From: Cyanobacteria bacterium FACHB-63
GTDB taxonomy: Bacteria > Cyanobacteriota > Cyanobacteriia > Leptolyngbyales > Leptolyngbyaceae
Direction of reading: 5' to 3'
DNA: 64,000 nucleotides
Assembly: GCA_014695255.1 (NCBI GenBank)
Contig: JACJNX010000060.1
Location: forward strand, 1-64,000
The position numbers and the translations under genes are program-made. The notes under the pieces were generated by a model. The model had not been told where the DNA came from, searched no databases, and worked only from the letters and a program-made list of their open reading frames with translations. The first letter of the stretch is position 1; each line of letters starts with the position of its first letter. This document shows, piece after piece, positions 1-64,000 of the stretch.

Positions 1-110
1 TTGTGGCTTGCACAATTTTCGTCTTGAGCATCGCCAGTTGAGATTTGCCTAATTTGACGAGAACTAGGAACACAGGTCTCAATTCTTTTGACTGCTATTT
101 CCGATAAAGT

Positions 111-470
111 TTAATACACTGTTTCGTCTTCTTTGCGCCAAGCCGGATCAACGATGCAAATAAAAACGATCGCTTCATCCCCCACATTCCGAATAAACTG
201 CCGCGCATTTGGCGGAATATATACAGCATCGCCTGCCCGAACCGTCTGCACCTCATTATCAATGTGCATTTCGCCAATTCCACTCAGAATGTAATACACC
301 TCAGAAGTCTTGAGAGAATGCGCGATCGACACCTGACCCACAGGCACGATCGCGTGAGCCAAACTGTAGCGCAACTTGATCGCTTGCTTGTCTGGATGCA
401 GCAATTCCCGCAGCAGTGTACCGTCTCCTGCCACAAACTCCGGGCAATCCGCCAAACTTCTCACCAACAT
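111..470 (-). CDS. Small cupin-domain protein
   Basis: A 119-residue single-domain cupin. The core from about residue 45 to 110 has the two cupin motifs: AHSLKTSEVYYILSG, with the His and Glu expected of motif 1, and GDAVYIPPNARQFIRN as motif 2. The His usually found in motif 2 is Gln here, so the metal site is altered and no particular reaction can be assigned. It begins 3 bp downstream of the stop of the membrane protein at 474-746, so the two are probably cotranscribed from the minus strand. Function could be small-molecule or sugar-phosphate binding; this is inference from the fold only. Confidence 0.8.
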   Translation of the reverse strand: MLVRSLADCPEFVAGDGTLLRELLHPDKQAIKLRYSLAHAIVPVGQVSIAHSLKTSEVYYILSGIGEMHIDNEVQTVRAGDAVYIPPNARQFIRNVGDEAIVFICIVDPAWRKEDETVY

Positions 471-473
471 TAA

Positions 474-746
474 TTAACGCTCGTAATAATCGGGGCACGC
501 GATCGCATCTTCGGAAAGCGCGGTCATCGGATGCACTGGACACTTGAGATTATAATCTCCCGTGAAAAACTGGCAATCCGCGCAGGGAATTTCGTGCATC
601 TGTTTGGCTTGCTTTACCGTATCTCGTGTGACCTCAAACGTCCGCCAAGCCATGCTCAAAACCAGCGCCCAAGCCGCAATAAAACAAGTCGGAACCAAGA
701 AGGGCTGAAACCAATGAATCAGACTTACTAAAACTTTAAAGAACAT
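474..746 (-). CDS. Small membrane-anchored protein with four cysteines
   Basis: A 90-residue protein with one hydrophobic segment at about residues 12-33 and a soluble C-terminal part holding CADC, a KCP and a final ACPDYY. The four cysteines suggest a metal site or disulfides at the membrane surface. It is the first gene of a minus-strand pair with the cupin gene, 3 bp apart. I recognise it only as a conserved cyanobacterial type of hypothetical protein; no reaction can be proposed. Confidence 0.65.
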   Translation of the reverse strand: MFFKVLVSLIHWFQPFLVPTCFIAAWALVLSMAWRTFEVTRDTVKQAKQMHEIPCADCQFFTGDYNLKCPVHPMTALSEDAIACPDYYER

Positions 747-870
747 CTCACGAAATCAACCAGATCGTTATGGGCAATTTAGGTTAAATAATAGTAGACC
801 CCTTGGCATCTAACCCCGGACTTAAGGGTGATTTACCAAACTTGCGATTGCCCATTTAATCAACACCATC

Positions 871-2343
871 ATGAGAGTTTCTCTGGCTGCTAGCCCCGCT
901 CAATCCCAACAAACCCGCCACCAGCTTGCCAACCCCGAAGACTCCCTATCCTATGAGTTAGGCAAAGCGGTACAAGAATTGCCCCCAGTTTATACACGAG
1001 TTTTAGCAGGCAGCATCAGCGTTCTAGTGCTGGGAACGATCAGCTGGGCACACTTTAGCGAAGTTGAAGAAGTCGCCAATGCCAACGGAAAAATTGTTCC
1101 TTCGACCGAAGTTCGGCCGTTTCGTGCTCCTAGCGTCGGAACGATCACAAAAATCAACGTCAAGCCAGGAATGACTGTTGAAAAAGGACAAACCCTGATG
1201 GAAATCGATCCGGGGGCAACCGAAACGAACGTCGATAGCTTGAAGCAGGACGCGAAAAAAATTCAGGAAGACATTCAGCGACTCCAAGCAGAGAGCCAAG
1301 GACAAGGTGCAACCGGAAATGCGTTACAAGATCAACTGACTGCCTCACGCCAACGAGAATTTGTTGATAAGCAAAATGCTGCCATTGCCGAAGCCAATCG
1401 GCAAAACGCGACGATCGGCGAAGCCCAAGCCCGTCTAGAGCGCTTCCAAGAAAACTTGGTTAATGCCCGTGCAACTTTAACAAACGCGACTACAAGTAAA
1501 GCAGATGCCCGCAAAAACCTAGAAATTGCCCAAGAGCGACAAAGACGACTCAAAACTCTAGAAGATACCGGAGCCGTTCCGCACTTAGAATTGCTGAACG
1601 CAGCCGCACAGGTAACGCAAGCTAGCCAACAACTCACAAGCGCTATTAATCAAATTAATGAGGCGGAAGGTCAAATCACTTCCCTCGAAAGAGAAATTGA
1701 GGCGCAACAACAGCGGATTAATCAGGCTCGACAGGCTTTTGAATCGGCACGCAGCACCGCACAAGGACTCACCCCCCAGCGTCAATCAGAAATTTTGACG
1801 CAGCTAAAACAACGTCGGGAAGAGTTGACCAAGAAACAAGGCGAAATTGCGGTTGCAACCCAGCAGCGTAAAGACCGCGAATCGATCACGGCTCCTTTTG
1901 CGGGAATAATCTATAACCTCAAAGCTACAGAAGGATTGGTACAGCAGGGTGAAGAACTCCTCTCGCTGCTACCAAAAGATCGCGACTTGGTGCTAGAAGT
2001 TAAAGTCTCTAACCAAGATATCGGCTTTGTGCGTCCGGGAATGAAAGCAAAAGTGAAGCTGGCAACCTTCCCGTACCAAGAATTCGGCGTGATCGAGGGA
2101 GAGCTGATTTCGATTAGCCCAGACGCAGTGGTCGAAAGAGATGAAAACGGGCGCGAATTAGGACCTGTTTTCCCGGCAAAGGTGAGACTTGATCGTGATG
2201 CGATTCCCGTTCGGGGCCGCGATGTCGAGCTTTCTCCAGGGATGGCAGGAACAGCAGACATCGTGACTCGTAAGCGATCAATTCTCTCCTTCCTAGTTGA
2301 GCCGATTACGCGCCGATTCAGCGAAGCCTTCTCGGTGCGATAA
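871..2343 (+). CDS. HlyD-family membrane fusion protein (type I secretion/efflux adaptor)
   Basis: A 490-residue periplasmic adaptor. A short cytoplasmic N-terminus is followed by one membrane segment at about residues 42-62, a biotinyl-lipoyl-like half motif (PSVGTITKINVKPGMTVEKG), a long Gln/Glu/Ala-rich coiled coil at about 105-320, the second lipoyl half (SITAPFAGIIYNLKATEG) and a C-terminal beta-barrel region ending in the GMAGTADI signature. This order is typical of HlyD adaptors that join an inner-membrane ABC transporter to a TolC-type channel. No ABC ATPase or outer-membrane channel lies beside it, so its partner and substrate are unknown. A strong terminator follows it. Confidence 0.92.
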   Translation: MRVSLAASPAQSQQTRHQLANPEDSLSYELGKAVQELPPVYTRVLAGSISVLVLGTISWAHFSEVEEVANANGKIVPSTEVRPFRAPSVGTITKINVKPGMTVEKGQTLMEIDPGATETNVDSLKQDAKKIQEDIQRLQAESQGQGATGNALQDQLTASRQREFVDKQNAAIAEANRQNATIGEAQARLERFQENLVNARATLTNATTSKADARKNLEIAQERQRRLKTLEDTGAVPHLELLNAAAQVTQASQQLTSAINQINEAEGQITSLEREIEAQQQRINQARQAFESARSTAQGLTPQRQSEILTQLKQRREELTKKQGEIAVATQQRKDRESITAPFAGIIYNLKATEGLVQQGEELLSLLPKDRDLVLEVKVSNQDIGFVRPGMKAKVKLATFPYQEFGVIEGELISISPDAVVERDENGRELGPVFPAKVRLDRDAIPVRGRDVELSPGMAGTADIVTRKRSILSFLVEPITRRFSEAFSVR

Positions 2344-2351
2344 AGCGAAAG

Positions 2352-2385
2352 AAGATTGGGTGTTTTTGGACATCCAATCTTTTTT
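2352..2385 (+). terminator. Rho-independent terminator after the HlyD gene
   Basis: Arms AAGATTGGGTGT and ACATCCAATCTT form a 12-bp stem with one G-U pair and a short loop, followed by a T run. It starts 8 bp after the HlyD stop codon. Confidence 0.85.
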
Positions 2386-2588
2386 GAAAAAATCTGATTT
2401 ACACAATGTAATAATTCACATCTGCGCTATGATAGAGCATAGTGTAGCGAAACGATTGCATCTGACCGCACCGCATCTTCGAGTGGTGAGTAAAGTGAGG
2501 AAACTCCGGGAGCGATCGAGCTAATTCTTTAGGCTTCGCTGCGATCGAAGATTTCTGTTTTATTCTCTTTACTTATCCGAAGTTCTAC
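2386..2588 (+). promoter_or_regulatory. Leader and probable promoter region of rimO
   Basis: This 203-bp spacer holds a TATGAT box at about 2437, preceded by an AT-rich stretch, which could be the -10 element for rimO. A -35 element is not clear. A short GAGGAAACTCCGGGAGC string near 2497 resembles a universal RNase P RNA segment, but nothing around it supports an RNA gene. I see no convincing coding sequence. Confidence 0.3.
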
Positions 2589-3962
2589 ATGGGCAACAAG
2601 CCAACGATCGCCTTCTCTCATTTGGGCTGCGAAAAAAATCGAATCGATACAGAGCATATGCTCGGTCTTTTAGTTCAAGCAGGCTACCAGGTCGATGCAG
2701 ACGAAGAACTCGCCGACTACGTCATTGTCAATACCTGTAGTTTTATCCAAGCTGCCCGCGAAGAATCGGTGCGAACCTTGGTCGAGTTAGCTGAGTCTGA
2801 CAAAAAGATTGTGATTACAGGCTGCATGGCGCAGCACTTCCAAGAACAATTACTCGATGAATTACCGGAAGCAGTGGCGCTTGTGGGCACAGGCGACTAT
2901 CATAAGATAGTAGATGTGATTAAGCGCGCAGAATCTGGAGAGCGCGTCAAAGAGGTTTCTGAAGAGCCGACTTATATCGCTGACGAAACCACTCCCCGAT
3001 ACCGCACGACGACCGAGGGCGTTGCATATATGCGGATTTCAGAAGGCTGCGATTATCGATGCGCCTTTTGTATTATCCCGCACTTGCGAGGAAACCAGCG
3101 ATCGCGCACAATAGAGTCGATCGTCCAAGAAGCGGAACATTTGGCTTCAGAAGGCGTGAAAGAGATTATCTTAATCTCGCAGATTACGACGAACTACGGA
3201 TTAGACCTTTACGGAGAACCCAAGCTTGCCGAACTGCTTCGCGCTTTAGGCAAAGTTGATGTTCCCTGGATTCGGATGCACTACGCTTATCCGACCGGAC
3301 TCACTCCTAAAGTCATCGAAGCAATTCGAGAAACGCCCAACGTTCTACCCTATCTGGATTTACCGCTCCAGCATTCCCACCCGGAAATGCTGCGATCGAT
3401 GAGTCGCCCCTGGCAAGGTCGGGTAAATGACAGCATTATCGAACGGCTGAAAGCAGAGATTCCCAATGCAGTGTTGAGAACGACGCTGATTGTGGGCTTT
3501 CCTGGTGAAACAGAAGAGCATTTTGAGCATCTCAAGCAGTTTCTTGAGCGACACGAGTTCGATCACGTTGGCGTGTTTACTTTTTCGGCTGAAGAAGGCA
3601 CACCCGCCTACAGTCTGCCCAATCAACTGCCTCAATCGGTGATGGATGCGCGTCGAGATGCCTTGATGCAGCTTCAACAGCCGATTTCCCTCAAAAAGAA
3701 TCGCGCTCAGATCGGCAAAGTTGTAGACGTGCTGATCGAGCAAGAGAATCCCCAGACCGGAGAACGCATCGGACGATCGGCGCGATTTTCCCCGGATGTG
3801 GACGGACTTGTATACGTCGAAGGCGATGCTGCACTCGGTACGATTGTGCCTGTGCTAATCGTCGATGCGGATGTGTACGACCTATACGGACGAATTGCGA
3901 ATGCTGCGGATCTGATCCAGCACTCCGCGATCGCCGTTCCTGCTAGTGCTGTGTTGAAATGA
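2589..3962 (+). CDS. rimO: Ribosomal protein uS12 methylthiotransferase RimO
   Basis: A 457-residue radical-SAM methylthiotransferase that adds a methylthio group to an aspartate of ribosomal protein S12. The N-terminal UPF0004 domain carries three cluster cysteines in LGCEKNR, NTCSF and TGCMAQ. The radical-SAM core holds the CxxxCxxC motif in [16 protein letters not shown] at about residue 155. A TRAM domain occupies the last 70 or so residues. The 'LGCEKN' start and the length separate it from MiaB. It stands alone between two spacers and is probably monocistronic. Confidence 0.95.
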
Positions 3963-4161
3963 CGATGTACTCCGTTTGCTCTGAATGCTAGACCCTCACC
4001 GCTTCTAATTTCTTACCCTTTCCGCGCCTTTAGTGGCAATGTTGTAGGAGCAAATTGCTTCTATGTCCGATTCAGACGGTTTGGCTGTGATTGCAAAGAC
4101 CGTCCCTGAGTTCGAGATTGTCGCTCCGGCGCAAGACCCTTACTTTTTACTAGGAGACTCA

Positions 4162-5601
4162 ATGACCCTTTCTTTTCATAGCCTTGGACTGTCTGAAGAC
4201 CGGATTCGCCACTTAGAAGACCTTGGATTTACAGCTCCGACTGCAATTCAGGCGCAAGCGATTCCGCATCTGCTGGCGGGACGTGATGTTGTCGGTCAAG
4301 CCCAGACCGGAACCGGAAAAACGGCAGCATTTGGTCTGCCGATTCTGGAGCGCATCGACCCAAAATCTCCCAATGTCCAAGCGCTAATTCTGACCCCGAC
4401 TCGCGAATTGGCAATGCAAGTTTGCCAAGCGATTCGCTCGTTTACAGACGATCGTCGAGTCAAAGTCGTGACAATCTACGGCGGACAATCGATTGATTTG
4501 CAAGTCGATCGCTTACGTCGTGGTGCTCAAATCGTTGTGGGAACCCCCGGCCGAGTGATCGATTTGCTCGGTCGCGGCGACCTCAGACTCAATGATCTCA
4601 ATTGGCTCGTCTTAGATGAAGCCGATGAGATGTTGAATATGGGCTTTATTCAAGATGTTGAAAAAATTCTGAACCAAGCCCCGGCTGATCGTCAGACCAC
4701 GTTCTTCTCAGCAACGATGGAGCCTTCGGTTCGCAAGCTGGTGACGAAATTCTTGCGATCGCCGATTACCGTGACGATCGAACAGCCGAAGGCTGCACCC
4801 TCGCGAATCAATCAGGTCGCTTACACGATTCCACGTGGTTGGACGAAAGCCAGAGCCATTTTGCCGATTCTGGAACTTGAAGATCCGGAGGCAGCAATTA
4901 TCTTTGTGCGGACTCGTCGCGCTGCGGCAGAACTCACCAGTCAACTACAAGCGGCAGGACACAGCGTGGATGAATACCACGGAGACCTGAGCCAAAGTCA
5001 GCGAGAGCGTTTGTTGCTGCGGTTCCGTCAGCAGCAGATCAAGTGGGTTGTAGCAACTGACATTGCGGCACGCGGAATTCACGTTGATGACTTGACCCAT
5101 GTGATCAACTACGACTTACCGGATAGCGTTGAAAGCTATGTTCACCGGATCGGTCGGACGGGTCGTGCAGGTAAAGAAGGGACTGCGATTTCACTCGTGC
5201 ATCCCCTCGATCGTCGCAAGCTGCGTGACATTGAAAACCATGTGCGTCAGCGCTTAGAAATCAAACCGATTCCGACTCGTGCGGAAATCGAAGCCCGCTA
5301 CTTGGATAAACTGCAATCTCAAGTGCGTGAAGCTTTAGCAGGTGAGCGTGTGGCATCGTTCTTGCCGATCGTTTCTCAGTTAGCTGAAGACTACGAACCG
5401 CATACGATCGCGGCTGCTGCGCTGCAAATGATCTACGATCGCACTCGACCCGCGTGGATTACGATGGGCACTGATCCAACTCCTGAAGAGTCCTCTGGTG
5501 GACGGATGAACGGAGGAGGGGGAGCTAAGTCTAAGCCTGTGAAGCGATCGAGACCTTCGGGATCGTCGGGTCATCGTCGTCAGCCTGCTCAGTCTAAGTA
5601 A
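4162..5601 (+). CDS. crhR: DEAD-box RNA helicase, CrhR-like
   Basis: An ATP-dependent RNA helicase. It shows the Q motif near the N-terminus, AQTGTGKT (motif I), PTRELA (Ia), DEAD (II), SAT (III), ATDIAARG (V) and HRIGRTGRAG (VI), then a helix-rich C-terminal region and a basic Gly/Arg/Ser tail. The stretches PRGWTKARAILPILELEDPE and SVDEYHGDLSQSQRERL are close to what I remember of the cold- and redox-regulated CrhR of Synechocystis. I chose the ATG at 4162 because AGGAG lies 5 bp upstream and the protein then begins like other DEAD helicases. An in-frame ATG at 4063 would add 33 residues unlike the family. It probably acts on mRNA structure under cold or redox stress; that role is inferred from the homologue. 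Confidence 0.9.
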   Translation: MTLSFHSLGLSEDRIRHLEDLGFTAPTAIQAQAIPHLLAGRDVVGQAQTGTGKTAAFGLPILERIDPKSPNVQALILTPTRELAMQVCQAIRSFTDDRRVKVVTIYGGQSIDLQVDRLRRGAQIVVGTPGRVIDLLGRGDLRLNDLNWLVLDEADEMLNMGFIQDVEKILNQAPADRQTTFFSATMEPSVRKLVTKFLRSPITVTIEQPKAAPSRINQVAYTIPRGWTKARAILPILELEDPEAAIIFVRTRRAAAELTSQLQAAGHSVDEYHGDLSQSQRERLLLRFRQQQIKWVVATDIAARGIHVDDLTHVINYDLPDSVESYVHRIGRTGRAGKEGTAISLVHPLDRRKLRDIENHVRQRLEIKPIPTRAEIEARYLDKLQSQVREALAGERVASFLPIVSQLAEDYEPHTIAAAALQMIYDRTRPAWITMGTDPTPEESSGGRMNGGGGAKSKPVKRSRPSGSSGHRRQPAQSK

Positions 5602-5624
5602 CGCTCTGCTCTTTGTATGATTAG

Positions 5625-5655
5625 AACTCCGACTTCTTTAAGAGGTCGGAGTTTT
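5625..5655 (+). terminator. Rho-independent terminator after the helicase
   Basis: Arms AACTCCGACTTC and GAGGTCGGAGTT, one wobble pair, a short loop and a T run. It separates the helicase gene from the exonuclease gene. Confidence 0.85.
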
Positions 5656-5675
5656 CCAGCTTTCGGACTCACACT

Positions 5676-6452
5676 ATGCCAACTCTTTCAACAGATCTGC
5701 TTGCGTTTTACCGGGATATCTGTTCGCGTCCGCTGACAGTAGTTGATTTAGAGACTTCTGGACATAAACCGCCGCGTAGTCGAGCGATCGAAGTCTCTGT
5801 TTTAAATGCAAGCTTGAAAGATGGCATTCTCAATCAAGAAACCTATCTAATTAATCCTAATGTGGTGATTCCTCCGATCATCACCAACATTACGGGAATC
5901 TCTCAGGAGATGCTAGAAGATGCGCCTGCGCCCGAAGAGGTTTGGCTGAAGTGTTTGCCCTTGCTAGAGCAGGGAACATTGACGGCGCATAATATTGGCT
6001 TTGACTATCCGTTTATTCGATCGGAGTATGCGCGACTGGGTATTCCGTTTTATCGACCGAAGTCAGAGCAGCTTTGTACAGTGAAGCTGGCGCGATTGAT
6101 GCTGTCTGAGTTGCCATCACGCAGCTTGCCGAACTTAGTCAAACACTTTGAATTTCCGGTGGGAGAGTCGCATCGCGCTGAAGCCGATACGATGGCGTGT
6201 TGGCTTCTAGCGGAAATGTTGCTGAAGCAGATTGCGAATGAAGACGACGAAACGGTTTTAACTAGAATCGGACAGCAGCTTTTGTCGCTGGGTGATGCTG
6301 CAAAAATTATGGGGGGTTCACACAAAACGGTGCGGACTCGGATGGATGCCGCAGGGATTGAACCTTATGTTTCTCGGACGGGCGCTCCTTTGTATCGTCG
6401 TGTTGATGTTGAGTGGATGTATTGGCAAAAACATCAGCTCTCGCTCACTTAG
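5676..6452 (+). CDS. DnaQ-type 3'-5' exonuclease with C-terminal HTH-like region
   Basis: A 258-residue protein whose first 180 residues form a DEDDh exonuclease domain: VVDLETSG (Exo I Asp and Glu), HNIGFDYPFIRSEY (Exo II) and HRAEADTMA (Exo III His and Asp). This matches the proofreading epsilon-subunit fold. After residue 205, LSLGDAAKIMGGSHKTVRTRMDAAG looks like an excisionase/MerR-type DNA-binding helix-turn-helix. The exonuclease-HTH combination suggests a DNA repair or processing enzyme rather than the PolIII subunit itself. It follows a terminator, so it has its own promoter. Confidence 0.85.
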   Translation: MPTLSTDLLAFYRDICSRPLTVVDLETSGHKPPRSRAIEVSVLNASLKDGILNQETYLINPNVVIPPIITNITGISQEMLEDAPAPEEVWLKCLPLLEQGTLTAHNIGFDYPFIRSEYARLGIPFYRPKSEQLCTVKLARLMLSELPSRSLPNLVKHFEFPVGESHRAEADTMACWLLAEMLLKQIANEDDETVLTRIGQQLLSLGDAAKIMGGSHKTVRTRMDAAGIEPYVSRTGAPLYRRVDVEWMYWQKHQLSLT

Positions 6453-6907
6453 TTGGTGATCTAAGTGCGATCGTAGAGGCTTGCATTTGTGCGGGACTGA
6501 TATCAGTTCCCAAAAGTCCTGCTGCTAGTACCCTCGTAGACACATCAGTACCCTCGGAAAGACGCGAACACTGTAGGTGCAGCGAGGCTCCTAATCGCGT
6601 TTTTACCCGGATTTGTCGCAAGTATTCACGGATTTGGTATGAGGCACTATTTCTGCCTGAAGCCGTCCCAGTAATTGATAAGATTCCGGCGATCGATGGA
6701 GATTTCGCTGCGGTTTAGTTGGATCATGCTCCCTAAACTTTCCAAATATAGGATACTTCGATCCGGTATTGGTCAAGGTTCCTCAGTATGAGGAATTTAG
6801 AAATTAGTGCCTCTTAAATCGCGCCGAAGAACGCTATCGTACTGACGCTAGGATTGTTTTTTGCGTATCTACCGAGGTCAACATGAGTCAGCTTAGCAAC
6901 ACTACAC
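6453..6907. other. Gene-less spacer (455 bp) with palindrome and direct repeat
   Basis: No convincing coding sequence. It holds a direct repeat of AGTACCCTCG (near 6526 and 6546) and a perfect palindrome with arms TTCCTCA/TGAGGAA at 6779-6795, about 90-110 bp before the next ORFs, where an operator could sit. The end of the spacer contains the start of a 24-codon ORF described separately. Confidence 0.4.
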
Positions 6908-6957
6908 ATGATATTCGAGTCGAATTGCTGCCCGGATTGCACGAATGTAGAGATTAA
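6883..6957 (+). CDS. Possible 24-codon leader ORF
   Basis: An ATG at 6883 is preceded by GAGG at a good distance and opens a 24-residue frame ending at TAA 6955-6957. It overlaps the first codons of the next ORF in another frame. It could be a leader peptide, a remnant of the true N-terminus separated by a frameshift, or chance. Confidence is low. Confidence 0.2.
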   Translation: MSQLSNTTHDIRVELLPGLHECRD

Positions 6958-8392
6958 GTCCTGTAAACCATTCATCGTTTCAGAGCGAAAACGACCTGGC
7001 GATCGTGCGGTTGCTCCAGAACGGATGGCTCTGCCTGACTCAACCGGTAGTGTTTCTAACCGACGTGATCGCCTCGAAACGATTCGACCTGCAACTCAAC
7101 CGATCAAGCGAGTATTTCTTGTTGTTAACTTAGCTGAGTTGGCGCAACCCTCGATCGCAGCAAGCCTAACCAGTCTCCGGAGTCAAACGGCAGCAGCGTT
7201 AAGGGTGCAAGGTTTTACGGTTGTGGAGGTTCCGATAGAGATTCGATCAGAAGCCGCGATCGCTTGGATCAATCGACGTGCGGTTCCTGGAGATGCAGCT
7301 TTATCGATCCAATCTGACGCATTTTCTAATCCTGATGCGCGAGGCATTGCAGCGTTCTACCGGGCAGGAAGTTTGGAGCGCCGTCAACAGGCGAAGCAAC
7401 TGATCGATCAAATTTTAATGAACGTGCCGAACTGGATCGATCGTGGAATCAAACCTGATACTGAAACCGCATTTGGTAGCCTTCCGTTTGTGCGCCAAAT
7501 GCGAATTCCGGCGATCGCGCTAAATGTAGGTTTTGCAACGAGTCCACAGGATCGAGCGATCGTTCGGTCTCGCTCCTTGGCGATCGCTAAAGGCATTGCG
7601 GCTGGGTTAGCGCGTTGGAACCAAACTCCCAAGCCGATTAATCTCAGCATCAATGGCAAGGTTTTCAATCGCAAAGGGGCGATTATCGAAGGCAGCGCTT
7701 ACCTGCCGATCGAGGTGTTAAATCAACTCAAGATTGATGCCCAGCGCTCTAAAACGGCGCGGCTGATCACAAACAACAATAGCACTTACATTCGGGCGAT
7801 CGATTTACAAACCTTGGGCGTTTTAGTGGGGTGGAATTCGAGCCGTCGAACGGTTGTTTTACGAACAACGCTGCCTTTAACCTTGAATAAATTAAGCCGC
7901 ATTATGGGACGCGGTTATTTGTCAAAAAACACCTTAAAAGCATTTCTTCAGCAGAACAATCCCCAAGCATTTAGAGCCTTTCCCGAAATTGCCGATTTAT
8001 ATATCGAAGAAGCGACGATCGAAGGCGTGAACCCGGATATTGCCTTTACGCAGGCTTTAATCGAAACCAATTTTTTTCGCTTTGGAAGTGTGTTTCAGCC
8101 GAGCCGCAACAACTTTGCTGCACTCAAGGATGTGGGCAGCGCTTCAGACGGCGCGGTTTTTCCTAACACTAGAACCGGAGTTCGTGCCCATATTCAACTA
8201 TTGAAAACTTACGCCAGCTTAGAGCCATTCAATCGAGCGATCGTTACTCCGCGATTTCGCTTTATCGAACGAGGAATCGCTCCTCAAATCGAGCAGTTAG
8301 GGCGTTATTACTCAGATGATCCTTCTTATGCAGAAAAAATTCTGGGATTGCTGAGACAGCTTTATGAGTATCAACTGGCTCAAACCCTGTGA
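6908..8392 (+). CDS. Cell-wall hydrolase-like protein: degenerate amidase_3, stalk domain, glucosaminidase
   Basis: A 494-residue protein in three parts. Residues 68-240 resemble an N-acetylmuramoyl-L-alanine amidase (Amidase_3), recognisable from AIAWINRR, ALSIQSDAFSNP, RGIKPDTETAFGSLPFVRQ and ALNVGFATSPQDRAIV. Residues 245-325 look like a copper-amine-oxidase N-terminal type stalk domain (SINGKVF...AYLPIEVL). Residues 330-490 look like a glucosaminidase (FTQALIETNFFRFG, with the likely catalytic Glu, and NNFAALKDVG). The zinc ligands of the amidase part are missing: the usual AGHGG is replaced by a stretch with no His, IHAD is IQSD, and the Glu before VGF is Asn. The start is uncertain; ATG 7025 is an alternative, and no signal peptide is visible. 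The glucosaminidase part may still be active. Confidence 0.75.
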   Translation: MIFESNCCPDCTNVEIKSCKPFIVSERKRPGDRAVAPERMALPDSTGSVSNRRDRLETIRPATQPIKRVFLVVNLAELAQPSIAASLTSLRSQTAAALRVQGFTVVEVPIEIRSEAAIAWINRRAVPGDAALSIQSDAFSNPDARGIAAFYRAGSLERRQQAKQLIDQILMNVPNWIDRGIKPDTETAFGSLPFVRQMRIPAIALNVGFATSPQDRAIVRSRSLAIAKGIAAGLARWNQTPKPINLSINGKVFNRKGAIIEGSAYLPIEVLNQLKIDAQRSKTARLITNNNSTYIRAIDLQTLGVLVGWNSSRRTVVLRTTLPLTLNKLSRIMGRGYLSKNTLKAFLQQNNPQAFRAFPEIADLYIEEATIEGVNPDIAFTQALIETNFFRFGSVFQPSRNNFAALKDVGSASDGAVFPNTRTGVRAHIQLLKTYASLEPFNRAIVTPRFRFIERGIAPQIEQLGRYYSDDPSYAEKILGLLRQLYEYQLAQTL

Positions 8393-8409
8393 ATTGCTCT
8401 GAGCGATCG

Positions 8410-8447
8410 AAAAGGTCGACCAAGAAAACTTCCTGATCGACCTTTTT
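8410..8447. terminator. Bidirectional terminator between convergent genes
   Basis: Arms AAAAGGTCGA and TCGACCTTTTT flank a loop of about 17 bases. T runs exist on both strands. It serves the cell-wall protein from the left and gnd from the right. Confidence 0.75.
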
Positions 8448-8486
8448 GCGGACGTTCCCAAGCTAGTTGGCTTTAAGTGTAACTGA

Positions 8487-10004
8487 CTAACGATTAGTCT
8501 GCACTTCTTTTATTTCAACATCTTCTACACCCGGACGCGGTTGGTCTGCCACAAGCTTCTGCGGAGTCGAGAAGCTGGAAGCAGATTCCTGCGCCAAAGT
8601 CGTCCATTCCGTGTGGAATACACCCTCTTTATCGGTGCGGAGATACGTGTGTGCGCCGAAGTAGTCGCGCTGTGCTTGTGTTAAGTTTTGTGGCAAGCGA
8701 TCGCGGCGGTAGCTGTCGAAATAGTCGAGTGATGCGCTGAATGCAGGAACAGCGATCCCGTGACGAGCGGCAGCCATAATCACCTCGCGCCATGCACCTT
8801 GGCGATCGAGAATCGTTTGCCTGAATTCAGGAGCCAAAAGCAAGTTCGGTAGCGTTGGATTTTCGATAAAGGCATTTTGAATTTTGCCTAAGAACCCTGC
8901 CCTAATAATGCAGCCGCCTTTCCAGATTCGCGCACATTCCGCCAAATTCAACTCATAACCGTAGTTTTGGGACGCCACATTAAGCAGCGCCATGCCTTGA
9001 GCGTAGGAGCAGATTTTTGAGCAATAAAGCGCATCACGAACCGCGTCGATAAACACCTTGCGATCGCCCTCGAACTTCGGACTCTGGAAGCTTAATTGTT
9101 GGGAGGCTTCGACCCGCTCGGATTTGTACGAAGACATAATTCGAGCATTCACCGCAGCAATGATCGTGGGGATCGCAACGCCCTGTTCAAGTGCATCCGT
9201 AACTGTCCAGCGCCCTGTTCCTTTCTGTCCAGCAGCATCAAGAATGAAATCAACGAGCGGCTTTTGCGTATCGGGATCAAGAATCTTAAAGATATCTGCG
9301 GTAATCTCGACCAGGTAAGAATTCAGCTCTGGAGTAGTGTTCCATTCGCTGAACACTTCATGCAGTTCGTTGTGATCGAGTCCACCGACATTCTTTAATA
9401 GGTCATAGGCTTCTGCAATTAACTGCATGTCGCCGTACTCGATCCCGTTGTGAACCATTTTGACATAGTGACCTGCGCCACCTGGACCAATATAGGTTAC
9501 GCAAGCCCCATCCTCAACTTGAGCCGCAATCTTTGTAAAAATTGGCTCTAAGAATTCGTAAGCGGACTTTGTACCCCCTGGCATCAAGCTCGGACCGTTT
9601 AGCGCGCCTTCTTCACCGCCGCTCACGCCCATACCAATAAAGGTAAATTTTGCGGCTTCAAGGTCACGCGCTCGACGTGCAGTATCGCTGAATAGGGAGT
9701 TCCCGCCATCGATCAGAATATCGCCTTCATCAAGGAGCGGCTTGAGTTGTTCGATCATGGCATCTACAGGCGCGCCTGCTTTTACCATGATTAGGATTTT
9801 GCGGGGGCGTTCGAGCGAGGCGACGAATTCTTCGATCGTATACGCTGCCTTGACATTCTTTCCGCCTGCTCGATGCTCCATGAAGGCATCCGTCTTCTCG
9901 CGGCTTCGGTTGTAGACAGCGACGGGAAAGCCATTGCGCTCGACGTTTAACGCAAGGTTCTCGCCCATAACAGCGAGACCAATTACACCAAAACTTTGTG
10001 CCAT
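8487..10004 (-). CDS. gnd: 6-phosphogluconate dehydrogenase, decarboxylating
   Basis: A 505-residue enzyme of the oxidative pentose phosphate pathway, converting 6-phosphogluconate to ribulose 5-phosphate with NADP+. The Rossmann motif GVIGLAVMGENLALN is at the N-terminus, the signature MVHNGIEYGDMQLIAEAYDL lies near residue 185, and the substrate loop GQKGTGRWT near 260. The normal family end (FHTEW) is followed by about 35 extra residues rich in Ser, Pro and Val, making it longer than the usual 470. In cyanobacteria this pathway supplies NADPH at night. Confidence 0.96.
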   Translation of the reverse strand: MAQSFGVIGLAVMGENLALNVERNGFPVAVYNRSREKTDAFMEHRAGGKNVKAAYTIEEFVASLERPRKILIMVKAGAPVDAMIEQLKPLLDEGDILIDGGNSLFSDTARRARDLEAAKFTFIGMGVSGGEEGALNGPSLMPGGTKSAYEFLEPIFTKIAAQVEDGACVTYIGPGGAGHYVKMVHNGIEYGDMQLIAEAYDLLKNVGGLDHNELHEVFSEWNTTPELNSYLVEITADIFKILDPDTQKPLVDFILDAAGQKGTGRWTVTDALEQGVAIPTIIAAVNARIMSSYKSERVEASQQLSFQSPKFEGDRKVFIDAVRDALYCSKICSYAQGMALLNVASQNYGYELNLAECARIWKGGCIIRAGFLGKIQNAFIENPTLPNLLLAPEFRQTILDRQGAWREVIMAAARHGIAVPAFSASLDYFDSYRRDRLPQNLTQAQRDYFGAHTYLRTDKEGVFHTEWTTLAQESASSFSTPQKLVADQPRPGVEDVEIKEVQTNR

Positions 10005-10107
10005 ATAAATTCTCTGCTAACTCTGTAACGGCAAGGAAGCGATCGTTTCTTCAAGGTAGCTCGATCGACTCAAGATAACGTGGAAGATTAGATTAAGACT
10101 CTGGCTA

Positions 10108-10142
10108 TGGGGTGAAGGAGTAGGGAGTGGGGAGTGGGGAGA
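10108..10142. repeat. Short G-rich tandem repeat (GGGAGTG units)
   Basis: Three tandem copies of a GGGAGTG-type unit lie between recQ and gnd, with four G runs in a row. Such short repeats are common in cyanobacterial spacers. The G runs could form a quadruplex. Confidence 0.6.
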
Positions 10143-11786
10143 TTAAGCGGTGAGGCGTTGGAGTAAACCCCGCAGGAGTGCGGCTTCTAGGCTGATTGTT
10201 TTGTAGCCCACTTCGTCGAATAGAATCACAATTTTATCGCCTTCATAGCGCATGACTGTGCCTTCACCCCAAGATTTGTGAAGGATGCGACTATTGAGGG
10301 GATAGGGTTTGCGACGATCGTCTTGCTGGATTGCGACTCCCGAGTGGCAGTTGTCACAGTATCCACATAATTCTTCACGGGGATCGCCGAAATAGTTGAG
10401 TAAGTATTTGCGGCGGCAGTCTTGAACTTCAGCATAACCGCGCATCATTTCGAGCCGCGATCGTTCCACTTTGATTTTGCGTTCTTGGGCTTGTAACACT
10501 TCTTGCGCGGCTTGTATTAACTCTGGTGCGTCTTTGCTTGCTCTTACCTCTCCGGTTGGCAGCGTTTCAATCACCCCTAAAAGCTCTAGATGGCTTAAGG
10601 TTGTCTTTAACTTCGATTGCGATAGATCGATCAGAGATTTTAGAGCTTTTGGGTGAATCGGCTCTGATTGTTGTCGAACAATGTTTGCCAGTTCAATAAT
10701 CTGATCGGCATCAAGCTTTCCGCCTCCTGAAAAGAACTTGCGTAAGTTCAAATCCTGGGGCGTATAAAACAAAATAATATTTGCAGGATCACCATCGCGT
10801 CCAGCACGTCCGATTTCTTGGTAGTAACTATCGATCGAATCACTAATGTTATAGTGCAGCACAAATCGAACATTCGGCTTATCTACACCCATGCCAAATG
10901 CAGTGGTCGCCACAATCACTTCTACTTCATCGGACATGAACGCATTTTGAGCTTGTTCGCGCTCTTTGGTTTTGAGTCCAGCATGGTAAGCGATCGCTCG
11001 CACTCCCGCTTGATTCAGTACCTCAGTTAATGCCTCAGTTGCTTTGCGAGTCGCAACATACACAATCCCTGGCTTGGTTAACTGTTGAATGCGTTTAACA
11101 AAAATCTCTTGCTTTTCGGCTTCATCATCATAGTTCTCAACTGCTAAACGTAGATTTGGGCGATCGAAGCCTCGAACAATGATTCTCGGATTGTTCATAC
11201 CTAAGCGTTGAATGATTTCTTCACGCACAGGCGGCGATGCGGTTGCGGTTAAAGCTAATGTTGTGGGATGTCCTAATGCTTCGACCACAGTTCCTAATCG
11301 AAGATAATCTGGGCGGAAACTATGTCCCCACTCACTAATGCAATGAGCCTCATCAATCACAAACAGCGAAGGTGGAGCTGCTTGTAGATGTTCGATCGTG
11401 TCTGCATTGTTGAATTGTTCGGGTGCAAGAAACAGGAATTCAATCTTGCCATTGTGCCAGCGATCGAAAATTTCAGCCCGTTCTGATGCTGTGATAGTTG
11501 AATTAATGACTGCTGCATTTCCGACATTGATGTCTTCTTTGTCGATCGACTCCACTTGGTCTTTCTGTAGCGCTAATAGTGGAGAAACAACAATGGTTGA
11601 TCCAGGAATTCTGGTGGCGGCGAGCTGATAGATTGCTGATTTACCTGATCCGGTTGGCATCACAGCTAAAGTATCACAATGTTCTAGAACGGATGCGATC
11701 GCTGCTTCTTGTCCAGGTCGAAGATCACCGTAGCCTAGATGAGTTTGAGCGAGTTTTTGAATTGAAACCGAGCGTTTTCTTGCCAT
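10143..11786 (-). CDS. recQ: RecQ-family ATP-dependent DNA helicase
   Basis: A 547-residue superfamily 2 helicase. Motifs are LRPGQEAAI (motif 0), PTGSGKSAIYQ (I), DEAHCISEWGHSFRPDY (II and aromatic loop), ALTATA (III), AYHAGL, TTAFGMGVDKPNVR (V) and QEIGRAGRDG (VI). The RQC zinc site is CRRKYLLNYFG then CGYCDNC near residue 470. There is no clear HRDC domain. The last 50 residues (LHKSWGEGTVMRYEGDKIVI) resemble the SH3/Tudor-like tail of UvrD/PcrA. The protein likely unwinds recombination and stalled-fork intermediates. Confidence 0.92.
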   Translation of the reverse strand: MARKRSVSIQKLAQTHLGYGDLRPGQEAAIASVLEHCDTLAVMPTGSGKSAIYQLAATRIPGSTIVVSPLLALQKDQVESIDKEDINVGNAAVINSTITASERAEIFDRWHNGKIEFLFLAPEQFNNADTIEHLQAAPPSLFVIDEAHCISEWGHSFRPDYLRLGTVVEALGHPTTLALTATASPPVREEIIQRLGMNNPRIIVRGFDRPNLRLAVENYDDEAEKQEIFVKRIQQLTKPGIVYVATRKATEALTEVLNQAGVRAIAYHAGLKTKEREQAQNAFMSDEVEVIVATTAFGMGVDKPNVRFVLHYNISDSIDSYYQEIGRAGRDGDPANIILFYTPQDLNLRKFFSGGGKLDADQIIELANIVRQQSEPIHPKALKSLIDLSQSKLKTTLSHLELLGVIETLPTGEVRASKDAPELIQAAQEVLQAQERKIKVERSRLEMMRGYAEVQDCRRKYLLNYFGDPREELCGYCDNCHSGVAIQQDDRRKPYPLNSRILHKSWGEGTVMRYEGDKIVILFDEVGYKTISLEAALLRGLLQRLTA

Positions 11787-11871
11787 TGGAGTGATAGTTA
11801 GAAAAGAAAATGCAGGACAAGTTAGACTTGCCCCACATTTGAGAGGTTGAACAGCATGAGAAGTTGAATGC

Positions 11872-12888
11872 TTAACTACGATCGTTGAATCCGCTGAAGA
11901 ATGCTAATCCACCAAGAACAGCCGCAGCGAGTACGCCGAGCGAGAACAATGGAGTTTTATCAATATGATCGAGGAAGCTTGGAATTTCAAGATTGCTGTA
12001 GTCGCCATCGACGCGATCGTATCCTGGCTCTTGGATTGCTTCGTACAGATTGTTCGGATCGTCTTCGCCCTTTTCTTCTTTAGTACGCTGCGAAACAAAG
12101 CCGATCGCTAACAATGCAGTATCGACCAATCCTGGCGAAATCCGTTGAACCACATCTAAGACCTTGCCTACATCACTCACAATGTAATCCCGAACTGGAT
12201 GTTCAGCAGCATAAAGGATTGCATCCGTCACTAAGCTGGCATTGTAAAAAGGCGGTGTTGCCATCGGTTTAACACCAAGCTTTGTTTTACCTTTGCTGTA
12301 GAACGGGGTATTGATTACTCCTGGCATAATGTTAGCAACATTAATCGGATAGCCTTGATGCTTTAGCTCTAAGCGGAGCGCATCAATCATTCCCATTGTT
12401 CCGTGCTTTGAGGCAGAATATGGGCTTTGATATGGCAACGATCGGCGCGCCTCAACCGAAGTAATGTGAATCAGCGATCCACGTCCCTCTTTTTTCAAGT
12501 GGGGTAGCGCAACCATTGCACCATACACTTGACCCATCAGGTTGACATCAATCACCCGCTTAAATTCTTCCGGTGTGATGCGATCGAAAGTCGAAAACAA
12601 TCCGGTTGCAGCGGCATGAACCCAAGTATCAAGCCGACCAAAGCGATCCACTGCTTTGTCTGCGATCGCTTTGACTTGCTCGTAATCTGCCACATCTGCG
12701 ATGACGGCGATCGCTTCACCGCCGCGCTGATGAATTTCTTCGACCAAGCTTGCTAAACCCTGTTGACTCCGTGCAGCCACAATAACCTTAGCACCCCGTT
12801 CTGCAAACTTCAGAGCTGCATCGCGACCAATACCGCTAGAAGCTCCAACGACTGCTACAACTTGTTCATTAATCGGTTTTAAGTTCAT
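11872..12888 (-). CDS. Short-chain dehydrogenase/reductase with C-terminal membrane segment
   Basis: A 338-residue SDR. The cofactor motif GASSGIG is at residues 16-22, an NNAG-like region reads HAAATG, the catalytic Ser is in HITSVEARR, and YSASK gives the Tyr and Lys. After the Rossmann domain (about 250 residues) comes an acidic linker and a hydrophobic segment at about 315-335 (LFSLGVLAAAVLGGLAFF), which should anchor it in a membrane. The substrate is unknown. It lies 14 bp downstream of the DUF6335 gene and is probably cotranscribed with it. Confidence 0.9.
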   Translation of the reverse strand: MNLKPINEQVVAVVGASSGIGRDAALKFAERGAKVIVAARSQQGLASLVEEIHQRGGEAIAVIADVADYEQVKAIADKAVDRFGRLDTWVHAAATGLFSTFDRITPEEFKRVIDVNLMGQVYGAMVALPHLKKEGRGSLIHITSVEARRSLPYQSPYSASKHGTMGMIDALRLELKHQGYPINVANIMPGVINTPFYSKGKTKLGVKPMATPPFYNASLVTDAILYAAEHPVRDYIVSDVGKVLDVVQRISPGLVDTALLAIGFVSQRTKEEKGEDDPNNLYEAIQEPGYDRVDGDYSNLEIPSFLDHIDKTPLFSLGVLAAAVLGGLAFFSGFNDRS

Positions 12889-12902
12889 TGTTCAAAAAAG
12901 AA

Positions 12903-13406
12903 TTAAATTTCATCATCTCTACGGTCTTCGTAGTCTTCAGAAGAGGAAGGCTCAAGCTCCCATCTGCGGTCATCGCGCCCTTCTAAAATCTCATTGGTGT
13001 GCAGATAGTTGTAGTCACTCATCTCTAAGCCGACTGCACGTCCTATCTCGTCCACAATGTCCATGTCAGGAGTTGATACTGTTCCCCCAACGGATTCATC
13101 TCCAACCGCGTTGGCTTGCTCATAGTTCGCATCAATATCGCCACCCGTTAACACCGCAGAAGCTTCATTCAGTTCACTTTCTCGATCGTGCATAGTTCGA
13201 CCGCCGATCGTATACCCTGGCATTTCTACAACACCTGTGCCATATGACTCGGTGTATTCTTGGGGAATATCGCCAAAGTCCTGCTCGTCTTCGAGGTCGT
13301 TCTCATCCTCGTCGGAGACATCGCCGCCTAGATTGTGTAACGCTGCCTCTAGATCGGCATCATCAGAGATGTCTTGATATCCTGGATTGCTTTTGCTGTA
13401 AGTCAT
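12903..13406 (-). CDS. DUF6335-type acidic protein
   Basis: A 167-residue, strongly acidic, low-complexity protein with conserved blocks GTGVVEMPGYTIGGRTMHD, LTGGDIDANYEQANAVGDE, VGGTVSTPDMDIVDEIGRAVG and ILEGRDDRRWELEP. I recognise it as the cyanobacterial DUF6335 family, whose function is unknown. The ATG at 13406 is preferred because GGGAG lies 8 bp upstream; an ATG 24 bp further upstream has no such site. It is first in a minus-strand pair with the SDR and divergent from the PfpI fusion gene. Its composition and neighbours suggest a stress-related role, as inference. Confidence 0.8.
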   Translation of the reverse strand: MTYSKSNPGYQDISDDADLEAALHNLGGDVSDEDENDLEDEQDFGDIPQEYTESYGTGVVEMPGYTIGGRTMHDRESELNEASAVLTGGDIDANYEQANAVGDESVGGTVSTPDMDIVDEIGRAVGLEMSDYNYLHTNEILEGRDDRRWELEPSSSEDYEDRRDDEI

Positions 13407-13638
13407 CGTGTTCTCCCGCTCATAAGGCATCGCACAATCATTAACTTAACGAATCGCAATCTCAGTAGTCTCCTCATATAGAAAGTTCCTTGATCCGCCT
13501 CAGGAGGGACTTTTGCCTCTGTCATTTGAGTGAGGAGCGATCAGAAATTTCTTTCTAGTCTATAAAAAGCCTGTTTAAGCCGAGAATTGCGAATTTTTGG
13601 GACATAAAGGATAAGTCTAGACACAAGGAGAAGCGGCA
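13407..13638. promoter_or_regulatory. Divergent promoter region of the stress island
   Basis: A 232-bp spacer between the DUF6335/SDR pair and the PfpI fusion gene must hold promoters in both directions. AAGGAG sits 8 bp upstream of the PfpI start. No clear operator was found. Confidence 0.4.
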
Positions 13639-14736
13639 ATGGTGATGGACACGCAGCCAAAGCGGGTTGCAATTCTAATCGAGCAAGGGGTTGAAGATGC
13701 CGAATTTCAGCTTCCCTACAATGCGCTGAAAAAAGCAGGAGCCGAAGTAGTGGTACTCGGTTCACGAGTGAATGAAGAATACAAAGGCAAGCAAGGCAAA
13801 CTCAACATCAAAGCCGATGCTACGACCACTGAGTCGATCGCAGCCGACTTTGATGCTGTAATCATTCCGGGTGGTCATGCACCCGACAAAATGCGAACGA
13901 ACCTGAAAACGGTTCAATTTGTAGAAGATGCACTTGAGAATGGTGTGTTAGTTGCATCGGTTTGTCATGGTCCTCAAGTTCTGATTGAGGGCGATATGTT
14001 AGATGGCGTTCGCGCAACGGGATTCCGTGCAATTCGCAAAGATATGCAAAATGCGGGTGCAGAGTTCGTCGATGAACCTTTGGTGATTGATGATAATCTC
14101 ATTACCTCTCGTCGTCCGGGTGATCTACCGATCTTTGTGACTGCGATTCTTCAGCAGTTAAATCTCAACATTCCCGATACTACACTCCCTCCGATCAGCG
14201 ACCTCGACGCGGGTTGGTGGAAGCTTGGCGAAGAATGGGGTGGTTCTAGCAAAAGCGAGATTGTGCAGACATTGAATACTGCACTTCAAGGTGAGCGTTA
14301 TAGCTTAGAAACATTCCAGCATTATTCAGATAACGCGGCTGATGATGCAATGAAGGAACTGTTTCAAGAGATTTTGCAGCACAAACAACAACATATTCAA
14401 CAGTTAGAAGCAAGATTGGGTTTGTTTAACGAAACGCCTTCGCTTCCTGCTGCTGTGAGCAATCTATATGCCAGCATTAAATCATTTTTCCAAAACAATC
14501 AAACCGATGTTGAAATCTTGCGCCGTGCATTAGGTGATTTACAAACGGGTGTTGTCGATACTTACAATCTTCGTAATAAGCTCACAGATCCTGCGACGGT
14601 TGAGATTTTGGATCAAATGGAAGTGACTTTGGCAAGAGATGAGCAACGCATCGCGAATCTCTACAAAGACCGATTGGGCGATCGCGCTCCCGGATCTCCC
14701 AGACCCTCTAGCCGCGCTGCTACCACAGGCGCATAG
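13639..14736 (+). CDS. DJ-1/PfpI-family protein fused to a ferritin-like helical domain
   Basis: A 365-residue two-domain protein. Residues 8-185 are a PfpI/YhbO-type domain with the conserved Glu in EQGVEDAE, the loop IIPGGHAPD, and the nucleophile Cys in SVCHGPQ. Members are described as cysteine proteases or protein/nucleotide deglycases. From about residue 205 a helical region (LNTALQGERYSLETFQHYSDNAADDAMKEL..., with Glu and His spaced as in four-helix bundles) resembles DUF2383/ferritin-like domains. The fusion suggests damage repair combined with metal or peroxide handling, which is inference. AAGGAG supports the start. The SRPBCC gene follows after 56 bp. Confidence 0.85.
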   Translation: MVMDTQPKRVAILIEQGVEDAEFQLPYNALKKAGAEVVVLGSRVNEEYKGKQGKLNIKADATTTESIAADFDAVIIPGGHAPDKMRTNLKTVQFVEDALENGVLVASVCHGPQVLIEGDMLDGVRATGFRAIRKDMQNAGAEFVDEPLVIDDNLITSRRPGDLPIFVTAILQQLNLNIPDTTLPPISDLDAGWWKLGEEWGGSSKSEIVQTLNTALQGERYSLETFQHYSDNAADDAMKELFQEILQHKQQHIQQLEARLGLFNETPSLPAAVSNLYASIKSFFQNNQTDVEILRRALGDLQTGVVDTYNLRNKLTDPATVEILDQMEVTLARDEQRIANLYKDRLGDRAPGSPRPSSRAATTGA

Positions 14737-14792
14737 TTCCACTTGCTGAAGTCGAAGGTCTTGTTACTTTCGACTTCACTGTTTCAATCTAC

Positions 14793-15515
14793 GTGAGTCT
14801 TATGGAAACTGAATCAAACAAAACAATCAATTCCTCTGAATCTCAACCGCAATCGATGACCGATACCGAAAAGTGGGCATCGATCGTCGGCGGTAGCGCA
14901 ATGGTGCTATTTGGTCTGCAAAAACGATCGCTTCGAGGCGTATTGACAGCGATCGCAGGTGGAAGCCTTGCTTATCATGGCGCAACGGCTGAGAAAAGCT
15001 TAACCGACAAAGTGAGTGATGCGGTCGGACTCAATAAAGCCATGAAAGTTGAGAAGACTGTCACCATCAATAAGTCCGCAGAAGAGCTTTACAGCTATTG
15101 GCGTAACTTTGGAAACTTACCAACCTTCATGAAGCACGTCAAGTCGATTACCGTCAGCGAAGGTGGAAAGCGATCGCACTGGGTTGCAAATGCGCCCTTG
15201 GGTCAAGAGGTCGAATGGGATGCAGAACTGATCAAAGATGAGCCGAATCATTTGATTGCTTGGGCATCGATTGAAGGTGCAGATGTCGATAATTCGGGAT
15301 TTGTGCGGTTTACGCCTGCGCCGGGCGATCGTGGGACTGAAGTGAAAGTGGTAATGGAGTATGAGATTGCGGGTGGTCGATTGACTGCTGCTTTAGCAAA
15401 GTTGTTTGGTGAAGAACCAGAGCAGCAAATCGGGGATGAACTTCGCCGCTTTAAGCAGTTGATGGAAGCAGGCGAGATTGCAACCACTGAAGGACAACCT
15501 CGCTGTCACGGATAG
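14793..15515 (+). CDS. SRPBCC (polyketide cyclase/START-like) protein with N-terminal membrane-associated part
   Basis: A 240-residue protein. After a polar N-terminus, two glycine-rich hydrophobic stretches at about 30-70 (SIVGGSAMVLFGLQKRSLRG, LTAIAGGSLAYHGAT) resemble the YgaP/DUF2892 membrane region. Residues 88-228 form a SRPBCC domain (VEKTVTINKSAEELYSYWRN, KHVKSITV), a fold that binds hydrophobic ligands. GTG at 14793 or ATG at 14802 can start it. It lies in the plus-strand stress-type series and its ligand is unknown. Confidence 0.85.
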   Translation: MSLMETESNKTINSSESQPQSMTDTEKWASIVGGSAMVLFGLQKRSLRGVLTAIAGGSLAYHGATAEKSLTDKVSDAVGLNKAMKVEKTVTINKSAEELYSYWRNFGNLPTFMKHVKSITVSEGGKRSHWVANAPLGQEVEWDAELIKDEPNHLIAWASIEGADVDNSGFVRFTPAPGDRGTEVKVVMEYEIAGGRLTAALAKLFGEEPEQQIGDELRRFKQLMEAGEIATTEGQPRCHG

Positions 15516-15593
15516 TTCTCTAGATTGCTTAGCTTCGGTGTTGAATTCGGAATCAATTTCCTAAATTTTCAGTGAGCGGCAAAGTCTTTTCTG

Positions 15594-15682
15594 CCCTCAC
15601 CCCGACCCTCTCCCTCAGGGAGAGGGAGCAAGAGTCCGGTTCCCCTTCTCCCCAGGGAGAAGGGGCTAGAGGATGAGGGCAA
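15594..15682. repeat. Palindromic intergenic repeat element
   Basis: CCCTCA and TGAGGG ends enclose two hairpins, one built on CTCTCCCTCAGGGAGAG and one on CCCTTCTCCCCAGGGAGAAGGG. The spacer otherwise holds nothing. A related but shorter CCCTAAACCCC/GGGGG/GAGGGC arrangement occurs near 48828-48860. It looks like a MITE or REP-type interspersed repeat common in this kind of genome. Confidence 0.7.
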
Positions 15683-15744
15683 CCAACCGCCCAAACTGAA
15701 GCAAACAATCCTCATCTCTCAGTCCACCTAACACACAATTAACG

Positions 15745-16914
15745 ATGAAAGCTGTATGCTGGCATGGCGCGAATGATGTTCGCGTCGATAACGTTCCTGA
15801 TCCAACCATTCTGAATCCGAGAGATGCCATTCTCAAAGTAACAGCCACGACTATCTGCGGATCAGATCTGCACATTTATGATGGTTACATTCCCTCGATG
15901 CAGCCTGGTGACATCATCGGGCACGAATTCATGGGGGAGATTGTTGACATTGGGCGCGAAGTTAGAAAGCTAAAGAAGGGCGATCGCGTCGTCGTCTCTT
16001 CGATCATTGGTTGTGGTCAGTGTCACTTTTGCTCACACAAACAATGGTCACTCTGTGATAACTCAAACCCCGGTGGCGCCCTGCAAGAACCTATCTTCGG
16101 TTACAGCACCGCCGGAATTTTTGGATACTCACACCTATTTGGTGGATATGCTGGCGCACAAGCGGAATATGTTCGCATTCCATTCGCGGATCATGGTTGC
16201 GTTAAGATTCCCGATGGCATGACGGATGAGCAAGCATTACCGATTTCGGATGCTTTCCCGACTGGATATATGGGCGCAGATCTGTGTGATATCAAGCCCG
16301 GAGATGTCGTTGCAGTTTGGGGATGCGGTCCGGTTGGATTGTTTGCGATTAGAAGCGCGTATCTATTGGGTGCAGAGAAAGTGATTGGTATCGATCGCTT
16401 CCCCGAACGCCTAGCAATGGCAAAAGTCCAATGTGGTGCAGAAATCATTAACTACGAAGAAGTTGATGCAGGCGATGCACTGAAAGAAATGACAGGCGGA
16501 CGCGGACCCGATGCCTGTATCGATGCAGTTGGGCTAGAAGCGCACGGAACCGGATTGATGGGACTGTACGACGAAGTGAAACAGTCTGTTCGACTGGAAA
16601 CCGATCGACCTCATATTCTGCGTCAAATGATTGTTGCCTGTCGCAAAGGCGGCGTGATTTCGGTGATGGGTGTGTATGCCGGATTTATCGATAAGCTGCC
16701 GATGGGAGCTGCCTTTAACAAGGGTCTCACCTTCAAAATGGGACAAATGCACGGACAGCGCTATATGCCCAAGCTGATTGATCACGTCCTCAAGGGTGAC
16801 ATTGATCCAGCATTTGCTTTCTCCCATCATATGCCGCTCACTGACGCGAAGCAGGCTTATGAAATGTTCAAGCACAAGACCGATAAATGTATCAAAATTC
16901 TTCTGAGACCGTAA
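15745..16914 (+). CDS. Zinc-dependent alcohol dehydrogenase, copy 1
   Basis: A 389-residue medium-chain dehydrogenase of the glutathione-independent formaldehyde dehydrogenase-like branch. Catalytic zinc ligands are in ICGSDLHIYDG and GHEFMGEIV. The structural zinc site is CGQCHFCSHKQWSLC (Cys4). The NAD-binding motif is [15 protein letters not shown] and the insert [22 protein letters not shown] is typical of this branch. It is followed 2 bp later by a small exported protein and then by a close paralogue, forming an operon. The substrate is unknown; aldehyde detoxification is an inference. Confidence 0.93.
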   Translation: MKAVCWHGANDVRVDNVPDPTILNPRDAILKVTATTICGSDLHIYDGYIPSMQPGDIIGHEFMGEIVDIGREVRKLKKGDRVVVSSIIGCGQCHFCSHKQWSLCDNSNPGGALQEPIFGYSTAGIFGYSHLFGGYAGAQAEYVRIPFADHGCVKIPDGMTDEQALPISDAFPTGYMGADLCDIKPGDVVAVWGCGPVGLFAIRSAYLLGAEKVIGIDRFPERLAMAKVQCGAEIINYEEVDAGDALKEMTGGRGPDACIDAVGLEAHGTGLMGLYDEVKQSVRLETDRPHILRQMIVACRKGGVISVMGVYAGFIDKLPMGAAFNKGLTFKMGQMHGQRYMPKLIDHVLKGDIDPAFAFSHHMPLTDAKQAYEMFKHKTDKCIKILLRP

Positions 16915-16916
16915 TT

Positions 16917-17318
16917 ATGAACTATCTACGCAAGATTTTCTCCACTGTAATTCTAAGTGTCTTACTATCGCTGACACTGCTGAGTGTTCCGGCTCACGCT
17001 GCGATCGCACCTCAAGAAGCTCAAAACATCATGCGCGATGCCAATAGCCTTCAAGAAGCGGGTCAAAAGCTCCGAGAAGCAGATTCTTCTGAAAAGCTTC
17101 GCAACAATGAAGCGCTAAACACTGCAAAGGAAGTCCGTAAAGGTAGCCCCGCGATCGATGCGAAAGGCAACACTGATCCGGTTGGTGAAACCAAAGAAGG
17201 CTTAAAAGGCATCGTTGAGAACGTCAAGGACAAGCTGAACTTAGATGAGCCGCTTCCTCCTGCGACCAAAGAGTTTCTCCATGATCCTCAATCCAAAGTT
17301 CCTGAAGGGAGAAATTAA
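16917..17318 (+). CDS. Small exported protein between the two dehydrogenases
   Basis: A 133-residue protein with a signal peptide at about residues 1-28 ending AHA. The mature part is polar and helical (EAQNIMRDANSLQEAGQKLR, NVKDKLNLDEPLPPATKEFL). I chose ATG 16917 because it places the hydrophobic signal at the N-terminus; an in-frame upstream start would overlap the previous gene. It starts 2 bp after the first dehydrogenase stop, and its stop touches the second dehydrogenase start. I recognise no family. A periplasmic or lumenal role in the same stress response is inferred. Confidence 0.8.
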   Translation: MNYLRKIFSTVILSVLLSLTLLSVPAHAAIAPQEAQNIMRDANSLQEAGQKLREADSSEKLRNNEALNTAKEVRKGSPAIDAKGNTDPVGETKEGLKGIVENVKDKLNLDEPLPPATKEFLHDPQSKVPEGRN

Positions 17319-18488
17319 ATGAAAGCGTTGTGCTGGCATGGTGCGCTCGATGTTCGCGTGGACAATGTTCCTGATCCGAAGATTCTGAATCCACGGGATG
17401 CGATCGTCAAAATTACATCGACCGCGATCTGTGGCTCTGATCTCCATCTCTATGATGGTTTCATTCCCACCGTGCAATCCGGTGACATTCTCGGTCACGA
17501 ATTCATGGGCGAGATTGTTGAACTCGGACCTGCGGTAAAGAATCTGAAGATCGGCGATCGTGTGGTAGTTCCGTTTACGATCGCGTGTGGCAACTGCTAT
17601 TTCTGCCAAACAGATTTGTGGTCGCTTTGTGATAACTCAAATCCAAATGCTTGGATGATTGAGCCTTTGTATGGCACTTCTCCGGCTGGATTGTTTGGAT
17701 ATTCGCATTTCTTTGGTGGCTATGCAGGCGGACAAGCTGAATATGCGCGGGTTCCGTTTGCGGATACCGGATTGTTCAAGATTCCGCCGGAACTGACCGA
17801 TGAACAAGTGCTGTTCTTGACTGACATTTTCCCAACTGGGTACATGGCAGCAGAACATTGCGATATCAAACCGGGTCATGTCGTTGCGGTTTGGGGTTGT
17901 GGTCCTGTCGGTCAGTTTGCAATTAAGAGTGCTTTTCTCTTAGGTGCAGAGCGAGTGATCGCGATCGACCGAGTGCCCGAACGTTTGGAAATGGCGAAAA
18001 CTCAGTGCGGCGCGGAAGTGCTGAACTATGAGGAAGTCGATGTCGGGGATGCGCTGAAAGAAATGACAGGCGGACGTGGACCTGATTCGGTGATTGATGC
18101 CGTGGGCTTAGAGTCACATGGAACCAGCATCGATTACTGGGCGGATCGAGTCAAGCAAGCCGCTCGGCTGGAAACCGATCGACCGATCGCGCTGCGTCAA
18201 GCGCTAGTTGCTTGTAGCAAAGGTGGAACGGTTTCGATTCCGGGTGTGTATGGGGGTTTCCTCGATAAAATTCCGATGGGAGCCGCATTTAACAAAGGGC
18301 TGACGTTCAAAATGGGACAAACCCACGTGCATCGTTATCTCAAGCCTTTGATCGAACACATTCAGCGCGGTGACATTGATCCGTCTTTTGTGATCACACA
18401 CACGCTACCTCTGGATCAAGCTCCGCATGGTTATGAGATCTTCAAACAGAAGAAAGATAACTGTATCAAAGTGGTGCTGAAGCCTTAA
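17319..18488 (+). CDS. Zinc-dependent alcohol dehydrogenase, copy 2
   Basis: A 389-residue paralogue of the gene at 15745, of identical length and mostly identical by eye over the whole protein. It keeps [20 protein letters not shown], the Cys4 site [30 protein letters not shown] and the [22 protein letters not shown] block. Differences cluster around residues 110-125 and in the substrate half ([20 protein letters not shown]). It begins directly after the stop of the exported protein, with GGGAG upstream inside that gene. The tandem arrangement indicates local duplication followed by some divergence. Confidence 0.93.
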
Positions 18489-18495
18489 TAGGTGA

Positions 18496-18873
18496 TTAAT
18501 TGAGTTCGCTGCTCGATTGCGCTAACAAGCGATTGATCGCATCGAGCATTTCCGAACGGGGGCAGGGCTTTACCATGTAAGCATCTGCCCCTTGTTTTAT
18601 GCCCCAGTAGCGATCGAACTCTTCTCCTTTGGCTGAACAAAAGATGACGGGAATGTTTTGATAGTAGGTCTTGATCCAGCGACAAAGCTCGTAGCCGTTC
18701 ATTTGCGGCATGACAACATCGGTAATCACCAGGTCGGGCGGATAGTTCTGAATGGCTAAAATGGCATCAAGTCCGTTGTTTGCTACGACAACATCAAATC
18801 CGCAAAGCCGCAATTCAGTTGAAACCATTTCTCGGACGATCTCGCTATCATCAACGACTAAAACCCAACTCAT
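18496..18873 (-). CDS. Single-domain response regulator (PilH-like)
   Basis: A 125-residue CheY-type receiver. It has the acidic pair in VVDDSE, the phosphorylated Asp in DLVITDVVMPQMNG, and Lys in YMVKPC. The stretch VIFCSAKGEEFDRYWGIKQGADAYMVKP resembles PilH/TaxP-type regulators of phototaxis and type IV pili. The ATG at 18873 gives a normal receiver start; the open frame runs 60 codons further upstream without similarity. There is no output domain and no cognate kinase next to it. Confidence 0.88.
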   Translation of the reverse strand: MSWVLVVDDSEIVREMVSTELRLCGFDVVVANNGLDAILAIQNYPPDLVITDVVMPQMNGYELCRWIKTYYQNIPVIFCSAKGEEFDRYWGIKQGADAYMVKPCPRSEMLDAINRLLAQSSSELN

Positions 18874-19035
18874 CGCAATCTCGACTTTCAATCTAGTATC
18901 CATCTTTACATTGAAAGTTTCGCAGATACTTATGCGTTTTCCGAGAGAAATAGATGAAGATCTAATGAACTTTAGCAGCGATCGCCCGCAAACGAATGCG
19001 TCATACCAAGTCTCTAAATACTTGCTATATCTCCC

Positions 19036-19065
19036 CGTAGAGACACGATTCATCGCGTCTCTACG
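19036..19065. repeat. Inverted repeat with GTAGAGAC arms
   Basis: The arms CGTAGAGACACGAT and ATCGCGTCTCTACG pair with one mismatch. The core resembles the palindrome at 60208-60227 (AGACGCGATT/AATCGCGTCT). It lies in the spacer between the response regulator and the aldo/keto reductase and could end transcription or be a dispersed repeat. Confidence 0.6.
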
Positions 19066-19096
19066 AGGGCACTAAGCTACTGAGGATGCTGATCTA

Positions 19097-20050
19097 CTAC
19101 TGATACGATCGCGTCAACAAATCAATCTGCGTCACTTCTTCTGGCTCCAACTCCCAACCGATCGCACCTGCGTTCTGTTTTGCCTGACTCGCATTTTTCG
19201 CCCCCGGAATCGGAATGACATTCCCCTGAGCAATCAACCAATTCAGGGCAACTTGCGCTGGAGTGCGATCGTGGTTTGCGCCGATTTCAGTGAGACGATC
19301 AATCACAGGCATCAGTTTTTCCAAGCCTTGACGACTAAACTTCGGATCAAGCTTTCGCGCTCCGGTGACAGAATCCGCATTTTCAGGCGTGTATTTTCCA
19401 GTAAGTAAGCCTTGTGCAAGTGGACTATACGCCAGAATTGTTACACCCAATTCTTTAGCGGTCACCAGAATTCCGTTGACTTCAATTCCCCGGTGCAGCA
19501 GAGAATAGCGTACCTGATTCACTGCTAACGGAACCCCTTTTGCCGCTAAATACCCTTGTGCCTCCCGCATTTGATCGGCGGAATAGTTGCTCACGCCGAT
19601 CGAACCAATCCTTCCTTGCTTGACTTCCTCGGCGAGTGCTTCCATCAGGGTTTTCTTACTCATGAAAAAGTCAAACGGCATATGCACCTGATACAGTGCG
19701 ACCGAACTAACTCCCAGGCGCTTAAGGCTTTCTGTCACCGCATCATGCACCGCTTGAGCATTAAACCGCCACGGCAATGGCATATATTTAGTCGCAACTT
19801 GAACAGGCTGATCAGTCTGCCGCATAAACTGACCTAAAAATTGCTCAGACTTCCCTAACCCGTAAATCTCAGCCGTATCAAAGAAAGTCACGCCCGACGC
19901 GATCGCATTTTCAAATGCCTGCTTCAAATCAGCTTCGGTGTAATCTTTGCCATAACTCCAGAACAGCGAATCGCCCCAAGCCCAAGTTCCAATACAGAGC
20001 GGTGGAACCGTCAGGTTTGTTCTGCCTAATGAAATCGATTCAGTCACCAC
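19097..20050 (-). CDS. Aldo/keto reductase
   Basis: A 317-residue NADPH-dependent oxidoreductase with a TIM barrel. The catalytic tetrad is visible: Asp and Tyr in FFDTAEIYGLG, Lys in VATKYMPLP, and His in YQVHMPFD. SIGVSNYSADQM and IPIPGAKNASQAKQN are typical AKR signatures, the latter for cofactor binding. It starts with GTG and is divergent from glyS. The substrate is not predictable. Confidence 0.93.
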   Translation of the reverse strand: MVTESISLGRTNLTVPPLCIGTWAWGDSLFWSYGKDYTEADLKQAFENAIASGVTFFDTAEIYGLGKSEQFLGQFMRQTDQPVQVATKYMPLPWRFNAQAVHDAVTESLKRLGVSSVALYQVHMPFDFFMSKKTLMEALAEEVKQGRIGSIGVSNYSADQMREAQGYLAAKGVPLAVNQVRYSLLHRGIEVNGILVTAKELGVTILAYSPLAQGLLTGKYTPENADSVTGARKLDPKFSRQGLEKLMPVIDRLTEIGANHDRTPAQVALNWLIAQGNVIPIPGAKNASQAKQNAGAIGWELEPEEVTQIDLLTRSYQ

Positions 20051-20187
20051 AAGACTTCCCCTTGTAACATTTCTTTAAGTCTAACGATGGCGATCAGTTC
20101 TGACATTCTTCTTGCGATTGACTCATCTCGATTCCCTGTCCCACGGTAAACTGGTGAAATTGATTGTTGCGATCGCGCCCCTTTGTT

Positions 20188-22329
20188 ATGCCGTCATTTT
20201 TACTCGAAGTTGGAACCGAAGAACTCCCCGCAAGCTTTGTCGATGAAGCGTTGTCACAATGGCGATCGCGCATTCCGAAACAGCTTACCGAGTTGAATTT
20301 GGCATCTGATTCGATTCAGTTTTACGGGACACCGCGACGATTGGCGATCGTGATTGAGGGATTGCCCGCGCAACAGCCGGATCAAGAAGAAGAAATCAAA
20401 GGGCCTCCCGCACAAGCCGCGTTCAAAGATGGCAAACCCACCAAAGCCGCAGAAGGATTTGCTCAAAAACAAGGAGTGTCGATCGACTCGTTTGAGATTC
20501 GTCCAACTGAAAAAGGCGAATTCATTTTTGTGAAGAAAACGATCAAAGGTCGCCCCATTTCAGAAATTCTCCCAGAACTGATTCCGCAATGGATTACGCA
20601 ACTTGAAGGGAAGCGCTTTATGCGGTGGGGCGATGGGGATTTACGGTTCTCGCGTCCGATTCGCTGGCTGGTGACGCTACTCGATCGCGAAGTCCTCCCA
20701 ATCGAGATCACAAGCAATTCGATTCAATACAAGAGCGATCGTATTTCCTGGGGTCATCGCGTTCTGTATCCCGATTCAATTTCGATTCCGAATCCAGAAT
20801 CCTATGTTTCAGCGTTAAAGTCTGCGTTTGTGGAAGTGAATCCAGACGATCGTCAAATCTTAATCAAACAGCAAGCGGAAGATGCTGCAAAACAAATCAA
20901 TGGTGTTGCCATTATTGATCCTGATTTGTTGCGCGAAGTGACTAACTTAGTGGAATATCCTTCTGCTGTCGTGGGTAAATTTGATGCAGAATTCTTAGAA
21001 CTTCCTGCAGAAGTGATCACAACCGAAATGGAAAGCCATCAGCGCTACTTCCCGGTTCGCAAATCGGATAGCCCTGAACTCTTGCCTTATTTCATTACTG
21101 CTTCCAACGGTGATCCAAAGAAAGCAGACATCATTGCAGCCGGAAATGAGCGAGTCATCCGGGCGCGACTCTCAGATGGAAAGTTTTTCTTTGATGCCGA
21201 TCGCAAACTGCCACTCGAAGCATATCTCCCCAAACTCGAAACCGTCACCTTCCAAGCAGATCTCGGATCAGTGCGATCGAAAGTCGATCGCATCATCGGA
21301 ATCGCGGCTCAAATCTGCACTCAGCTAAACGTTACCGATCGCGCCCCAGTTGAGCAAGCTGCACTTCTTTGCAAAGCCGATCTTGTCACTCAGATGGTGG
21401 GCGAATTTCCAGAGCTACAAGGTGTAATGGGGCAGAAATATGCGATCGCCTGTGGTGAATCTGAAACAGTCGCGACTGCAATCTATGAACATTACTTACC
21501 GCGTGGCGCAGGTGACGACTTGCCGCAGACTTTGGCAGGACAGATTGTGGGAATTAGCGATCGTCTCGATACCTTAGTCTGTATTTTCGGCTTAGGGTTG
21601 ATTCCCTCTGGTTCGTCTGATCCGTTTGCATTGAGACGAGCGGCAACTGCAATCGTAAATATTACTTGGGCAGCAAACCTCAAGCTTGACCTCAATCAGC
21701 TATTAGAACAGACTGTTTCTAGCTTCAGCGCGAACTATGCTCAAGTTCAGAAGCTTTCATCAGTAGATCTGCTCAAACAACTAAAAGACTTCTTCTTACA
21801 GCGCATTGAAACACTGCTAAAAGATGAGCGAGGCATCGATTACGACCTAGTAAATGCTGTTTTGGGTGAAAATGATCCAGATTACACCGCACGAGCCTTA
21901 CAGAACTTACTAGATGTGCGCGATCGAGCCGAATTTCTGCCAGCAATCCGCACCGATCAACGCCTTGCTGCTATCTACGAAACTGTCAATCGCGCTTCGC
22001 GTCTCGCAGTGCAAGGAACCCTAGATAAGCAGCAGCTTGATCCGGTTCCGGTCATTCGTCCTGAACTGTTTGAGAAGAACTCAGAGAAAGCCTTCTTTGC
22101 AGCACTTCAACAGTTAAATCAGACGATGCAAGGTCAAGCCGACTATGCCAAGCTGGTTGAAGCCTTGAGCCAAATTGCACCCACAGTCAGCGCATTCTTC
22201 GATGGTGAAGACAGCGTACTGGTGATGGACTCTAATCCTGAGATTAAACAGAATCGTTTAAACCTGTTAGGAGTGTTGCGGAACCATGCCAGAGTCTTAG
22301 CCGACTTTGGAGCGGTCGTCAAAAGCTAA
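20188..22329 (+). CDS. glyS: Glycyl-tRNA synthetase beta subunit
   Basis: A 713-residue beta chain of the alpha2-beta2 bacterial glycyl-tRNA synthetase, which needs the alpha chain GlyQ (not in this window) for aminoacylation. It begins [18 protein letters not shown], the usual family start, so ATG 20188 is preferred over a TTG 24 bp upstream. Other family blocks are [35 protein letters not shown] and [13 protein letters not shown]. The C-terminal third is the anticodon-binding helical region. Length is normal. Confidence 0.96.
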
Positions 22330-22476
22330 CTACACAGCCAAATAATCTCTGATTAGAAACACCAATCCTTCATCAATCAAGCCTCACAGATGAAAATTCT
22401 GCAAGGCACTTACCTCTGTTGTTAGGTCGATCGTAATTGCGGGCACTGCTTTATACACACGCCTCAATCCACCACT

Positions 22477-23007
22477 ATGCCAGTTCTATCGAATTCTCAC
22501 ACTGACCCCGCTCCGATTAAACCCCCTTCTCGCATCGAAGCTTCAGTCAACGTCATGGAAACCTTAGTTGCCGAAGAAGTTACAAATCAGCTCGGCTCCC
22601 TCCCGCACAAAGTTGCTCGTCAGACGAACCCCTCTGAAGTTGCCGCTTTCGCCCTGAATCGTCTCCCAGCTTTGTATGCTACAAGCAAGCGGGGATGGCA
22701 GCGCCAGTGGAAGCGAGGCAAAGGAGAAATGCAAGCGCAAATTGCCACGGCTGTCCGTCAGGGAATCATGGCAGTTCAGCGCGACCCTCTCTATGCGGAT
22801 AGTCCTCTTGCCTTTGACAATCCCGCTGAAACAGCCCTGCAAGAACTCAGACAGCTACTCCGCTGTGAGGATCTGTCCTGGCAAAATCTACCCAGCGTCG
22901 TCAGGCTCACCTTGATGGATACGCTACGCGGCAAGATCACTTGGGCTGCACCTCAGCGCAATGAAGTCTTCGATTGGGAGAATCATCCCCATCATCAACG
23001 AAGCTAG
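22477..23007 (+). CDS. ComFB-domain protein (candidate c-di-GMP receptor)
   Basis: A 176-residue protein with a late-competence ComFB domain at about residues 20-115, recognised from NVMETLVAEEVTNQLGSLP and PSEVAAFALNRLPALYATSKRGWQRQ. Cyanobacterial ComFB-type proteins (Synechocystis ComFB, Nostoc CdgR) have been reported to bind c-di-GMP and to affect competence, motility or cell size. That applies here only by family. The C-terminal 60 residues are less conserved. A GGDEF-EAL enzyme lies about 31 kb away in the window. Confidence 0.82.
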   Translation: MPVLSNSHTDPAPIKPPSRIEASVNVMETLVAEEVTNQLGSLPHKVARQTNPSEVAAFALNRLPALYATSKRGWQRQWKRGKGEMQAQIATAVRQGIMAVQRDPLYADSPLAFDNPAETALQELRQLLRCEDLSWQNLPSVVRLTLMDTLRGKITWAAPQRNEVFDWENHPHHQRS

Positions 23008-23058
23008 CGATCGCTCTTAATTTCCTACGCCACTTGAGAACGATCGCGCCCTACGCTC

Positions 23059-24402
23059 TTAATTCAGGGGCAGTAAGATCTCAAACACGGTACCGCGTAA
23101 CTCTGACTCGATACTAGAGTAGACGCGGAACTTCCCGCCATGTCTACCTGTAACGATGCGGTAGCTCATCGCCAAACTGGTTTCTTGTGCCAAGTCTGTT
23201 GAAAACGCATTCAGTAATTGATTTTGCGTCTCGATCGACATCTCAGTAGTGCTATCAGAAATCTGAATCGAAACCCAACGCTGCCCCGATCCGTCGAGCG
23301 AACACACTTCCGTCAAAATTGTAATTTTCGGCGATTCGCAAGACTCTAGGTCACATCGAGCCGCTTGATTGAGCAGAGCATCGATCGAGCGGTTCAAAAT
23401 ATTCATGAACACTTGGCTAAGCTGACTGATAAAGCAAGGAATTGGCGGCAAATGTCCGTAATGCTTCACAATCTGAATGCTACCAGTCAGGCGGCTCTTC
23501 AACAGAAGTAACACCGAATCCAGACAATCATGTAAATTTGCGGGACGCGGATACACCTCATCAATGTGACAGAAATTTTGCAGACTATTTGCTAGTCGAG
23601 AAAGGCGTTCTGCCCCTGTCCTAATGCTTTCAAGCGTTTTCGGCAAATCTTCGCAAATGTAATCGAACTCGATCTCTTCCTTCAAATCTGTGACCTTCTG
23701 CGGAACTTGAGTCACATATTTCTCATACACCTGGATAATCTCAAGCAAACTCCGACTGTAGTCGGCGATGTGGCTCAAGTTCCCCCAGATAAAACTCACC
23801 GGATCGAGAATTTCGTGCGAAACCCCATCGACAAGCCGCCCCAAGCTTGCCATTTTCTCACTCTGCACCATTTGAAGCTGGAGGCGCTCAATTCTTACCT
23901 GCGTCTCAATTCCGCGTAATTGCCAGTACGCAATATTCAATTCGTGGACATCGAGAATGCGGTACTCATCAGAATCGAGATGCACAACGATCGGATCACT
24001 CAAGCGATCAAACGGACGACGCAATGCCTGCTGTGCTGCACTCAGAATCGGAGTATCACCGCTCAGAATCAGGGGTACAGTACGATCGTAGCTGTGCAAA
24101 ACCCGAAGCGGTTTATCAAGAAAAAGATCAATTCCGTAAGGGCGCAGCAAATATTCCAGCAGTCGGTGGCGCGGTAACATTCCCACAAAGCGCCCTTGTT
24201 CGGTTAAAATGACCCCCGGAAGTAGCGAATGCTGCTCGAAGACTTGTGCTACCTCCGTTCCCAAAATGTCTAATTCTGCCGCAAAATCATACAGAGGCAG
24301 ATCCTTCAGTGTCGATTCAAGCTGGATCGATTGCGTGTTCCCACGAGTCAAACTGGGGGCGTTCAGGTGCGATCGAGCCGTAGAGGTTGGTTTTGTAAAC
24401 AC
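23059..24402 (-). CDS. Sensor histidine kinase-like protein with CBS-like N-terminus and degenerate ATP site
   Basis: A 447-residue cytoplasmic protein. Residues 30-155 resemble a CBS-pair type sensor (LLPGVILTEQGRFVGMLPRH, ILSAAQQALRR). A dimerisation helix carries the H box in KMASLGRLVDGVSHEILDPVSF at about residue 200. The catalytic domain has an N-box-like segment (FMNILNRSIDALL), but the glycine-rich boxes are lost: the DNGPG region is ISDSTTEMS and the GLGLSI region is TSLAMSYRI. It may be inactive as a kinase or need a partner. It starts with GTG and is divergent from the ABC exporter, 87 bp away. Confidence 0.8.
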   Translation of the reverse strand: MFTKPTSTARSHLNAPSLTRGNTQSIQLESTLKDLPLYDFAAELDILGTEVAQVFEQHSLLPGVILTEQGRFVGMLPRHRLLEYLLRPYGIDLFLDKPLRVLHSYDRTVPLILSGDTPILSAAQQALRRPFDRLSDPIVVHLDSDEYRILDVHELNIAYWQLRGIETQVRIERLQLQMVQSEKMASLGRLVDGVSHEILDPVSFIWGNLSHIADYSRSLLEIIQVYEKYVTQVPQKVTDLKEEIEFDYICEDLPKTLESIRTGAERLSRLANSLQNFCHIDEVYPRPANLHDCLDSVLLLLKSRLTGSIQIVKHYGHLPPIPCFISQLSQVFMNILNRSIDALLNQAARCDLESCESPKITILTEVCSLDGSGQRWVSIQISDSTTEMSIETQNQLLNAFSTDLAQETSLAMSYRIVTGRHGGKFRVYSSIESELRGTVFEILLPLN

Positions 24403-24489
24403 AAGGGCAGTCGTCCAAGTTACAAACTTGCTGAATCTACACTGCCCAAATTTGCGTCTACTTCATCAGCCTTAACCCAACTTCCTGCT

Positions 24490-26127
24490 ATGCAATTGAT
24501 TTCTTTCTTGCTCCGGTCTTCTCCCAAATTAGTCGCGATCGCGATTTTTATGGGGCTTCTCAGTGGGGTGAGTAGTGCGGGATTAATTGCATTAATCAGT
24601 CGGGCGCTGGGTAGTCCGAACGCGGCGATCGGGCAAATTGAAGGGGCGTTTGTTGGACTGGCGCTTCTATCTCTAGTGACGAGCGTGATTTCTCAAGTGG
24701 TGCTGGTTCGTTTAGCGCAGGATGCAGTGTTTCATCTGCGATTGCAGCTAAGCCGTCAGATTCTAGCGTCTGAGCTGCGGCATCTAGAACAGCTTGGAAA
24801 CGCCCGGATGATGGCAACTTTAACCGAAGATGTGCAGGCGGTGGCAACGGCTGTTTCGTCGTTCCCGTTTCTTTGCATTGAGCTGGCAACTGTTGTTGGC
24901 TGTTTTGTATTCATCGGCTCATTGTCCTGGGTTGTGTTTGCAATGGTAATGGGCTTGTTTGTATTCACATTTTTAACTTGTCAATGGTTGCTGAATCAAG
25001 CGCGTCATCGGATGGTTAATGCGCGTGAGGATCAAGATGCTCTGTTTCGGCATTTTCAATCCATTACTGATGGCATCAAGGAGCTGAAGCTGCATTCTCC
25101 CCGCCGTCAAGTCTTCCTCAATCAAGAACTAGAAGCAACTTCAGCCTCATTTCGTCGCCATAACATTTATGCACTGATTCTGTATGGGTCTGCCGGGAGT
25201 TGGGGCAAACTGATTTTCTTCTTTGCGATCGGCTTTTTGCTGTTTGCGCTGCCTAGTCTTTTATCGATTCCGATCGAAATGCTGTCAGGCTATGTTTTGA
25301 CGTTTACTTATCTAACGTTGCCGTTGGATAAGTTGATTCTAAAGCTGCCAATTCTTAGCCAAGCGAGTGTTTCACTTCAGAAGATTGAAGCTTTGGGACT
25401 ATCACTCAAAAATCGTGCAGAAGCTGCAAATAGTCCGGCGGCGATCATGCTTACAGGTGGGAGCATTGCCCAAAGCTGGAGACAGATTGAGCTTTATGGT
25501 GTGACTCACAGTTACTATCAGTCTCAAGATACACAGTTCAAACTAGGTGACATTAATCTCACTCTAAATGCAGGCGAAATTGTGTTTATTGTAGGTGGAA
25601 ACGGTAGCGGTAAATCAACCTTAGCAAAGCTTTTAACTGGATTATACGCACCAGAATCAGGGACTATTCTGCTCGATGGCACTCCGATTACAAACGAGAA
25701 TCGAGAATGGTATCGGCAGCACTTTTCGATTGTGTTCGCTGACTTTCATCTGTTCGATCGCTTACTCGGTTTAGATGCGACAGACCAAGAAGCACAGAAC
25801 TATCTGCAACAGTTGCAATTAGACCATAAAGTTCAGGTTCGCAATGGTCAGTTTTCAACAACTGAACTTTCTCAAGGACAACGAAAGCGGCTGGCATTGT
25901 TGACCGCATATCTTGAGGATCGCCCCATCTATCTGTTTGATGAATGGGCATCGGATCAAGATCCTACGTTTCGTGAATTGTTCTACACCGAGTTCTTGCC
26001 AAAGCTAAAGCATCGGGGTAAGACTGTGTGGGTGATTAGTCATGATGATCATTACTTTGGGTGTTGCGATCGTCTGATCAAACTTGATTATGGGCAGGTT
26101 GAGTACGATCGCCGCAGTGAGTCCTGA
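24490..26127 (+). CDS. Cyclic peptide/siderophore-type ABC exporter (membrane + ATPase fusion)
   Basis: A 545-residue half transporter. Six membrane helices span about residues 1-300. The ATPase domain has Walker A GGNGSGKST, signature LSQGQRKRLALL and Walker B IYLFDEWASDQDP. The DEWA(S/A)DQDP form and the length fit the SyrD/PvdE cyclic-peptide transporter group, which exports peptides or siderophore precursors. ATG 24490 gives the usual N-terminus and avoids overlap with the divergent kinase gene. No peptide synthetase lies nearby, so the cargo is unknown. Confidence 0.9.
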   Translation: MQLISFLLRSSPKLVAIAIFMGLLSGVSSAGLIALISRALGSPNAAIGQIEGAFVGLALLSLVTSVISQVVLVRLAQDAVFHLRLQLSRQILASELRHLEQLGNARMMATLTEDVQAVATAVSSFPFLCIELATVVGCFVFIGSLSWVVFAMVMGLFVFTFLTCQWLLNQARHRMVNAREDQDALFRHFQSITDGIKELKLHSPRRQVFLNQELEATSASFRRHNIYALILYGSAGSWGKLIFFFAIGFLLFALPSLLSIPIEMLSGYVLTFTYLTLPLDKLILKLPILSQASVSLQKIEALGLSLKNRAEAANSPAAIMLTGGSIAQSWRQIELYGVTHSYYQSQDTQFKLGDINLTLNAGEIVFIVGGNGSGKSTLAKLLTGLYAPESGTILLDGTPITNENREWYRQHFSIVFADFHLFDRLLGLDATDQEAQNYLQQLQLDHKVQVRNGQFSTTELSQGQRKRLALLTAYLEDRPIYLFDEWASDQDPTFRELFYTEFLPKLKHRGKTVWVISHDDHYFGCCDRLIKLDYGQVEYDRRSES

Positions 26128-26310
26128 ATCGCAACGATCGTTCTCTACGATACAAATGTGATTCTTTTGAGAAAAATCGCCTCTAGTCGCATCAAATCAT
26201 CAGCTTTAGGGAACTCTGAGCACAGTTGCTGATTGTGATTTCGCGTCGGTTCACTGCGTTTTCTAAAACCGTGAGCCTGTACAAGTTCCTCTAGCAGATT
26301 TCCCCATTCT

Positions 26311-28902
26311 ATGACCTCTTTTTCCTCGCATCTACCCGACTCGCCCCGCTCCGTAACGATGCAGCCTGATGATCGTGACCGCACGATCGTGCCCCCCGCC
26401 AGCGAATCGCGGCTTGTCGTCGCCTCAAACCATGCCTTAGCTCCCAAAGGAAGGTTTTCTTCATTTCTCGCGCCGTTGACTCAGGAGAAATTCAAAGAAG
26501 TTGTTCACGAGGTTGAACACAAGCTCAAAATCGTCAATCAAACCCTATCAATGCTGGATATGCAGGGGTTTGACACGATTTTGGAGGAGATGCTGAATTC
26601 GATTACCGCAAAAACCGGGGAATTGCTCAACGCCGATCGCACGACAATTTATTTGCTGGATGAGGAAAAGCACGAACTTTACACGACTGTGACAGAGGGA
26701 TCAGGAGGACGCTCGATCGAAATCCGTTTTCCCGCCGATCAGGGGATCGCTGGAGAAGTTGCAACCTTTAAGCATCCAGTCAATATTCCCTACGATTTCT
26801 TTGATGATCCCCGATCGACCCAATCTAAAATTCAGTTCAACAAAACGGGCTATCGAACTTACACGATGCTAACGATGCCCTTGCTGAATGATGAGGGGGG
26901 CTTGGTTGCGGTGGTTCAGTTAATTAATAAGCTCCAATCACGTTGCAACCGCACTCTTCCACTCGATCAGCGAATTGCGCTTGAAGGCTTTACCCCGAAA
27001 GATGAAGAACTATTCCGAGAGTTTGCGCCTTCGATCCGACTGATTTTAGAATCTTCGCGATCGTTCTACCTTGCAACCCAAAAACAACGGGCTGCCAATG
27101 CCCTAATCAAAGCAACTCAATCGCTGAGTCAGAGCAGCTTAGACCTCGATGACACTCTGAAACGAGTGATGGACGAGGCAAAAACTTTAATGAACGCCGA
27201 TCGCAGTACACTTTGGCTGATTGATCGCGATCGCGATGAAATTTGGACGCGCATTCCCACAGTAGAAGGCGCAATGAAAGAATTGCGCTTACCGATCGGT
27301 GTGGGATTCGCCGGACAAGTTGCGGCTTCGGGCGAAGTCATCAATATTCCTTTCGATCTGTACGAGCAAGCCGGAGCCGAAACCGCCAAAAAAACTGACC
27401 AAGACAACGGCTATCGCACCTGTAGCCTGCTTTGTATGCCCGTTCGCAATGCCGACGGTGAATTAATCGGTGTGACTCAATTGGTGAATAAAACCAAGCA
27501 AGGTGACCTCCCTCCCTACGATCCCAAAGACTTCCCCAAAGCACCGGAGCGCTGGAAAGCGAGCTTCAACCGCAGCGATCAGGAATTCATGGAAACGTTC
27601 AATATTCAAGCTGGGGTTGCCCTGCAAAATGCCCGACTGTTTGAAACCGTCAAGCAGCAGGAACAAATGCAGCGCGACATTTTGCGATCGTTGACCAATG
27701 GCGTGATCTCCACCGACAAAGAAGGCAGGATTATTGCCGCGAATGAAAGCGCCAAAAAACTGCTTGGATTGAGTGAAGAAGACGCGATCGAAGGACACCT
27801 GATTACTCAACTGATCCAACTCGAAAAAGGCAGCTTCTACAACTGGTTCAATCAAGCCATTACAGGCAACCGTCAGCAATATTATCCGGATCAAACCCTA
27901 CAACCTGTTCGAGGCGAAGAACAGCACAGCATTAATTTGTCGATTAACACGATCGCCGATGCCAATGATCACCATCGCATATCGGGTGCGCTCGTTGTGA
28001 TGGACGACATCAGTGACGAAAAGCGGCTCAAAAGCACGATGTACCGCTACATGACTCAGGAACTCGCAGAACAGCTCCTCGAAAATCCTGATGCCGCGAA
28101 AATGGGCGGCGATCGCAAAGAGGTTTCTGTGCTGTTCTCGGATATTCGCAGCTATACAACGCTGACCGAAACGCTCAAAGCCGAAGAAGTCGTCGAGATG
28201 CTAAATCAGTATTTTGAATCGATGGTTGAAGCGGTCTTCATGCACAAAGGCATTCTCGATAAATACATCGGTGATGCGATTATGGCGGTGTTTGGATCAC
28301 CCTTGCCGTTGGATGATCATGAATGGATGGCAGTTCAAACCGCACTAGAGATGCGGCATCGGTTAACGGCATTCAATCGAGCTAGAAGCGCGTGTAACCA
28401 ACAAACCATCTCGATCGGGATCGGGATCAATTCAGATACGGTGATTAGCGGCAATATTGGGTGCAGTAAACGCATGGAATTTACCGCGATCGGGGATGGA
28501 GTCAATCTTGGTTCTCGGCTCGAAGGCGCAAGTAAACTGTATGGAACCGATATCGTTATGAGCGAGACAACCTATCGCCCTTGCGCTGATCGCGTTTGGG
28601 CGCGAGAACTCGATTTCATCAAAGTCAAGGGTAAAAACAAGCCTGTTGCTGTTTACGAACTGGTGGGACTGCGCTCGGACAAAATTCCCGACGACAAGCA
28701 GCGCATTATCGACCATTATCACAGCGCCCGCCAGCACTATTTGAACCGTAAGTTTGCCTTTGCTGTGGCAGAATTTGCAACAGTTCTAGAAATTGACCAT
28801 ACGGATAAAGCGGCATCTCTGCATATGGAGCGTTGCCAGCACTGGCTCAGAACGCCTCCGCCGGATGACTGGGACGGCTCTTGGTCACTCACTGAGAAAT
28901 AA
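26311..28902 (+). CDS. Adenylate cyclase of CyaB type (GAF-GAF-PAS-class III cyclase)
   Basis: An 863-residue class III nucleotide cyclase. GAF-1 lies at about 85-250 and GAF-2 at 270-445, each with an NKFDE-like motif (NIPYDFFDD, NIPFDLYEQ). A PAS domain at 455-575 follows, then the cyclase at about 610-790. The metal Asp residues are in VLFSDIRSYT and KYIGDAIMAVFG. Lys in DKYIGD and Thr in FTAIGDGVN are the adenine-selecting residues, so cAMP rather than cGMP is predicted. The order and length match Anabaena CyaB1/CyaB2, whose GAF domains bind cAMP. The last 70 residues look TPR-like. ATG 26311 is the first start; ATG 26359 is possible. Confidence 0.92.
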   Translation: MTSFSSHLPDSPRSVTMQPDDRDRTIVPPASESRLVVASNHALAPKGRFSSFLAPLTQEKFKEVVHEVEHKLKIVNQTLSMLDMQGFDTILEEMLNSITAKTGELLNADRTTIYLLDEEKHELYTTVTEGSGGRSIEIRFPADQGIAGEVATFKHPVNIPYDFFDDPRSTQSKIQFNKTGYRTYTMLTMPLLNDEGGLVAVVQLINKLQSRCNRTLPLDQRIALEGFTPKDEELFREFAPSIRLILESSRSFYLATQKQRAANALIKATQSLSQSSLDLDDTLKRVMDEAKTLMNADRSTLWLIDRDRDEIWTRIPTVEGAMKELRLPIGVGFAGQVAASGEVINIPFDLYEQAGAETAKKTDQDNGYRTCSLLCMPVRNADGELIGVTQLVNKTKQGDLPPYDPKDFPKAPERWKASFNRSDQEFMETFNIQAGVALQNARLFETVKQQEQMQRDILRSLTNGVISTDKEGRIIAANESAKKLLGLSEEDAIEGHLITQLIQLEKGSFYNWFNQAITGNRQQYYPDQTLQPVRGEEQHSINLSINTIADANDHHRISGALVVMDDISDEKRLKSTMYRYMTQELAEQLLENPDAAKMGGDRKEVSVLFSDIRSYTTLTETLKAEEVVEMLNQYFESMVEAVFMHKGILDKYIGDAIMAVFGSPLPLDDHEWMAVQTALEMRHRLTAFNRARSACNQQTISIGIGINSDTVISGNIGCSKRMEFTAIGDGVNLGSRLEGASKLYGTDIVMSETTYRPCADRVWARELDFIKVKGKNKPVAVYELVGLRSDKIPDDKQRIIDHYHSARQHYLNRKFAFAVAEFATVLEIDHTDKAASLHMERCQHWLRTPPPDDWDGSWSLTEK

Positions 28903-28954
28903 ACTTCACAATTCAATTAAATTTTCATATATAGGTAGCATACCTAGAAGGACG

Positions 28955-29173
28955 ATGCTATCCTTAACCCAGGAATTAGCAGACAGCTCAAAATACTTAC
29001 CGGACACTACGCCCGTGGGGATGCGATTTCGCAGTTGCGAAAGGTATACTAGAAGTATTAAGAGCATGACGCTCATGCCATCAATGACCTCGATGTGTCG
29101 AGCCACCATTGACAGAGTTTGTATTGCTCCTGCTTGTATTCCTTCTGCTGTAGTTATTCACCCCCCACTTTGA
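28955..29173 (+). CDS. Candidate small protein, Met/Cys-rich
   Basis: A 72-codon ORF starting at an ATG with AGAAGGA 3 bp upstream. The product is rich in Met, Cys, Arg and Ser (SIKSMTLMPSMTSMCRAT). A perfect palindrome with arms TAGGTA/TACCTA (28932-28946) lies just upstream, and another with arms GCATGA/TCATGC (29063-29077) lies within it. It may be coding or an untranslated RNA region. The next small ORF starts 3 bp after its stop. Confidence 0.3.
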   Translation: MLSLTQELADSSKYLPDTTPVGMRFRSCERYTRSIKSMTLMPSMTSMCRATIDRVCIAPACIPSAVVIHPPL

Positions 29174-29176
29174 ATC

Positions 29177-29359
29177 ATGTCTTCCTTCCACCACAACGGT
29201 CAAGCTACTTCCATCGCTGTAGCAAGCCCACTACATCAGCAGTCACCGGATCTCCTCAGCGATCTTCAAGCGCTGATTCCGCAGAATTTAAGCAATAACA
29301 AGCGTGCTGTGATCAACGCCTTAATCGCACGCCATCTAAAGAACTCTAGCGATCGCTAG
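29177..29359 (+). CDS. Candidate small protein, 60 residues
   Basis: A 60-residue ORF right after the preceding small ORF. The C-terminal half (LLSDLQALIPQNLSNNKRAVINALIARHLK) looks like ordinary protein with amphipathic helices. I recognise no family. Tandem placement 3 bp apart favours a two-gene unit if the first ORF is real. Confidence 0.35.
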   Translation: MSSFHHNGQATSIAVASPLHQQSPDLLSDLQALIPQNLSNNKRAVINALIARHLKNSSDR

Positions 29360-29435
29360 ATCTTATTCTTCCTGAAGCAGTGGCTCGATATGGCCTTGCC
29401 CCAAGCAAGGTATAAGAAATTTGGCTATACTACAT

Positions 29436-29498
29436 TATAATTCCTAACTTTTCGCGAGTTTGGGATTGTCTTTACCACCACTGAGACGGGCAATCCTT
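29436..29498 (+). promoter_or_regulatory. Possible promoter and leader hairpin of the pentapeptide gene
   Basis: A perfect TATAAT at 29436-29441 without a clear -35 box is followed by a hairpin with GGATTG/CAATCC arms. It lies about 170 bp upstream of the pentapeptide gene start. Confidence 0.35.
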
Positions 29499-29611
29499 TA
29501 CAAATCTTGATAGCTTTCCTAAGCTTTGTGCGAAATGCACTAGAGCCGGTTTGTATTCCTAACTGTGCAACGTCCTGTGTCCCCAGATGGTCTCAGTTAG
29601 GCAAGGCAAAT

Positions 29612-30301
29612 ATGATGACCAAAGATCAATCTCTTCAACTTCTCTCGGATTTAATTGAGCGAGTTAAAAACGCTGAAACCGACGACTTTCTACTTCTTGC
29701 GGAAATCGCCGGACTGAACCCGCTTCAAGACTTTTCAGGCATCGATTTGAGCGGGGTCGATCTTCGATCGAAGAGTATGGCACGGGCAGATCTAATCGAA
29801 GCAACGCTGGTGAGAGCCAGCCTGATTAGTACAGATTTAACCGATGCGCGACTCATTAGCAGCAATCTGGCTCATGCAAATCTGACCGATGCGACGCTGA
29901 CGGGAGCAAACTTAATCAATGCAGATTTAACGGGTGCGGTCTTGGTGAACGCCACTTTAGATGGTGCAAATTTGACGGGTGCAATTTTGACCGAGGCGAA
30001 GTTGAGTTATGCAGATGTACGACGATCAACGTTAACGAGTGCCAATTTGAATGGAACGAAGCTGAGTGAAACGAACTTAAGCTACGCAACGTTACGGCGG
30101 GCGCACTTGATTAACGCAGATTTAAGTGGGGCAAGTCTGTATGGAGCCGACTTAACTGGAGCAGATCTACGGGGTGCAGTATTGTCTGATACGAATCTTG
30201 TGGGCGCAAAGGTTGAGAGAACGCGGTTTAATGATTCCCGCTGGTTTTCGAGAGATGCAAAGCGTGATTTGATCCAGCGCGGCGCGATGTTTGAAGCGTA
30301 A
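29612..30301 (+). CDS. Pentapeptide-repeat protein
   Basis: A 229-residue protein. After a helical N-terminus (DQSLQLLSDLIERVKNAE) it is made of tandem A(D/N)LxxA-type pentapeptides from about residue 45 to 205 (ANLTDATLTGANLINADLTG and similar), which fold as a right-handed beta helix. ATG 29612 (followed by a second ATG) has AAGG a few bases upstream; the open frame extends further up but without repeats. Such proteins are abundant in cyanobacteria and mostly of unknown role. No toxin or gyrase context is seen. Confidence 0.88.
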   Translation: MMTKDQSLQLLSDLIERVKNAETDDFLLLAEIAGLNPLQDFSGIDLSGVDLRSKSMARADLIEATLVRASLISTDLTDARLISSNLAHANLTDATLTGANLINADLTGAVLVNATLDGANLTGAILTEAKLSYADVRRSTLTSANLNGTKLSETNLSYATLRRAHLINADLSGASLYGADLTGADLRGAVLSDTNLVGAKVERTRFNDSRWFSRDAKRDLIQRGAMFEA

Positions 30302-30661
30302 AGGTGCCAATCCACCACTTCTTGTCCGGCAGGCGGCTGAACTTCCTTTGCCTCAACTGCATACAGCGCCAACTCTGGTAGCCTGTATGGCGAGAGTGCA
30401 ACGGTAATCAGCCGCTTAGAGAAACTGCGTGCCCTACATTGATGGTGGCAATTCGCTCGAATCCTGAATTGTTGATGATGAAGGAGCAGCGAATGTACTA
30501 CGACTGAGTTTCGGGCATAAGGTCAGCAAGGCGGAGTCAATCGGATCAATTCGGAGCAACATAGTGCGTATGTCTCATGATAGAGGCTTCTAGCCTCAGA
30601 AACGAGACCGCTTAAAAACACGCTAGGATCAAGAACACACCTCGATTTCGGAAACTTGATC
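30302..30661. other. Gene-less spacer (360 bp)
   Basis: No credible coding sequence was found. A small hairpin with GAGGCT/AGCCTC arms lies at about 30586-30600, upstream of the molybdoenzyme gene, where it could act in the leader. Nothing else stands out. Confidence 0.4.
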
Positions 30662-32902
30662 ATGGCGCAAGAGAAACCTCCTCAGTCTGGCGGTGGAATG
30701 GCAGTCGTGCAATATTGGGCGGAACAAACGTTATCGCCGGATGGAGCCAAGATTTGGCAAACGCTGTTTCATAAAAGCGCTTGCTTGTCCTGTGCGTGGG
30801 GAACGGGCGGACAGAAAGGTGGGTTTGTCAACGAAGACGGGGAAGTGTTGCAGCGGTGCGCCAAGAGTGTGGAAGCGATCGCATCTGAGCTACAGCCTGC
30901 CACAACTTTTGAGCAAGAGTATACGATCGCTCAATTGCAAGCTTTAACTTCTCAAGAAGCAAACAATCTAGGGCGTTTAAGTCATCCCCTGATTCTGAGA
31001 AAGGGTAGTAACCGCTATGAGCGCATCAGTTGGGATGAGGTTTATCAGATTGCAGAAGCAGCCTTTCAGAAAGCTCCAGAGCGAGTTGCGTCATATAGTT
31101 CGGGACGGTCTTCAAATGAAGCTGCTTATTTATTGCAGTTGATGATGCGAGCATTAGGATCGAACAACTTAGCCGATTGTTCAGATCTGTGCCATTCTGC
31201 CTCGACAGTGGGACTGAAAGATATGTTTGGCTCTGGTACATCAATGGTGAGCTTAGAGAGTCTGAAAAAAGCGGATTGTGTTGTGCTGATTGGCTCAAAT
31301 GCACCTGCGAACCATCCGCGATTGATGAATGAACTAATTCAACTGCGCGATCGTGGTGGCAAGGTGATTGTGATCAATCCAACGATCGAGGTGGGATTAG
31401 TCAAATTTGGCTCTCCTGCATTTCCGATCAAATCAATGTTGAAGGGCGGTTCTGACATTTCTTCACTGTATCTACAACCCATTCCCGGAAGTGATGTTGC
31501 ATTGTTCGTTGGATTGCAAAAAGCATTGATTGAGCAGAATTTAGTTCAACAAGACTTTCTTGAGGCTTATGCCGAACAATGGGAGGCTGTGATTGACTAT
31601 GCTAAATTGACCCCTTGGGAAACTATCACAGAAGTCTGCGGAGTGTCTAAACCTGAGATTGATCTCGCTGCTAATTTCATTGGCACTTCAGAAGGAGTCG
31701 TTTTCGCTTGGGCAATGGGTGTGACTCAGCAAGAAAATGGAGTCGATAACATCTATAGCATTGCCAATACAGCCCTGATCAGTGGCAATGTGGGGAAAGA
31801 AGGGGCAGGAACTATGCCGATTCGGGGACACTCCAATGTGCAGGGCTTTGGATCAATGGGTGTCACCATTCACCTGAAGAAAGAGATTCAGCAAGCACTA
31901 GAAAAACTTTTGCAGAAGCCTTTGAGCCGCGTTCAGGGCCATGATACTCGCGCCTTGATTGAGGCCGCCGATGCAGGTCAGGTTGATACTCTAATCTGCT
32001 TGGGTGGTAATCTCTATGCTGCAAACCCTGATTTAACTCAGGCAAAGCGCGCCTTGGGCAACATTGAAACAATCTTTTATGTTGCAACCAAGCCAAACTT
32101 AGGACATTTTCACGGACTCGCTCGCCACAATACGATCGTCATTCCTGTGTTAGCTCGGTTTGAGAATCCTCATAAAACGACGGCTGAATCAGGTAACAAT
32201 TTTGTACGGCTTAATGATGAAGGTCAAACTCATCTGAAAACTGCGGAGTTGATTTCTGAAGTGGAATTCTTAACGGAGATTGCCGATCGCATCCTCAAAG
32301 ATTCTCCAGTCCAGTGGCGCAAGCTTCAAGATACAAAGTATGTGCGGCAGTTGATCGCTCAAACAATTCCAGGCTATGAAAAGATCGGCGAAATCGATGA
32401 TACCGAAGAAGAGTTTACGATCTCCGATCGTGTATTCACAACGCCGAAGTTCCCAACTGCAACCGGAAAAGCTTCAATGTTCGTTACCCCTTTACCGAGG
32501 CTCTCAATCCCAACAAAACAAGATTTTGGTCTACCGGATTCAACTCCCGGACTGACGCTAATTTTAGGCACAGGACGCAGCTATACCCAGCACAATACTG
32601 TAGTGTACAAGCCTGGTGATAAGTATCGCGCTATGCCCCACCGCAATTGCATTCTGATGAATCAAGCGGATGCAGAGCGGGTAGGATTTCGAGAACATCA
32701 GCGCGTCACGGTGCAAGGCGATGCAGGTAAGCTCGAACAAGTTGAAATCATCTACGGCATGGTTCGATCGGGAGCCGCAATGATGTTTTATCCCGAAGTC
32801 AACGCCATTTTCAAAGCGAAGATTGATCCGCGATCGGGCACTCCCGCTTACAAACGAGTTCCAGTCGTTGTCTATGCGCCTGAAGCTGTAGCAGCACTCT
32901 AG
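30662..32902 (+). CDS. FdhF/YdeP-family molybdopterin oxidoreductase
   Basis: A 746-residue member of the DMSO reductase superfamily. The N-terminal CLSCAWG pair of Cys, followed by a later Cys (LQRCAKS), replaces the complete Fe4S4 site of true formate dehydrogenases. The molybdopterin core includes GRSSNEAAYLLQ, IGSNAPANHPRLMNEL, MPIRGHSNVQGFGSMG and the C-terminal dinucleotide-binding domain (ILGTGRSYTQHNT). This matches the YdeP group linked to acid resistance in E. coli, whose reaction is unproven. ATG 30662 is preferred over the TTG six bases upstream. It is monocistronic with a terminator downstream. Confidence 0.9.
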   Translation: MAQEKPPQSGGGMAVVQYWAEQTLSPDGAKIWQTLFHKSACLSCAWGTGGQKGGFVNEDGEVLQRCAKSVEAIASELQPATTFEQEYTIAQLQALTSQEANNLGRLSHPLILRKGSNRYERISWDEVYQIAEAAFQKAPERVASYSSGRSSNEAAYLLQLMMRALGSNNLADCSDLCHSASTVGLKDMFGSGTSMVSLESLKKADCVVLIGSNAPANHPRLMNELIQLRDRGGKVIVINPTIEVGLVKFGSPAFPIKSMLKGGSDISSLYLQPIPGSDVALFVGLQKALIEQNLVQQDFLEAYAEQWEAVIDYAKLTPWETITEVCGVSKPEIDLAANFIGTSEGVVFAWAMGVTQQENGVDNIYSIANTALISGNVGKEGAGTMPIRGHSNVQGFGSMGVTIHLKKEIQQALEKLLQKPLSRVQGHDTRALIEAADAGQVDTLICLGGNLYAANPDLTQAKRALGNIETIFYVATKPNLGHFHGLARHNTIVIPVLARFENPHKTTAESGNNFVRLNDEGQTHLKTAELISEVEFLTEIADRILKDSPVQWRKLQDTKYVRQLIAQTIPGYEKIGEIDDTEEEFTISDRVFTTPKFPTATGKASMFVTPLPRLSIPTKQDFGLPDSTPGLTLILGTGRSYTQHNTVVYKPGDKYRAMPHRNCILMNQADAERVGFREHQRVTVQGDAGKLEQVEIIYGMVRSGAAMMFYPEVNAIFKAKIDPRSGTPAYKRVPVVVYAPEAVAAL

Positions 32903-32984
32903 CTGCATAAAGTAATTTACGCTCAAAGTTCTCCGCTCGTGGGAGATTTCGGGGCATCAACCCGCCCAAACGTAGCGAAACAAG

Positions 32985-33013
32985 AAAAAGGGACATCGAT
33001 CGATGTCCCTTTT
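32985..33013. terminator. Bidirectional terminator between the molybdoenzyme and sigma factor genes
   Basis: Arms AAAAAGGGACATCG and CGATGTCCCTTTT form a nearly perfect hairpin with A and T tracts on both sides, suited to stopping both convergent transcripts. Confidence 0.85.
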
Positions 33014-33034
33014 CATCTGATGTGAGAAACGAAA

Positions 33035-34021
33035 CTAACTAGCAATATACTCGCGAACGCTTGCTTTGCGACGACGTAGATGATCTAACGCTTGCCGCTC
33101 AAGCTGACGAACCCGCTCACGGCTCAGATTCAAACGATCGCCCACCTTAGCAAGCGATAGCTCGTAACCATCCTGCAAACCGTAGCGCAAGCTCAGAACT
33201 TCACGCTGCTGTGGAGTCAGATCAGTCATCAACGTCTCAAGATCCTGACGCAGAAGATCTTGAGTCAGATGCATATCCGGCGAAGGGCCGTCATCCTCTA
33301 GCAACTCCTGAAGCTCAGTATCCTGATTGTCGCCAACGCGCAGATCGAGCGAAACCGGCTGACGCGACATCATCAGAAACTCACGAATCTGATCCGGCTC
33401 AAGCTCTAACTCGGTGGCAATCTCAGCCGCAGTCGCAGCACGACCGAGCTTCTGAGCTAACTCGCGCTGAACGCGCTTGATCTTATTGAGCTTCTCGGTG
33501 ATGTGAATCGGGAGACGGATCGTGCGGGCTTGCTGAGCGATCGCACGGGTGATCGCCTGACGAATCCACCAGTACGCATAAGTCGAGAACTTATAGCCAC
33601 GAGTCGGGTCGAACTTCTCGACTCCACGCTCTAAGCCGAGCGAACCTTCTTGAATCAGATCTAAGAACTCAAGATTGCGCTTCTGGTACTTCTTGGCGAT
33701 CGACACTACCAGGCGCAGATTCGCTTCGATCATCTTCTGCTTGGCACGACGACCCCGCGTAAAGATGCCAGTCAACTCAGCATCGCTGAGATGAACATGC
33801 TCAGAGAACTCTTGCTGCGTCGGCTCGTGACCTAGCTTCTTAGCAAGCTTCTCTTTCTTCTCTTGCAGCGTCATCATCTGCTGCACTTGCTTGCCGTAGA
33901 GAATCTCTTGCTCGTGGGTCAGCATCGGCACACGACCAATCTCATGCAGGTAAGTACGCACCATGTCGGCGCTGTAGGTGGACTTGGGAGCGGATTTAGA
34001 TTTGGTGTTGGCAGTAGCCAT
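33035..34021 (-). CDS. Group 2 sigma-70 factor (cyanobacterial SigB/C/D/E class)
   Basis: A 328-residue RNA polymerase sigma factor. Region 1.2 is DMVRTYLHEIGRVPMLTHEQE, region 2 has ANLRLVVSIAKKYQKRNLEFLDLIQEG and YKFSTYAYWWIRQAITRAI, region 3 follows IRLPIHITEKLNKIK, and region 4 ends with LSRERVRQLERQALDHLR. Region 1.1 is missing and the length is that of non-essential group 2 factors, not of the primary SigA. I cannot assign it to a single SigB/C/D/E group by eye. It has an unusually long upstream region. Confidence 0.92.
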   Translation of the reverse strand: MATANTKSKSAPKSTYSADMVRTYLHEIGRVPMLTHEQEILYGKQVQQMMTLQEKKEKLAKKLGHEPTQQEFSEHVHLSDAELTGIFTRGRRAKQKMIEANLRLVVSIAKKYQKRNLEFLDLIQEGSLGLERGVEKFDPTRGYKFSTYAYWWIRQAITRAIAQQARTIRLPIHITEKLNKIKRVQRELAQKLGRAATAAEIATELELEPDQIREFLMMSRQPVSLDLRVGDNQDTELQELLEDDGPSPDMHLTQDLLRQDLETLMTDLTPQQREVLSLRYGLQDGYELSLAKVGDRLNLSRERVRQLERQALDHLRRRKASVREYIAS

Positions 34022-34815
34022 GTGCAGTCAACTCCATGAAATGAAAACGATTGGGGCGGCGAAACTCTGATGGATTAAGGGTAAAGACTAAGAAGCAGGT
34101 GCGCTCAAAAGTGAGGCATCACGAAGACAATCGCTTAAACACAGAATGTGGAAGAGAACAACCTGAACTGAAGGGAAATAGGGTGGAGGTCTACGCTGTA
34201 AACCTGACGACAGAAGTAAGAGCTAGGTTCCTATGTCGAAGTCAATTCGACTTTAATTTAATAATAGGACGAACTCGAACAAAAGTAAAGAGCCTCGCAA
34301 GACTTTCTGGGAAAATCTCAGAAAATATATCGCTTGGGAGAACAGAACGCGAGGCATAGAGCGATCCAAAATAGAACTAAAGGTCTGTTAAATTCTTCTC
34401 TTATCATGACGGGTCTGTGAGGGAATGAATAGACGATCGTGTGGGGGATAACCGTACCATTTTTGACAGCAGGAGTCTTGACTTCTATCAGTTAGGTTGT
34501 TCAGCGATTCAAAACTCTTCAAAGCATCGCCACGTCTAGCTTTGAAGAGTTTGAGAAAATTTGTTCTGACAGTTTTAGGACGGCTTTATGTTAGTTAAAT
34601 TGTGGCTGTTCTAACCTAATTTTTGAATGTGAAAATGCAGTGACATTTAGATGACGATCGCATAAAAAAATAACGATCCTTAATACCCTCAATCGTAAGC
34701 AGATTGATTAATCATTCGTCTCCAATTTGATAGAAATAGCACTTATACTCAACGCGATTTTGTATCCGTTCGTTAAGCTGACAGGTAAGTTGTTTCAACA
34801 TGAGGAAAAAGGCTT
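34022..34815. other. Long gene-less spacer (794 bp) between divergent sigma and BI-1 genes
   Basis: No convincing coding sequence is present. A 102-codon ORF at 34051-34359 has strongly basic, unprotein-like composition and lies in the expected sigma leader. A strong hairpin sits at 34512-34552. The right end is AT-rich and holds TATACT near 34745, which could be the -10 box for the BI-1 gene. The length suggests regulated leaders or a small RNA. Confidence 0.5.
34512..34552. other. Strong isolated hairpin in the sigma/BI-1 spacer
   Basis: Arms AAACTCTTCAAAGC and GCTTTGAAGAGTTT are a perfect 14-bp inverted repeat around a 13-base loop. No gene ends nearby, so it is not an ordinary terminator. 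It could be part of a small RNA, a leader structure or a dispersed repeat. Confidence 0.5.
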
Positions 34816-35505
34816 ATGCTGACTGTCGCTCAATCTCGACCGACAGAGCGTGCCCAGTTCATCCAGAAGACTTATCTACACTTAGCTGGAGCCGTAGGCG
34901 CGTTCATTGTTCTTGAAGTACTGTTGTTTCAGTCTGGAATCGCTGCCGCCATTACTGGGTTTATCGCATCGAGCCGATTTACCTGGCTGGCAATTTTGGG
35001 AGCGTTTGCGCTGTTGGGTTGGTTGTCTCGATCGCTCGCTGCACAAGCGGATTCTGTACAAACGCAATACACAGGTTTGGCAATCTACGTCATTGCACAA
35101 GCCCTAATTTTTGCGCCGATTCTTTACATCGCCGCGACGTTTTCTGATCCCAGCGTAATTCCGACTGCCGCAATTTTGACCTTGCTCTTGTTTGCAGGTC
35201 TGACTACGGTTGCTCTGACTACGAAAAGAGACTTCTCGTTTTTGGGGGGTATTTTGACGATCGGCGGATTTATCGCGCTGGGTCTGATTCTTTGCAGCGT
35301 GATCTTCGGCTTTACGTTAGGGCTGATCTTCTCGGTTGTAATGGTGGTCTTTGCCTCGATTGCAATCCTGTATGACACCTCGAAAGTCATGCACCATTAC
35401 GCGACCCATCAATATGTCGCAGCCTCCCTAGAGCTATTTGCATCAGTGGCATTGCTCTTTTGGTACGTGCTACAGATTGTCATGTCGCTATCTTCGCGTC
35501 GATAG
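34816..35505 (+). CDS. Bax inhibitor-1/YccA-family membrane protein
   Basis: A 229-residue integral membrane protein with about seven hydrophobic helices (for example AVGAFIVLEVLLF, LAILGAFALLGWL, ALIFAPILYIAATF, LIFSVVMVVFASIAILYDTS). The conserved YDTS near the end, together with other acidic residues, is typical of BI-1 calcium-leak channels. GAGGAAAAAGG precedes the start. Its role in cyanobacteria is not established; a link to stress survival is inferred from the family. Confidence 0.88.
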   Translation: MLTVAQSRPTERAQFIQKTYLHLAGAVGAFIVLEVLLFQSGIAAAITGFIASSRFTWLAILGAFALLGWLSRSLAAQADSVQTQYTGLAIYVIAQALIFAPILYIAATFSDPSVIPTAAILTLLLFAGLTTVALTTKRDFSFLGGILTIGGFIALGLILCSVIFGFTLGLIFSVVMVVFASIAILYDTSKVMHHYATHQYVAASLELFASVALLFWYVLQIVMSLSSRR

Positions 35506-35542
35506 GCTCCGAACGCTCAACACCGATCGCCTGAGCGCTGCC

Positions 35543-36565
35543 TTATTCCAGTTCAGAAATCGCCCGATTACTTGCAGCTTGCAGCATGGCTTTCAGGCTT
35601 TGGGGTTCTGGATAGGCAGGAGTCGGGCGCTCGAACTTCAGCGGCAGATTTGTGAATTTCGGCAAAATCTCCCGGCAGAACGCATCCGCAGCCTTCGATC
35701 GATACCGAGTCGGATTAATAATCACTGAGAGATTGCGCTTCACGACCACATCTTCAATTTTGGCGCGATGCAGCATTCCCATTTGCAACTCTTTTTCGAT
35801 CGCAGACACCGACACAAACGACGCGCCTAAACCAGACTGAACTGCATTTTTAATCGCTTCGATCGAGTTCAGTTCCATCTCAATTTTGAGGCGGCGGGTT
35901 TCAATGCCACATCGTCCTAGAACTTGGTCAATCACCTTGCGAATCGTCGATTGAGAATCCAGCGCAATAAACTGCAAGCGATACAAATCGTCTTTCTGAA
36001 TCGTTTCTAAGCGGGATAGAGAGTGAGACGGAGGCAAGATCAGCGCGAGTTCGTCTTCGGCATAGGGAATAATTTCAAGTGAGTCTTGAAGCTCAGGAGA
36101 AATCTCGCCGCCAATAATCGCCAGATCGATCTGACCATTCGCCACGCTCCAAGAGGTTCGCCGTGTGGAGTGGACGTGCAACTGAACCGCTACATCCGGA
36201 TACTGCTGTCGAAACAACCCAATCATGCGCGGCAACAAATAGGTTCCCGTCGTTTGACTTGCGCCAATAATCAGCGTCCCGCCTTGAAGATTCTGCAAAT
36301 CTTCGATCGCGCGGCAAGTCTCCTGACACAGCGTTAGAATTTTCTCCCCATAACTTAGAAGCAAATGTCCGGCTTCGGTCAATTGCGCTCGTCGTCCACC
36401 CCGATCAAATAAGGGCACGTCAAGCTGGCGTTCTAAATTCTGAACCTGTAGACTTACCGCTGGCTGAGAAACGTATAAGCTATCAGCAGCCCGCTTAAAG
36501 CTGCCCTCAGACGCGATCGCCTTCAAAATACGTAACTGATCGAGAGTGAAAGGAAGGTCAGACAT
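35543..36565 (-). CDS. rbcR: LysR-type regulator RbcR (Ycf30)
   Basis: A 340-residue LysR regulator. The N-terminal winged helix reads [29 protein letters not shown], and the effector domain contains [20 protein letters not shown] and [22 protein letters not shown]. These stretches agree with RbcR/Ycf30, the activator of Rubisco (rbcLXS) genes in cyanobacteria and red-algal plastids. It is divergent from the photosystem II assembly-type operon, so the shared spacer may hold its own binding site and tie that operon to carbon status. Confidence 0.92.
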
Positions 36566-36779
36566 ACGGTAAGCCTAATGTGTGAGGAGCTTGAATTACA
36601 CCGGGAGATCAATGCGTTCACTCTAAACTGGGAAGCCAGCTAGAGAGTGTGAACAATTATAAAGAACAATCAAAAATGGAAAAAAATAAGCAAAGTTTAA
36701 TTGCGTGATCGCGCTGAGTCAAATTTCCTCCAGCAATTAATCTGGCAAGTATTGTATAGAAGGACGAGCAAATCAACCT
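36566..36779. promoter_or_regulatory. Divergent control region of rbcR and the PSII-assembly operon
   Basis: Imperfect inverted arms GTTCACTCT (36616-36624) and AGAGTGTGAAC (36644-36654) flank about 19 bases. AT-rich sequence follows, then a TATAGA box near 36757 as a possible -10 for the plus-strand operon. LysR regulators usually bind such inverted repeats in the spacer with the divergent gene, so this is a candidate RbcR site. Confidence 0.45.
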
Positions 36780-37481
36780 ATGAACCAGGAAGTGATTCAG
36801 GACTTTCTGAATGTACCAGGAATCACGGGAATCGCCTTACTCAGTAGACAGTCTGAGCCAGTTTTTTACAGCAGTCATCCTGAGAGTTTTCAGGAGCGAT
36901 TGAAATTCCTATCTGAAGGCATTCTACAAGTTGTCGAAACCATCCCAACTGAATATGAAGTTCTTGAGTTTCAGTGCGCTCAAACTCAAGTGGTGCTGTG
37001 CCGCCTGCTCCAAAACATGATTCTCCTGGCGCTCAAAGATCAGTCCTGCATCACCGAGCAGTTCACTCACGTCGTTGAAGCCTTGAGATCGCACATTGTC
37101 GTCGAGCCGATCGCTTCTGAATCCGTTGACTCACTCACTGATTCTTCCCGTCCAACCCGACAAGACCTGCTAGATGCCTTTAATCAATTGAATCAATTCA
37201 CCCGGCAATCTTTGGGTGTCGCTGTAATCGTGAACTATCTAAAGAAAACTTGTCCCATGCGCGACGGGTTCGAGCAATTTCAGGTAGAGAGATCGGGACA
37301 AATCCGCTTTGTTGGGGAATCCTCAACCTTAGAACAGGCGGTGAGCGCTCAAGAATACGACTGGTTTCGCGCTTGGGTGGCTCAGTTTATTCGTCGCTGC
37401 TCTCAAGCGGTGCGTAATTATGCTGTCCTTGTTGAGCAACACGCTCTCACCGATACCCAAAAAGCTCTTTTATTGCCCTAA
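36780..37481 (+). CDS. First protein of PSII-assembly-type operon, unknown function
   Basis: A 233-residue soluble protein. Residues 1-110 (GITGIALLSRQSEPVFYSS, EYEVLEFQCAQTQVVLCRLLQNMILLALKD) look like a roadblock/LC7-type alpha-beta domain. After a polar linker, residues 120-230 are helical (TRQDLLDAFNQLNQFTRQSLG, WVAQFIRRCSQAVRN). I recognise no characterised function. Only 19 bp separate it from the ferredoxin gene, and the spacer repeats ATTGCCCTAACC twice. A scaffolding or regulatory role in photosystem II biogenesis is inferred from its neighbours. Confidence 0.8.
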   Translation: MNQEVIQDFLNVPGITGIALLSRQSEPVFYSSHPESFQERLKFLSEGILQVVETIPTEYEVLEFQCAQTQVVLCRLLQNMILLALKDQSCITEQFTHVVEALRSHIVVEPIASESVDSLTDSSRPTRQDLLDAFNQLNQFTRQSLGVAVIVNYLKKTCPMRDGFEQFQVERSGQIRFVGESSTLEQAVSAQEYDWFRAWVAQFIRRCSQAVRNYAVLVEQHALTDTQKALLLP

Positions 37482-37500
37482 CCACTATTGCCCTAACCCT

Positions 37501-37986
37501 ATGGTGAAAACGGTACGCCTTGAACCGATCGCCCAAGACAGTGCGATCGAAACGATGGGGAATCTCCTCTCGGTTCTCCTTAACAAAGATTTAGACGTCT
37601 TAAAAGAATGTGGCGGGCGTGGAATGTGCGCGACTTGTCATATCTACGTCAAGGATGGAATGGCTTCTTTGACTCCAATTGATCGACGCGAGCAGCGCAC
37701 TTTAGAAGTGATCACCTCTTGTAAGTCGAATTCACGATTGGCGTGTCAAGCGAGAGTGATTGGGAGCGGAGTCGTAGTGGAGCTACCTCCAGGAATGTAT
37801 GTCAACTCCATCAAAGACATCGAAGCGCTAATTGGACGTAGAGCCGAACAGGATCTACTGCATCCTTTGACTGGGCAAGTTCTTGTGGAAGCAGGAAAAT
37901 TAATTACCCGATCAATGCTGAAAAAAATCGAAGATACAACCCCCTTCAATCCGTCAAATTATTTCTCGAATTCGTCTGGCGTTTAG
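37501..37986 (+). CDS. 2Fe-2S ferredoxin-like protein (Slr0148-like)
   Basis: A 161-residue protein with a 2Fe-2S ferredoxin fold at about residues 1-100. Cluster ligands are in CGGRGMCATC (C-x5-C-x2-C) with the fourth Cys in RLACQAR. About 55 extra residues follow (YVNSIKDIEALIGRRAEQDLLHPLTGQVLVEAGKLITRSM). The tail and the operon context resemble the ferredoxin-like proteins of the Synechocystis slr0144-slr0152 operon. ATG 37501 is chosen because it begins the ferredoxin strand and clears the previous gene. It presumably transfers electrons during photosystem II assembly or repair, as inference. Confidence 0.88.
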   Translation: MVKTVRLEPIAQDSAIETMGNLLSVLLNKDLDVLKECGGRGMCATCHIYVKDGMASLTPIDRREQRTLEVITSCKSNSRLACQARVIGSGVVVELPPGMYVNSIKDIEALIGRRAEQDLLHPLTGQVLVEAGKLITRSMLKKIEDTTPFNPSNYFSNSSGV

Positions 37987-38037
37987 ATTCACAAAGAAAC
38001 AGGGAACGCTTCAAACAACGCTAAATCGATAACGCCT

Positions 38038-38511
38038 ATGTTGAGTCAGATCCAGCGGTTAACGCAAGAAACCGAAGGACGCTACGCCACCGATGAGGAA
38101 CTCCGTTTTTTAATTGAGTATGCTCGATCGTATGAGCTGCGCGTCCAAACCTATCAGAAGCTACAAGCCTGCGAAGCGGTAATCATACAGCAGGTACAAG
38201 CGAAAATGAGAGCAATCGATCCGATGCTGTTTCGTCAGGGCAACGAGGATTTAACAAATAAATGGAAGCGCGATACAGTGCGAGTTCTGCGCTACTCTGC
38301 CGCTGCCATGCTGATTGACGATCCAGAGTCGATGCGGGAACGATTTCTCTTTTGGTTTCAGACGATGATGCGGGCGTTTAATGCTCAAAAAAGCTGTGGT
38401 GTCACTTACACAGTAATGCAGGAAGTGATTAAACAAGTTTTAACTGTCAATGAAGCAAATTTAATTTTACCGATTCTAGACGTGAATCGCCGAATGCTTG
38501 GAACAGCTTAG
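38038..38511 (+). CDS. Phycobilisome-fold protein lacking bilin Cys, copy 1
   Basis: A 157-residue all-helical protein of the phycobilisome/allophycocyanin fold: an N-terminal hairpin (YATDEELRFLIEYARSYELRVQTYQKL), then the globin-like core (NKWKRDTVRVLRYSAAAMLIDDPESMRERFLFWFQ). The chromophore-binding Cys of normal subunits (in CLRD-type motifs) is absent from WKRDTVRVLRYS, so covalent bilin attachment is not expected. It is third in the PSII-assembly-type operon and is paired with a V4R gene. It may be a structural or ligand-binding relative of phycobiliproteins. Confidence 0.85.
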   Translation: MLSQIQRLTQETEGRYATDEELRFLIEYARSYELRVQTYQKLQACEAVIIQQVQAKMRAIDPMLFRQGNEDLTNKWKRDTVRVLRYSAAAMLIDDPESMRERFLFWFQTMMRAFNAQKSCGVTYTVMQEVIKQVLTVNEANLILPILDVNRRMLGTA

Positions 38512-38676
38512 CAGTCGGATTTTTGCTTCGTTCTGGATGGGTAGATGCTGCTTGAATTCCCCGTGCGTCGAAGACTTAAAGCAAGAAAGTTTCAAAACTC
38601 CGAATCTGGGCACACTGAAACCCATCAGCGCATCTGTTATCGCTTCACTTATTGCCTTGACCCCCCTAGAAAACTT

Positions 38677-39357
38677 ATGCCCATTGCACTTTCTCATCAA
38701 ACCCCTGCAAAGCTCAAGAATCCGAAAAAACATAACCACTACGGATTCAAAGACTTTTATCAATTCAACTCGGATACGGGCACGATCGTTGATTGGAACA
38801 ACAGTCAGAACATTCTCACATCTGAAGATTTCATCATTGGTTTAGTTGAAGGACTCGAAGAAGAAGTGGGTGATGCTTCAGCGGCAACGATGTACACGAT
38901 CGGCTGTGAGTGGGGTCAAAAAGATGCGTTCTTTTTCGAGAAATGGTTTGAAAAAGAATACGATCGCCCGATGCGTCAAACCAATCTGATGTTCTTGCTC
39001 GAAACCTGGTGGTGGTCGCTTACTGCCCAGGGTTGGGGACGCTGGGAAGTGGATTTGGGCGATCGCAAACAAGGATTTATGTTCATCAATGTGTTTGACT
39101 CAGCTGTGGCGCGGACGCTGGGAGATGTGGGTAAACCAGTTTGCTTTTTATATGCTGGATTGTTTGCTGGCTTTTTTACGGAATTGGTGAAAAAACAGCT
39201 TAGCTGTATCGAAATTCAGTGCTATTCGATGGGCGAAACCTACTGTAAGTTTCTCCTCGGTGGACAAGAACGGATCGATGCAGCATCGTTTTGGCTGAAT
39301 GAAGGCGCGACTGCAAGAGACATCGAAAAACGGCTCAGAGCAGGAGAACTCCGATGA
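38677..39357 (+). CDS. V4R-domain protein, copy 1 (Slr0144/Slr0147-like)
   Basis: A 226-residue protein. The C-terminal half holds a V4R (4-vinyl reductase) domain with the conserved Cys and Gly run SCIEIQCYSMGETYCKFLLGG, preceded by a Trp-rich region (LLETWWWSLTAQGWGRWEV). V4R domains bind small hydrophobic ligands, and related proteins Slr0144/Slr0147 belong to the photosystem II assembly operon. ATG 38677 begins the conserved part; the longer open frame has no similarity. Its last codons overlap the next gene by 4 bp (ATGA), implying coupled translation. Confidence 0.87.
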   Translation: MPIALSHQTPAKLKNPKKHNHYGFKDFYQFNSDTGTIVDWNNSQNILTSEDFIIGLVEGLEEEVGDASAATMYTIGCEWGQKDAFFFEKWFEKEYDRPMRQTNLMFLLETWWWSLTAQGWGRWEVDLGDRKQGFMFINVFDSAVARTLGDVGKPVCFLYAGLFAGFFTELVKKQLSCIEIQCYSMGETYCKFLLGGQERIDAASFWLNEGATARDIEKRLRAGELR

Positions 39358-39668
39358 CTCTAATGCTGGAACAGAATGACCTCCAAGAAACTCAGAATTG
39401 GCTACATTCTTCGGTTCAAACGTTTTTCACAACCTGCAATTGGAACGATCAACTCATTGATCCAACTCCACAGATGGTTCAACAGTTAGAACAAGCAGCG
39501 GCGATCGGGCCATTGACAGAACTTTCATTCAACTTACCAGTCGGTCAATTTTTCGCCGCAATTCACTGGGAAGGAACCGCCGTTCGACTTCCCCTAGTTG
39601 ACTCTCTCGAACTTCTATCAGAACCGACAGATGACTTTACCTTGACTGATTTTTCTGATTTGTTTTGA
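39354..39668 (+). CDS. Small soluble protein of the PSII-assembly-type operon
   Basis: A 104-residue acidic protein (pattern LTELSFNLPVGQFFAAIHWEG, then DDFTLTDFSDLF). It shares a 4-bp overlap with the V4R gene before it and sits between the two phycobilisome-fold/V4R pairs. I recognise no domain. Its position suggests it corresponds to one of the small unknown members of the slr0144-slr0152 operon, but I cannot prove which. Confidence 0.75.
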   Translation: MTLMLEQNDLQETQNWLHSSVQTFFTTCNWNDQLIDPTPQMVQQLEQAAAIGPLTELSFNLPVGQFFAAIHWEGTAVRLPLVDSLELLSEPTDDFTLTDFSDLF

Positions 39669-39684
39669 TTTGACAGGAACGCTT

Positions 39685-40179
39685 ATGCAATCTCCCATCC
39701 ACGGAATTTTTGATGAAGCCGAACACCGCTACCTCAAACCCGAAGAACTTCAATTAATCGGGCACTATGTTGGCTCAATCACAGACCGCATCCATGCTTA
39801 TCGAGCCTTACGCGATCGAGAGCTTGACTTAGTTCAGCAAGCTGCCGATCAGCTCCAATTCGACCTGCCAGATGCAGAACTCGCCGTATTAGAGCGAGCA
39901 ATTAAAAACGGAATGCTGATCTTGCGTCATTGTGGAATGGCGATGCTGCTAAATGACCCGAACTTTGTGCAATCTCGGCTTCTAGATTGGCTCAAAGACT
40001 CGATCGAACTACATCAAGCGCAAGGTGCAGATGCCGCTTTCTTTGAATTGATGAAACAGCAACTGCGTCTGTCACTAACTCCACAACAGATGGCGCTTCT
40101 AGAACCGTTTCTCAATCAAGCTGAAGCGATCATGCCAGCACAACCCGAAGAAATGCTCACCGTCGCAGGGATTTTCTAA
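39685..40179 (+). CDS. Phycobilisome-fold protein lacking bilin Cys, copy 2
   Basis: A 164-residue relative of the protein at 38038, sharing the hairpin (YLKPEELQLIGHYVGSITDRIHAYRALRD) and core (AIKNGMLILRHCGMAMLLNDPNFVQSRLLDWL). The bilin-linking Cys position is again not Cys; a single Cys occurs later, in ILRHCGMAM. ATG 39685 has AGGAA about 8 bp upstream; a TTG 15 bp earlier is less likely. It is followed 2 bp later by the second V4R gene. Confidence 0.85.
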   Translation: MQSPIHGIFDEAEHRYLKPEELQLIGHYVGSITDRIHAYRALRDRELDLVQQAADQLQFDLPDAELAVLERAIKNGMLILRHCGMAMLLNDPNFVQSRLLDWLKDSIELHQAQGADAAFFELMKQQLRLSLTPQQMALLEPFLNQAEAIMPAQPEEMLTVAGIF

Positions 40180-40181
40180 TC

Positions 40182-40838
40182 ATGATTTCTGTTAGCGATT
40201 TATTGGTTCGCGATCGTCTGCCCGCGAACTACTACGCCAGCGATGTTTATGTGCGCGGCGATCTAGAAATGGGGCTGCTTGAAAGCCGGCGGGGCGATCG
40301 ATTGCTCTCGCTGCCTGAAACACTCATTCAGGGAGTTTACTCTGGACTGAACAAAGAAACAGGTCAAGCTTCGCGATTGGTTTTATTTAACTGCGGTCGC
40401 TGGTGGGGCAAAAACTTCTTTAATCGCTTCCGGGACGAAATGAGCGATTATTATGGGGTGCCGCTAGTTGACATGCCAATGGCAGACTTTTTGCAAGCTT
40501 TGAAGCAATGCTGGATTACTTACGGTTTAGGCAAACTGAGCTTGGATCAGACTTATCACGATCGCGGATTTCTGATTGTGGAGACAACGAATTCGCCGTT
40601 TGCGCGACTGGCAATTGATCCGGAGTTGCCATCTTGTCATCTAGAAGCAGGAATGTTTGCCGCAATCTTTAGTCAGCTTGCAGATCGAGAGTTACACTGT
40701 GTGCAAACGCGCTGTGAATCTTTGGGAGCCGCAAGTAATTTGTTTGTGGTTGGGCTGCAAAAGCGACTAGAGCAGGCTGAGAGCTTGGTGGAAAAACAAC
40801 TTGACCACGAATCAATTCTGCCTCGTTTATTGGTCTAG
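40182..40838 (+). CDS. V4R-domain protein, copy 2
   Basis: A 218-residue paralogue of the V4R protein at 38677. It keeps LETSL-type helices, GRWWGKNFFNRF, the ligand-binding C-terminal half (HLEAGMFAAIFSQLADRELHCVQTRCESLGA) and two of the three clustered Cys residues; the third is Asn here. It begins 2 bp after the phycobilisome-fold gene and ends 18 bp before the kinase gene. The ligand could be a pigment or pigment precursor, by analogy with the family. Confidence 0.85.
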   Translation: MISVSDLLVRDRLPANYYASDVYVRGDLEMGLLESRRGDRLLSLPETLIQGVYSGLNKETGQASRLVLFNCGRWWGKNFFNRFRDEMSDYYGVPLVDMPMADFLQALKQCWITYGLGKLSLDQTYHDRGFLIVETTNSPFARLAIDPELPSCHLEAGMFAAIFSQLADRELHCVQTRCESLGAASNLFVVGLQKRLEQAESLVEKQLDHESILPRLLV

Positions 40839-40856
40839 CATGGAATCGATTGAGAG

Positions 40857-42659
40857 GTGTCTACGCTATCAAGCGCTAAGTTCAAGCAATTCAAGTATCG
40901 GCTTCTAGGATTGGTGGGTCGAGGGCAGTTTGGGCGGGTCTACTGTGCGCTGCATCGCCAGACGGGTGAGTTCGTTGCACTTAAAGCACTGGATCGAACC
41001 CTTTCGACTCATCAGTTTTTGCGAGAACTACGATTTCTCGTGGCGTTAGAGCATCCCAATATTGTCACTTGTCGAGCGATCGAGCATCTGCACGGAAAGC
41101 GGTATCTCGTTCTCGACTATTGCGAAGGCGGAACGCTGCGCCAATTCATGGAAAATCATCAGCAGTTGCATCCGGCGCTCAGTGTGCAATTAGTTTGCGA
41201 TGTGCTGACGGGATTAGAATACGCCCATGATCGGGGTGTGATTCACTGTGACATCAAGCCGGAGAACATTTTGCTGGGCTTAAGTCCAGAGGGATGGACA
41301 GCGCGGATCTCTGATTTTGGCATTTCGCGGCTCAGTCAAGAAGTTACGCCGTCTCCCTCAAATTTAACTGGGTCGCCTGCATACATGGCTCCAGAGCGGT
41401 TTTATGGACAATATTCGTATTCGACCGATTTGTATGCGGTTGGGATTTTGTTGTTTGAGCTATTAACGGGGTATCGCCCGTTTTCGGGTCTGCACACAGA
41501 AATCATAGCGGCGCATCTCAATCAACCTGTGCGGATTCCAGCGCATATTCCAACACCGCTGCAAACTGTAATTTCTACAGCGCTTGAGAAGTTAAAGGCG
41601 CGAAGATATCAGTCTGCGGCTCAAATGCGGACTGCGCTTCAGTCTGCGGGTGCACAGACATTTCAAATAGATGCTCAAACTCTAACGACTCCGATCGTTC
41701 CGTTATTCTATCTGCCTGAGATTCTGCGGAACGAACGGTTATCCACTCAAGCTGAGCAGATTGGAATCGTAGAGACGGCTACCCTTCCCCAGTACGATCG
41801 CTATGTTCGTCAATCCGCCTTAATTTTTCTCAGTCATACCAAAACGCTGCAAACTCGCTCGTATCCGATGGGATTCCTCGATCGTCGAAGTGGAAAAGCT
41901 TTACCCATTGCTACCCTTGCAGAGCCGATTCGGGAATTGATTGTGCGATCGCAAGGCTGTTTTGCGGTGACAGAGCGCTCCGTTTATCAACTTTCTGAGC
42001 AAGCGCCGCAATTGTTAACTCGACTGCATCAACCATCGCGAATTGCGATCGAGCCACAGGGACGCTGGATGGTGATTGCAACGCTGGGAAACCAGGAGAG
42101 CGCAAAGCTTTTAAGCTTTTGGACGCTGCCGCAGCCGAAATTAATTCAGCGTCCGACTATTTGTGAGGCAAGTTTGGGAGGCGTGATTGCATTAGTTGCG
42201 GTGACTTCTCGTTATGCGGTGCTAATTTCGCAGGCTGAACGATCGACTCGATTGAATGGATACAACCGCCGAGGACAAGCATTGGGCAGACTGAATCTGC
42301 CTGTGCAACTGAAACAAGTTTTTCCATCTCCTCGCCCTTATTGCCTTGCTGCAACCGAAGTTGGACATGAACGATCGCTGCTGTTCATACATCTCAAACC
42401 GTATCGATTAATTCGGATCGCGATCGCAATTCGTCCTCAATTTGTTGCGGCTTTTCCTTGGGGAGTAGTTGTTTGCGACGAAGAGCAACTGATAGCGATA
42501 GATTACAACGGGCAGCAAATTGGACAGTCAGAAATTCCGCCAGGCGTTTGCGCGATCGCGGCGCATGGAGAAACGGGACTCGCGATCGCAACGTGGCATC
42601 AAGCAGAAAGCACACTTTACACCTTGAATCTTGAGACGATGCGCTCCGCAAGCTTGTAA
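40857..42659 (+). CDS. spkG: Serine/threonine protein kinase, SpkG-like, with beta-rich C-terminus
   Basis: A 600-residue kinase. The eukaryotic-type kinase domain occupies residues 10-275: GRGQFGRVY (glycine loop), VALKAL (Lys), VIHCDIKPENILL (catalytic Asp, with HCD in place of HRD), SDFGIS (metal Asp) and SPAYMAPERF. Residues 300-600 repeat short strands such as GRWMVIATLGN and YNRRGQALGRLNLP, suggesting a beta-propeller sensing or binding domain. GTG is the start. Last in the operon, it matches the place of SpkG (slr0152) in the Synechocystis PSII-assembly operon. Confidence 0.88.
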   Translation: MSTLSSAKFKQFKYRLLGLVGRGQFGRVYCALHRQTGEFVALKALDRTLSTHQFLRELRFLVALEHPNIVTCRAIEHLHGKRYLVLDYCEGGTLRQFMENHQQLHPALSVQLVCDVLTGLEYAHDRGVIHCDIKPENILLGLSPEGWTARISDFGISRLSQEVTPSPSNLTGSPAYMAPERFYGQYSYSTDLYAVGILLFELLTGYRPFSGLHTEIIAAHLNQPVRIPAHIPTPLQTVISTALEKLKARRYQSAAQMRTALQSAGAQTFQIDAQTLTTPIVPLFYLPEILRNERLSTQAEQIGIVETATLPQYDRYVRQSALIFLSHTKTLQTRSYPMGFLDRRSGKALPIATLAEPIRELIVRSQGCFAVTERSVYQLSEQAPQLLTRLHQPSRIAIEPQGRWMVIATLGNQESAKLLSFWTLPQPKLIQRPTICEASLGGVIALVAVTSRYAVLISQAERSTRLNGYNRRGQALGRLNLPVQLKQVFPSPRPYCLAATEVGHERSLLFIHLKPYRLIRIAIAIRPQFVAAFPWGVVVCDEEQLIAIDYNGQQIGQSEIPPGVCAIAAHGETGLAIATWHQAESTLYTLNLETMRSASL

Positions 42660-42690
42660 GCTAGATTTATTCTTCAAAGTTCGGTTAGGT

Positions 42691-43404
42691 ATGGCTTTTG
42701 ACTGGTTGACTTCCAGCCATTTCATTATGTTTGGATGGCTTGTCGGGTTTGCGATCGCGCATAGTGGTCTAGCATCACTGCGAATGGCAGCAGAAAAACG
42801 GATCGGAGCACGACTGTATCGGGTGATTTTTGCGCTCGTGAGCCTGAGTATTGCAGTACCGATGCTGATTTACTTTTTCAATCATCGCTATGACGGCTTA
42901 CAGCTTTGGAATGTCCAGGGCGTTCCAGGCGTTTCTACGATCGTTTGGATTTTGTCAGCGATTTCGTTTTTGTTTCTCTATCCTGCGACGTTCAATCTGT
43001 TAGAAATCGCAGCGATTCAAAAACCGCAAGTGCATTTATACGAAACGGGAATTATTCGGATTACGCGACATCCGCAAATGGTCGGACAGATTATCTGGTG
43101 CGTTGCTCATACCTTGTGGGTGGGTAGCAGTTTTATGGTTGTTACTTCGATCGGGTTAATTCTGCATCACTTGTTCGGAGTCTGGAACGGCGATCGACGC
43201 CTGATGGCGCGATATGGGGAAGCGTTTGCAGCGGTGAAAGCGAGAACTTCGATCGTGCCGTTTGCCGCGATCGTCCAAGGTAAGCAGACACTTGAACTCA
43301 AAGAGTTTTTACGGGTTGCTTATCTCGGAGTGGGGGCATTTACCCTATTTTTTTGGTGGCTTCACCCGATCGTAATTCGTGCATCTGGGAACTTAGACTG
43401 GTAG
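42691..43404 (+). CDS. NnrU-family 15-cis-zeta-carotene isomerase (Z-ISO homologue)
   Basis: A 237-residue membrane protein with six to seven hydrophobic segments. Blocks such as HSGLASLRMAAEKRIGARLY, YFFNHRYDGLQLWNVQGVPG, FLYPATFNLLE, ITRHPQMVGQIIWCVAHTLW, HHLFGVWNGDRRL and FAAVKARTSIVPFAAI agree closely with plant Z-ISO as I remember it. That haem-dependent enzyme isomerises 9,15,9'-tri-cis-zeta-carotene. ATG 42691 is chosen because the longer frame overlaps the kinase gene. It lies 31 bp after the kinase stop, so it may be read with that operon. Confidence 0.88.
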   Translation: MAFDWLTSSHFIMFGWLVGFAIAHSGLASLRMAAEKRIGARLYRVIFALVSLSIAVPMLIYFFNHRYDGLQLWNVQGVPGVSTIVWILSAISFLFLYPATFNLLEIAAIQKPQVHLYETGIIRITRHPQMVGQIIWCVAHTLWVGSSFMVVTSIGLILHHLFGVWNGDRRLMARYGEAFAAVKARTSIVPFAAIVQGKQTLELKEFLRVAYLGVGAFTLFFWWLHPIVIRASGNLDW

Positions 43405-43451
43405 CATGATCCCAAGCCTTAGTAAAAGCAGATAATAATTTTTGGAGAACT

Positions 43452-43790
43452 ATGCAAGCAGGAATTAGCGAAGGGGCGTTTAACCAAGAAGTTCTTGAAT
43501 CAATGACCCCGGTTCTTGTGCATTTCTGGGCACCTTGGTGTGGAATCTGCCGCTTGATCGAGCCATCGCTGAATTTGCTACTGAAGCAGTATGGCGATCG
43601 ACTGAAACTGGTCGGAATCAACGCAGACGAAAATTTGAAGCTAGCAAGTCGCTATCGAATTACCACATTGCCAACAGTGTTGCTGTTTGAAGGGGGTCAG
43701 GTGCTGCATCGGTTAGATAGTTATCAGCGGCGTGAAGAGCTACGATCAATTCTCCAAGAGCTTCTGGTTGCGCCTGTGAGATCTCGGTAA
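43452..43790 (+). CDS. Thioredoxin-like protein with WCGIC active site
   Basis: A 112-residue thioredoxin fold. The redox site WAPWCGICRLIEP has CGIC instead of CGPC, which raises the redox potential in model thioredoxins. The cis-proline is in ITTLPTVLLFEGG. A likely GGAG site lies upstream (TTTTTGGAGAACT). It is 47 bp after the Z-ISO gene and may be cotranscribed. It could serve redox control of pigment or photosystem proteins; this is inference. Confidence 0.9.
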   Translation: MQAGISEGAFNQEVLESMTPVLVHFWAPWCGICRLIEPSLNLLLKQYGDRLKLVGINADENLKLASRYRITTLPTVLLFEGGQVLHRLDSYQRREELRSILQELLVAPVRSR

Positions 43791-44091
43791 AGACGCGCCC
43801 CACTTGACTAGAAGCTTGCAACCTGTGGTCGTCTGCGCCTGAGAGCTAAATCAGATTTTTCCTTGAAACATCAAAATTTCGATCGTGTCTTTCAACTGGT
43901 AGATGCGAACTTGCAGACCTATGTTCTTTGATAGATGGAAATGGCTCGACTAGGACGAGGCTCTCATTGCATGTAGATCGAGTATGAATCCAAACCGGGA
44001 TTGACTCGTCACACGCAAAGGAGAGAGTCGCCGCTGCAAAGTGCAGAGTGCATGAGTTAAAACCGCCCATGATGACTTTGAGTTTGCCTGT
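43791..44091. other. Gene-less spacer (301 bp) before the PAS histidine kinase
   Basis: No gene was supported. A minus-strand 84-codon ORF covers most of it but has no recognisable features and would overlap the kinase start. Promoter elements are not clear. Confidence 0.4.
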
Positions 44092-46971
44092 ATGACCCAT
44101 AACCTCATGCGGAATCTGTCCTTTGATCCTCAGCCACGCAATCTGTTAACCAATTCGACCTCTCATTCAGTGAGCGGAGTGCTGCAACTGGTAGAAGGCA
44201 GAATTCAGGGATGCGATGCGATCGCCGCTCAGCTACTCGGCTACTCAGTGGAAACGCTACTCGGTCGCCGATTGTTTGATCAAACTTGGCAAGTTACGCA
44301 TCTAGATGGCTCACCCTTGCCGCTCGAAACCGCGATCGACTACAGGTATCACCGTGAGATTCGCATAGGGTTGAATCGACCCGATGGCAAATATCCCTGG
44401 CTGCATCTCGCTCTCACACCCTTATTTCAAGCAACAACAACCGATACAGTCATTGCAACACTCACTCCTATCACTTCACCTCAAGCCCTAACTGATCAGC
44501 AACCGCAGTTTCAGCAACTAATCCAGCAGATCGCCGCTACCGTTCCCGGTATGTTGTATGTGTATGACCTGATTGAGCAGCGCAATGTTTATATCAATCG
44601 CCAAGTCCGTGAGATCTTGGGTTACACACCCGAACAATTCGAGCAACTGGGCGATCGCGTACTCGCGCTGCTGATCCATCCAGAGGATTCAGTGCGATTA
44701 CCCGCTCACTTGGGTCGGTTTCAAACCGCGATCGATTCTGAAGTGCTGGAATTTGAATATCGAATGCGCCGATCGGATGGCGAATGGTGCTGGCTGTTGT
44801 CAAAAGAGACCATCTTCAGCCGGACTGATGCAGGTGCGCCCAGACAGATTCTCGGCATAGCTCAAGAAATTACCGCTTTGAAGCAGCGAGAAACCGAACG
44901 CCAACAAGCAGAGGCAAGTTTACGCGAGAGTGAAGCGCGATTTCGTCTCATGACTGAACTCTTGCCCCAAATTTTCTGGACAACGACGATAGACGGCTCG
45001 TTTGATTACTTTAGCCCGCACTGGGAGGAGTATGGCGGCATCGATCAGACCCTAACGATGGGATGGAATTGGAGTCCGATCGTTCACCCAGACGATTTGC
45101 AAGCTACAGTCGATCGCTGGACAGAAGCACTGCAAACCGGACAGTTTTACGAGTGTGAACACCGACTGAGACGCTATGACGGCGAATATCGCTGGCATCT
45201 CAGTCGAGCCATGCCCCTGCGCGATCAAGCCGGGCAAATCATCCAATGGTATGGAACCGCGATCGACATTCACGACCTGAAACAAACGACAGCCGCACTG
45301 CACCAAAGTAATGCCATTCTAAATACGATTAACGAATCGACTCCGACGCTGGTTTATGTTAAAGACCGAGCCGGACGAATGCTCGTGGTCAATCCGGCAG
45401 TTCTCGCTCTCATCGGCAAACCCGTAGAGAAAATCGTGGGTAAAACTGCGCTGGAATTTGTTGAGCCGCTCGACGAAGCTGAGAAAATCATGGACAACGA
45501 TCGCGTTGTCATGCGGACTGGAGAGCCACAACAGTTTGAGGAGATTGTCGAAGCATTTGGGGAGCGAAGAGTCTTTCTCTCAGTGAAAGCGCCTTATCGG
45601 GATGAGCGAGGCGCGATTATCGGCATTATTGGGGTTTCGAGTGACATCACTGATCGCAAGCAAGCGGAACTAAAGCGAGAACAACTTTTAGCACTCGAAC
45701 GGCAATACACGAACCAATTGCAAGGGTTGACTGCTGCCTCGATCGCGATCAATTCTGCGTTCTCGGTTGAACAAGTGCTGCAAACGATCACGGATCAAGC
45801 GGCAGCGATCATCGGGACGCATCAATCGGTGACGAGTTTGACGATCGATCAAAACTGGTCGCAGGCGATTAGTGCCGTTTATCTTTCAGAAAAATACGCG
45901 CAGTGGCGGAGTTATCATGCTCCATCTGATGGCTCTGGCATTTATAGTTGTGTGTGTCATATTAACCAACCGATGCGAGTGACTCAGGCTGAACTCGAAG
46001 CCCATTCCCGGTGGAAAGGTTTTGGCAAAGAGGCAGAGCGTCATCCGCCGATACGGGGCTGGCTGGCGGCTCCCTTGGTCGGGCGCAACGGGCAAAATAT
46101 TGGCTTGATTCAACTTTCGGACAAACTCAACGGAGAGTTTACCGAAGCTGACGAAGCTATTTTGGTTCAACTGGCGCAACTCGCATCGATCGCGGTTGAG
46201 AACGCTCGCCTCTACGAAGCCGAACAACAAGCCAGATCGATCGCAGAAGCGTCTCGTGAAGAAGCGCAAGCGGCAAATCGGATCAAAGATGAATTTCTAG
46301 CGGTCTTATCTCACGAACTCCGTACCCCCCTAAATCCCATTCTGGGCTGGATTAAGCTGCTGCAAAACGGGCGTTTAGATGCGGAAAAATCTAAAGCAGC
46401 GCTGGAAACGATCGAGCGCAATGCTCGATTACAGTCGCAACTGGTCGAAGACTTGCTCGACATTTCTCGGATCATGCGCGGCAAGCTCACCCTCAACAAA
46501 GGCAGCGTCAACCTCAAAGCGGTCATCGGTGCGGCGATCGACACGGTGCGATTAGCAGCGGAGGCAAAGTCAATCCAACTCCACTCAATCCTTGACTCTC
46601 ATCCACAGGGTGCGATCGGCGATGCGGTGCGGCTTCAGCAAGTCGTTTGGAACTTGCTCTCGAATGCGGTGAAGTTCACACCGGGAGGCGGGCAGATTTG
46701 GGTGCAGTTAACTCAGGTGGATGATTACGCTCACATTCAAGTCAGGGATAACGGCAAAGGCATTGATCCTAACTTTCTGCCGTATGTGTTTGACTATTTC
46801 CGCCAGGAAGATAGTTCGACGACGCGCAGGTTTGGTGGGCTCGGATTGGGACTTGCGATCGTGCGTCAGATTATCGAGCTTCACGGAGGAACCGTTGCAG
46901 TAGACAGCAGCGGAGAAGGGCGAGGAGCAACCTTTACCGTGAGATTACCGTTGCAGGTAGAGGCTGATTAA
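44092..46971 (+). CDS. Multi-PAS/GAF sensor histidine kinase
   Basis: A 959-residue cytoplasmic sensor. Four PAS-type domains lie at about 25-125, 145-265, 285-400 and 405-525, the middle ones with PAC motifs (RRSDGEWCWLLSKE, RRYDGEYRWHLSRA). A GAF domain lies at about 550-700 (QPMRVTQAELEAHSRWKGF, GWLAAPLVGRNGQNIGLIQ). The transmitter has the H box LSHELRTPLNPILGW, N box WNLLSNAVKFTP, G1 RDNGKGIDP, F box FDYFRQEDSS and G2 GGLGLGLAIV, all intact. No receiver domain is attached. The stop codon overlaps the stop of the convergent minus-strand gene. Its signal is unknown. Confidence 0.93.
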   Translation: MTHNLMRNLSFDPQPRNLLTNSTSHSVSGVLQLVEGRIQGCDAIAAQLLGYSVETLLGRRLFDQTWQVTHLDGSPLPLETAIDYRYHREIRIGLNRPDGKYPWLHLALTPLFQATTTDTVIATLTPITSPQALTDQQPQFQQLIQQIAATVPGMLYVYDLIEQRNVYINRQVREILGYTPEQFEQLGDRVLALLIHPEDSVRLPAHLGRFQTAIDSEVLEFEYRMRRSDGEWCWLLSKETIFSRTDAGAPRQILGIAQEITALKQRETERQQAEASLRESEARFRLMTELLPQIFWTTTIDGSFDYFSPHWEEYGGIDQTLTMGWNWSPIVHPDDLQATVDRWTEALQTGQFYECEHRLRRYDGEYRWHLSRAMPLRDQAGQIIQWYGTAIDIHDLKQTTAALHQSNAILNTINESTPTLVYVKDRAGRMLVVNPAVLALIGKPVEKIVGKTALEFVEPLDEAEKIMDNDRVVMRTGEPQQFEEIVEAFGERRVFLSVKAPYRDERGAIIGIIGVSSDITDRKQAELKREQLLALERQYTNQLQGLTAASIAINSAFSVEQVLQTITDQAAAIIGTHQSVTSLTIDQNWSQAISAVYLSEKYAQWRSYHAPSDGSGIYSCVCHINQPMRVTQAELEAHSRWKGFGKEAERHPPIRGWLAAPLVGRNGQNIGLIQLSDKLNGEFTEADEAILVQLAQLASIAVENARLYEAEQQARSIAEASREEAQAANRIKDEFLAVLSHELRTPLNPILGWIKLLQNGRLDAEKSKAALETIERNARLQSQLVEDLLDISRIMRGKLTLNKGSVNLKAVIGAAIDTVRLAAEAKSIQLHSILDSHPQGAIGDAVRLQQVVWNLLSNAVKFTPGGGQIWVQLTQVDDYAHIQVRDNGKGIDPNFLPYVFDYFRQEDSSTTRRFGGLGLGLAIVRQIIELHGGTVAVDSSGEGRGATFTVRLPLQVEAD

Positions 46972-47405
46972 TTCAGTGGTGTTCGCATTAGGCTTGGTAC
47001 CTTAGCAGACTGTACTCGATCTTCCCTTGCTTCTGCTTCGTAAATCCAGATCACATCACCTTTTGGCGTTCGCGTGATTGCAACGTCGTCACCTCGCTGA
47101 ATCAGCTTTGCTGCAAGTTGGAGTGTTTTACCTGACTCTTTGATCAGCCGGAAATAGCTGTAATAGCGATCGTTGACGACGATCGCCGCAAGCCGTCCTT
47201 CTGCGTCGGGAACTTGCACATGACAAGCGCGATACTGCTGGCGTGACTCTAGAGTTTTACAGCGAGATGAATCAAGCCTCGATTGAGAAGAAGCAGGGCG
47301 AACGGGTAAGGACATAGAACGCAGCGGATTGTAAAGATAGGTATACTTACCATTCTGTGAAGGTAGAGTAGGCTTTAGAACCGTATATTTCCCGAAATCG
47401 ATCAT
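46968..47405 (-). CDS. Conserved-type small protein of unknown function
   Basis: A 145-residue protein. The C-terminal half is well ordered (RLAAIVVNDRYYSYFRLIKESGKTLQLAAKLIQRGDDVAITRTPKGDVIWIYE), resembling small beta-rich cyanobacterial proteins. The N-terminal half is basic and probably flexible. ATG 47405 (MIDFGKYTV) seems a better start than the one 30 bp upstream. It shares its stop region with the histidine kinase and is divergent from the gene at 47479. Confidence 0.7.
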   Translation of the reverse strand: MIDFGKYTVLKPTLPSQNGKYTYLYNPLRSMSLPVRPASSQSRLDSSRCKTLESRQQYRACHVQVPDAEGRLAAIVVNDRYYSYFRLIKESGKTLQLAAKLIQRGDDVAITRTPKGDVIWIYEAEAREDRVQSAKVPSLMRTPLN

Positions 47406-47478
47406 TGAATTTAGAAGAGTGCAAACAGATGGCATCGGTGAGGCTTATGCTAGAGGTGATCTTGAGCCTCAGATTTTT

Positions 47479-47859
47479 ATGCCTACTCCCTGTCACATCG
47501 TAGTCGAAGGAAATCCAGCGATCGTTTATGCCAGTCGGAACGGTTCGCCGGAGAAGATGCTGCCGATTTTGGAATCGTTTCTGGATACGTTTTGGCAAGA
47601 GCGGGATGCGTTGGGTGAAACGCAAGATACGCCTGAATGCTTAGTGGCTCAGGTGGTTGTACGGTTTGGGTTTGAGATTTGCGAGGATGATTTCTCGAAT
47701 CTCAAAGTGGGCTTGAAATACGATCCAGATGCGGCATATCTCTATTTCATCTCGACAGAGCGGCAGTTGAGCGTGTGGATACCGAGTGATGAGTATCGAT
47801 CGAACCCTGCTTTGGGATTAAGAGGGTGTCACCAACTGAGAACCGTGTCGATCGGGTGA
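47479..47859 (+). CDS. Small cyanobacterial protein of unknown function
   Basis: A 126-residue protein (MPTPCHIVVEGNPAIVYASRN, KMLPILESFLDTFWQER, VRFGFEICEDDFSNLKVGL, VWIPSDEYRSNP). It seems to be a single alpha-beta domain without known motifs. ATG 47479 is chosen over an ATG 60 bp upstream that would overlap more of the divergent promoter region. The Tab2 gene starts 51 bp downstream. Confidence 0.72.
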   Translation: MPTPCHIVVEGNPAIVYASRNGSPEKMLPILESFLDTFWQERDALGETQDTPECLVAQVVVRFGFEICEDDFSNLKVGLKYDPDAAYLYFISTERQLSVWIPSDEYRSNPALGLRGCHQLRTVSIG

Positions 47860-47910
47860 CGAAAAGGTGTTAGGAGTTAGATAGCTCATGCGATCGCACG
47901 ATTAAATTTT

Positions 47911-48768
47911 ATGGCAACGATTTGGGAACTTGACTACTACTCACGTCCGATTTTGGACGAGCAAAATAAAAAGGTTTGGGAAGTGCTGATCTGCGAAAGT
48001 CCAACCGCTGTGGATATTGAACCGGAGAAGCTGTTTCAGTTTTCTAAATACTGTCCGAGTACAGAAGTGAATTCCGGCTGGTTGAAAGACGCGATCGAGG
48101 CGGCGATTGCGAGCGCGCCGAATCCACCCGATAAGATTCGCTTTTTTCGCCAAGCAATGTCGAATATGATTACCACCGCCTGCAAGGGACTGGATGTTCC
48201 TGCTGTGCTGAGTCGCCGTACTTTTGCGTTAACGAATTGGATGCAGGATCGCGCTCAAAACGTCTATCCAAAAGAACCGGGACATCAGCCCTCGATTAAT
48301 CCTTCGGTCGTGTTTCCGGTGCTACCGCCGCAAGTTCTGCCCGATGCGTTACAGGGTCAGAAATGGACGTTTGCAACCTTGCCACTAGAGGCGTTTGCGG
48401 ATATGGGTGAGTGGTCGATCGATTTTGGGGAAGCGTTTCCCTTGAGTTTGACCGAGCTTGAACCGGATACGCCTGTGCCGGGACTGATTATTTTCACGCA
48501 ACGCGCGACCGCAATGGCGGCTTGGATGTCGGGATTAGAGATTGCTGCGGTTAAGTATGATCCAGCGTTGCCGAATCGGTTGTTGTTGGAGACCGGAGTG
48601 AACGATCGCTGGTTTTTGACCAGCTTGGATCAAAGAGCGATTCCAGAAGCGCAGCAATTTGAAGCGGCAAAGGAGCGATCGAATCAAGTTCATTTTCTGG
48701 CAATTCAGGAAAGCCCGGACGTTGAGGCGTTTGCGGGATTTTGGCTGATGCAGGAGATTGGGTTTTAA
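47911..48768 (+). CDS. Tab2/Atab2-family RNA-binding protein
   Basis: A 285-residue protein beginning MATIWELDYYSRPILDEQNKKVWE, with RFFRQAMSNMITTACKGLDV and the C-terminal LEIAAVKYDPALPNRLLLETGVNDRW, characteristic of Tab2/Atab2 (formerly DUF1092). Tab2 in Chlamydomonas binds the psaB mRNA leader and Atab2 in Arabidopsis promotes translation of photosystem mRNAs. The bacterial role is presumed similar and unproven. The family is restricted to oxygenic phototrophs. Confidence 0.92.
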   Translation: MATIWELDYYSRPILDEQNKKVWEVLICESPTAVDIEPEKLFQFSKYCPSTEVNSGWLKDAIEAAIASAPNPPDKIRFFRQAMSNMITTACKGLDVPAVLSRRTFALTNWMQDRAQNVYPKEPGHQPSINPSVVFPVLPPQVLPDALQGQKWTFATLPLEAFADMGEWSIDFGEAFPLSLTELEPDTPVPGLIIFTQRATAMAAWMSGLEIAAVKYDPALPNRLLLETGVNDRWFLTSLDQRAIPEAQQFEAAKERSNQVHFLAIQESPDVEAFAGFWLMQEIGF

Positions 48769-48797
48769 CGTGAGCTAGATAGAAAGCATTCGCTTCG

Positions 48798-48886
48798 ATG
48801 CTGCATCCGGGTTCACGCCCTAAACCCCTCACTCGCGGGGGACTTTGAAGGTGAGGGCATGGGTTGAGTTATTCAGGTGCAGCATG
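48798..48886. repeat. Imperfect inverted repeat element
   Basis: ATGCTGCATCC and GGTGCAGCAT ends enclose a CCCTAAACCCCTC/GGGGG/GAGGGC core. It lies in the spacer between the convergent Tab2 and S9 peptidase genes and resembles part of the element at 15594. Confidence 0.5.
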
Positions 48887-48909
48887 GCGATGATTAAGTA
48901 TGAGAATGC

Positions 48910-50862
48910 TCATTTCAAAAGCGTTTCTTTGATAAACATGATGGTGGAGTAGAACTGAAAGTCGATGTTCTTCTTTTTAGAGAATCCATGTCCTTCATCT
49001 TTTGCCATCAGATACCACACAGGAACACCGTTATTTCTCACAGTTTTAACAATCTGTTCTGCCTCGTTTAAGGGAACACGCGGATCGTTTTTACCGTGAA
49101 TGACAAACAAGGGCTTTTTAATTTTTTGGGCATTGTTAAGCGGAGAGATTTTTAGCAGAAACTCGCGCATTTTCGGATCGCGTTCATCTCCATATTCCAC
49201 ACGGCGCAGATCTCGACGGTAGCCTTCAGTGCGCTCTAGAAAACTGACAAAATTTGAGATTCCTACAATGTTGATCGAAGCACGAATGCGATCGCTGTAA
49301 TTTGTCGAAACTGCCAACGACATATAGCCGCCATAGCTTCCACCTGTGACCAAAATTCGGTCTTTGTCCAGGTTCGGTTGAGTGGCAATCCAATCAAATA
49401 ATGCGCCAATATCTTTAACCGAATCTTCTCGCAAAACGCCATTATCAAGCTGCAAAAATGTTTTACCGTAGCCCGTAGAGCCGCGCACGTTTGGAAAAAG
49501 AATTGCAACCCCTAACTCGTTTAGGTAATAGTTATTGCGTCCTAAAAAGCTCGGCCTAAACTGTGCTTCAGGCCCACCGTGGATATTGATAATCACAGGG
49601 CGCTTACCCTGAAATTTTGCAGGAGGACGATAGAGAAATCCCGAAATTGTCCGATCATCAAAACTCTCCCATCGCACTAATTCAGGTTCAGAAAAGTTAG
49701 TGGTATTTAATCCGCCTGTTTCGCTTTCTGTCCAGCGATCGATCTTATTCGTCGCAATATTGAGCGAATACGCATCCGCAGTCGATCGGGCTGAAACAAG
49801 GGTAAATCCTAGATCCTGATTGTTCCGATGCCAGCTAATGCCGCTAACTTGTCCGATCGGTAATTTTGGTAAAGGCTTCTCCTGATTCGTTGCCGTATCA
49901 ATCAAATGCAGAACACTAATTCCATCTTCATTTGAGACATACGCTAGGGATTTACCATCTTCTGAAAGATCAAATTCTTCAACATCCCAAGGAATTTGAC
50001 TGGTCAAATAAGTATGCTTCAAAGTCGCAAGATCAAGATAAGCAAGTCGTTGGAATTCCGAGTCGCGATCGGTGACAACATACAAACCTTTTCCGTCTTT
50101 GCTAAACACGCCACCCTGATAAGAAACTTTCTCTTTTCCATCTTTTGGGGTAATCAGTTTCTTCTCACCGGAATTCGTGTCAAATGTCCAAAGATAACTC
50201 TCATTGACAGAAACGAACTCCATTACCAATAACTGTCGATCGTCGGGCGACCAACTCATGCCACCCCAACCGCCGCCCTCCACCTGAGCCAGTAAGCGAT
50301 CGCTCTTTGGATTCGTCGGGTCAATGCTGTAAAAGTCGTTATCTTTTCCGGTGCGGCGAGTCGAATTATAAATCATGCGATCTCCTTTGTTCGACCACAC
50401 GCCGCCACTGTTGCGCGATTTTCCATCGGTCAGCAGCGACACATCTCCGGTCGCCAAATCATAGCGATACAGTTGATTAAACTCATTGCCACCAATATCT
50501 TTACTAAAGACAAAGTAATCGCCTTTTGTCGGTTGATAAGATGCCCGAAACACAGGTTCACTAAAGAAGGTCATCTGCTGCCTGCTGCCGAGCGGAAACG
50601 CGACGCGATGCACTTGAGCGACATCGCCGAACCGAGTGGTAATCAAAACCTCTCGACGCTGGGGATGCCAACTCAATAAGCCCGCCGATCGAAACTGCGT
50701 GTAGCGATCAACCGTTTGCGCTAATGAGGCAGGAATCGGTGGAATGCTTTCGACGACGAGATTATCGCCAGGAGTAATGTCTGCTGCTTGTGCGATCGTC
50801 ATAAGTCCAGAAAAGAGGAAAACCGCGAGAATTGTGGCAAGAAACCGGGTAAGAAATTTCAT
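48910..50862 (-). CDS. Secreted S9-family prolyl oligopeptidase-like peptidase
   Basis: A 650-residue serine peptidase. A signal peptide covers about residues 1-26 (LAVFLFSGLMTIAQA). Residues 50-390 are repeated WD40/PD40-like beta-propeller units (GVWSNKGDRMIYNSTRR, GMSWSPDDRQLLVME). The alpha/beta hydrolase domain follows with the nucleophile in VTGGSYGGYMSLAV, the Asp in HGKNDPRVP and the His in DEGHGFSK. It likely cleaves oligopeptides in the periplasm. The small exported protein gene lies 32 bp upstream on the same strand. Confidence 0.92.
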   Translation of the reverse strand: MKFLTRFLATILAVFLFSGLMTIAQAADITPGDNLVVESIPPIPASLAQTVDRYTQFRSAGLLSWHPQRREVLITTRFGDVAQVHRVAFPLGSRQQMTFFSEPVFRASYQPTKGDYFVFSKDIGGNEFNQLYRYDLATGDVSLLTDGKSRNSGGVWSNKGDRMIYNSTRRTGKDNDFYSIDPTNPKSDRLLAQVEGGGWGGMSWSPDDRQLLVMEFVSVNESYLWTFDTNSGEKKLITPKDGKEKVSYQGGVFSKDGKGLYVVTDRDSEFQRLAYLDLATLKHTYLTSQIPWDVEEFDLSEDGKSLAYVSNEDGISVLHLIDTATNQEKPLPKLPIGQVSGISWHRNNQDLGFTLVSARSTADAYSLNIATNKIDRWTESETGGLNTTNFSEPELVRWESFDDRTISGFLYRPPAKFQGKRPVIINIHGGPEAQFRPSFLGRNNYYLNELGVAILFPNVRGSTGYGKTFLQLDNGVLREDSVKDIGALFDWIATQPNLDKDRILVTGGSYGGYMSLAVSTNYSDRIRASINIVGISNFVSFLERTEGYRRDLRRVEYGDERDPKMREFLLKISPLNNAQKIKKPLFVIHGKNDPRVPLNEAEQIVKTVRNNGVPVWYLMAKDEGHGFSKKKNIDFQFYSTIMFIKETLLK

Positions 50863-50894
50863 TTCCTAAGTGTAATCCGATCGGACAATCGTGT

Positions 50895-51197
50895 TCAGCG
50901 CTTTAAATTTATTGTTAATGGCTGCGATTGAAAATTTAATCGCTCAAAATTGCGGACGGCTGGATCAATCTTTAATAGCTCCTCTTGTGGCGGTTGCGAT
51001 CGACGCTCCAGCACTCGGATTTCATGCTCGAATTGCGCTTGTCCCTGCTTAAAGAAATCCTGAGCATTGGTCGGTGTCAGCTCACGGACAAGACGTTGAG
51101 CATCGAGGCTTTGTGAGATTGGAAGCGGTTGAGCAAACGCCGGAAAACTTGGCATCAACATCGCAGCCGGAACCATCAGGAACACAGGTCTAAACAT
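50895..51197 (-). CDS. Small exported protein of unknown function
   Basis: A 100-residue protein with a signal peptide at about 1-22 (MVPAAMLMPSFPAFA) and a helical polar remainder (QDFFKQGQAQFEHEIRVLERR). No domain is recognised. It sits between the RluA-type gene and the S9 peptidase on the same strand, 30 bp from the former. Confidence 0.72.
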   Translation of the reverse strand: MFRPVFLMVPAAMLMPSFPAFAQPLPISQSLDAQRLVRELTPTNAQDFFKQGQAQFEHEIRVLERRSQPPQEELLKIDPAVRNFERLNFQSQPLTINLKR

Positions 51198-51227
51198 AGC
51201 GACCTCAGCCAGTACAAATTGATGCTT

Positions 51228-52163
51228 TTAATCTATCGAATCTTCGTATCTTTGCGCTTCATCAACCAGGCATAACAATGCAGGAGGATGCGATCGCACC
51301 CGAATCGCATGTCCTTCCGTCGGGTGAGTCAAACACAGTTCATAGCTGTGCAACCAATACCCACAATCACTGGGAATTGAAGTCTGATTGATCGGAATTC
51401 CACCCGTCCCATAAAGCGGATCGCCCCAGAGTGGGTGTCCTGCTGCTGCTAAATGGATTCTGATTTGATGCGGTCTACCTGTTGGAATCGTCACCTCTAG
51501 CAACGTTGTATTTGAACAACGATCGCGCTTCAGCACAACACAATGACTCATTGCTTCTTTTCCGGTTTCTGTTGCCGCGTACAAATAGCCCAACTGAGGA
51601 TAAGCCACTTTGCCAATCGGAGTCGTTACTGTGAAGAGATCGAGGTCTGGAATACCTGTCGCTAAAGCACGATAGCGTTTTTGCAGATGACGATCGCGTA
51701 AATCCTTCGAGAGTCGCGATCGAGCCTTTTCCGTTTTTGCAAGTACCATCACTCCCGATGTCCCTCGCCCTAATCGATGAATCGGAGCTGGAGGGGTTAC
51801 ATACTGCCGTCTTAGCCATCCCCACAACGTATTCTCAAGAAAGCGTCCTCCCGGTAGCACAGGCAATCCAGAAGGCTTATCGATCATCAATAAGCTCTCA
51901 TCTTCGTGCAGTGTAACGACATCAAAAGGAACCTCCGGTTCAACCCAGGGAGACCGCTGATAAGCAAGCCGTTGTCCTACATCAAGCAATGTCTCTGGAT
52001 CAGTAACCGGAACATCATTGATCGAAATTGCTCCAGATTGAATACGATCGCGCCATTCCTGCTGTGTTGAATGCCTATAGTGCTGCGTGTAATACTCCAG
52101 CAGCGTTATTCCTGACTGCCTGACTCGATCTGTATAAATCCAGCCTTGATTCAATTGGCTCAT
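51228..52163 (-). CDS. RluA-family pseudouridine synthase-like protein, catalytic Asp replaced
   Basis: A 311-residue protein with an S4-like N-terminus (RIQSGAISINDVPVTDPETLL) and a RluA catalytic domain (LLMIDKPSGLPVLPGG, GRPHQIRIHLAAAGHPLWGDPLYG). The active-site motif, normally HRLDxxTSG, reads HRLGRGTSG, so the Asp that attacks the uridine is Gly. Related HRLGRGTSG sequences occur, as far as I remember, in some plant relatives, suggesting a conserved subfamily with altered or no pseudouridylation activity. Its start overlaps the Lin0512 stop by 4 bp. Confidence 0.85.
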   Translation of the reverse strand: MSQLNQGWIYTDRVRQSGITLLEYYTQHYRHSTQQEWRDRIQSGAISINDVPVTDPETLLDVGQRLAYQRSPWVEPEVPFDVVTLHEDESLLMIDKPSGLPVLPGGRFLENTLWGWLRRQYVTPPAPIHRLGRGTSGVMVLAKTEKARSRLSKDLRDRHLQKRYRALATGIPDLDLFTVTTPIGKVAYPQLGYLYAATETGKEAMSHCVVLKRDRCSNTTLLEVTIPTGRPHQIRIHLAAAGHPLWGDPLYGTGGIPINQTSIPSDCGYWLHSYELCLTHPTEGHAIRVRSHPPALLCLVDEAQRYEDSID

Positions 52164-52528
52164 TCTGGCTGCTCAACAAACACAGTTACCGCCGCAACTG
52201 CAACATACATGTCATCGTTTTTATCGTTGAACTCTGCGATCGCTCGTCCCTGCACAATCATGCCGCCTGCTTCAAGCTTGAGCGTTTTACGACCAAACGG
52301 TAGAACTTGTAGCACCTCATCTTCTCGCACCTGTTCAGGATGAGGAACTGCGACTTGCACTTCGATCACCATTTCACTGGGATGATCCAGCTTAGCAACC
52401 TCCCAAATTCCGGGTAACGCATTGTGCGCGATCGCATTCCTCACAGCTCTTGCTGCCGCGACGGTGGGATCTTGTCCATGCTGATCCACCCCCATTCCCA
52501 TCTCGATGACAAACCGTTTTAGTGTCAT
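52160..52528 (-). CDS. Lin0512-family protein
   Basis: A 122-residue protein beginning MTLKRFVIEMGMGVDQHGQD, followed by VAAARAVRNAIAHNALPG and AVPHPEQVREDEVLQVLPFG, the blocks of the Lin0512 family, whose role is unknown. The longer open frame would add 23 residues that do not look like the family. It is translationally coupled to the RluA-type gene by a 4-bp overlap. Confidence 0.85.
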   Translation of the reverse strand: MTLKRFVIEMGMGVDQHGQDPTVAAARAVRNAIAHNALPGIWEVAKLDHPSEMVIEVQVAVPHPEQVREDEVLQVLPFGRKTLKLEAGGMIVQGRAIAEFNDKNDDMYVAVAAVTVFVEQPE

Positions 52529-52584
52529 TTCACGCTCGAAACACAGTTTCTTGATCGTATCAATCGATCGCATCCAACGATTCA

Positions 52585-52612
52585 CTAAATGCTCCATACG
52601 TGGAGCATTTAG
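52585..52612. promoter_or_regulatory. Perfect 28-bp palindrome in a divergent promoter region
   Basis: Arms CTAAATGCTCCA and TGGAGCATTTAG are exact reverse complements around TACG. It lies between the divergent Lin0512 and alpha/beta hydrolase genes and lacks a T run, so a repressor-binding site is more likely than a terminator. Confidence 0.5.
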
Positions 52613-52674
52613 AAGACTTCTGAAATACCCAATTGAAGCGAACGTTTTTGATTGAACTCACGCTAAATTAAAGG

Positions 52675-53526
52675 GTGAAGTTTCAGATTGACGATCGCTT
52701 GCTGCAAAAAAAGGTTCTCCAAGTTCAGCTTGATTTCGATGACTTAACCACTGTTCCTGCTGCATATGTTGAAATCGGATCAGGAATTCCATTGCTAATG
52801 ATACACGGATTTATGGGGAATGCGTCCTGCTGGATGCCACTCAGCGATCGCCTAAAATCCAATTTTCGCTGCATCAGTTTAGACTTATTGGGATTTGGAG
52901 AATCGGCGCGCCCGACGATTCGATACGACATTGCTAAAGAAGTCGCCTTTTTGCGACAAGTCGTCGAAGCCCTACACTTAGACTCGTTTTATTTGATGGG
53001 GCACTCATTTGGCGGATGGGTCTCTGCGGCTTATGCGCTGAAGTATCCGGACTCGCTCAAAGGATTGATTCTCGCAGCTCCCGCTGGAATTCGCGACGAC
53101 AGTTTTGTGGGACGATACGATCACCTCCGCCCGATGTTGTGGCAAACTCCGGTGATCGACTGGGCGCTCGACTTCATTAAACCGATCGCGCCCCTGATCG
53201 CCCAAGAAAAAACGATCGCTCAGATCGCCTGGATACGTCACGAACTGAATACTCAACCCGCCGCTCGCTCGTTTCTCGTTGATCGACTTCGTCCTGAAGA
53301 CGCGATCGACACTGTGGAAAAAGAGATCAGCCGCTTAACTGTTCCGACCTTGGTGATTACAGGCGACCAAGACGAAACAATCCCCCTCTGGCACAGTCAA
53401 ACCTACGCTAATCAAGTCCCCAACGCCCAGTTGGTGATTCTGCCCAATGCTGATCACAGCCTACCGCAAAAGTTTGCCCCCGAACTTGCCGCCCACCTCG
53501 TATCCTGGTGTTTGTCGCAGATGTGA
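52675..53526 (+). CDS. Alpha/beta hydrolase with intact catalytic triad
   Basis: A 283-residue hydrolase. The oxyanion region is MIHGFMGNASCW, the nucleophile elbow is LMGHSFGGWV (Ser), the acid is in VITGDQDETIPL (Asp), and the His is in LPNADHSLPQ. A helical lid lies at about 145-215. It starts at a GTG; no ATG occurs for about 40 codons. The substrate is not predictable. It is divergent from Lin0512. Confidence 0.88.
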   Translation: MKFQIDDRLLQKKVLQVQLDFDDLTTVPAAYVEIGSGIPLLMIHGFMGNASCWMPLSDRLKSNFRCISLDLLGFGESARPTIRYDIAKEVAFLRQVVEALHLDSFYLMGHSFGGWVSAAYALKYPDSLKGLILAAPAGIRDDSFVGRYDHLRPMLWQTPVIDWALDFIKPIAPLIAQEKTIAQIAWIRHELNTQPAARSFLVDRLRPEDAIDTVEKEISRLTVPTLVITGDQDETIPLWHSQTYANQVPNAQLVILPNADHSLPQKFAPELAAHLVSWCLSQM

Positions 53527-53706
53527 ACGTTTATGCCTATACAATTGTGGGCAAGATAAGCGAGGTACTGCCGCATTTCCTGCATTTTGATGCAGAATAT
53601 GGCGATCACGTTGCATAAGTTAGCGTAACCCTTCGACTCATTGGCAAAACAGACCCATTAAGGTGTATTTCTTTTTTAATCGCGTTATTTCTTCAAGGTA
53701 GCAGGC

Positions 53707-55902
53707 ATGGCAAAGTCGATCGATTCGGAGTCCTCTAACCAGCTCGCAGCAACCGATCCCAGCCCTGCATCCTCGCTGATTCAAGAATCCGAGTGGTTGC
53801 TGCAAACCGTCGTGGAAAATCTCAGCGATGGAGTTGTGATCACCGATTTACAAGATCAGGTACTCTACGTCAACTCACGTCTTGCCAAACTGGTGGGATG
53901 TTCCACCGCAGAAATGGTGGGTAAACCCGCCCATGACTTTTTTCATGAGATTGAAGGATGGCGCGATTTTCAGAGCACTGCCGAACCACAACCGTTCTAT
54001 GGCTGGAAAGAAGGACAGTTACGCCGCAAAGATGGTCGCAAGTTCTGGGCAGAAGTAAACGTCACGCAACTTGAAGATGCAGCGGGATCAGCGATCGCTA
54101 CCCTAATTACCGTCAAAGACATCACTGAGCGCAAATGGCTTGAAGAATACCTGCGCCTCTTGGAGTCGGTGGTGGTGAACGCGAATGAAATTGTGATGAT
54201 TTCGCAGACTGAAGAAGCGGTCGCTGACCCACTCAGCTTAAGAATTATCTATGTCAATGATGCGTTCTCGCGCACCACGGGCTATTCCTCTGGCGAAGCG
54301 ATCGGGAAATCAGCGCTGGTGCTGCTGGGTGAAAAAACTTCAACAGCAGAAGTTAATCGCATTCGTACAGCCTTAAGAACCCATCAACCTGTACGGGCTG
54401 AAGTCGTTCTCTACCGCAAGAACGGCACTCATTTTTGGGTCGATGTCAACATGGTGCCGATTCGCAATGAGCAAGGACAGGTGACACACTTTGTTTCGGT
54501 CATGCGCGAAGTCACCGAACGCAAAATTGTAGAAGAGCAACTGCGCCGCAATGCGTTTCACGACTCGCTGACCGGCTTGCCGAATCGACTGCTGTTTATG
54601 GAGCGTTTAACCCAAACGGTTGAACGTGCTCATGAAGATGAGTCTTATCACTTTGCGCTGCTGTTTTTGGATCTCGATCGCTTCAAGGTGATCAACGACA
54701 GCCTTGGACATATGCTGGGGGATCAATTGTTGATTGCGATCGCTCGCCGACTCGAAGGCTGCCTCAAGCAGGAAGATATGGTCGCAAGGCTCGGCGGCGA
54801 TGAATTCACAATTCTGCTAGAAAACATCCAGCAAGACAGCGATGCGGAAAAGATTGCAGAACGAGTTCAGCAAGCCCTTTCAGCGCCGTTTAATCTAAGT
54901 GGGCATGAGGTGTTTACTTCTGCAAGTATTGGGATTACGCTTTCTTCAACCGAGTTCGAGCGTCCCGAAGATTTGCTCAGGGGTGCAGATATTGCCATGT
55001 ATCGCGCCAAAGCACAGGGTAAAGCGTGTCATGAAGTGTTTGACACCGATATGCATACGCATGTTGTGGCGCTGATGCAGCTTGAAAATGACTTGCGGAA
55101 AGCGGTCGAGCGGCAGGAATTTGAGTTGTATTATCAGCCGATTATCGAGCTTGCCAATGGGCGGATTACGGGATTTGAGGCGCTAGTGCGGTGGCAGCAC
55201 CCGGAGCAAGGCACGATTTCTCCTGCAAAATTTGTGCCGATCGCCGAAGAAACCGGACTGGTGATTCCGCTGGGGCAGTGGGTATTGCGCGAAGCCTGTC
55301 GGCAACTGAAGCAATGGCAAGACCAATTTGCATCAGAGCCACCGCTAACCGTTAGCGTTAACCTTTCGAGCCGGCAGTTTTCGCAGCCCTATTTGATCGA
55401 CCAAGTGCGGAAAATTTTAGCTGAAACAGGAGTCGATGCTCGCTGCTTAAAGCTCGAAATTACTGAAAGCGCGATCATGGAAAACACCAAATTTGCCATG
55501 GATATGTTGCTGCAACTCAAAGCGATGGGCATTCAGCTATCAGTGGATGACTTTGGCACCGGGTATTCTTCACTGGGATATCTCTACCGCTTCCCGATGG
55601 ATGTGCTGAAAATCGATCAGTCCTTTATCAGTCGGGTCGATGTGGATGGAGAGAAGCTCGAACTGGTTCGCACCATTATTACCCTCGCTTGGAATTTGGG
55701 CATGGATGTGGTTGCGGAAGGCGTAGAAACGATGAAGCAACTGACACAGCTAAAAGCGCTGAAGTGTGAGTATGCTCAAGGCTATCTGTTTTCGGAACCA
55801 GTGCCTCAGGGTGATGCAGAAAAACTGATTCTGCATTCCCATCCCTTTTTGCACCTAACCCAGGCTTTTCCGACAAGTAGCCGATTAGCTGAAGATGCTT
55901 AG
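53707..55902 (+). CDS. PAS-PAS-GGDEF-EAL protein (c-di-GMP turnover)
   Basis: A 731-residue signalling enzyme. Two PAS domains lie at about 35-150 and 158-280 (RRKDGRKFWAEVNVTQL, YRKNGTHFWVDVNMVP). The diguanylate cyclase domain (about 290-450) has an intact ARLGGDEFTILLE. The phosphodiesterase domain (465-715) has EALVRWQHP, DDFGTGYSSLGYL and EGVET, also intact. Both activities are possible, with one usually dominant in such hybrids. It has its own promoter region. ComFB at 22477 could read the signal. Confidence 0.93.
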   Translation: MAKSIDSESSNQLAATDPSPASSLIQESEWLLQTVVENLSDGVVITDLQDQVLYVNSRLAKLVGCSTAEMVGKPAHDFFHEIEGWRDFQSTAEPQPFYGWKEGQLRRKDGRKFWAEVNVTQLEDAAGSAIATLITVKDITERKWLEEYLRLLESVVVNANEIVMISQTEEAVADPLSLRIIYVNDAFSRTTGYSSGEAIGKSALVLLGEKTSTAEVNRIRTALRTHQPVRAEVVLYRKNGTHFWVDVNMVPIRNEQGQVTHFVSVMREVTERKIVEEQLRRNAFHDSLTGLPNRLLFMERLTQTVERAHEDESYHFALLFLDLDRFKVINDSLGHMLGDQLLIAIARRLEGCLKQEDMVARLGGDEFTILLENIQQDSDAEKIAERVQQALSAPFNLSGHEVFTSASIGITLSSTEFERPEDLLRGADIAMYRAKAQGKACHEVFDTDMHTHVVALMQLENDLRKAVERQEFELYYQPIIELANGRITGFEALVRWQHPEQGTISPAKFVPIAEETGLVIPLGQWVLREACRQLKQWQDQFASEPPLTVSVNLSSRQFSQPYLIDQVRKILAETGVDARCLKLEITESAIMENTKFAMDMLLQLKAMGIQLSVDDFGTGYSSLGYLYRFPMDVLKIDQSFISRVDVDGEKLELVRTIITLAWNLGMDVVAEGVETMKQLTQLKALKCEYAQGYLFSEPVPQGDAEKLILHSHPFLHLTQAFPTSSRLAEDA

Positions 55903-55925
55903 TGCGATCGTTTTCAGCGCGTTGA

Positions 55926-58598
55926 TCAAAGTTCACTAAAGATATCGAGTTGTTGGGTGGGATCTTTCACGGGTTCATTTGGTTTCGCTTTGCTTTTTCG
56001 CAGACCGATCGCGATTTTGCTGTGTTTTTCGATCTGTGCCATAACTTGCCGCGCTCGATCGATCACCGAACTGGGTAAGCCTGCCAAGCGTCCGGCTTCG
56101 ATGCCATAAGAGCGATCGGCTCCTCCGGGCTGGACTTTGTGCAGAAAGATGATTTGCTCTGGCATTTCGCGTACCGTGACTTGGTAGTTTGCCACGTTGG
56201 GCAGGATTGAGGCGAGTTCATTCAGTTCGTGATAGTGCGTTGCAAAGATCGTGCGGGCGCGGATTTCGGTGGCGAGATGTTCGGCAACTGCCCAGGCGAT
56301 CGACAGTCCATCAAAGGTGGCTGTCCCGCGTCCGATTTCGTCTAAGAGAACGAGCGATCGCTCAGTTGCGTGATTGAGAATGTTGGCGGTTTCGTTCATT
56401 TCCACCATGAATGTGGATTGTCCAGTCGCGAGATCATCGACGGCACCGACGCGGGTAAAGATGCGATCGCAAATTCCCAAACGGGCGGATTCTGCCGGAA
56501 CGAAGCTTCCGGTCTGGGCTAACAGCTGAATTAAGCCGATTTGCCGGAGGTAACAGCTTTTACCGCTGGCGTTAGGTCCTGTTAGGACGATGAGATCTGG
56601 CGCAGGGGTTCCGAGTTCTGCCGAATTGGGGACAAAGAAACCCGCAGGAATCGACTGTTCAACAACGGGATGGCGACCTTCGACGATCGAGATCTCCCGC
56701 CCCGGTAGGAGTTTAGGACGACAGTAGTTTTTGAATACAGCCAGTTCAGCCAGTCCCGTAAGGGCATCAACTGCCGCGACTGCGTGAGCCACTTTACGGA
56801 TTAATTCTGCATGTTCTCCGACTTGCGATCGCAAGCCCACAAAAATCTCGTATTCCAGTTCGCTGATTTCTCGCCGCGCATTCATGATGCGGTTTTCGCG
56901 CAGTTTGAGTTCGTCAGTGGTAAAGCGTTCTTCGTTGGTTAAGGTTTGTTTGCGCTCGTAGCCTTCCGGGGGTTGTCCGGCTTTGGCGCGAGAGATACTG
57001 ATATAGTAGCCAAAGGCTTTGTTGTAGCCGACTTTGAGCGTTTGAATGCCGGTACGATCGCGCTCGTTTTTTTCTAGTTCTGCCAGCCACTTTTCGTCTT
57101 CTGCGGCTTGCGATCGCATTTCGTCGAGCTGAGCCACCCTGTCCGATCGGATCAATCCTCCTTCTTTGATGGCGATCGGGGGACGTTCGACAAAATGCGT
57201 GAGCAGCGTTTGTCCCAATTGCTCTAAAACGGGCGGAACGGTTTGCAAAGCGCGGAGATGCGGAGATTTTGCGCGCGCCACTAATCGCGCCAATTCTGGA
57301 AGTTTGCTTAGCGATTCTCCGATATGCACTAAATCGCGTGGAGTTGCGGTTCCCGATCCGGCTCGACCTGCTAACCGCTCTAGATCATAGATTTGGTGCA
57401 GCATTTGCTTGAGGTCTTCGCGCAGAACGCCATCTTTTACCAGTTCCTCGATCGTGTCTTGGCGGGTTTCAATCTCAGCAATATCAAGCAGGGGCTGTAA
57501 TAACCAGCGTCGGAGGGCGCGACTACCCATCGGGGTTTCAGTGCGATCGACTGCCCACAGCAATGATCCGTGAAATGTGCCATCTCGAACGGTTTGCGTG
57601 ATTTCCAAGTTGCGTCGAGTTTGCGGATCAAGCGTGAGATATTCGGTAATCGTGTAGGTGCAAATGTGCTGGAGTGGAACTTGGGTCGCTTCCGGGATTT
57701 TTGATTTTGTGGTGTCGAAAACATTGCGTTCTGAGGTCGATTCGATATATTCCAGCAATCCGCCCGCCGCCCGAACTGCTAACGGTAAATGCTCACAGCC
57801 CATCCCTTCAAGCGATCGCACTTTGAAGCGCTCTAACAATTGCTGTCGGGCTTCGGCTTGAGAAAACGGAGTCTGCGATCGTAGCGTGTAGCAAAATTGC
57901 GTGGGTAAAGGTGCGGGAACGTGGGGCGATTTCTCTCCGGGTCGCAGAAGTCCGCCTAAGTCAGGAGCATTCGTCGGGATGAGCACTTCCGCAGGCTGTA
58001 ACCGCATTAATTCGCTGCTGAGTTGATCCAATCCCGTCGATTGTGTGGTTAAGAATTCTCCGGTTGAAATGTCTGCGTAGGATAATCCCCAGTGATTTCC
58101 AGCAATCACAATTGCGGCTAAGAAATTATTACGCTTCGCGTTCAACATTCCTTCTTCGAGAATAGTTCCCGGAGTAATCACGCGAGTAATCTCACGACGA
58201 ACTAATCCTTGGGCTTCGGCTGGATCTTCAACCTGATCGCAAACCGCGATCGCATAACCTCTTTCAACTAACAAAGCAGAATAGCGATCGAGGGCGTGAT
58301 GCGGAATACCGGACAATGGGACGCGCCCGACTTCTTTTCCCCCATCTTTTGAAGTCAGAACAATCTCTAATTCACGCGAAACAATCAGCGCATCTTGGAA
58401 AAAGGTTTCATAAAAATCCCCCACTCGATACACCAAAATCGCATGAGGATATTGATCTTTAAGATCTGCGTAGTGGCGCATCATCGGGGTCAGGTGCTCA
58501 CGCTTGACGGCGCGATGATCCGCATAACGAACCGAATGCTTGATTAAGCGATCGGGCACTCCTTGAGTTGGATCAGGTTGAGTCGGAGAAACAGACAT
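55926..58598 (-). CDS. mutS: DNA mismatch repair protein MutS
   Basis: An 890-residue MutS. The mismatch-binding N-terminal domain contains the Phe-x-Glu motif in [12 protein letters not shown]. The ATPase has Walker [14 protein letters not shown], followed by [30 protein letters not shown] (Walker B) and [13 protein letters not shown] short C-terminal tail follows. Length is normal for cyanobacteria. It recognises base mismatches and starts repair with MutL, which is not in this window. It is probably transcribed alone. Confidence 0.97.
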
Positions 58599-58674
58599 GA
58601 AAGTAGTACTATTTTACTAATTTTAGCTTACCTTAACTCCTCATCTTACCGTGACCCATTTGGGGACAACTGAA

Positions 58675-59466
58675 TCAAAGCAGGCTCGATTGAGCAACGA
58701 TCGCTTTAATCAATCCATCCAAAGTGAATTCTTCCGCCTCGATTTCTACTCGTCCGAGTAGAGCGCGACAGGTTTTTGAAGTTTGAGGACCGATCGACGC
58801 AAACTTGACAGTTTTGAGCGTCTCAACCCAGTGATCCCCGATCGTTTGCTGCAGCAGTTCGCAGAAATGCTTCACCGTTTTGGAACTAGCGAACGTGACC
58901 AAGTTGGCTGCTTGATCTTGAATCACAGCGATTGATTTGGCATCGGGAATTCTTGGGCAAGTCGATTGATAAGCAGCAACTTCAGTAATGATCGCACCAC
59001 GATCGCTAAAGGCTCTTACCAGCACATCACGCCCGCCGGTTTCGACTCTGGGAAAGAGAATTTTTTTCCCATCGATCGACTCTGGAAAGTTCACGACCAT
59101 TGCATCCGCGATATACTCAGGCGGAATAAAATCGGGCTGCAATCCGCGCTGTCTAAGGCGTTGTGCCGTTTTCTCTCCCACAACCGCAATCTTAATCGCT
59201 GCTAGACCGCGCAAATCTTTTAGCTGAGACGCTAACCGCTCGAAGAAGTAATCTACGGCATTGGTAGAAGTCAAAATCAGCCAATCAAACTCACTCAGGC
59301 TTGCGATCGCGTGATCTAACTGATCCCAACTCGACGGCGGCACAATCTCGATCGTCGGCATCTCGATCACCTTTGCACCATAATTTTGCAGCGAGTACGA
59401 AAACTGACTCGACTGCCCCGCTGCACGAGTGACGATAATGGTCTTTCCAAATAAAGGCAAATTCAT
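58675..59466 (-). CDS. hemD: Uroporphyrinogen-III synthase
   Basis: A 263-residue enzyme that cyclises hydroxymethylbilane to uroporphyrinogen III in tetrapyrrole synthesis. Typical blocks are IIVTRAAGQSSQFSYSLQNYG, WLILTSTNAVDYFFERL, KIAVVGEKTAQRLRQRG, LFPRVETGGRDVL, VTFASSKTVKHFCEL and ASIGPQTSKTCRA. Its first codons overlap the end of cobA by 4 bp, so the two should be translationally coupled. The product feeds haem, chlorophyll and bilins. Confidence 0.94.
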   Translation of the reverse strand: MNLPLFGKTIIVTRAAGQSSQFSYSLQNYGAKVIEMPTIEIVPPSSWDQLDHAIASLSEFDWLILTSTNAVDYFFERLASQLKDLRGLAAIKIAVVGEKTAQRLRQRGLQPDFIPPEYIADAMVVNFPESIDGKKILFPRVETGGRDVLVRAFSDRGAIITEVAAYQSTCPRIPDAKSIAVIQDQAANLVTFASSKTVKHFCELLQQTIGDHWVETLKTVKFASIGPQTSKTCRALLGRVEIEAEEFTLDGLIKAIVAQSSLL

Positions 59467-60173
59467 AAGAACGATCGTAGCCTAACAACTTCCCCAATCA
59501 CAATCACACAAGGCGACAACCGTTGCGGATTGACCTCTGCTAGAATCTCCGAGAGTGTACTGCTCCAGATTTCCTGCTGTGGATGACCCGCCCAGCGAAT
59601 AATCGCGATCGGGGTCTGTTCTGATTTTCCCTGATGGCGTAGCTGTTCGACAATCAGAGGCAGATGTTTTCCTCCCATCAGAATCACAAGTGTATCGAGT
59701 TGGGCGAGATTCTGCCAGTTGAGCCGCTCTGGTTCGTGGGCGGTGATCACCGTAAATCCGCGGCTGAGGACGGGATCGGTGAGCGGAATGTTGGCAAACA
59801 AGGGAGCCGCTAATGCTGAAGAAATTCCCGGAACGACTTCGTAAGCGCAATTTGCAGATTTGAGTGCCTGAATTTCTGAGGTCGTTCGCCCGAAAATGAA
59901 CGGATCACCGCTTTTGAGTCGGACGACTTGCTTACCTTGCTGACATTGTTCAACGAGGAGACGATCGATCTCTTCTTGTTTCATGCTCGGTTGTCCGCCC
60001 CGTTTGCCCACATTGAGCTTGAGACAAGCTTCTGGAGCAAGTTCTAGAAATTGCGAATCGATTAGCGCATCGTAAACGAGGACTTCTGCTTGAGTAAGCA
60101 ATTGATAGGCTCGCATGGTTAAATTGCCGATGTCACCGGGACCTGATCCGACGAGGAAAACTTTACCTGACAT
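59463..60173 (-). CDS. cobA: Uroporphyrinogen-III C-methyltransferase
   Basis: A 236-residue SAM-dependent enzyme making precorrin-2 from uroporphyrinogen III, the branch to sirohaem and cobalamin. Signatures are VFLVGSGPGDIGNLTMRA, VYDALIDSQFL, VGKRGGQPSMKQEEI, VVRLKSGDPFIFGRTTSEI, VVPGISSALAAPLFANIPLT and TLVILMGGKHLP. It lacks the CysG dehydrogenase/ferrochelatase part. Being upstream of and overlapping hemD places the branch enzyme with the enzyme making its substrate. Confidence 0.95.
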   Translation of the reverse strand: MSGKVFLVGSGPGDIGNLTMRAYQLLTQAEVLVYDALIDSQFLELAPEACLKLNVGKRGGQPSMKQEEIDRLLVEQCQQGKQVVRLKSGDPFIFGRTTSEIQALKSANCAYEVVPGISSALAAPLFANIPLTDPVLSRGFTVITAHEPERLNWQNLAQLDTLVILMGGKHLPLIVEQLRHQGKSEQTPIAIIRWAGHPQQEIWSSTLSEILAEVNPQRLSPCVIVIGEVVRLRSFL

Positions 60174-60203
60174 AAATTTATGGAATGCGATCGATCCGAT
60201 ATC

Positions 60204-60230
60204 GTACAGACGCGATTAATCGCGTCTCTC
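60204..60230. repeat. Palindrome AGACGCGATT/AATCGCGTCT
   Basis: A perfect 20-bp palindrome (60208-60227) in the spacer between cobA and the M23 gene. Its core resembles the hairpin at 19036-19065 (AGACACGATT/ATCGCGTCT), indicating a small dispersed repeat family. Confidence 0.6.
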
Positions 60231-60236
60231 AATTCA

Positions 60237-61082
60237 TCATCGCCGAATGAATGCGATCGGATCTTCTGCCACCCACCCTAATTTAGAATTCGATCGCACT
60301 TCAAAATGCAAATGCGGTTGTGGGGTTGTTGGGGTTCCGGTCTGTCCAACGGTTCCGATCGTCGTACCGCGCTTGATTTTTTGCCCGACTTTGACGTTAA
60401 TTCTTGCCAATTGAGCATAGCGCGTTTGATAGCCCTGCTGGTGATTGATCACAACCAGGTTTCCATAAATGCCCTGATTGCCCGCAAAAGCAACTGTCCC
60501 ATCGCCGATCGCTTGAGCCGGAGTTCCCAGACTTGCCAGTAAATCAATCCCACTGTGAAACACAGGTTTCGTCGCGCCATTCGGCAAATACCAACCGAAA
60601 CCGAGCACGATCGAGGCTGATCCCAGCAACGGCGAACCGGATAACACGCTGGAAACTCCTACCAATGTTGGTGCGGTTGCCTCATTGGGCGACCAGTTCA
60701 CCCCCGGAACAAACACCACTTTTGGCGATCGCTGACAGCCATTCACCTCATACAGCACATCTGGACGCACTCGATACCGCGCTGCCAAGTCCTTTAAGCT
60801 CTGTCCGGTTGGCACTTCTACACGAATTCCGTTGTAGGGCGGAATCATCAGTTGTTGTCCGACCGTGGCTTTTCCCGATCGTACACTCGGATTCAATCCC
60901 ATAAGGGTTGCAGGAATTAGATTGTAGCGAGTGGCGATCGATTCTAAGCTTTCTCCGGATTTAACGGTATGCCGCGCCATACGAGATAAAGCCGGAGTCG
61001 GACAGCCCAACTCAGCCGACTGAGCTAGCGGCATCATTCCAAAACTCAACATTCCAGCAAGGAGCAATCCACGGTACTGCAT
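60237..61082 (-). CDS. LysM-M23 metalloendopeptidase (cell-wall)
   Basis: A 281-residue exported protein. A signal peptide (MQYRGLLLAGMLSFGMMPLAQ) is followed by two LysM units (HTVKSGESLESIATRYNLIP and VEVPTGQSLKDLAARYRVRP) and a C-terminal M23 domain with the zinc motifs HSGIDLLAS and HLHFEV. ATG 61082 gives a clean signal peptide; the open frame starts 45 bp earlier. It should bind peptidoglycan and cut cross-links, or act as an EnvC/NlpD-like activator. The active-site residues look complete. Confidence 0.9.
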   Translation of the reverse strand: MQYRGLLLAGMLSFGMMPLAQSAELGCPTPALSRMARHTVKSGESLESIATRYNLIPATLMGLNPSVRSGKATVGQQLMIPPYNGIRVEVPTGQSLKDLAARYRVRPDVLYEVNGCQRSPKVVFVPGVNWSPNEATAPTLVGVSSVLSGSPLLGSASIVLGFGWYLPNGATKPVFHSGIDLLASLGTPAQAIGDGTVAFAGNQGIYGNLVVINHQQGYQTRYAQLARINVKVGQKIKRGTTIGTVGQTGTPTTPQPHLHFEVRSNSKLGWVAEDPIAFIRR

Positions 61083-61158
61083 AGCTTGATCAATATAGTG
61101 CTGCCAATCGTTGGACGAGTCTAGCACTGGGTTGTTTCACATTGTGTTTCACATTGGG

Positions 61159-61992
61159 CTAAACTGCTTGTCTTTTCAGAAATGGAATCAGGGCTTCACA
61201 CACTTTTTCGTGCCAGTCTTCTTGTGGATAATGTCCCACTTCATCAAGTTCAACGAGTTCGGCTGTGAGCGATTTTGCGGCAGCGATCGACAACCAAGGA
61301 TCACGCATTCCCCACCCGATCAGGAGTGGATTTTTCCAACTTGTCAAGCCTGCCTCAATTTCTGCGGTTGCTTGCTTAAGCTGTAGGTTTTTAAGAATCG
61401 CAAGCAGCGATCGACCCACATCCGAAGTTTTCAACCACGGACGACGATATACATCGAGATCAGCATCTTCGATCCGGTAGCCGCCACCGCCTTCTAGCGT
61501 GCGATCGACTAGCAGCGGATCTTGCGTCATCATATCGCCCACCAACGGAATGCTCATTTGCTGTAGCTTCCAAGGAAGTTTTGCAACTTGAGCGATCGGA
61601 CAGTTAAAAATCGCCAGCCGTTCAACTTGTTCAGGATGCCTCAGCGCGTATTGAATTCCGGCTGAACCGAGAAAGCCTTGAGCGACGATCGACACCTTTT
61701 CAAATCCAAACTGAGCAATTAGAGCTTCGAGTGCTGCGATAAACGCATCGGGTGTATAAGCAAAGTCACGGCGATCCGGCATACTCGAATACCCACAGCC
61801 AATCCAATCGGGTGCGATCGCTCTAAAGCCCTGTTCTGCAAGTCTAGGCAGAACATTTCGCCAACTGTAGCCTTGAGAAACTAAGCCATGCAGCAAAATA
61901 ACCGGAGTGCGGCTGCTTTCATTCATTGGTTCTGCCTCACGGTAAAACCAACTCAGCGATCCGACCTCAATTCGCTTACCTGACTCGACCAT
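61159..61992 (-). CDS. Alpha/beta hydrolase-fold protein with Gly in place of nucleophile
   Basis: A 277-residue protein of haloalkane dehalogenase/epoxide hydrolase-like shape: ILLHGLVSQGYSWRNVLP, IAPDWIGCGYSSMPD, and acid and base candidates in GWGMRDPWLS and DEVGHYPQED. The elbow, normally GxSxG, reads VAQGFLGSAG, so Gly occupies the nucleophile position. The overall sequence is well kept, so it is not a decaying pseudogene. A binding or non-classical catalytic role is likely. It is divergent from the small gene at 62142. Confidence 0.85.
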   Translation of the reverse strand: MVESGKRIEVGSLSWFYREAEPMNESSRTPVILLHGLVSQGYSWRNVLPRLAEQGFRAIAPDWIGCGYSSMPDRRDFAYTPDAFIAALEALIAQFGFEKVSIVAQGFLGSAGIQYALRHPEQVERLAIFNCPIAQVAKLPWKLQQMSIPLVGDMMTQDPLLVDRTLEGGGGYRIEDADLDVYRRPWLKTSDVGRSLLAILKNLQLKQATAEIEAGLTSWKNPLLIGWGMRDPWLSIAAAKSLTAELVELDEVGHYPQEDWHEKVCEALIPFLKRQAV

Positions 61993-62090
61993 ACTTGTTT
62001 CTCCTAGGCTTTCCTGTGAGCTTACCGCGTTTCGGAATCACAATCTATTGTCAAGAACCTATAACAAAGCAAGATTTTGTAGTATTAGAT

Positions 62091-62130
62091 ACAGAATTTA
62101 TCTGTTATATTATTCATATAACCAAGAACG
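62091..62130 (+). promoter_or_regulatory. AT-rich promoter region of the small gene
   Basis: A short palindrome ACAGAATTTATCTGT (62091-62105) overlaps or precedes TATATT/TATTATTC boxes, which could be a -10 element for the gene at 62142. The tract is notably AT-rich compared with neighbours. Confidence 0.4.
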
Positions 62131-62141
62131 GAGAACAGAGT

Positions 62142-62327
62142 ATGTCTATTCAAGATCAAGCACGAGCATTGATGGTACGTCACCGCCAAATGATGCGGAA
62201 TCGCGAACAATCCATGTTGTCGCGTCAAGCGAATGAAATTGGAATGCCTTCAGAATCCGCGCAAGTGGTTCACAACAAAACAACGAACCTCGAAGGCTAC
62301 GATCGCAGCAACGTTGGCTTAAGCTAA
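62142..62327 (+). CDS. Small basic protein, 61 residues
   Basis: A 61-residue protein (QARALMVRHRQMMRNREQSM then QANEIGMPSESAQVV and HNKTTNLEGYDRSNVGLS). It is rich in Arg, Gln and Met, with one long amphipathic helix. The start is supported by GAGAACAGAG about 2-10 bp upstream and by an AT-rich promoter; a terminator follows 28 bp downstream. I recognise no family. It could be a regulator or adaptor. Confidence 0.7.
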   Translation: MSIQDQARALMVRHRQMMRNREQSMLSRQANEIGMPSESAQVVHNKTTNLEGYDRSNVGLS

Positions 62328-62354
62328 TTGAAAAATTTAGGACTAGAGTTAAGC

Positions 62355-62383
62355 AGGCGTTCTTCAGGCGAAGAGCGCCTTTT
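62355..62383 (+). terminator. Rho-independent terminator after the small gene
   Basis: Arms AGGCGTTCTTC and GAAGAGCGCCT with one G-U pair, a 4-base loop and a TTT run. Confidence 0.8.
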
Positions 62384-62570
62384 AACGTGGAATTGAGTTT
62401 TAAAGGGGCGAATCGATCGCTCTCTCCAAAAACGAAATAAATATGTCAAAGTTGAAATATGTCGCTATTGTGAAGTGTCACGATGGCGGCTTTTCGTTGC
62501 CACCAAATTCAACTTAAAAAGAACTCAGGTTTTTTACTCAATCTGTCGTTTAGTTGCTGAAGTTTCTGTT
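62384..62570 (+). promoter_or_regulatory. Leader/promoter region of metH
   Basis: This 187-bp spacer holds a direct repeat of AAATATGTC at 62439-62447 and 62455-62463, a possible operator. I looked for a cobalamin or SAH riboswitch and could not recognise one, though the length would allow a small SAH element. Confidence 0.35.
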
Positions 62571-64000
62571 ATGAATAGTGCCTTCCTAGCCCGCCTTCAC
62601 AGTCCTGAGCGCCCTGTCATTGTGTTTGATGGCGCGATGGGGACAAATATTCAGTCTCAGAATTTAACAGCTGAAGACTTTGGAGGAGCCGAGTACGAGG
62701 GCTGTAATGAATATCTAGTGCAGACGAAACCAGAAGCGATCTCTAAAGTTCACTGTGATTTTCTAGCAGCAGGCGCAGACGTAATTGAAACCGATACGTT
62801 CGGTACCAGTCCATTTGTGTTGGCAGAATATGGATTACAGGATCAAGCGTATGACCTGAGCAAAAAAGCCGCAGAACTAGCGAAACATTGTGCAGCAGAG
62901 TTTTCGACTCCGGAGAAACCGAGATTTGTTGCAGGTTCCATGGGTCCCGGAACAAAGCTGCCGACCTTGGGACACATTACTTACGACGAACTAAAGGAAG
63001 CCTTTACGGTTCAAGCAGAAGGCTTGTTTGATGGGGGTGTGGACTTATTCATCATCGAAACCTGTCAGGATGTGTTGCAGATTAAAGCGGCATTAAACGC
63101 AGTAGAAGCGGTGTTTGCCAAAAAAGGAGAGCGTCGCCCTTTGATGGTTTCGGTCACGATGGAAGTTCAGGGCACGATGCTTGTCGGAACCGATATCAGT
63201 GGCGTGTTAGCGATTTTAGAGCCGTATCCGATCGACATTCTCGGTTTGAACTGTGCGACCGGACCCGATCGCATGGCAGAACACATCAAATATCTAACTG
63301 AAAATGCGCCATTTGTGGTGTCTTGTATCCCCAACGCAGGCTTACCCGAAAATATCGGCGGTCATGCTCACTACAAATTAACGCCTGTTGAACTTCAGAT
63401 GGCGCTGCATAAATTCATTGAAGATTGGGGCGTTCAAGTCATTGGTGGCTGTTGTGGCACTCGTCCAGACCACATCAAAGCATTGGCAGAAGCAGCCGCC
63501 ACAATGACCCCGAAAGAACGTAAAGTTCGAGTGAATGAACGCGCCTGGATGAATGGTCAGGTATTTGAATCTGAAACACCCAGACCCACGCTCGGATACA
63601 CACCTTCAGCAGCATCAATTTACACCGCACAACCCTATGAGCAAGACAATTCTTTCTTGATCGTGGGTGAAAGATTGAACGCGAGCGGATCGAAGAAAGT
63701 CCGCGAATTGTTGAATGTGGATGATTGGGATGGATTAATTGCGATCGCAAAATCCCAAGTCAAAGAAGGCGCTCACGTTCTCGATGTCAACGTCGATTAT
63801 GTCGGACGCGATGGCGAACGTGACATGAAAGAATTGGTGTCGCGCTTAGTGACAAATGTCACGATCCCCCTGATGCTCGACTCGACCGAATGGCAAAAGA
63901 TGGAGGCAGGGCTAAAAGTTGCGGGTGGTAAGTGCATTCTTAACTCGACCAACTACGAAGATGGCGATGAGCGATTCTTCAAAGTGTTAGAGCTTGCCAA
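62571..64000 (+). CDS. metH: Methionine synthase, cobalamin-dependent (5' part, cut by window end)
   Basis: The first 476 codons of MetH, open to the window end, so it is partial. The homocysteine-binding domain (1 to about 330) begins with [14 protein letters not shown]; zinc ligands are in [10 protein letters not shown] and [11 protein letters not shown]. The pterin-binding domain begins at [19 protein letters not shown] with [13 protein letters not shown]. Cobalamin and reactivation domains would lie beyond the window. The enzyme moves a methyl group from methyltetrahydrofolate to homocysteine. The ATG follows a spacer with no clear Shine-Dalgarno site. Confidence 0.95.

Follow-up and report, generated by a model that had tools for sequence, protein, structure and literature searches.

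A cyanobacterial operon with two unequal pairs of V4R and phycobilisome-fold proteins is a local version of the BBAG/pap gene cluster

Overall organization

The operon at positions 36780–42659 of the window (the whole 64,000-nucleotide stretch analysed) is a local form of a cyanobacterial cluster that is already known and connected with photosystem maintenance. By gene content it is the V4R/bilin-globin (BBAG) cluster of cyanobacteria, which corresponds to slr0144–slr0149 of the Synechocystis pap operon together with the SpkG-type kinase of that operon. What looks like a two-copy module consists of two pairs of paralogues that are ancient and unequal, and we consider it an even bet that the operon encodes one asymmetric complex and its kinase, rather than two parallel complexes. 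In our best reading this complex would handle redox or tetrapyrrole, with a putative link to photosystem II (PSII) by analogy.

Eight genes on the same strand fill the region (Table 1). With starts taken at 37501 for the ferredoxin, 38677 for V4R-A (V4R1) and 39685 for PBS2, which agree with homologue lengths, the intergenic spacings are 19, 51, 165, -4, 16, 2 and 18 bp, and the genes, their order and all seven gaps of the original prediction are reproduced. Pfam matches were obtained for Fer2 (1.5e-7), the phycobilisome fold (twice, 9e-20 and 5.6e-10), V4R (twice, 7.8e-22 and 3.8e-13) and the Ser/Thr kinase (3.3e-50), while the 233-aa and 104-aa proteins gave no Pfam match above cut-off. The identical eight-gene order recurs in six other loci (L033, L034, L040, L066, L184 and L193) and is therefore not due to chance. 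Promoter and terminator scans returned signals no more than in shuffles, and neither heme oxygenase nor bilin reductase is encoded within 36780–42659.

Table 1. Features of the operon, with positions in the window.
Feature	Position	Strand	Basis
Roadblock-UCT protein, 233 aa (predicted fold)	36780..37481	+	AlphaFold, Foldseek, VIA, family alignments
Fed5 (Slr0148)-type adrenodoxin/ISC-type [2Fe-2S] ferredoxin	37501..37986	+	PF00111, fdx_isc model, Cys conservation
PBS1, phycobilisome-fold globin (BBAG, Slr0149 type)	38038..38511	+	PF00502, clade 100/99, motif
V4R-A (Slr0144 type)	38677..39357	+	PF02830, tree, CECC, PoxR/MopR alignment
S104 (Slr0145 type)	39354..39668	+	family alignment, low-confidence model
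S104 motif copy 1, VQTFFTTCNW, residues 21–30	39414..39443	+	
S104 motif copy 2, VGQFFAAIHW, residues 63–72	39540..39569	+	
S104 C-terminal FTLTDFSDLF motif	39636..39665	+	family alignment, motif count
PBS2, phycobilisome-fold globin (Slr0146 type)	39685..40179	+	PF00502, clade 99/95, motif
V4R-B (Slr0147 type)	40182..40838	+	PF02830, metal-site residues
SpkG-type Ser/Thr kinase, HCD loop (non-RD)	40857..42659	+	PF00069

Comparison with related clusters

The gene-order comparison across cyanobacteria that the original prediction had proposed was run on 119 non-redundant clusters. Its stable unit is a contiguous V4R-A/S104/PBS2/V4R-B core, present in about 104 of the 119. PBS1 adjoins the ferredoxin in 78/92 and lies beside V4R-A in only 8/119; many genomes have separate U-ferredoxin(-PBS1) loci, U being a protein of the 233-aa type. 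The predicted repeat of a two-gene module around the 104-aa protein holds only as an adjacency in the lineage of the window; PBS1 is inherited with the ferredoxin and V4R-A with S104-PBS2-V4R-B, and duplication of a globin plus V4R as a heritable unit is rejected by linkage. Operon adjacency alone would have pointed to the wrong duplication story. PBS1/PBS2 and V4R-A/V4R-B are both pairs of paralogues (25–27% identity). Either duplication may be the older one: the globin of outgroup L048 forms a long branch, and a tree that groups it with PBS2 withstands the AU test (p 0.43). The ferredoxin precedes V4R-A in the outgroups L048, L049 and L050; a move of the ferredoxin-PBS1 block upstream in the window lineage was considered and dropped, as the outgroup orders leave its direction uncertain.

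The window operon and the pap operon (Synechocystis slr0144–slr0152) have V4R-A, an S104-like protein, PBS2, V4R-B, a Fed5-type ferredoxin and PBS1 in common, and both contain a SpkG-type kinase, located at the operon end in the window. They differ in that the window operon lacks the slr0150 plant-type ferredoxin and slr0151 TPR genes within 36780–42659, has its ferredoxin and PBS1 upstream of V4R-A and is led by the roadblock-UCT gene. Synechocystis salina (L154) has the genes arranged as V4R-A, S104, PBS2, V4R-B, ferredoxin, PBS1, second ferredoxin, TPR protein and kinase. The genome of the window contains no full-length slr0151 match, only TPR-repeat matches (best 4.2e-9, residues 170–247 of 308). 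The match to slr0144–slr0152 claimed earlier is thus borne out for the core and kinase, but not for slr0150 and slr0151.

With the cyanobacterial BBAG cluster described by Rockwell et al. 2023 (PMC10151467), the window operon shares the Fe-S protein, V4R clades A and B, the non-light-harvesting phycobiliprotein-like globins and the lack of a bilin reductase. S104, the UCT protein and the kinase are extra to the BBAG core, and the bilin cysteine is missing from both globins of the window; the CxRD attachment motif is present in some BBAG members only (PMC10151467). The cluster is also found, together with heme oxygenase, in a relative in which no PSII reaction-centre genes were detected; its order there is ferredoxin-A-S-globin-B, with no globin directly before V4R-A. 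Heme oxygenase adjoins the cluster in L048.

The V4R proteins and the globins

V4R-A has an intact zinc-type signature formed by C156, E179, C182 and C190 (CECC), which is conserved in 52/52 V4R-A sequences. In V4R-B the glutamate and last cysteine are kept in 0/49 clade-B members, and the metal site of the window protein is degenerate (CQCN). In the alignment, the CECC columns of V4R-A coincide with those of PoxR and MopR, whose relative DmpR binds zinc at this site (PMC7264223). V4R-A carries the ligand pattern of the zinc-binding DmpR type and is a putative zinc protein; V4R-B does not carry it. Unlike these V4R-fold sensor domains, the window V4Rs are stand-alone, without ATPase or DNA-binding domains, and V4R-A is paired with a degenerate partner. 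A BchJ 4-vinyl reductase identity for V4R-A was rejected (20.9 bits against an NCBIfam cut-off of 74.3). The role of V4R in PSII assembly was stated as unresolved in 2026 (PMC13326532).

PBS1 and PBS2 fall into clades with support of 100/99 and 99/95, respectively. The bilin cysteine, kept in 23/35 PBS1 relatives, is replaced by tryptophan (WKRD) in the window PBS1, while PBS2 has AIKN at this site. CxRD is absent from PBS2 in 43/43; a bare cysteine occupies the bilin column in 4/43, none within CxRD. Light-harvesting phycobiliprotein identity was rejected for both globins, which lack the bilin cysteine and are placed outside the phycobiliprotein clade. PBS1 of the Synechocystis genus, the source of the Slr0149 pulldown discussed below, retains the bilin cysteine, unlike that of the window.

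The S104 and roadblock-UCT proteins

The S104 motif family and the roadblock-UCT protein are described here for the first time. S104 proteins contain one to four copies of VxxFFxxxNW and a C-terminal DFSDLF; 105 copies of the former were counted across its members, against 0.74 for shuffled sequences. The model contains only short helices at low confidence (pLDDT 65.6), and S104 is probably a disordered repeated-motif protein and probably a scaffold. Its gene overlaps that of V4R-A by 4 bp, as in 79 clusters, and it is found only with V4R, being absent from 237 V4R-negative genomes (raw counts, kinship ignored). Elsewhere in 30 genomes the motif occurs only in S104 genes and chance frames, and a PDB sequence search with the S104 profile found nothing credible. 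The Synechocystis counterpart, slr0145, is hardly mentioned in openly available papers.

The 233-aa protein was modelled with a pLDDT of 84.7 (about 95 in the C-terminal part). The best Foldseek matches are roadblock proteins (E 2.8e-5), and residues 1–112 give VIA Z-scores of 9.4–11.8 against roadblock and Rag/Mgl folds. In the model these residues form a roadblock/LC7-type fold (alpha-beta-beta-alpha-beta-beta-beta-alpha), predicted to be that of MglB, Ragulator and Asgard roadblocks. In contrast to these proteins, the 233-aa protein has no match to the Pfam roadblock profile and is fused to an unnamed, conserved C-terminal domain (about residues 128–233, here called UCT), and the operon contains no GTPase. 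Roadblock-UCT is a previously undescribed candidate partner of the V4R proteins: UCT is present in 48/50 V4R-positive and 0/8 V4R-negative relatives (raw counts, kinship ignored), and the co-occurrence holds even where its gene, as is often the case, is unlinked to the cluster. This includes the Synechocystis genus, where the unlinked protein of G014 (same genus code as Synechocystis salina) has pentapeptide repeats in place of the roadblock; no literature link to the operon was found. A PDB sequence search with the UCT profile gave nothing credible, and a weak GNAT match (0.0058, below cut-off) was dropped after the fold search. V4R fold and roadblock occur together in Asgard archaea in a TRAPP-like setting (PMC10933270); a TRAPP-like reading was considered, for which only the shared folds speak.

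The ferredoxin and the kinase

By sequence, the product of 37501..37986 is the orthologue of Fed5 (Slr0148), or Fd5 (PMC4284462), and its C37, C43, C46 and C82 are conserved in an alignment of 44 sequences. In Synechocystis, Fed5 loss was compatible with healthy growth in one report (PMC4284462), while segregation of a knockout was unsuccessful in another (PMC8887894). Without SpkG, Fd5 is no longer phosphorylated (PMC11863333). The HCD catalytic loop is found in 60/68 cluster kinases, and kinases of the Synechocystis genus share it with the window kinase. Of the redox- and pigment-sensing checkpoint originally envisaged, the kinase-ferredoxin part agrees with this Synechocystis link; pigment sensing by the globins is weakened, since both lack the bilin cysteine.

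Proposed complex and alternatives

The single asymmetric complex is suggested by the linkage of the core and of PBS1 with the ferredoxin, the CECC asymmetry, the globin and S104 motifs and the co-occurrence of S104 and UCT with V4R. It also draws on the SpkG-Fd5 link and on a tagged Slr0149 pulldown, which recovered Slr0144–0149 together at the thylakoid in Synechocystis (PMC9880817). Co-purification, kinase-ferredoxin link and photosystem phenotype are taken from Synechocystis papers and would apply here by analogy. V4R-A and V4R-B would most likely form a heterodimer, with a putative zinc site beside a hydrophobic pocket kept in V4R-A only. PBS1 and PBS2, relatives of bilin globins, may serve mainly as helical partners, because neither can attach a bilin via the usual cysteine. 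S104 would be a flexible tether, whose VxxFFxxxNW helices and DFSDLF may hold the subunits together, and the roadblock protein a docking subunit. The ferredoxin would supply the complex with a redox signal and is probably phosphorylated by the kinase. The complex may act at the thylakoid, in photosystem assembly or repair or in tetrapyrrole handling that serves the photosystem, with a presumed ligand.

More tentatively, and with a modest chance of being right, the operon may descend from a pre-photosynthetic signalling scaffold, in which a zinc-V4R/pseudo-V4R heterodimer, a globin/pseudo-globin pair, a phosphorylatable ferredoxin and an exchangeable sensor are held on an S104 tether, later recruited by cyanobacteria to photosystem maintenance at the thylakoid. 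The sensor would combine one conserved docking domain with an N-terminus that is a roadblock, pentapeptide or receiver.

It is doubtful that the complex is a bilin or tetrapyrrole device, one that would take up a linear tetrapyrrole or a precursor of chlorophyll and draw electrons from the ferredoxin. The origin of the cluster in pre-PcyA clusters whose globins bind bilin (PMC10151467), the heme oxygenase in L048 and the cysteine of many PBS1 relatives argue for it; the tryptophan of the window PBS1, the motif never found in PBS2, the lack of heme oxygenase and bilin reductase in the operon and the BchJ score of V4R-A argue against it. That the operon encodes a set of dedicated PSII assembly factors, as papers on the pap operon have it, appears unlikely: loss of Slr0144–Slr0152 is listed as slowing growth and reducing PSII activity (PMC9145668) and the operon is induced on loss of lumenal PSII proteins (PMC4853703), but Slr0151, the best-supported PSII binder, is missing, V4R-negative cyanobacteria carry PSII genes and one V4R-positive relative has none detected. 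Of the PSII-assembly role first proposed, the pap-operon kinship stands; the role itself is carried over from Synechocystis, chiefly from slr0151. The pair of parallel complexes originally predicted, in which a globin scaffold and a V4R sensor would stem from a duplicated two-gene unit, is highly improbable: the adjacency of PBS1 to V4R-A and PBS2 to V4R-B in the window, the paralogy of both pairs and the non-rejected grouping of the outgroup globin with PBS2 are outweighed by the linkage of PBS1, the differing cofactor sites within each pair, the single set recovered in the pulldown and the globin-free position before V4R-A in the PSII-less relative.

The comparison provides experimental handles, namely an often unlinked UCT partner gene, a V4R whose metal site is intact beside another in which it is not, and S104 motifs open to mutation.

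Operon content and gene order

The operon, eight genes on the forward strand, is a variant arrangement of a known cluster. Pfam assigns, in operon order, Fer2, Phycobilisome, V4R, Phycobilisome, V4R and protein kinase domains, the same order as in the original prediction, the intergenic spacings of which are exact with start sites 37501, 38677 and 39685. Family searches (Pfam and others) with the 233- and 104-residue products returned nothing above cut-off. The genome's only two V4R genes lie in the operon; phycobilisome-fold matches comprise the operon's two and others elsewhere.

Gene order was compared using 56 loci from a 291-genome phylum sample and 80 named loci. In Synechocystis salina (L154) the order is V4R-A, S104 (the 104-residue protein), PBS2 (the second phycobilisome-fold globin), V4R-B, ferredoxin, PBS1 (the first globin), plant-type ferredoxin, TPR protein and kinase, by which the window genes correspond to slr0144, 0145, 0146, 0147, 0148, 0149 and 0152. 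The proposed match to the Synechocystis slr0144-slr0152 operon thus holds for slr0144-0149 and slr0152, but counterparts of slr0150 and slr0151 are missing from the operon. The core is known as the cyanobacterial BBAG cluster, with ancestry in bilin-reductase clusters of heterotrophic bacteria (PMC10151467), and as the conserved fed4/fed5 cluster (PMC4284462); the V4R duplication has also been published (PMC13326532). Two of the components are characterised here for the first time, and the interpretation of the globin/V4R pairs is corrected.

Coordinates of the features (contig JACJNX010000060.1 unless another locus is named)
Feature	Position	Description
Operon	36780-42659	Eight genes
Tandem repeat	37471-37502	TATTGCCCTAACCC, 2.2 copies, exactly at the roadblock gene/ferredoxin gene junction
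Dehydrogenase pair	15745-18485	Two paralogous zinc-type alcohol/formaldehyde dehydrogenase-like genes, 389 aa each
Small gene	16887-17315	143-aa protein with signal-peptide-like stretch, between both dehydrogenase-like genes
Tetrapyrrole pair	58678-60173	Uroporphyrinogen-III synthase and uroporphyrin-III C-methyltransferase genes, head to tail
L048	4601-8288	Locus in a relative in which PSII genes were not detected: ferredoxin, V4R-A, S104-like, globin, V4R-B and heme oxygenase consecutive; kinases and a ParA/MinD-like ATPase in the vicinity

Linkage and asymmetry of the globin and V4R pairs

Among 119 non-redundant clusters, the stable neighbours are V4R-A followed by S104 (104), S104 by PBS2 (104) and PBS2 by V4R-B (105). 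Of the 92 clusters with PBS1, 78 have it beside the ferredoxin gene; in only eight of the 119 is it found no more than 400 bp upstream of V4R-A, which argues against a globin and a V4R gene duplicated as a two-gene module. In many genomes the 233-residue protein and ferredoxin genes form a separate locus, with or without PBS1. The heritable blocks are therefore ferredoxin-PBS1, optionally preceded by the 233-residue protein, and V4R-A-S104-PBS2-V4R-B, optionally with the kinase; the window arrangement is both joined.

V4R-A and V4R-B form separate clades, with one of each in a relative outside the class (on long branches), as do PBS1 and PBS2 (support 100/99 and 99/95). Identity within the two window pairs is 25% and 27%. 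The two duplications may or may not have coincided: joining the outgroup globin to PBS2 was not rejected (AU p 0.43).

The C-E-C-C residues are kept in 52 of 52 V4R-A sequences versus none of 49 V4R-B sequences, typically CQCN. Their columns align with those of PoxR and MopR; the zinc ligands of DmpR are Cys151, Glu172, Cys177 and Cys185 (PMC7264223). The bilin-cysteine column of PBS1 (n=35) holds Cys in 23, Trp in 11, including the window protein, and Phe in one, with at least three Cys/Trp changes on the tree. None of 43 PBS2 sequences contains the CxRD motif, and four have a bare Cys at the bilin column. This cofactor-site asymmetry does not fit two equal complexes and speaks against the two parallel complexes proposed originally, as does the joint recovery of Slr0144-0149, described as thylakoid-located, with tagged Slr0149 (PMC9880817).

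Within one genus (L039, L052, L083, L085) the PBS1 bilin-site residue is Cys or Trp depending on species, a mix which suggests that bilin attachment was lost or gained repeatedly.

The roadblock-UCT and S104 proteins

The 233-residue protein was modelled at pLDDT 84.7; residues 1-112 adopt a predicted roadblock fold. Its C-terminal domain (UCT), also confidently modelled, matches no Pfam or PDB sequence, and in relatives is fused to roadblock, pentapeptide repeats or a receiver-like domain. UCT occurs in 48 of 50 V4R-positive relatives versus none of eight V4R-negative ones (Fisher 2.3e-8, ignoring kinship) and, in the phylum sample, in 37 of 49 V4R-positive genomes of the class, with one marginal partial match among 237 V4R-negative genomes. 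The co-occurrence persists when the two genes are distant from each other or sit on separate contigs, and in one genome (G300) both are broken.

S104 family members carry VxxFFxxxNW in one to four copies, usually with a C-terminal LxDFSDLF. The pattern was counted 105 times versus a shuffle mean of 0.74, which, as it derives from the same alignment, shows repetition, not discovery. Its DNA form in 30 relatives matched S104 genes or chance frames only. A profile search found S104 in 46 of 49 V4R-positive genomes of the class versus none of 237 V4R-negative genomes, and in 79 clusters its start lies 4 bp inside V4R-A. The low-confidence model places short helices on the motifs. We infer that S104 is a tether.

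In a second cluster type (L049, L050, L075, L076) the UCT protein has a receiver-like N-terminus, S104 was not detected, and the V4R genes enclose only one globin, which groups nearer PBS1.

Kinase, ferredoxin and photosystem II

Like 60 of 68 cluster kinases, the window kinase has HCD instead of HRD; in the window ferredoxin, the four cysteines of the iron-sulfur cluster are all conserved. In Synechocystis, phosphorylation of Fd5 (PMC11863333), the slr0148 product (PMC4284462), requires SpkG.

PSII reaction-centre genes are present in the window genome and in V4R-negative relatives (G179, G321, G002, G036). None were detected in relative G010 (assembly 91% complete), which holds V4R-A, V4R-B, ferredoxin, globins, nearby kinases, heme oxygenase and an S104-like protein with FF...W motifs. 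Slr0151, the best-supported PSII factor of the slr0144-slr0152 operon (PMC4853703; PMC9145668), has no full-length match in the window genome. On these comparisons, a role of the operon in PSII assembly is plausible but borrowed.

Elsewhere in the window, the dehydrogenase-like genes on either side of the gene for the 143-residue protein are a genuine local duplication.
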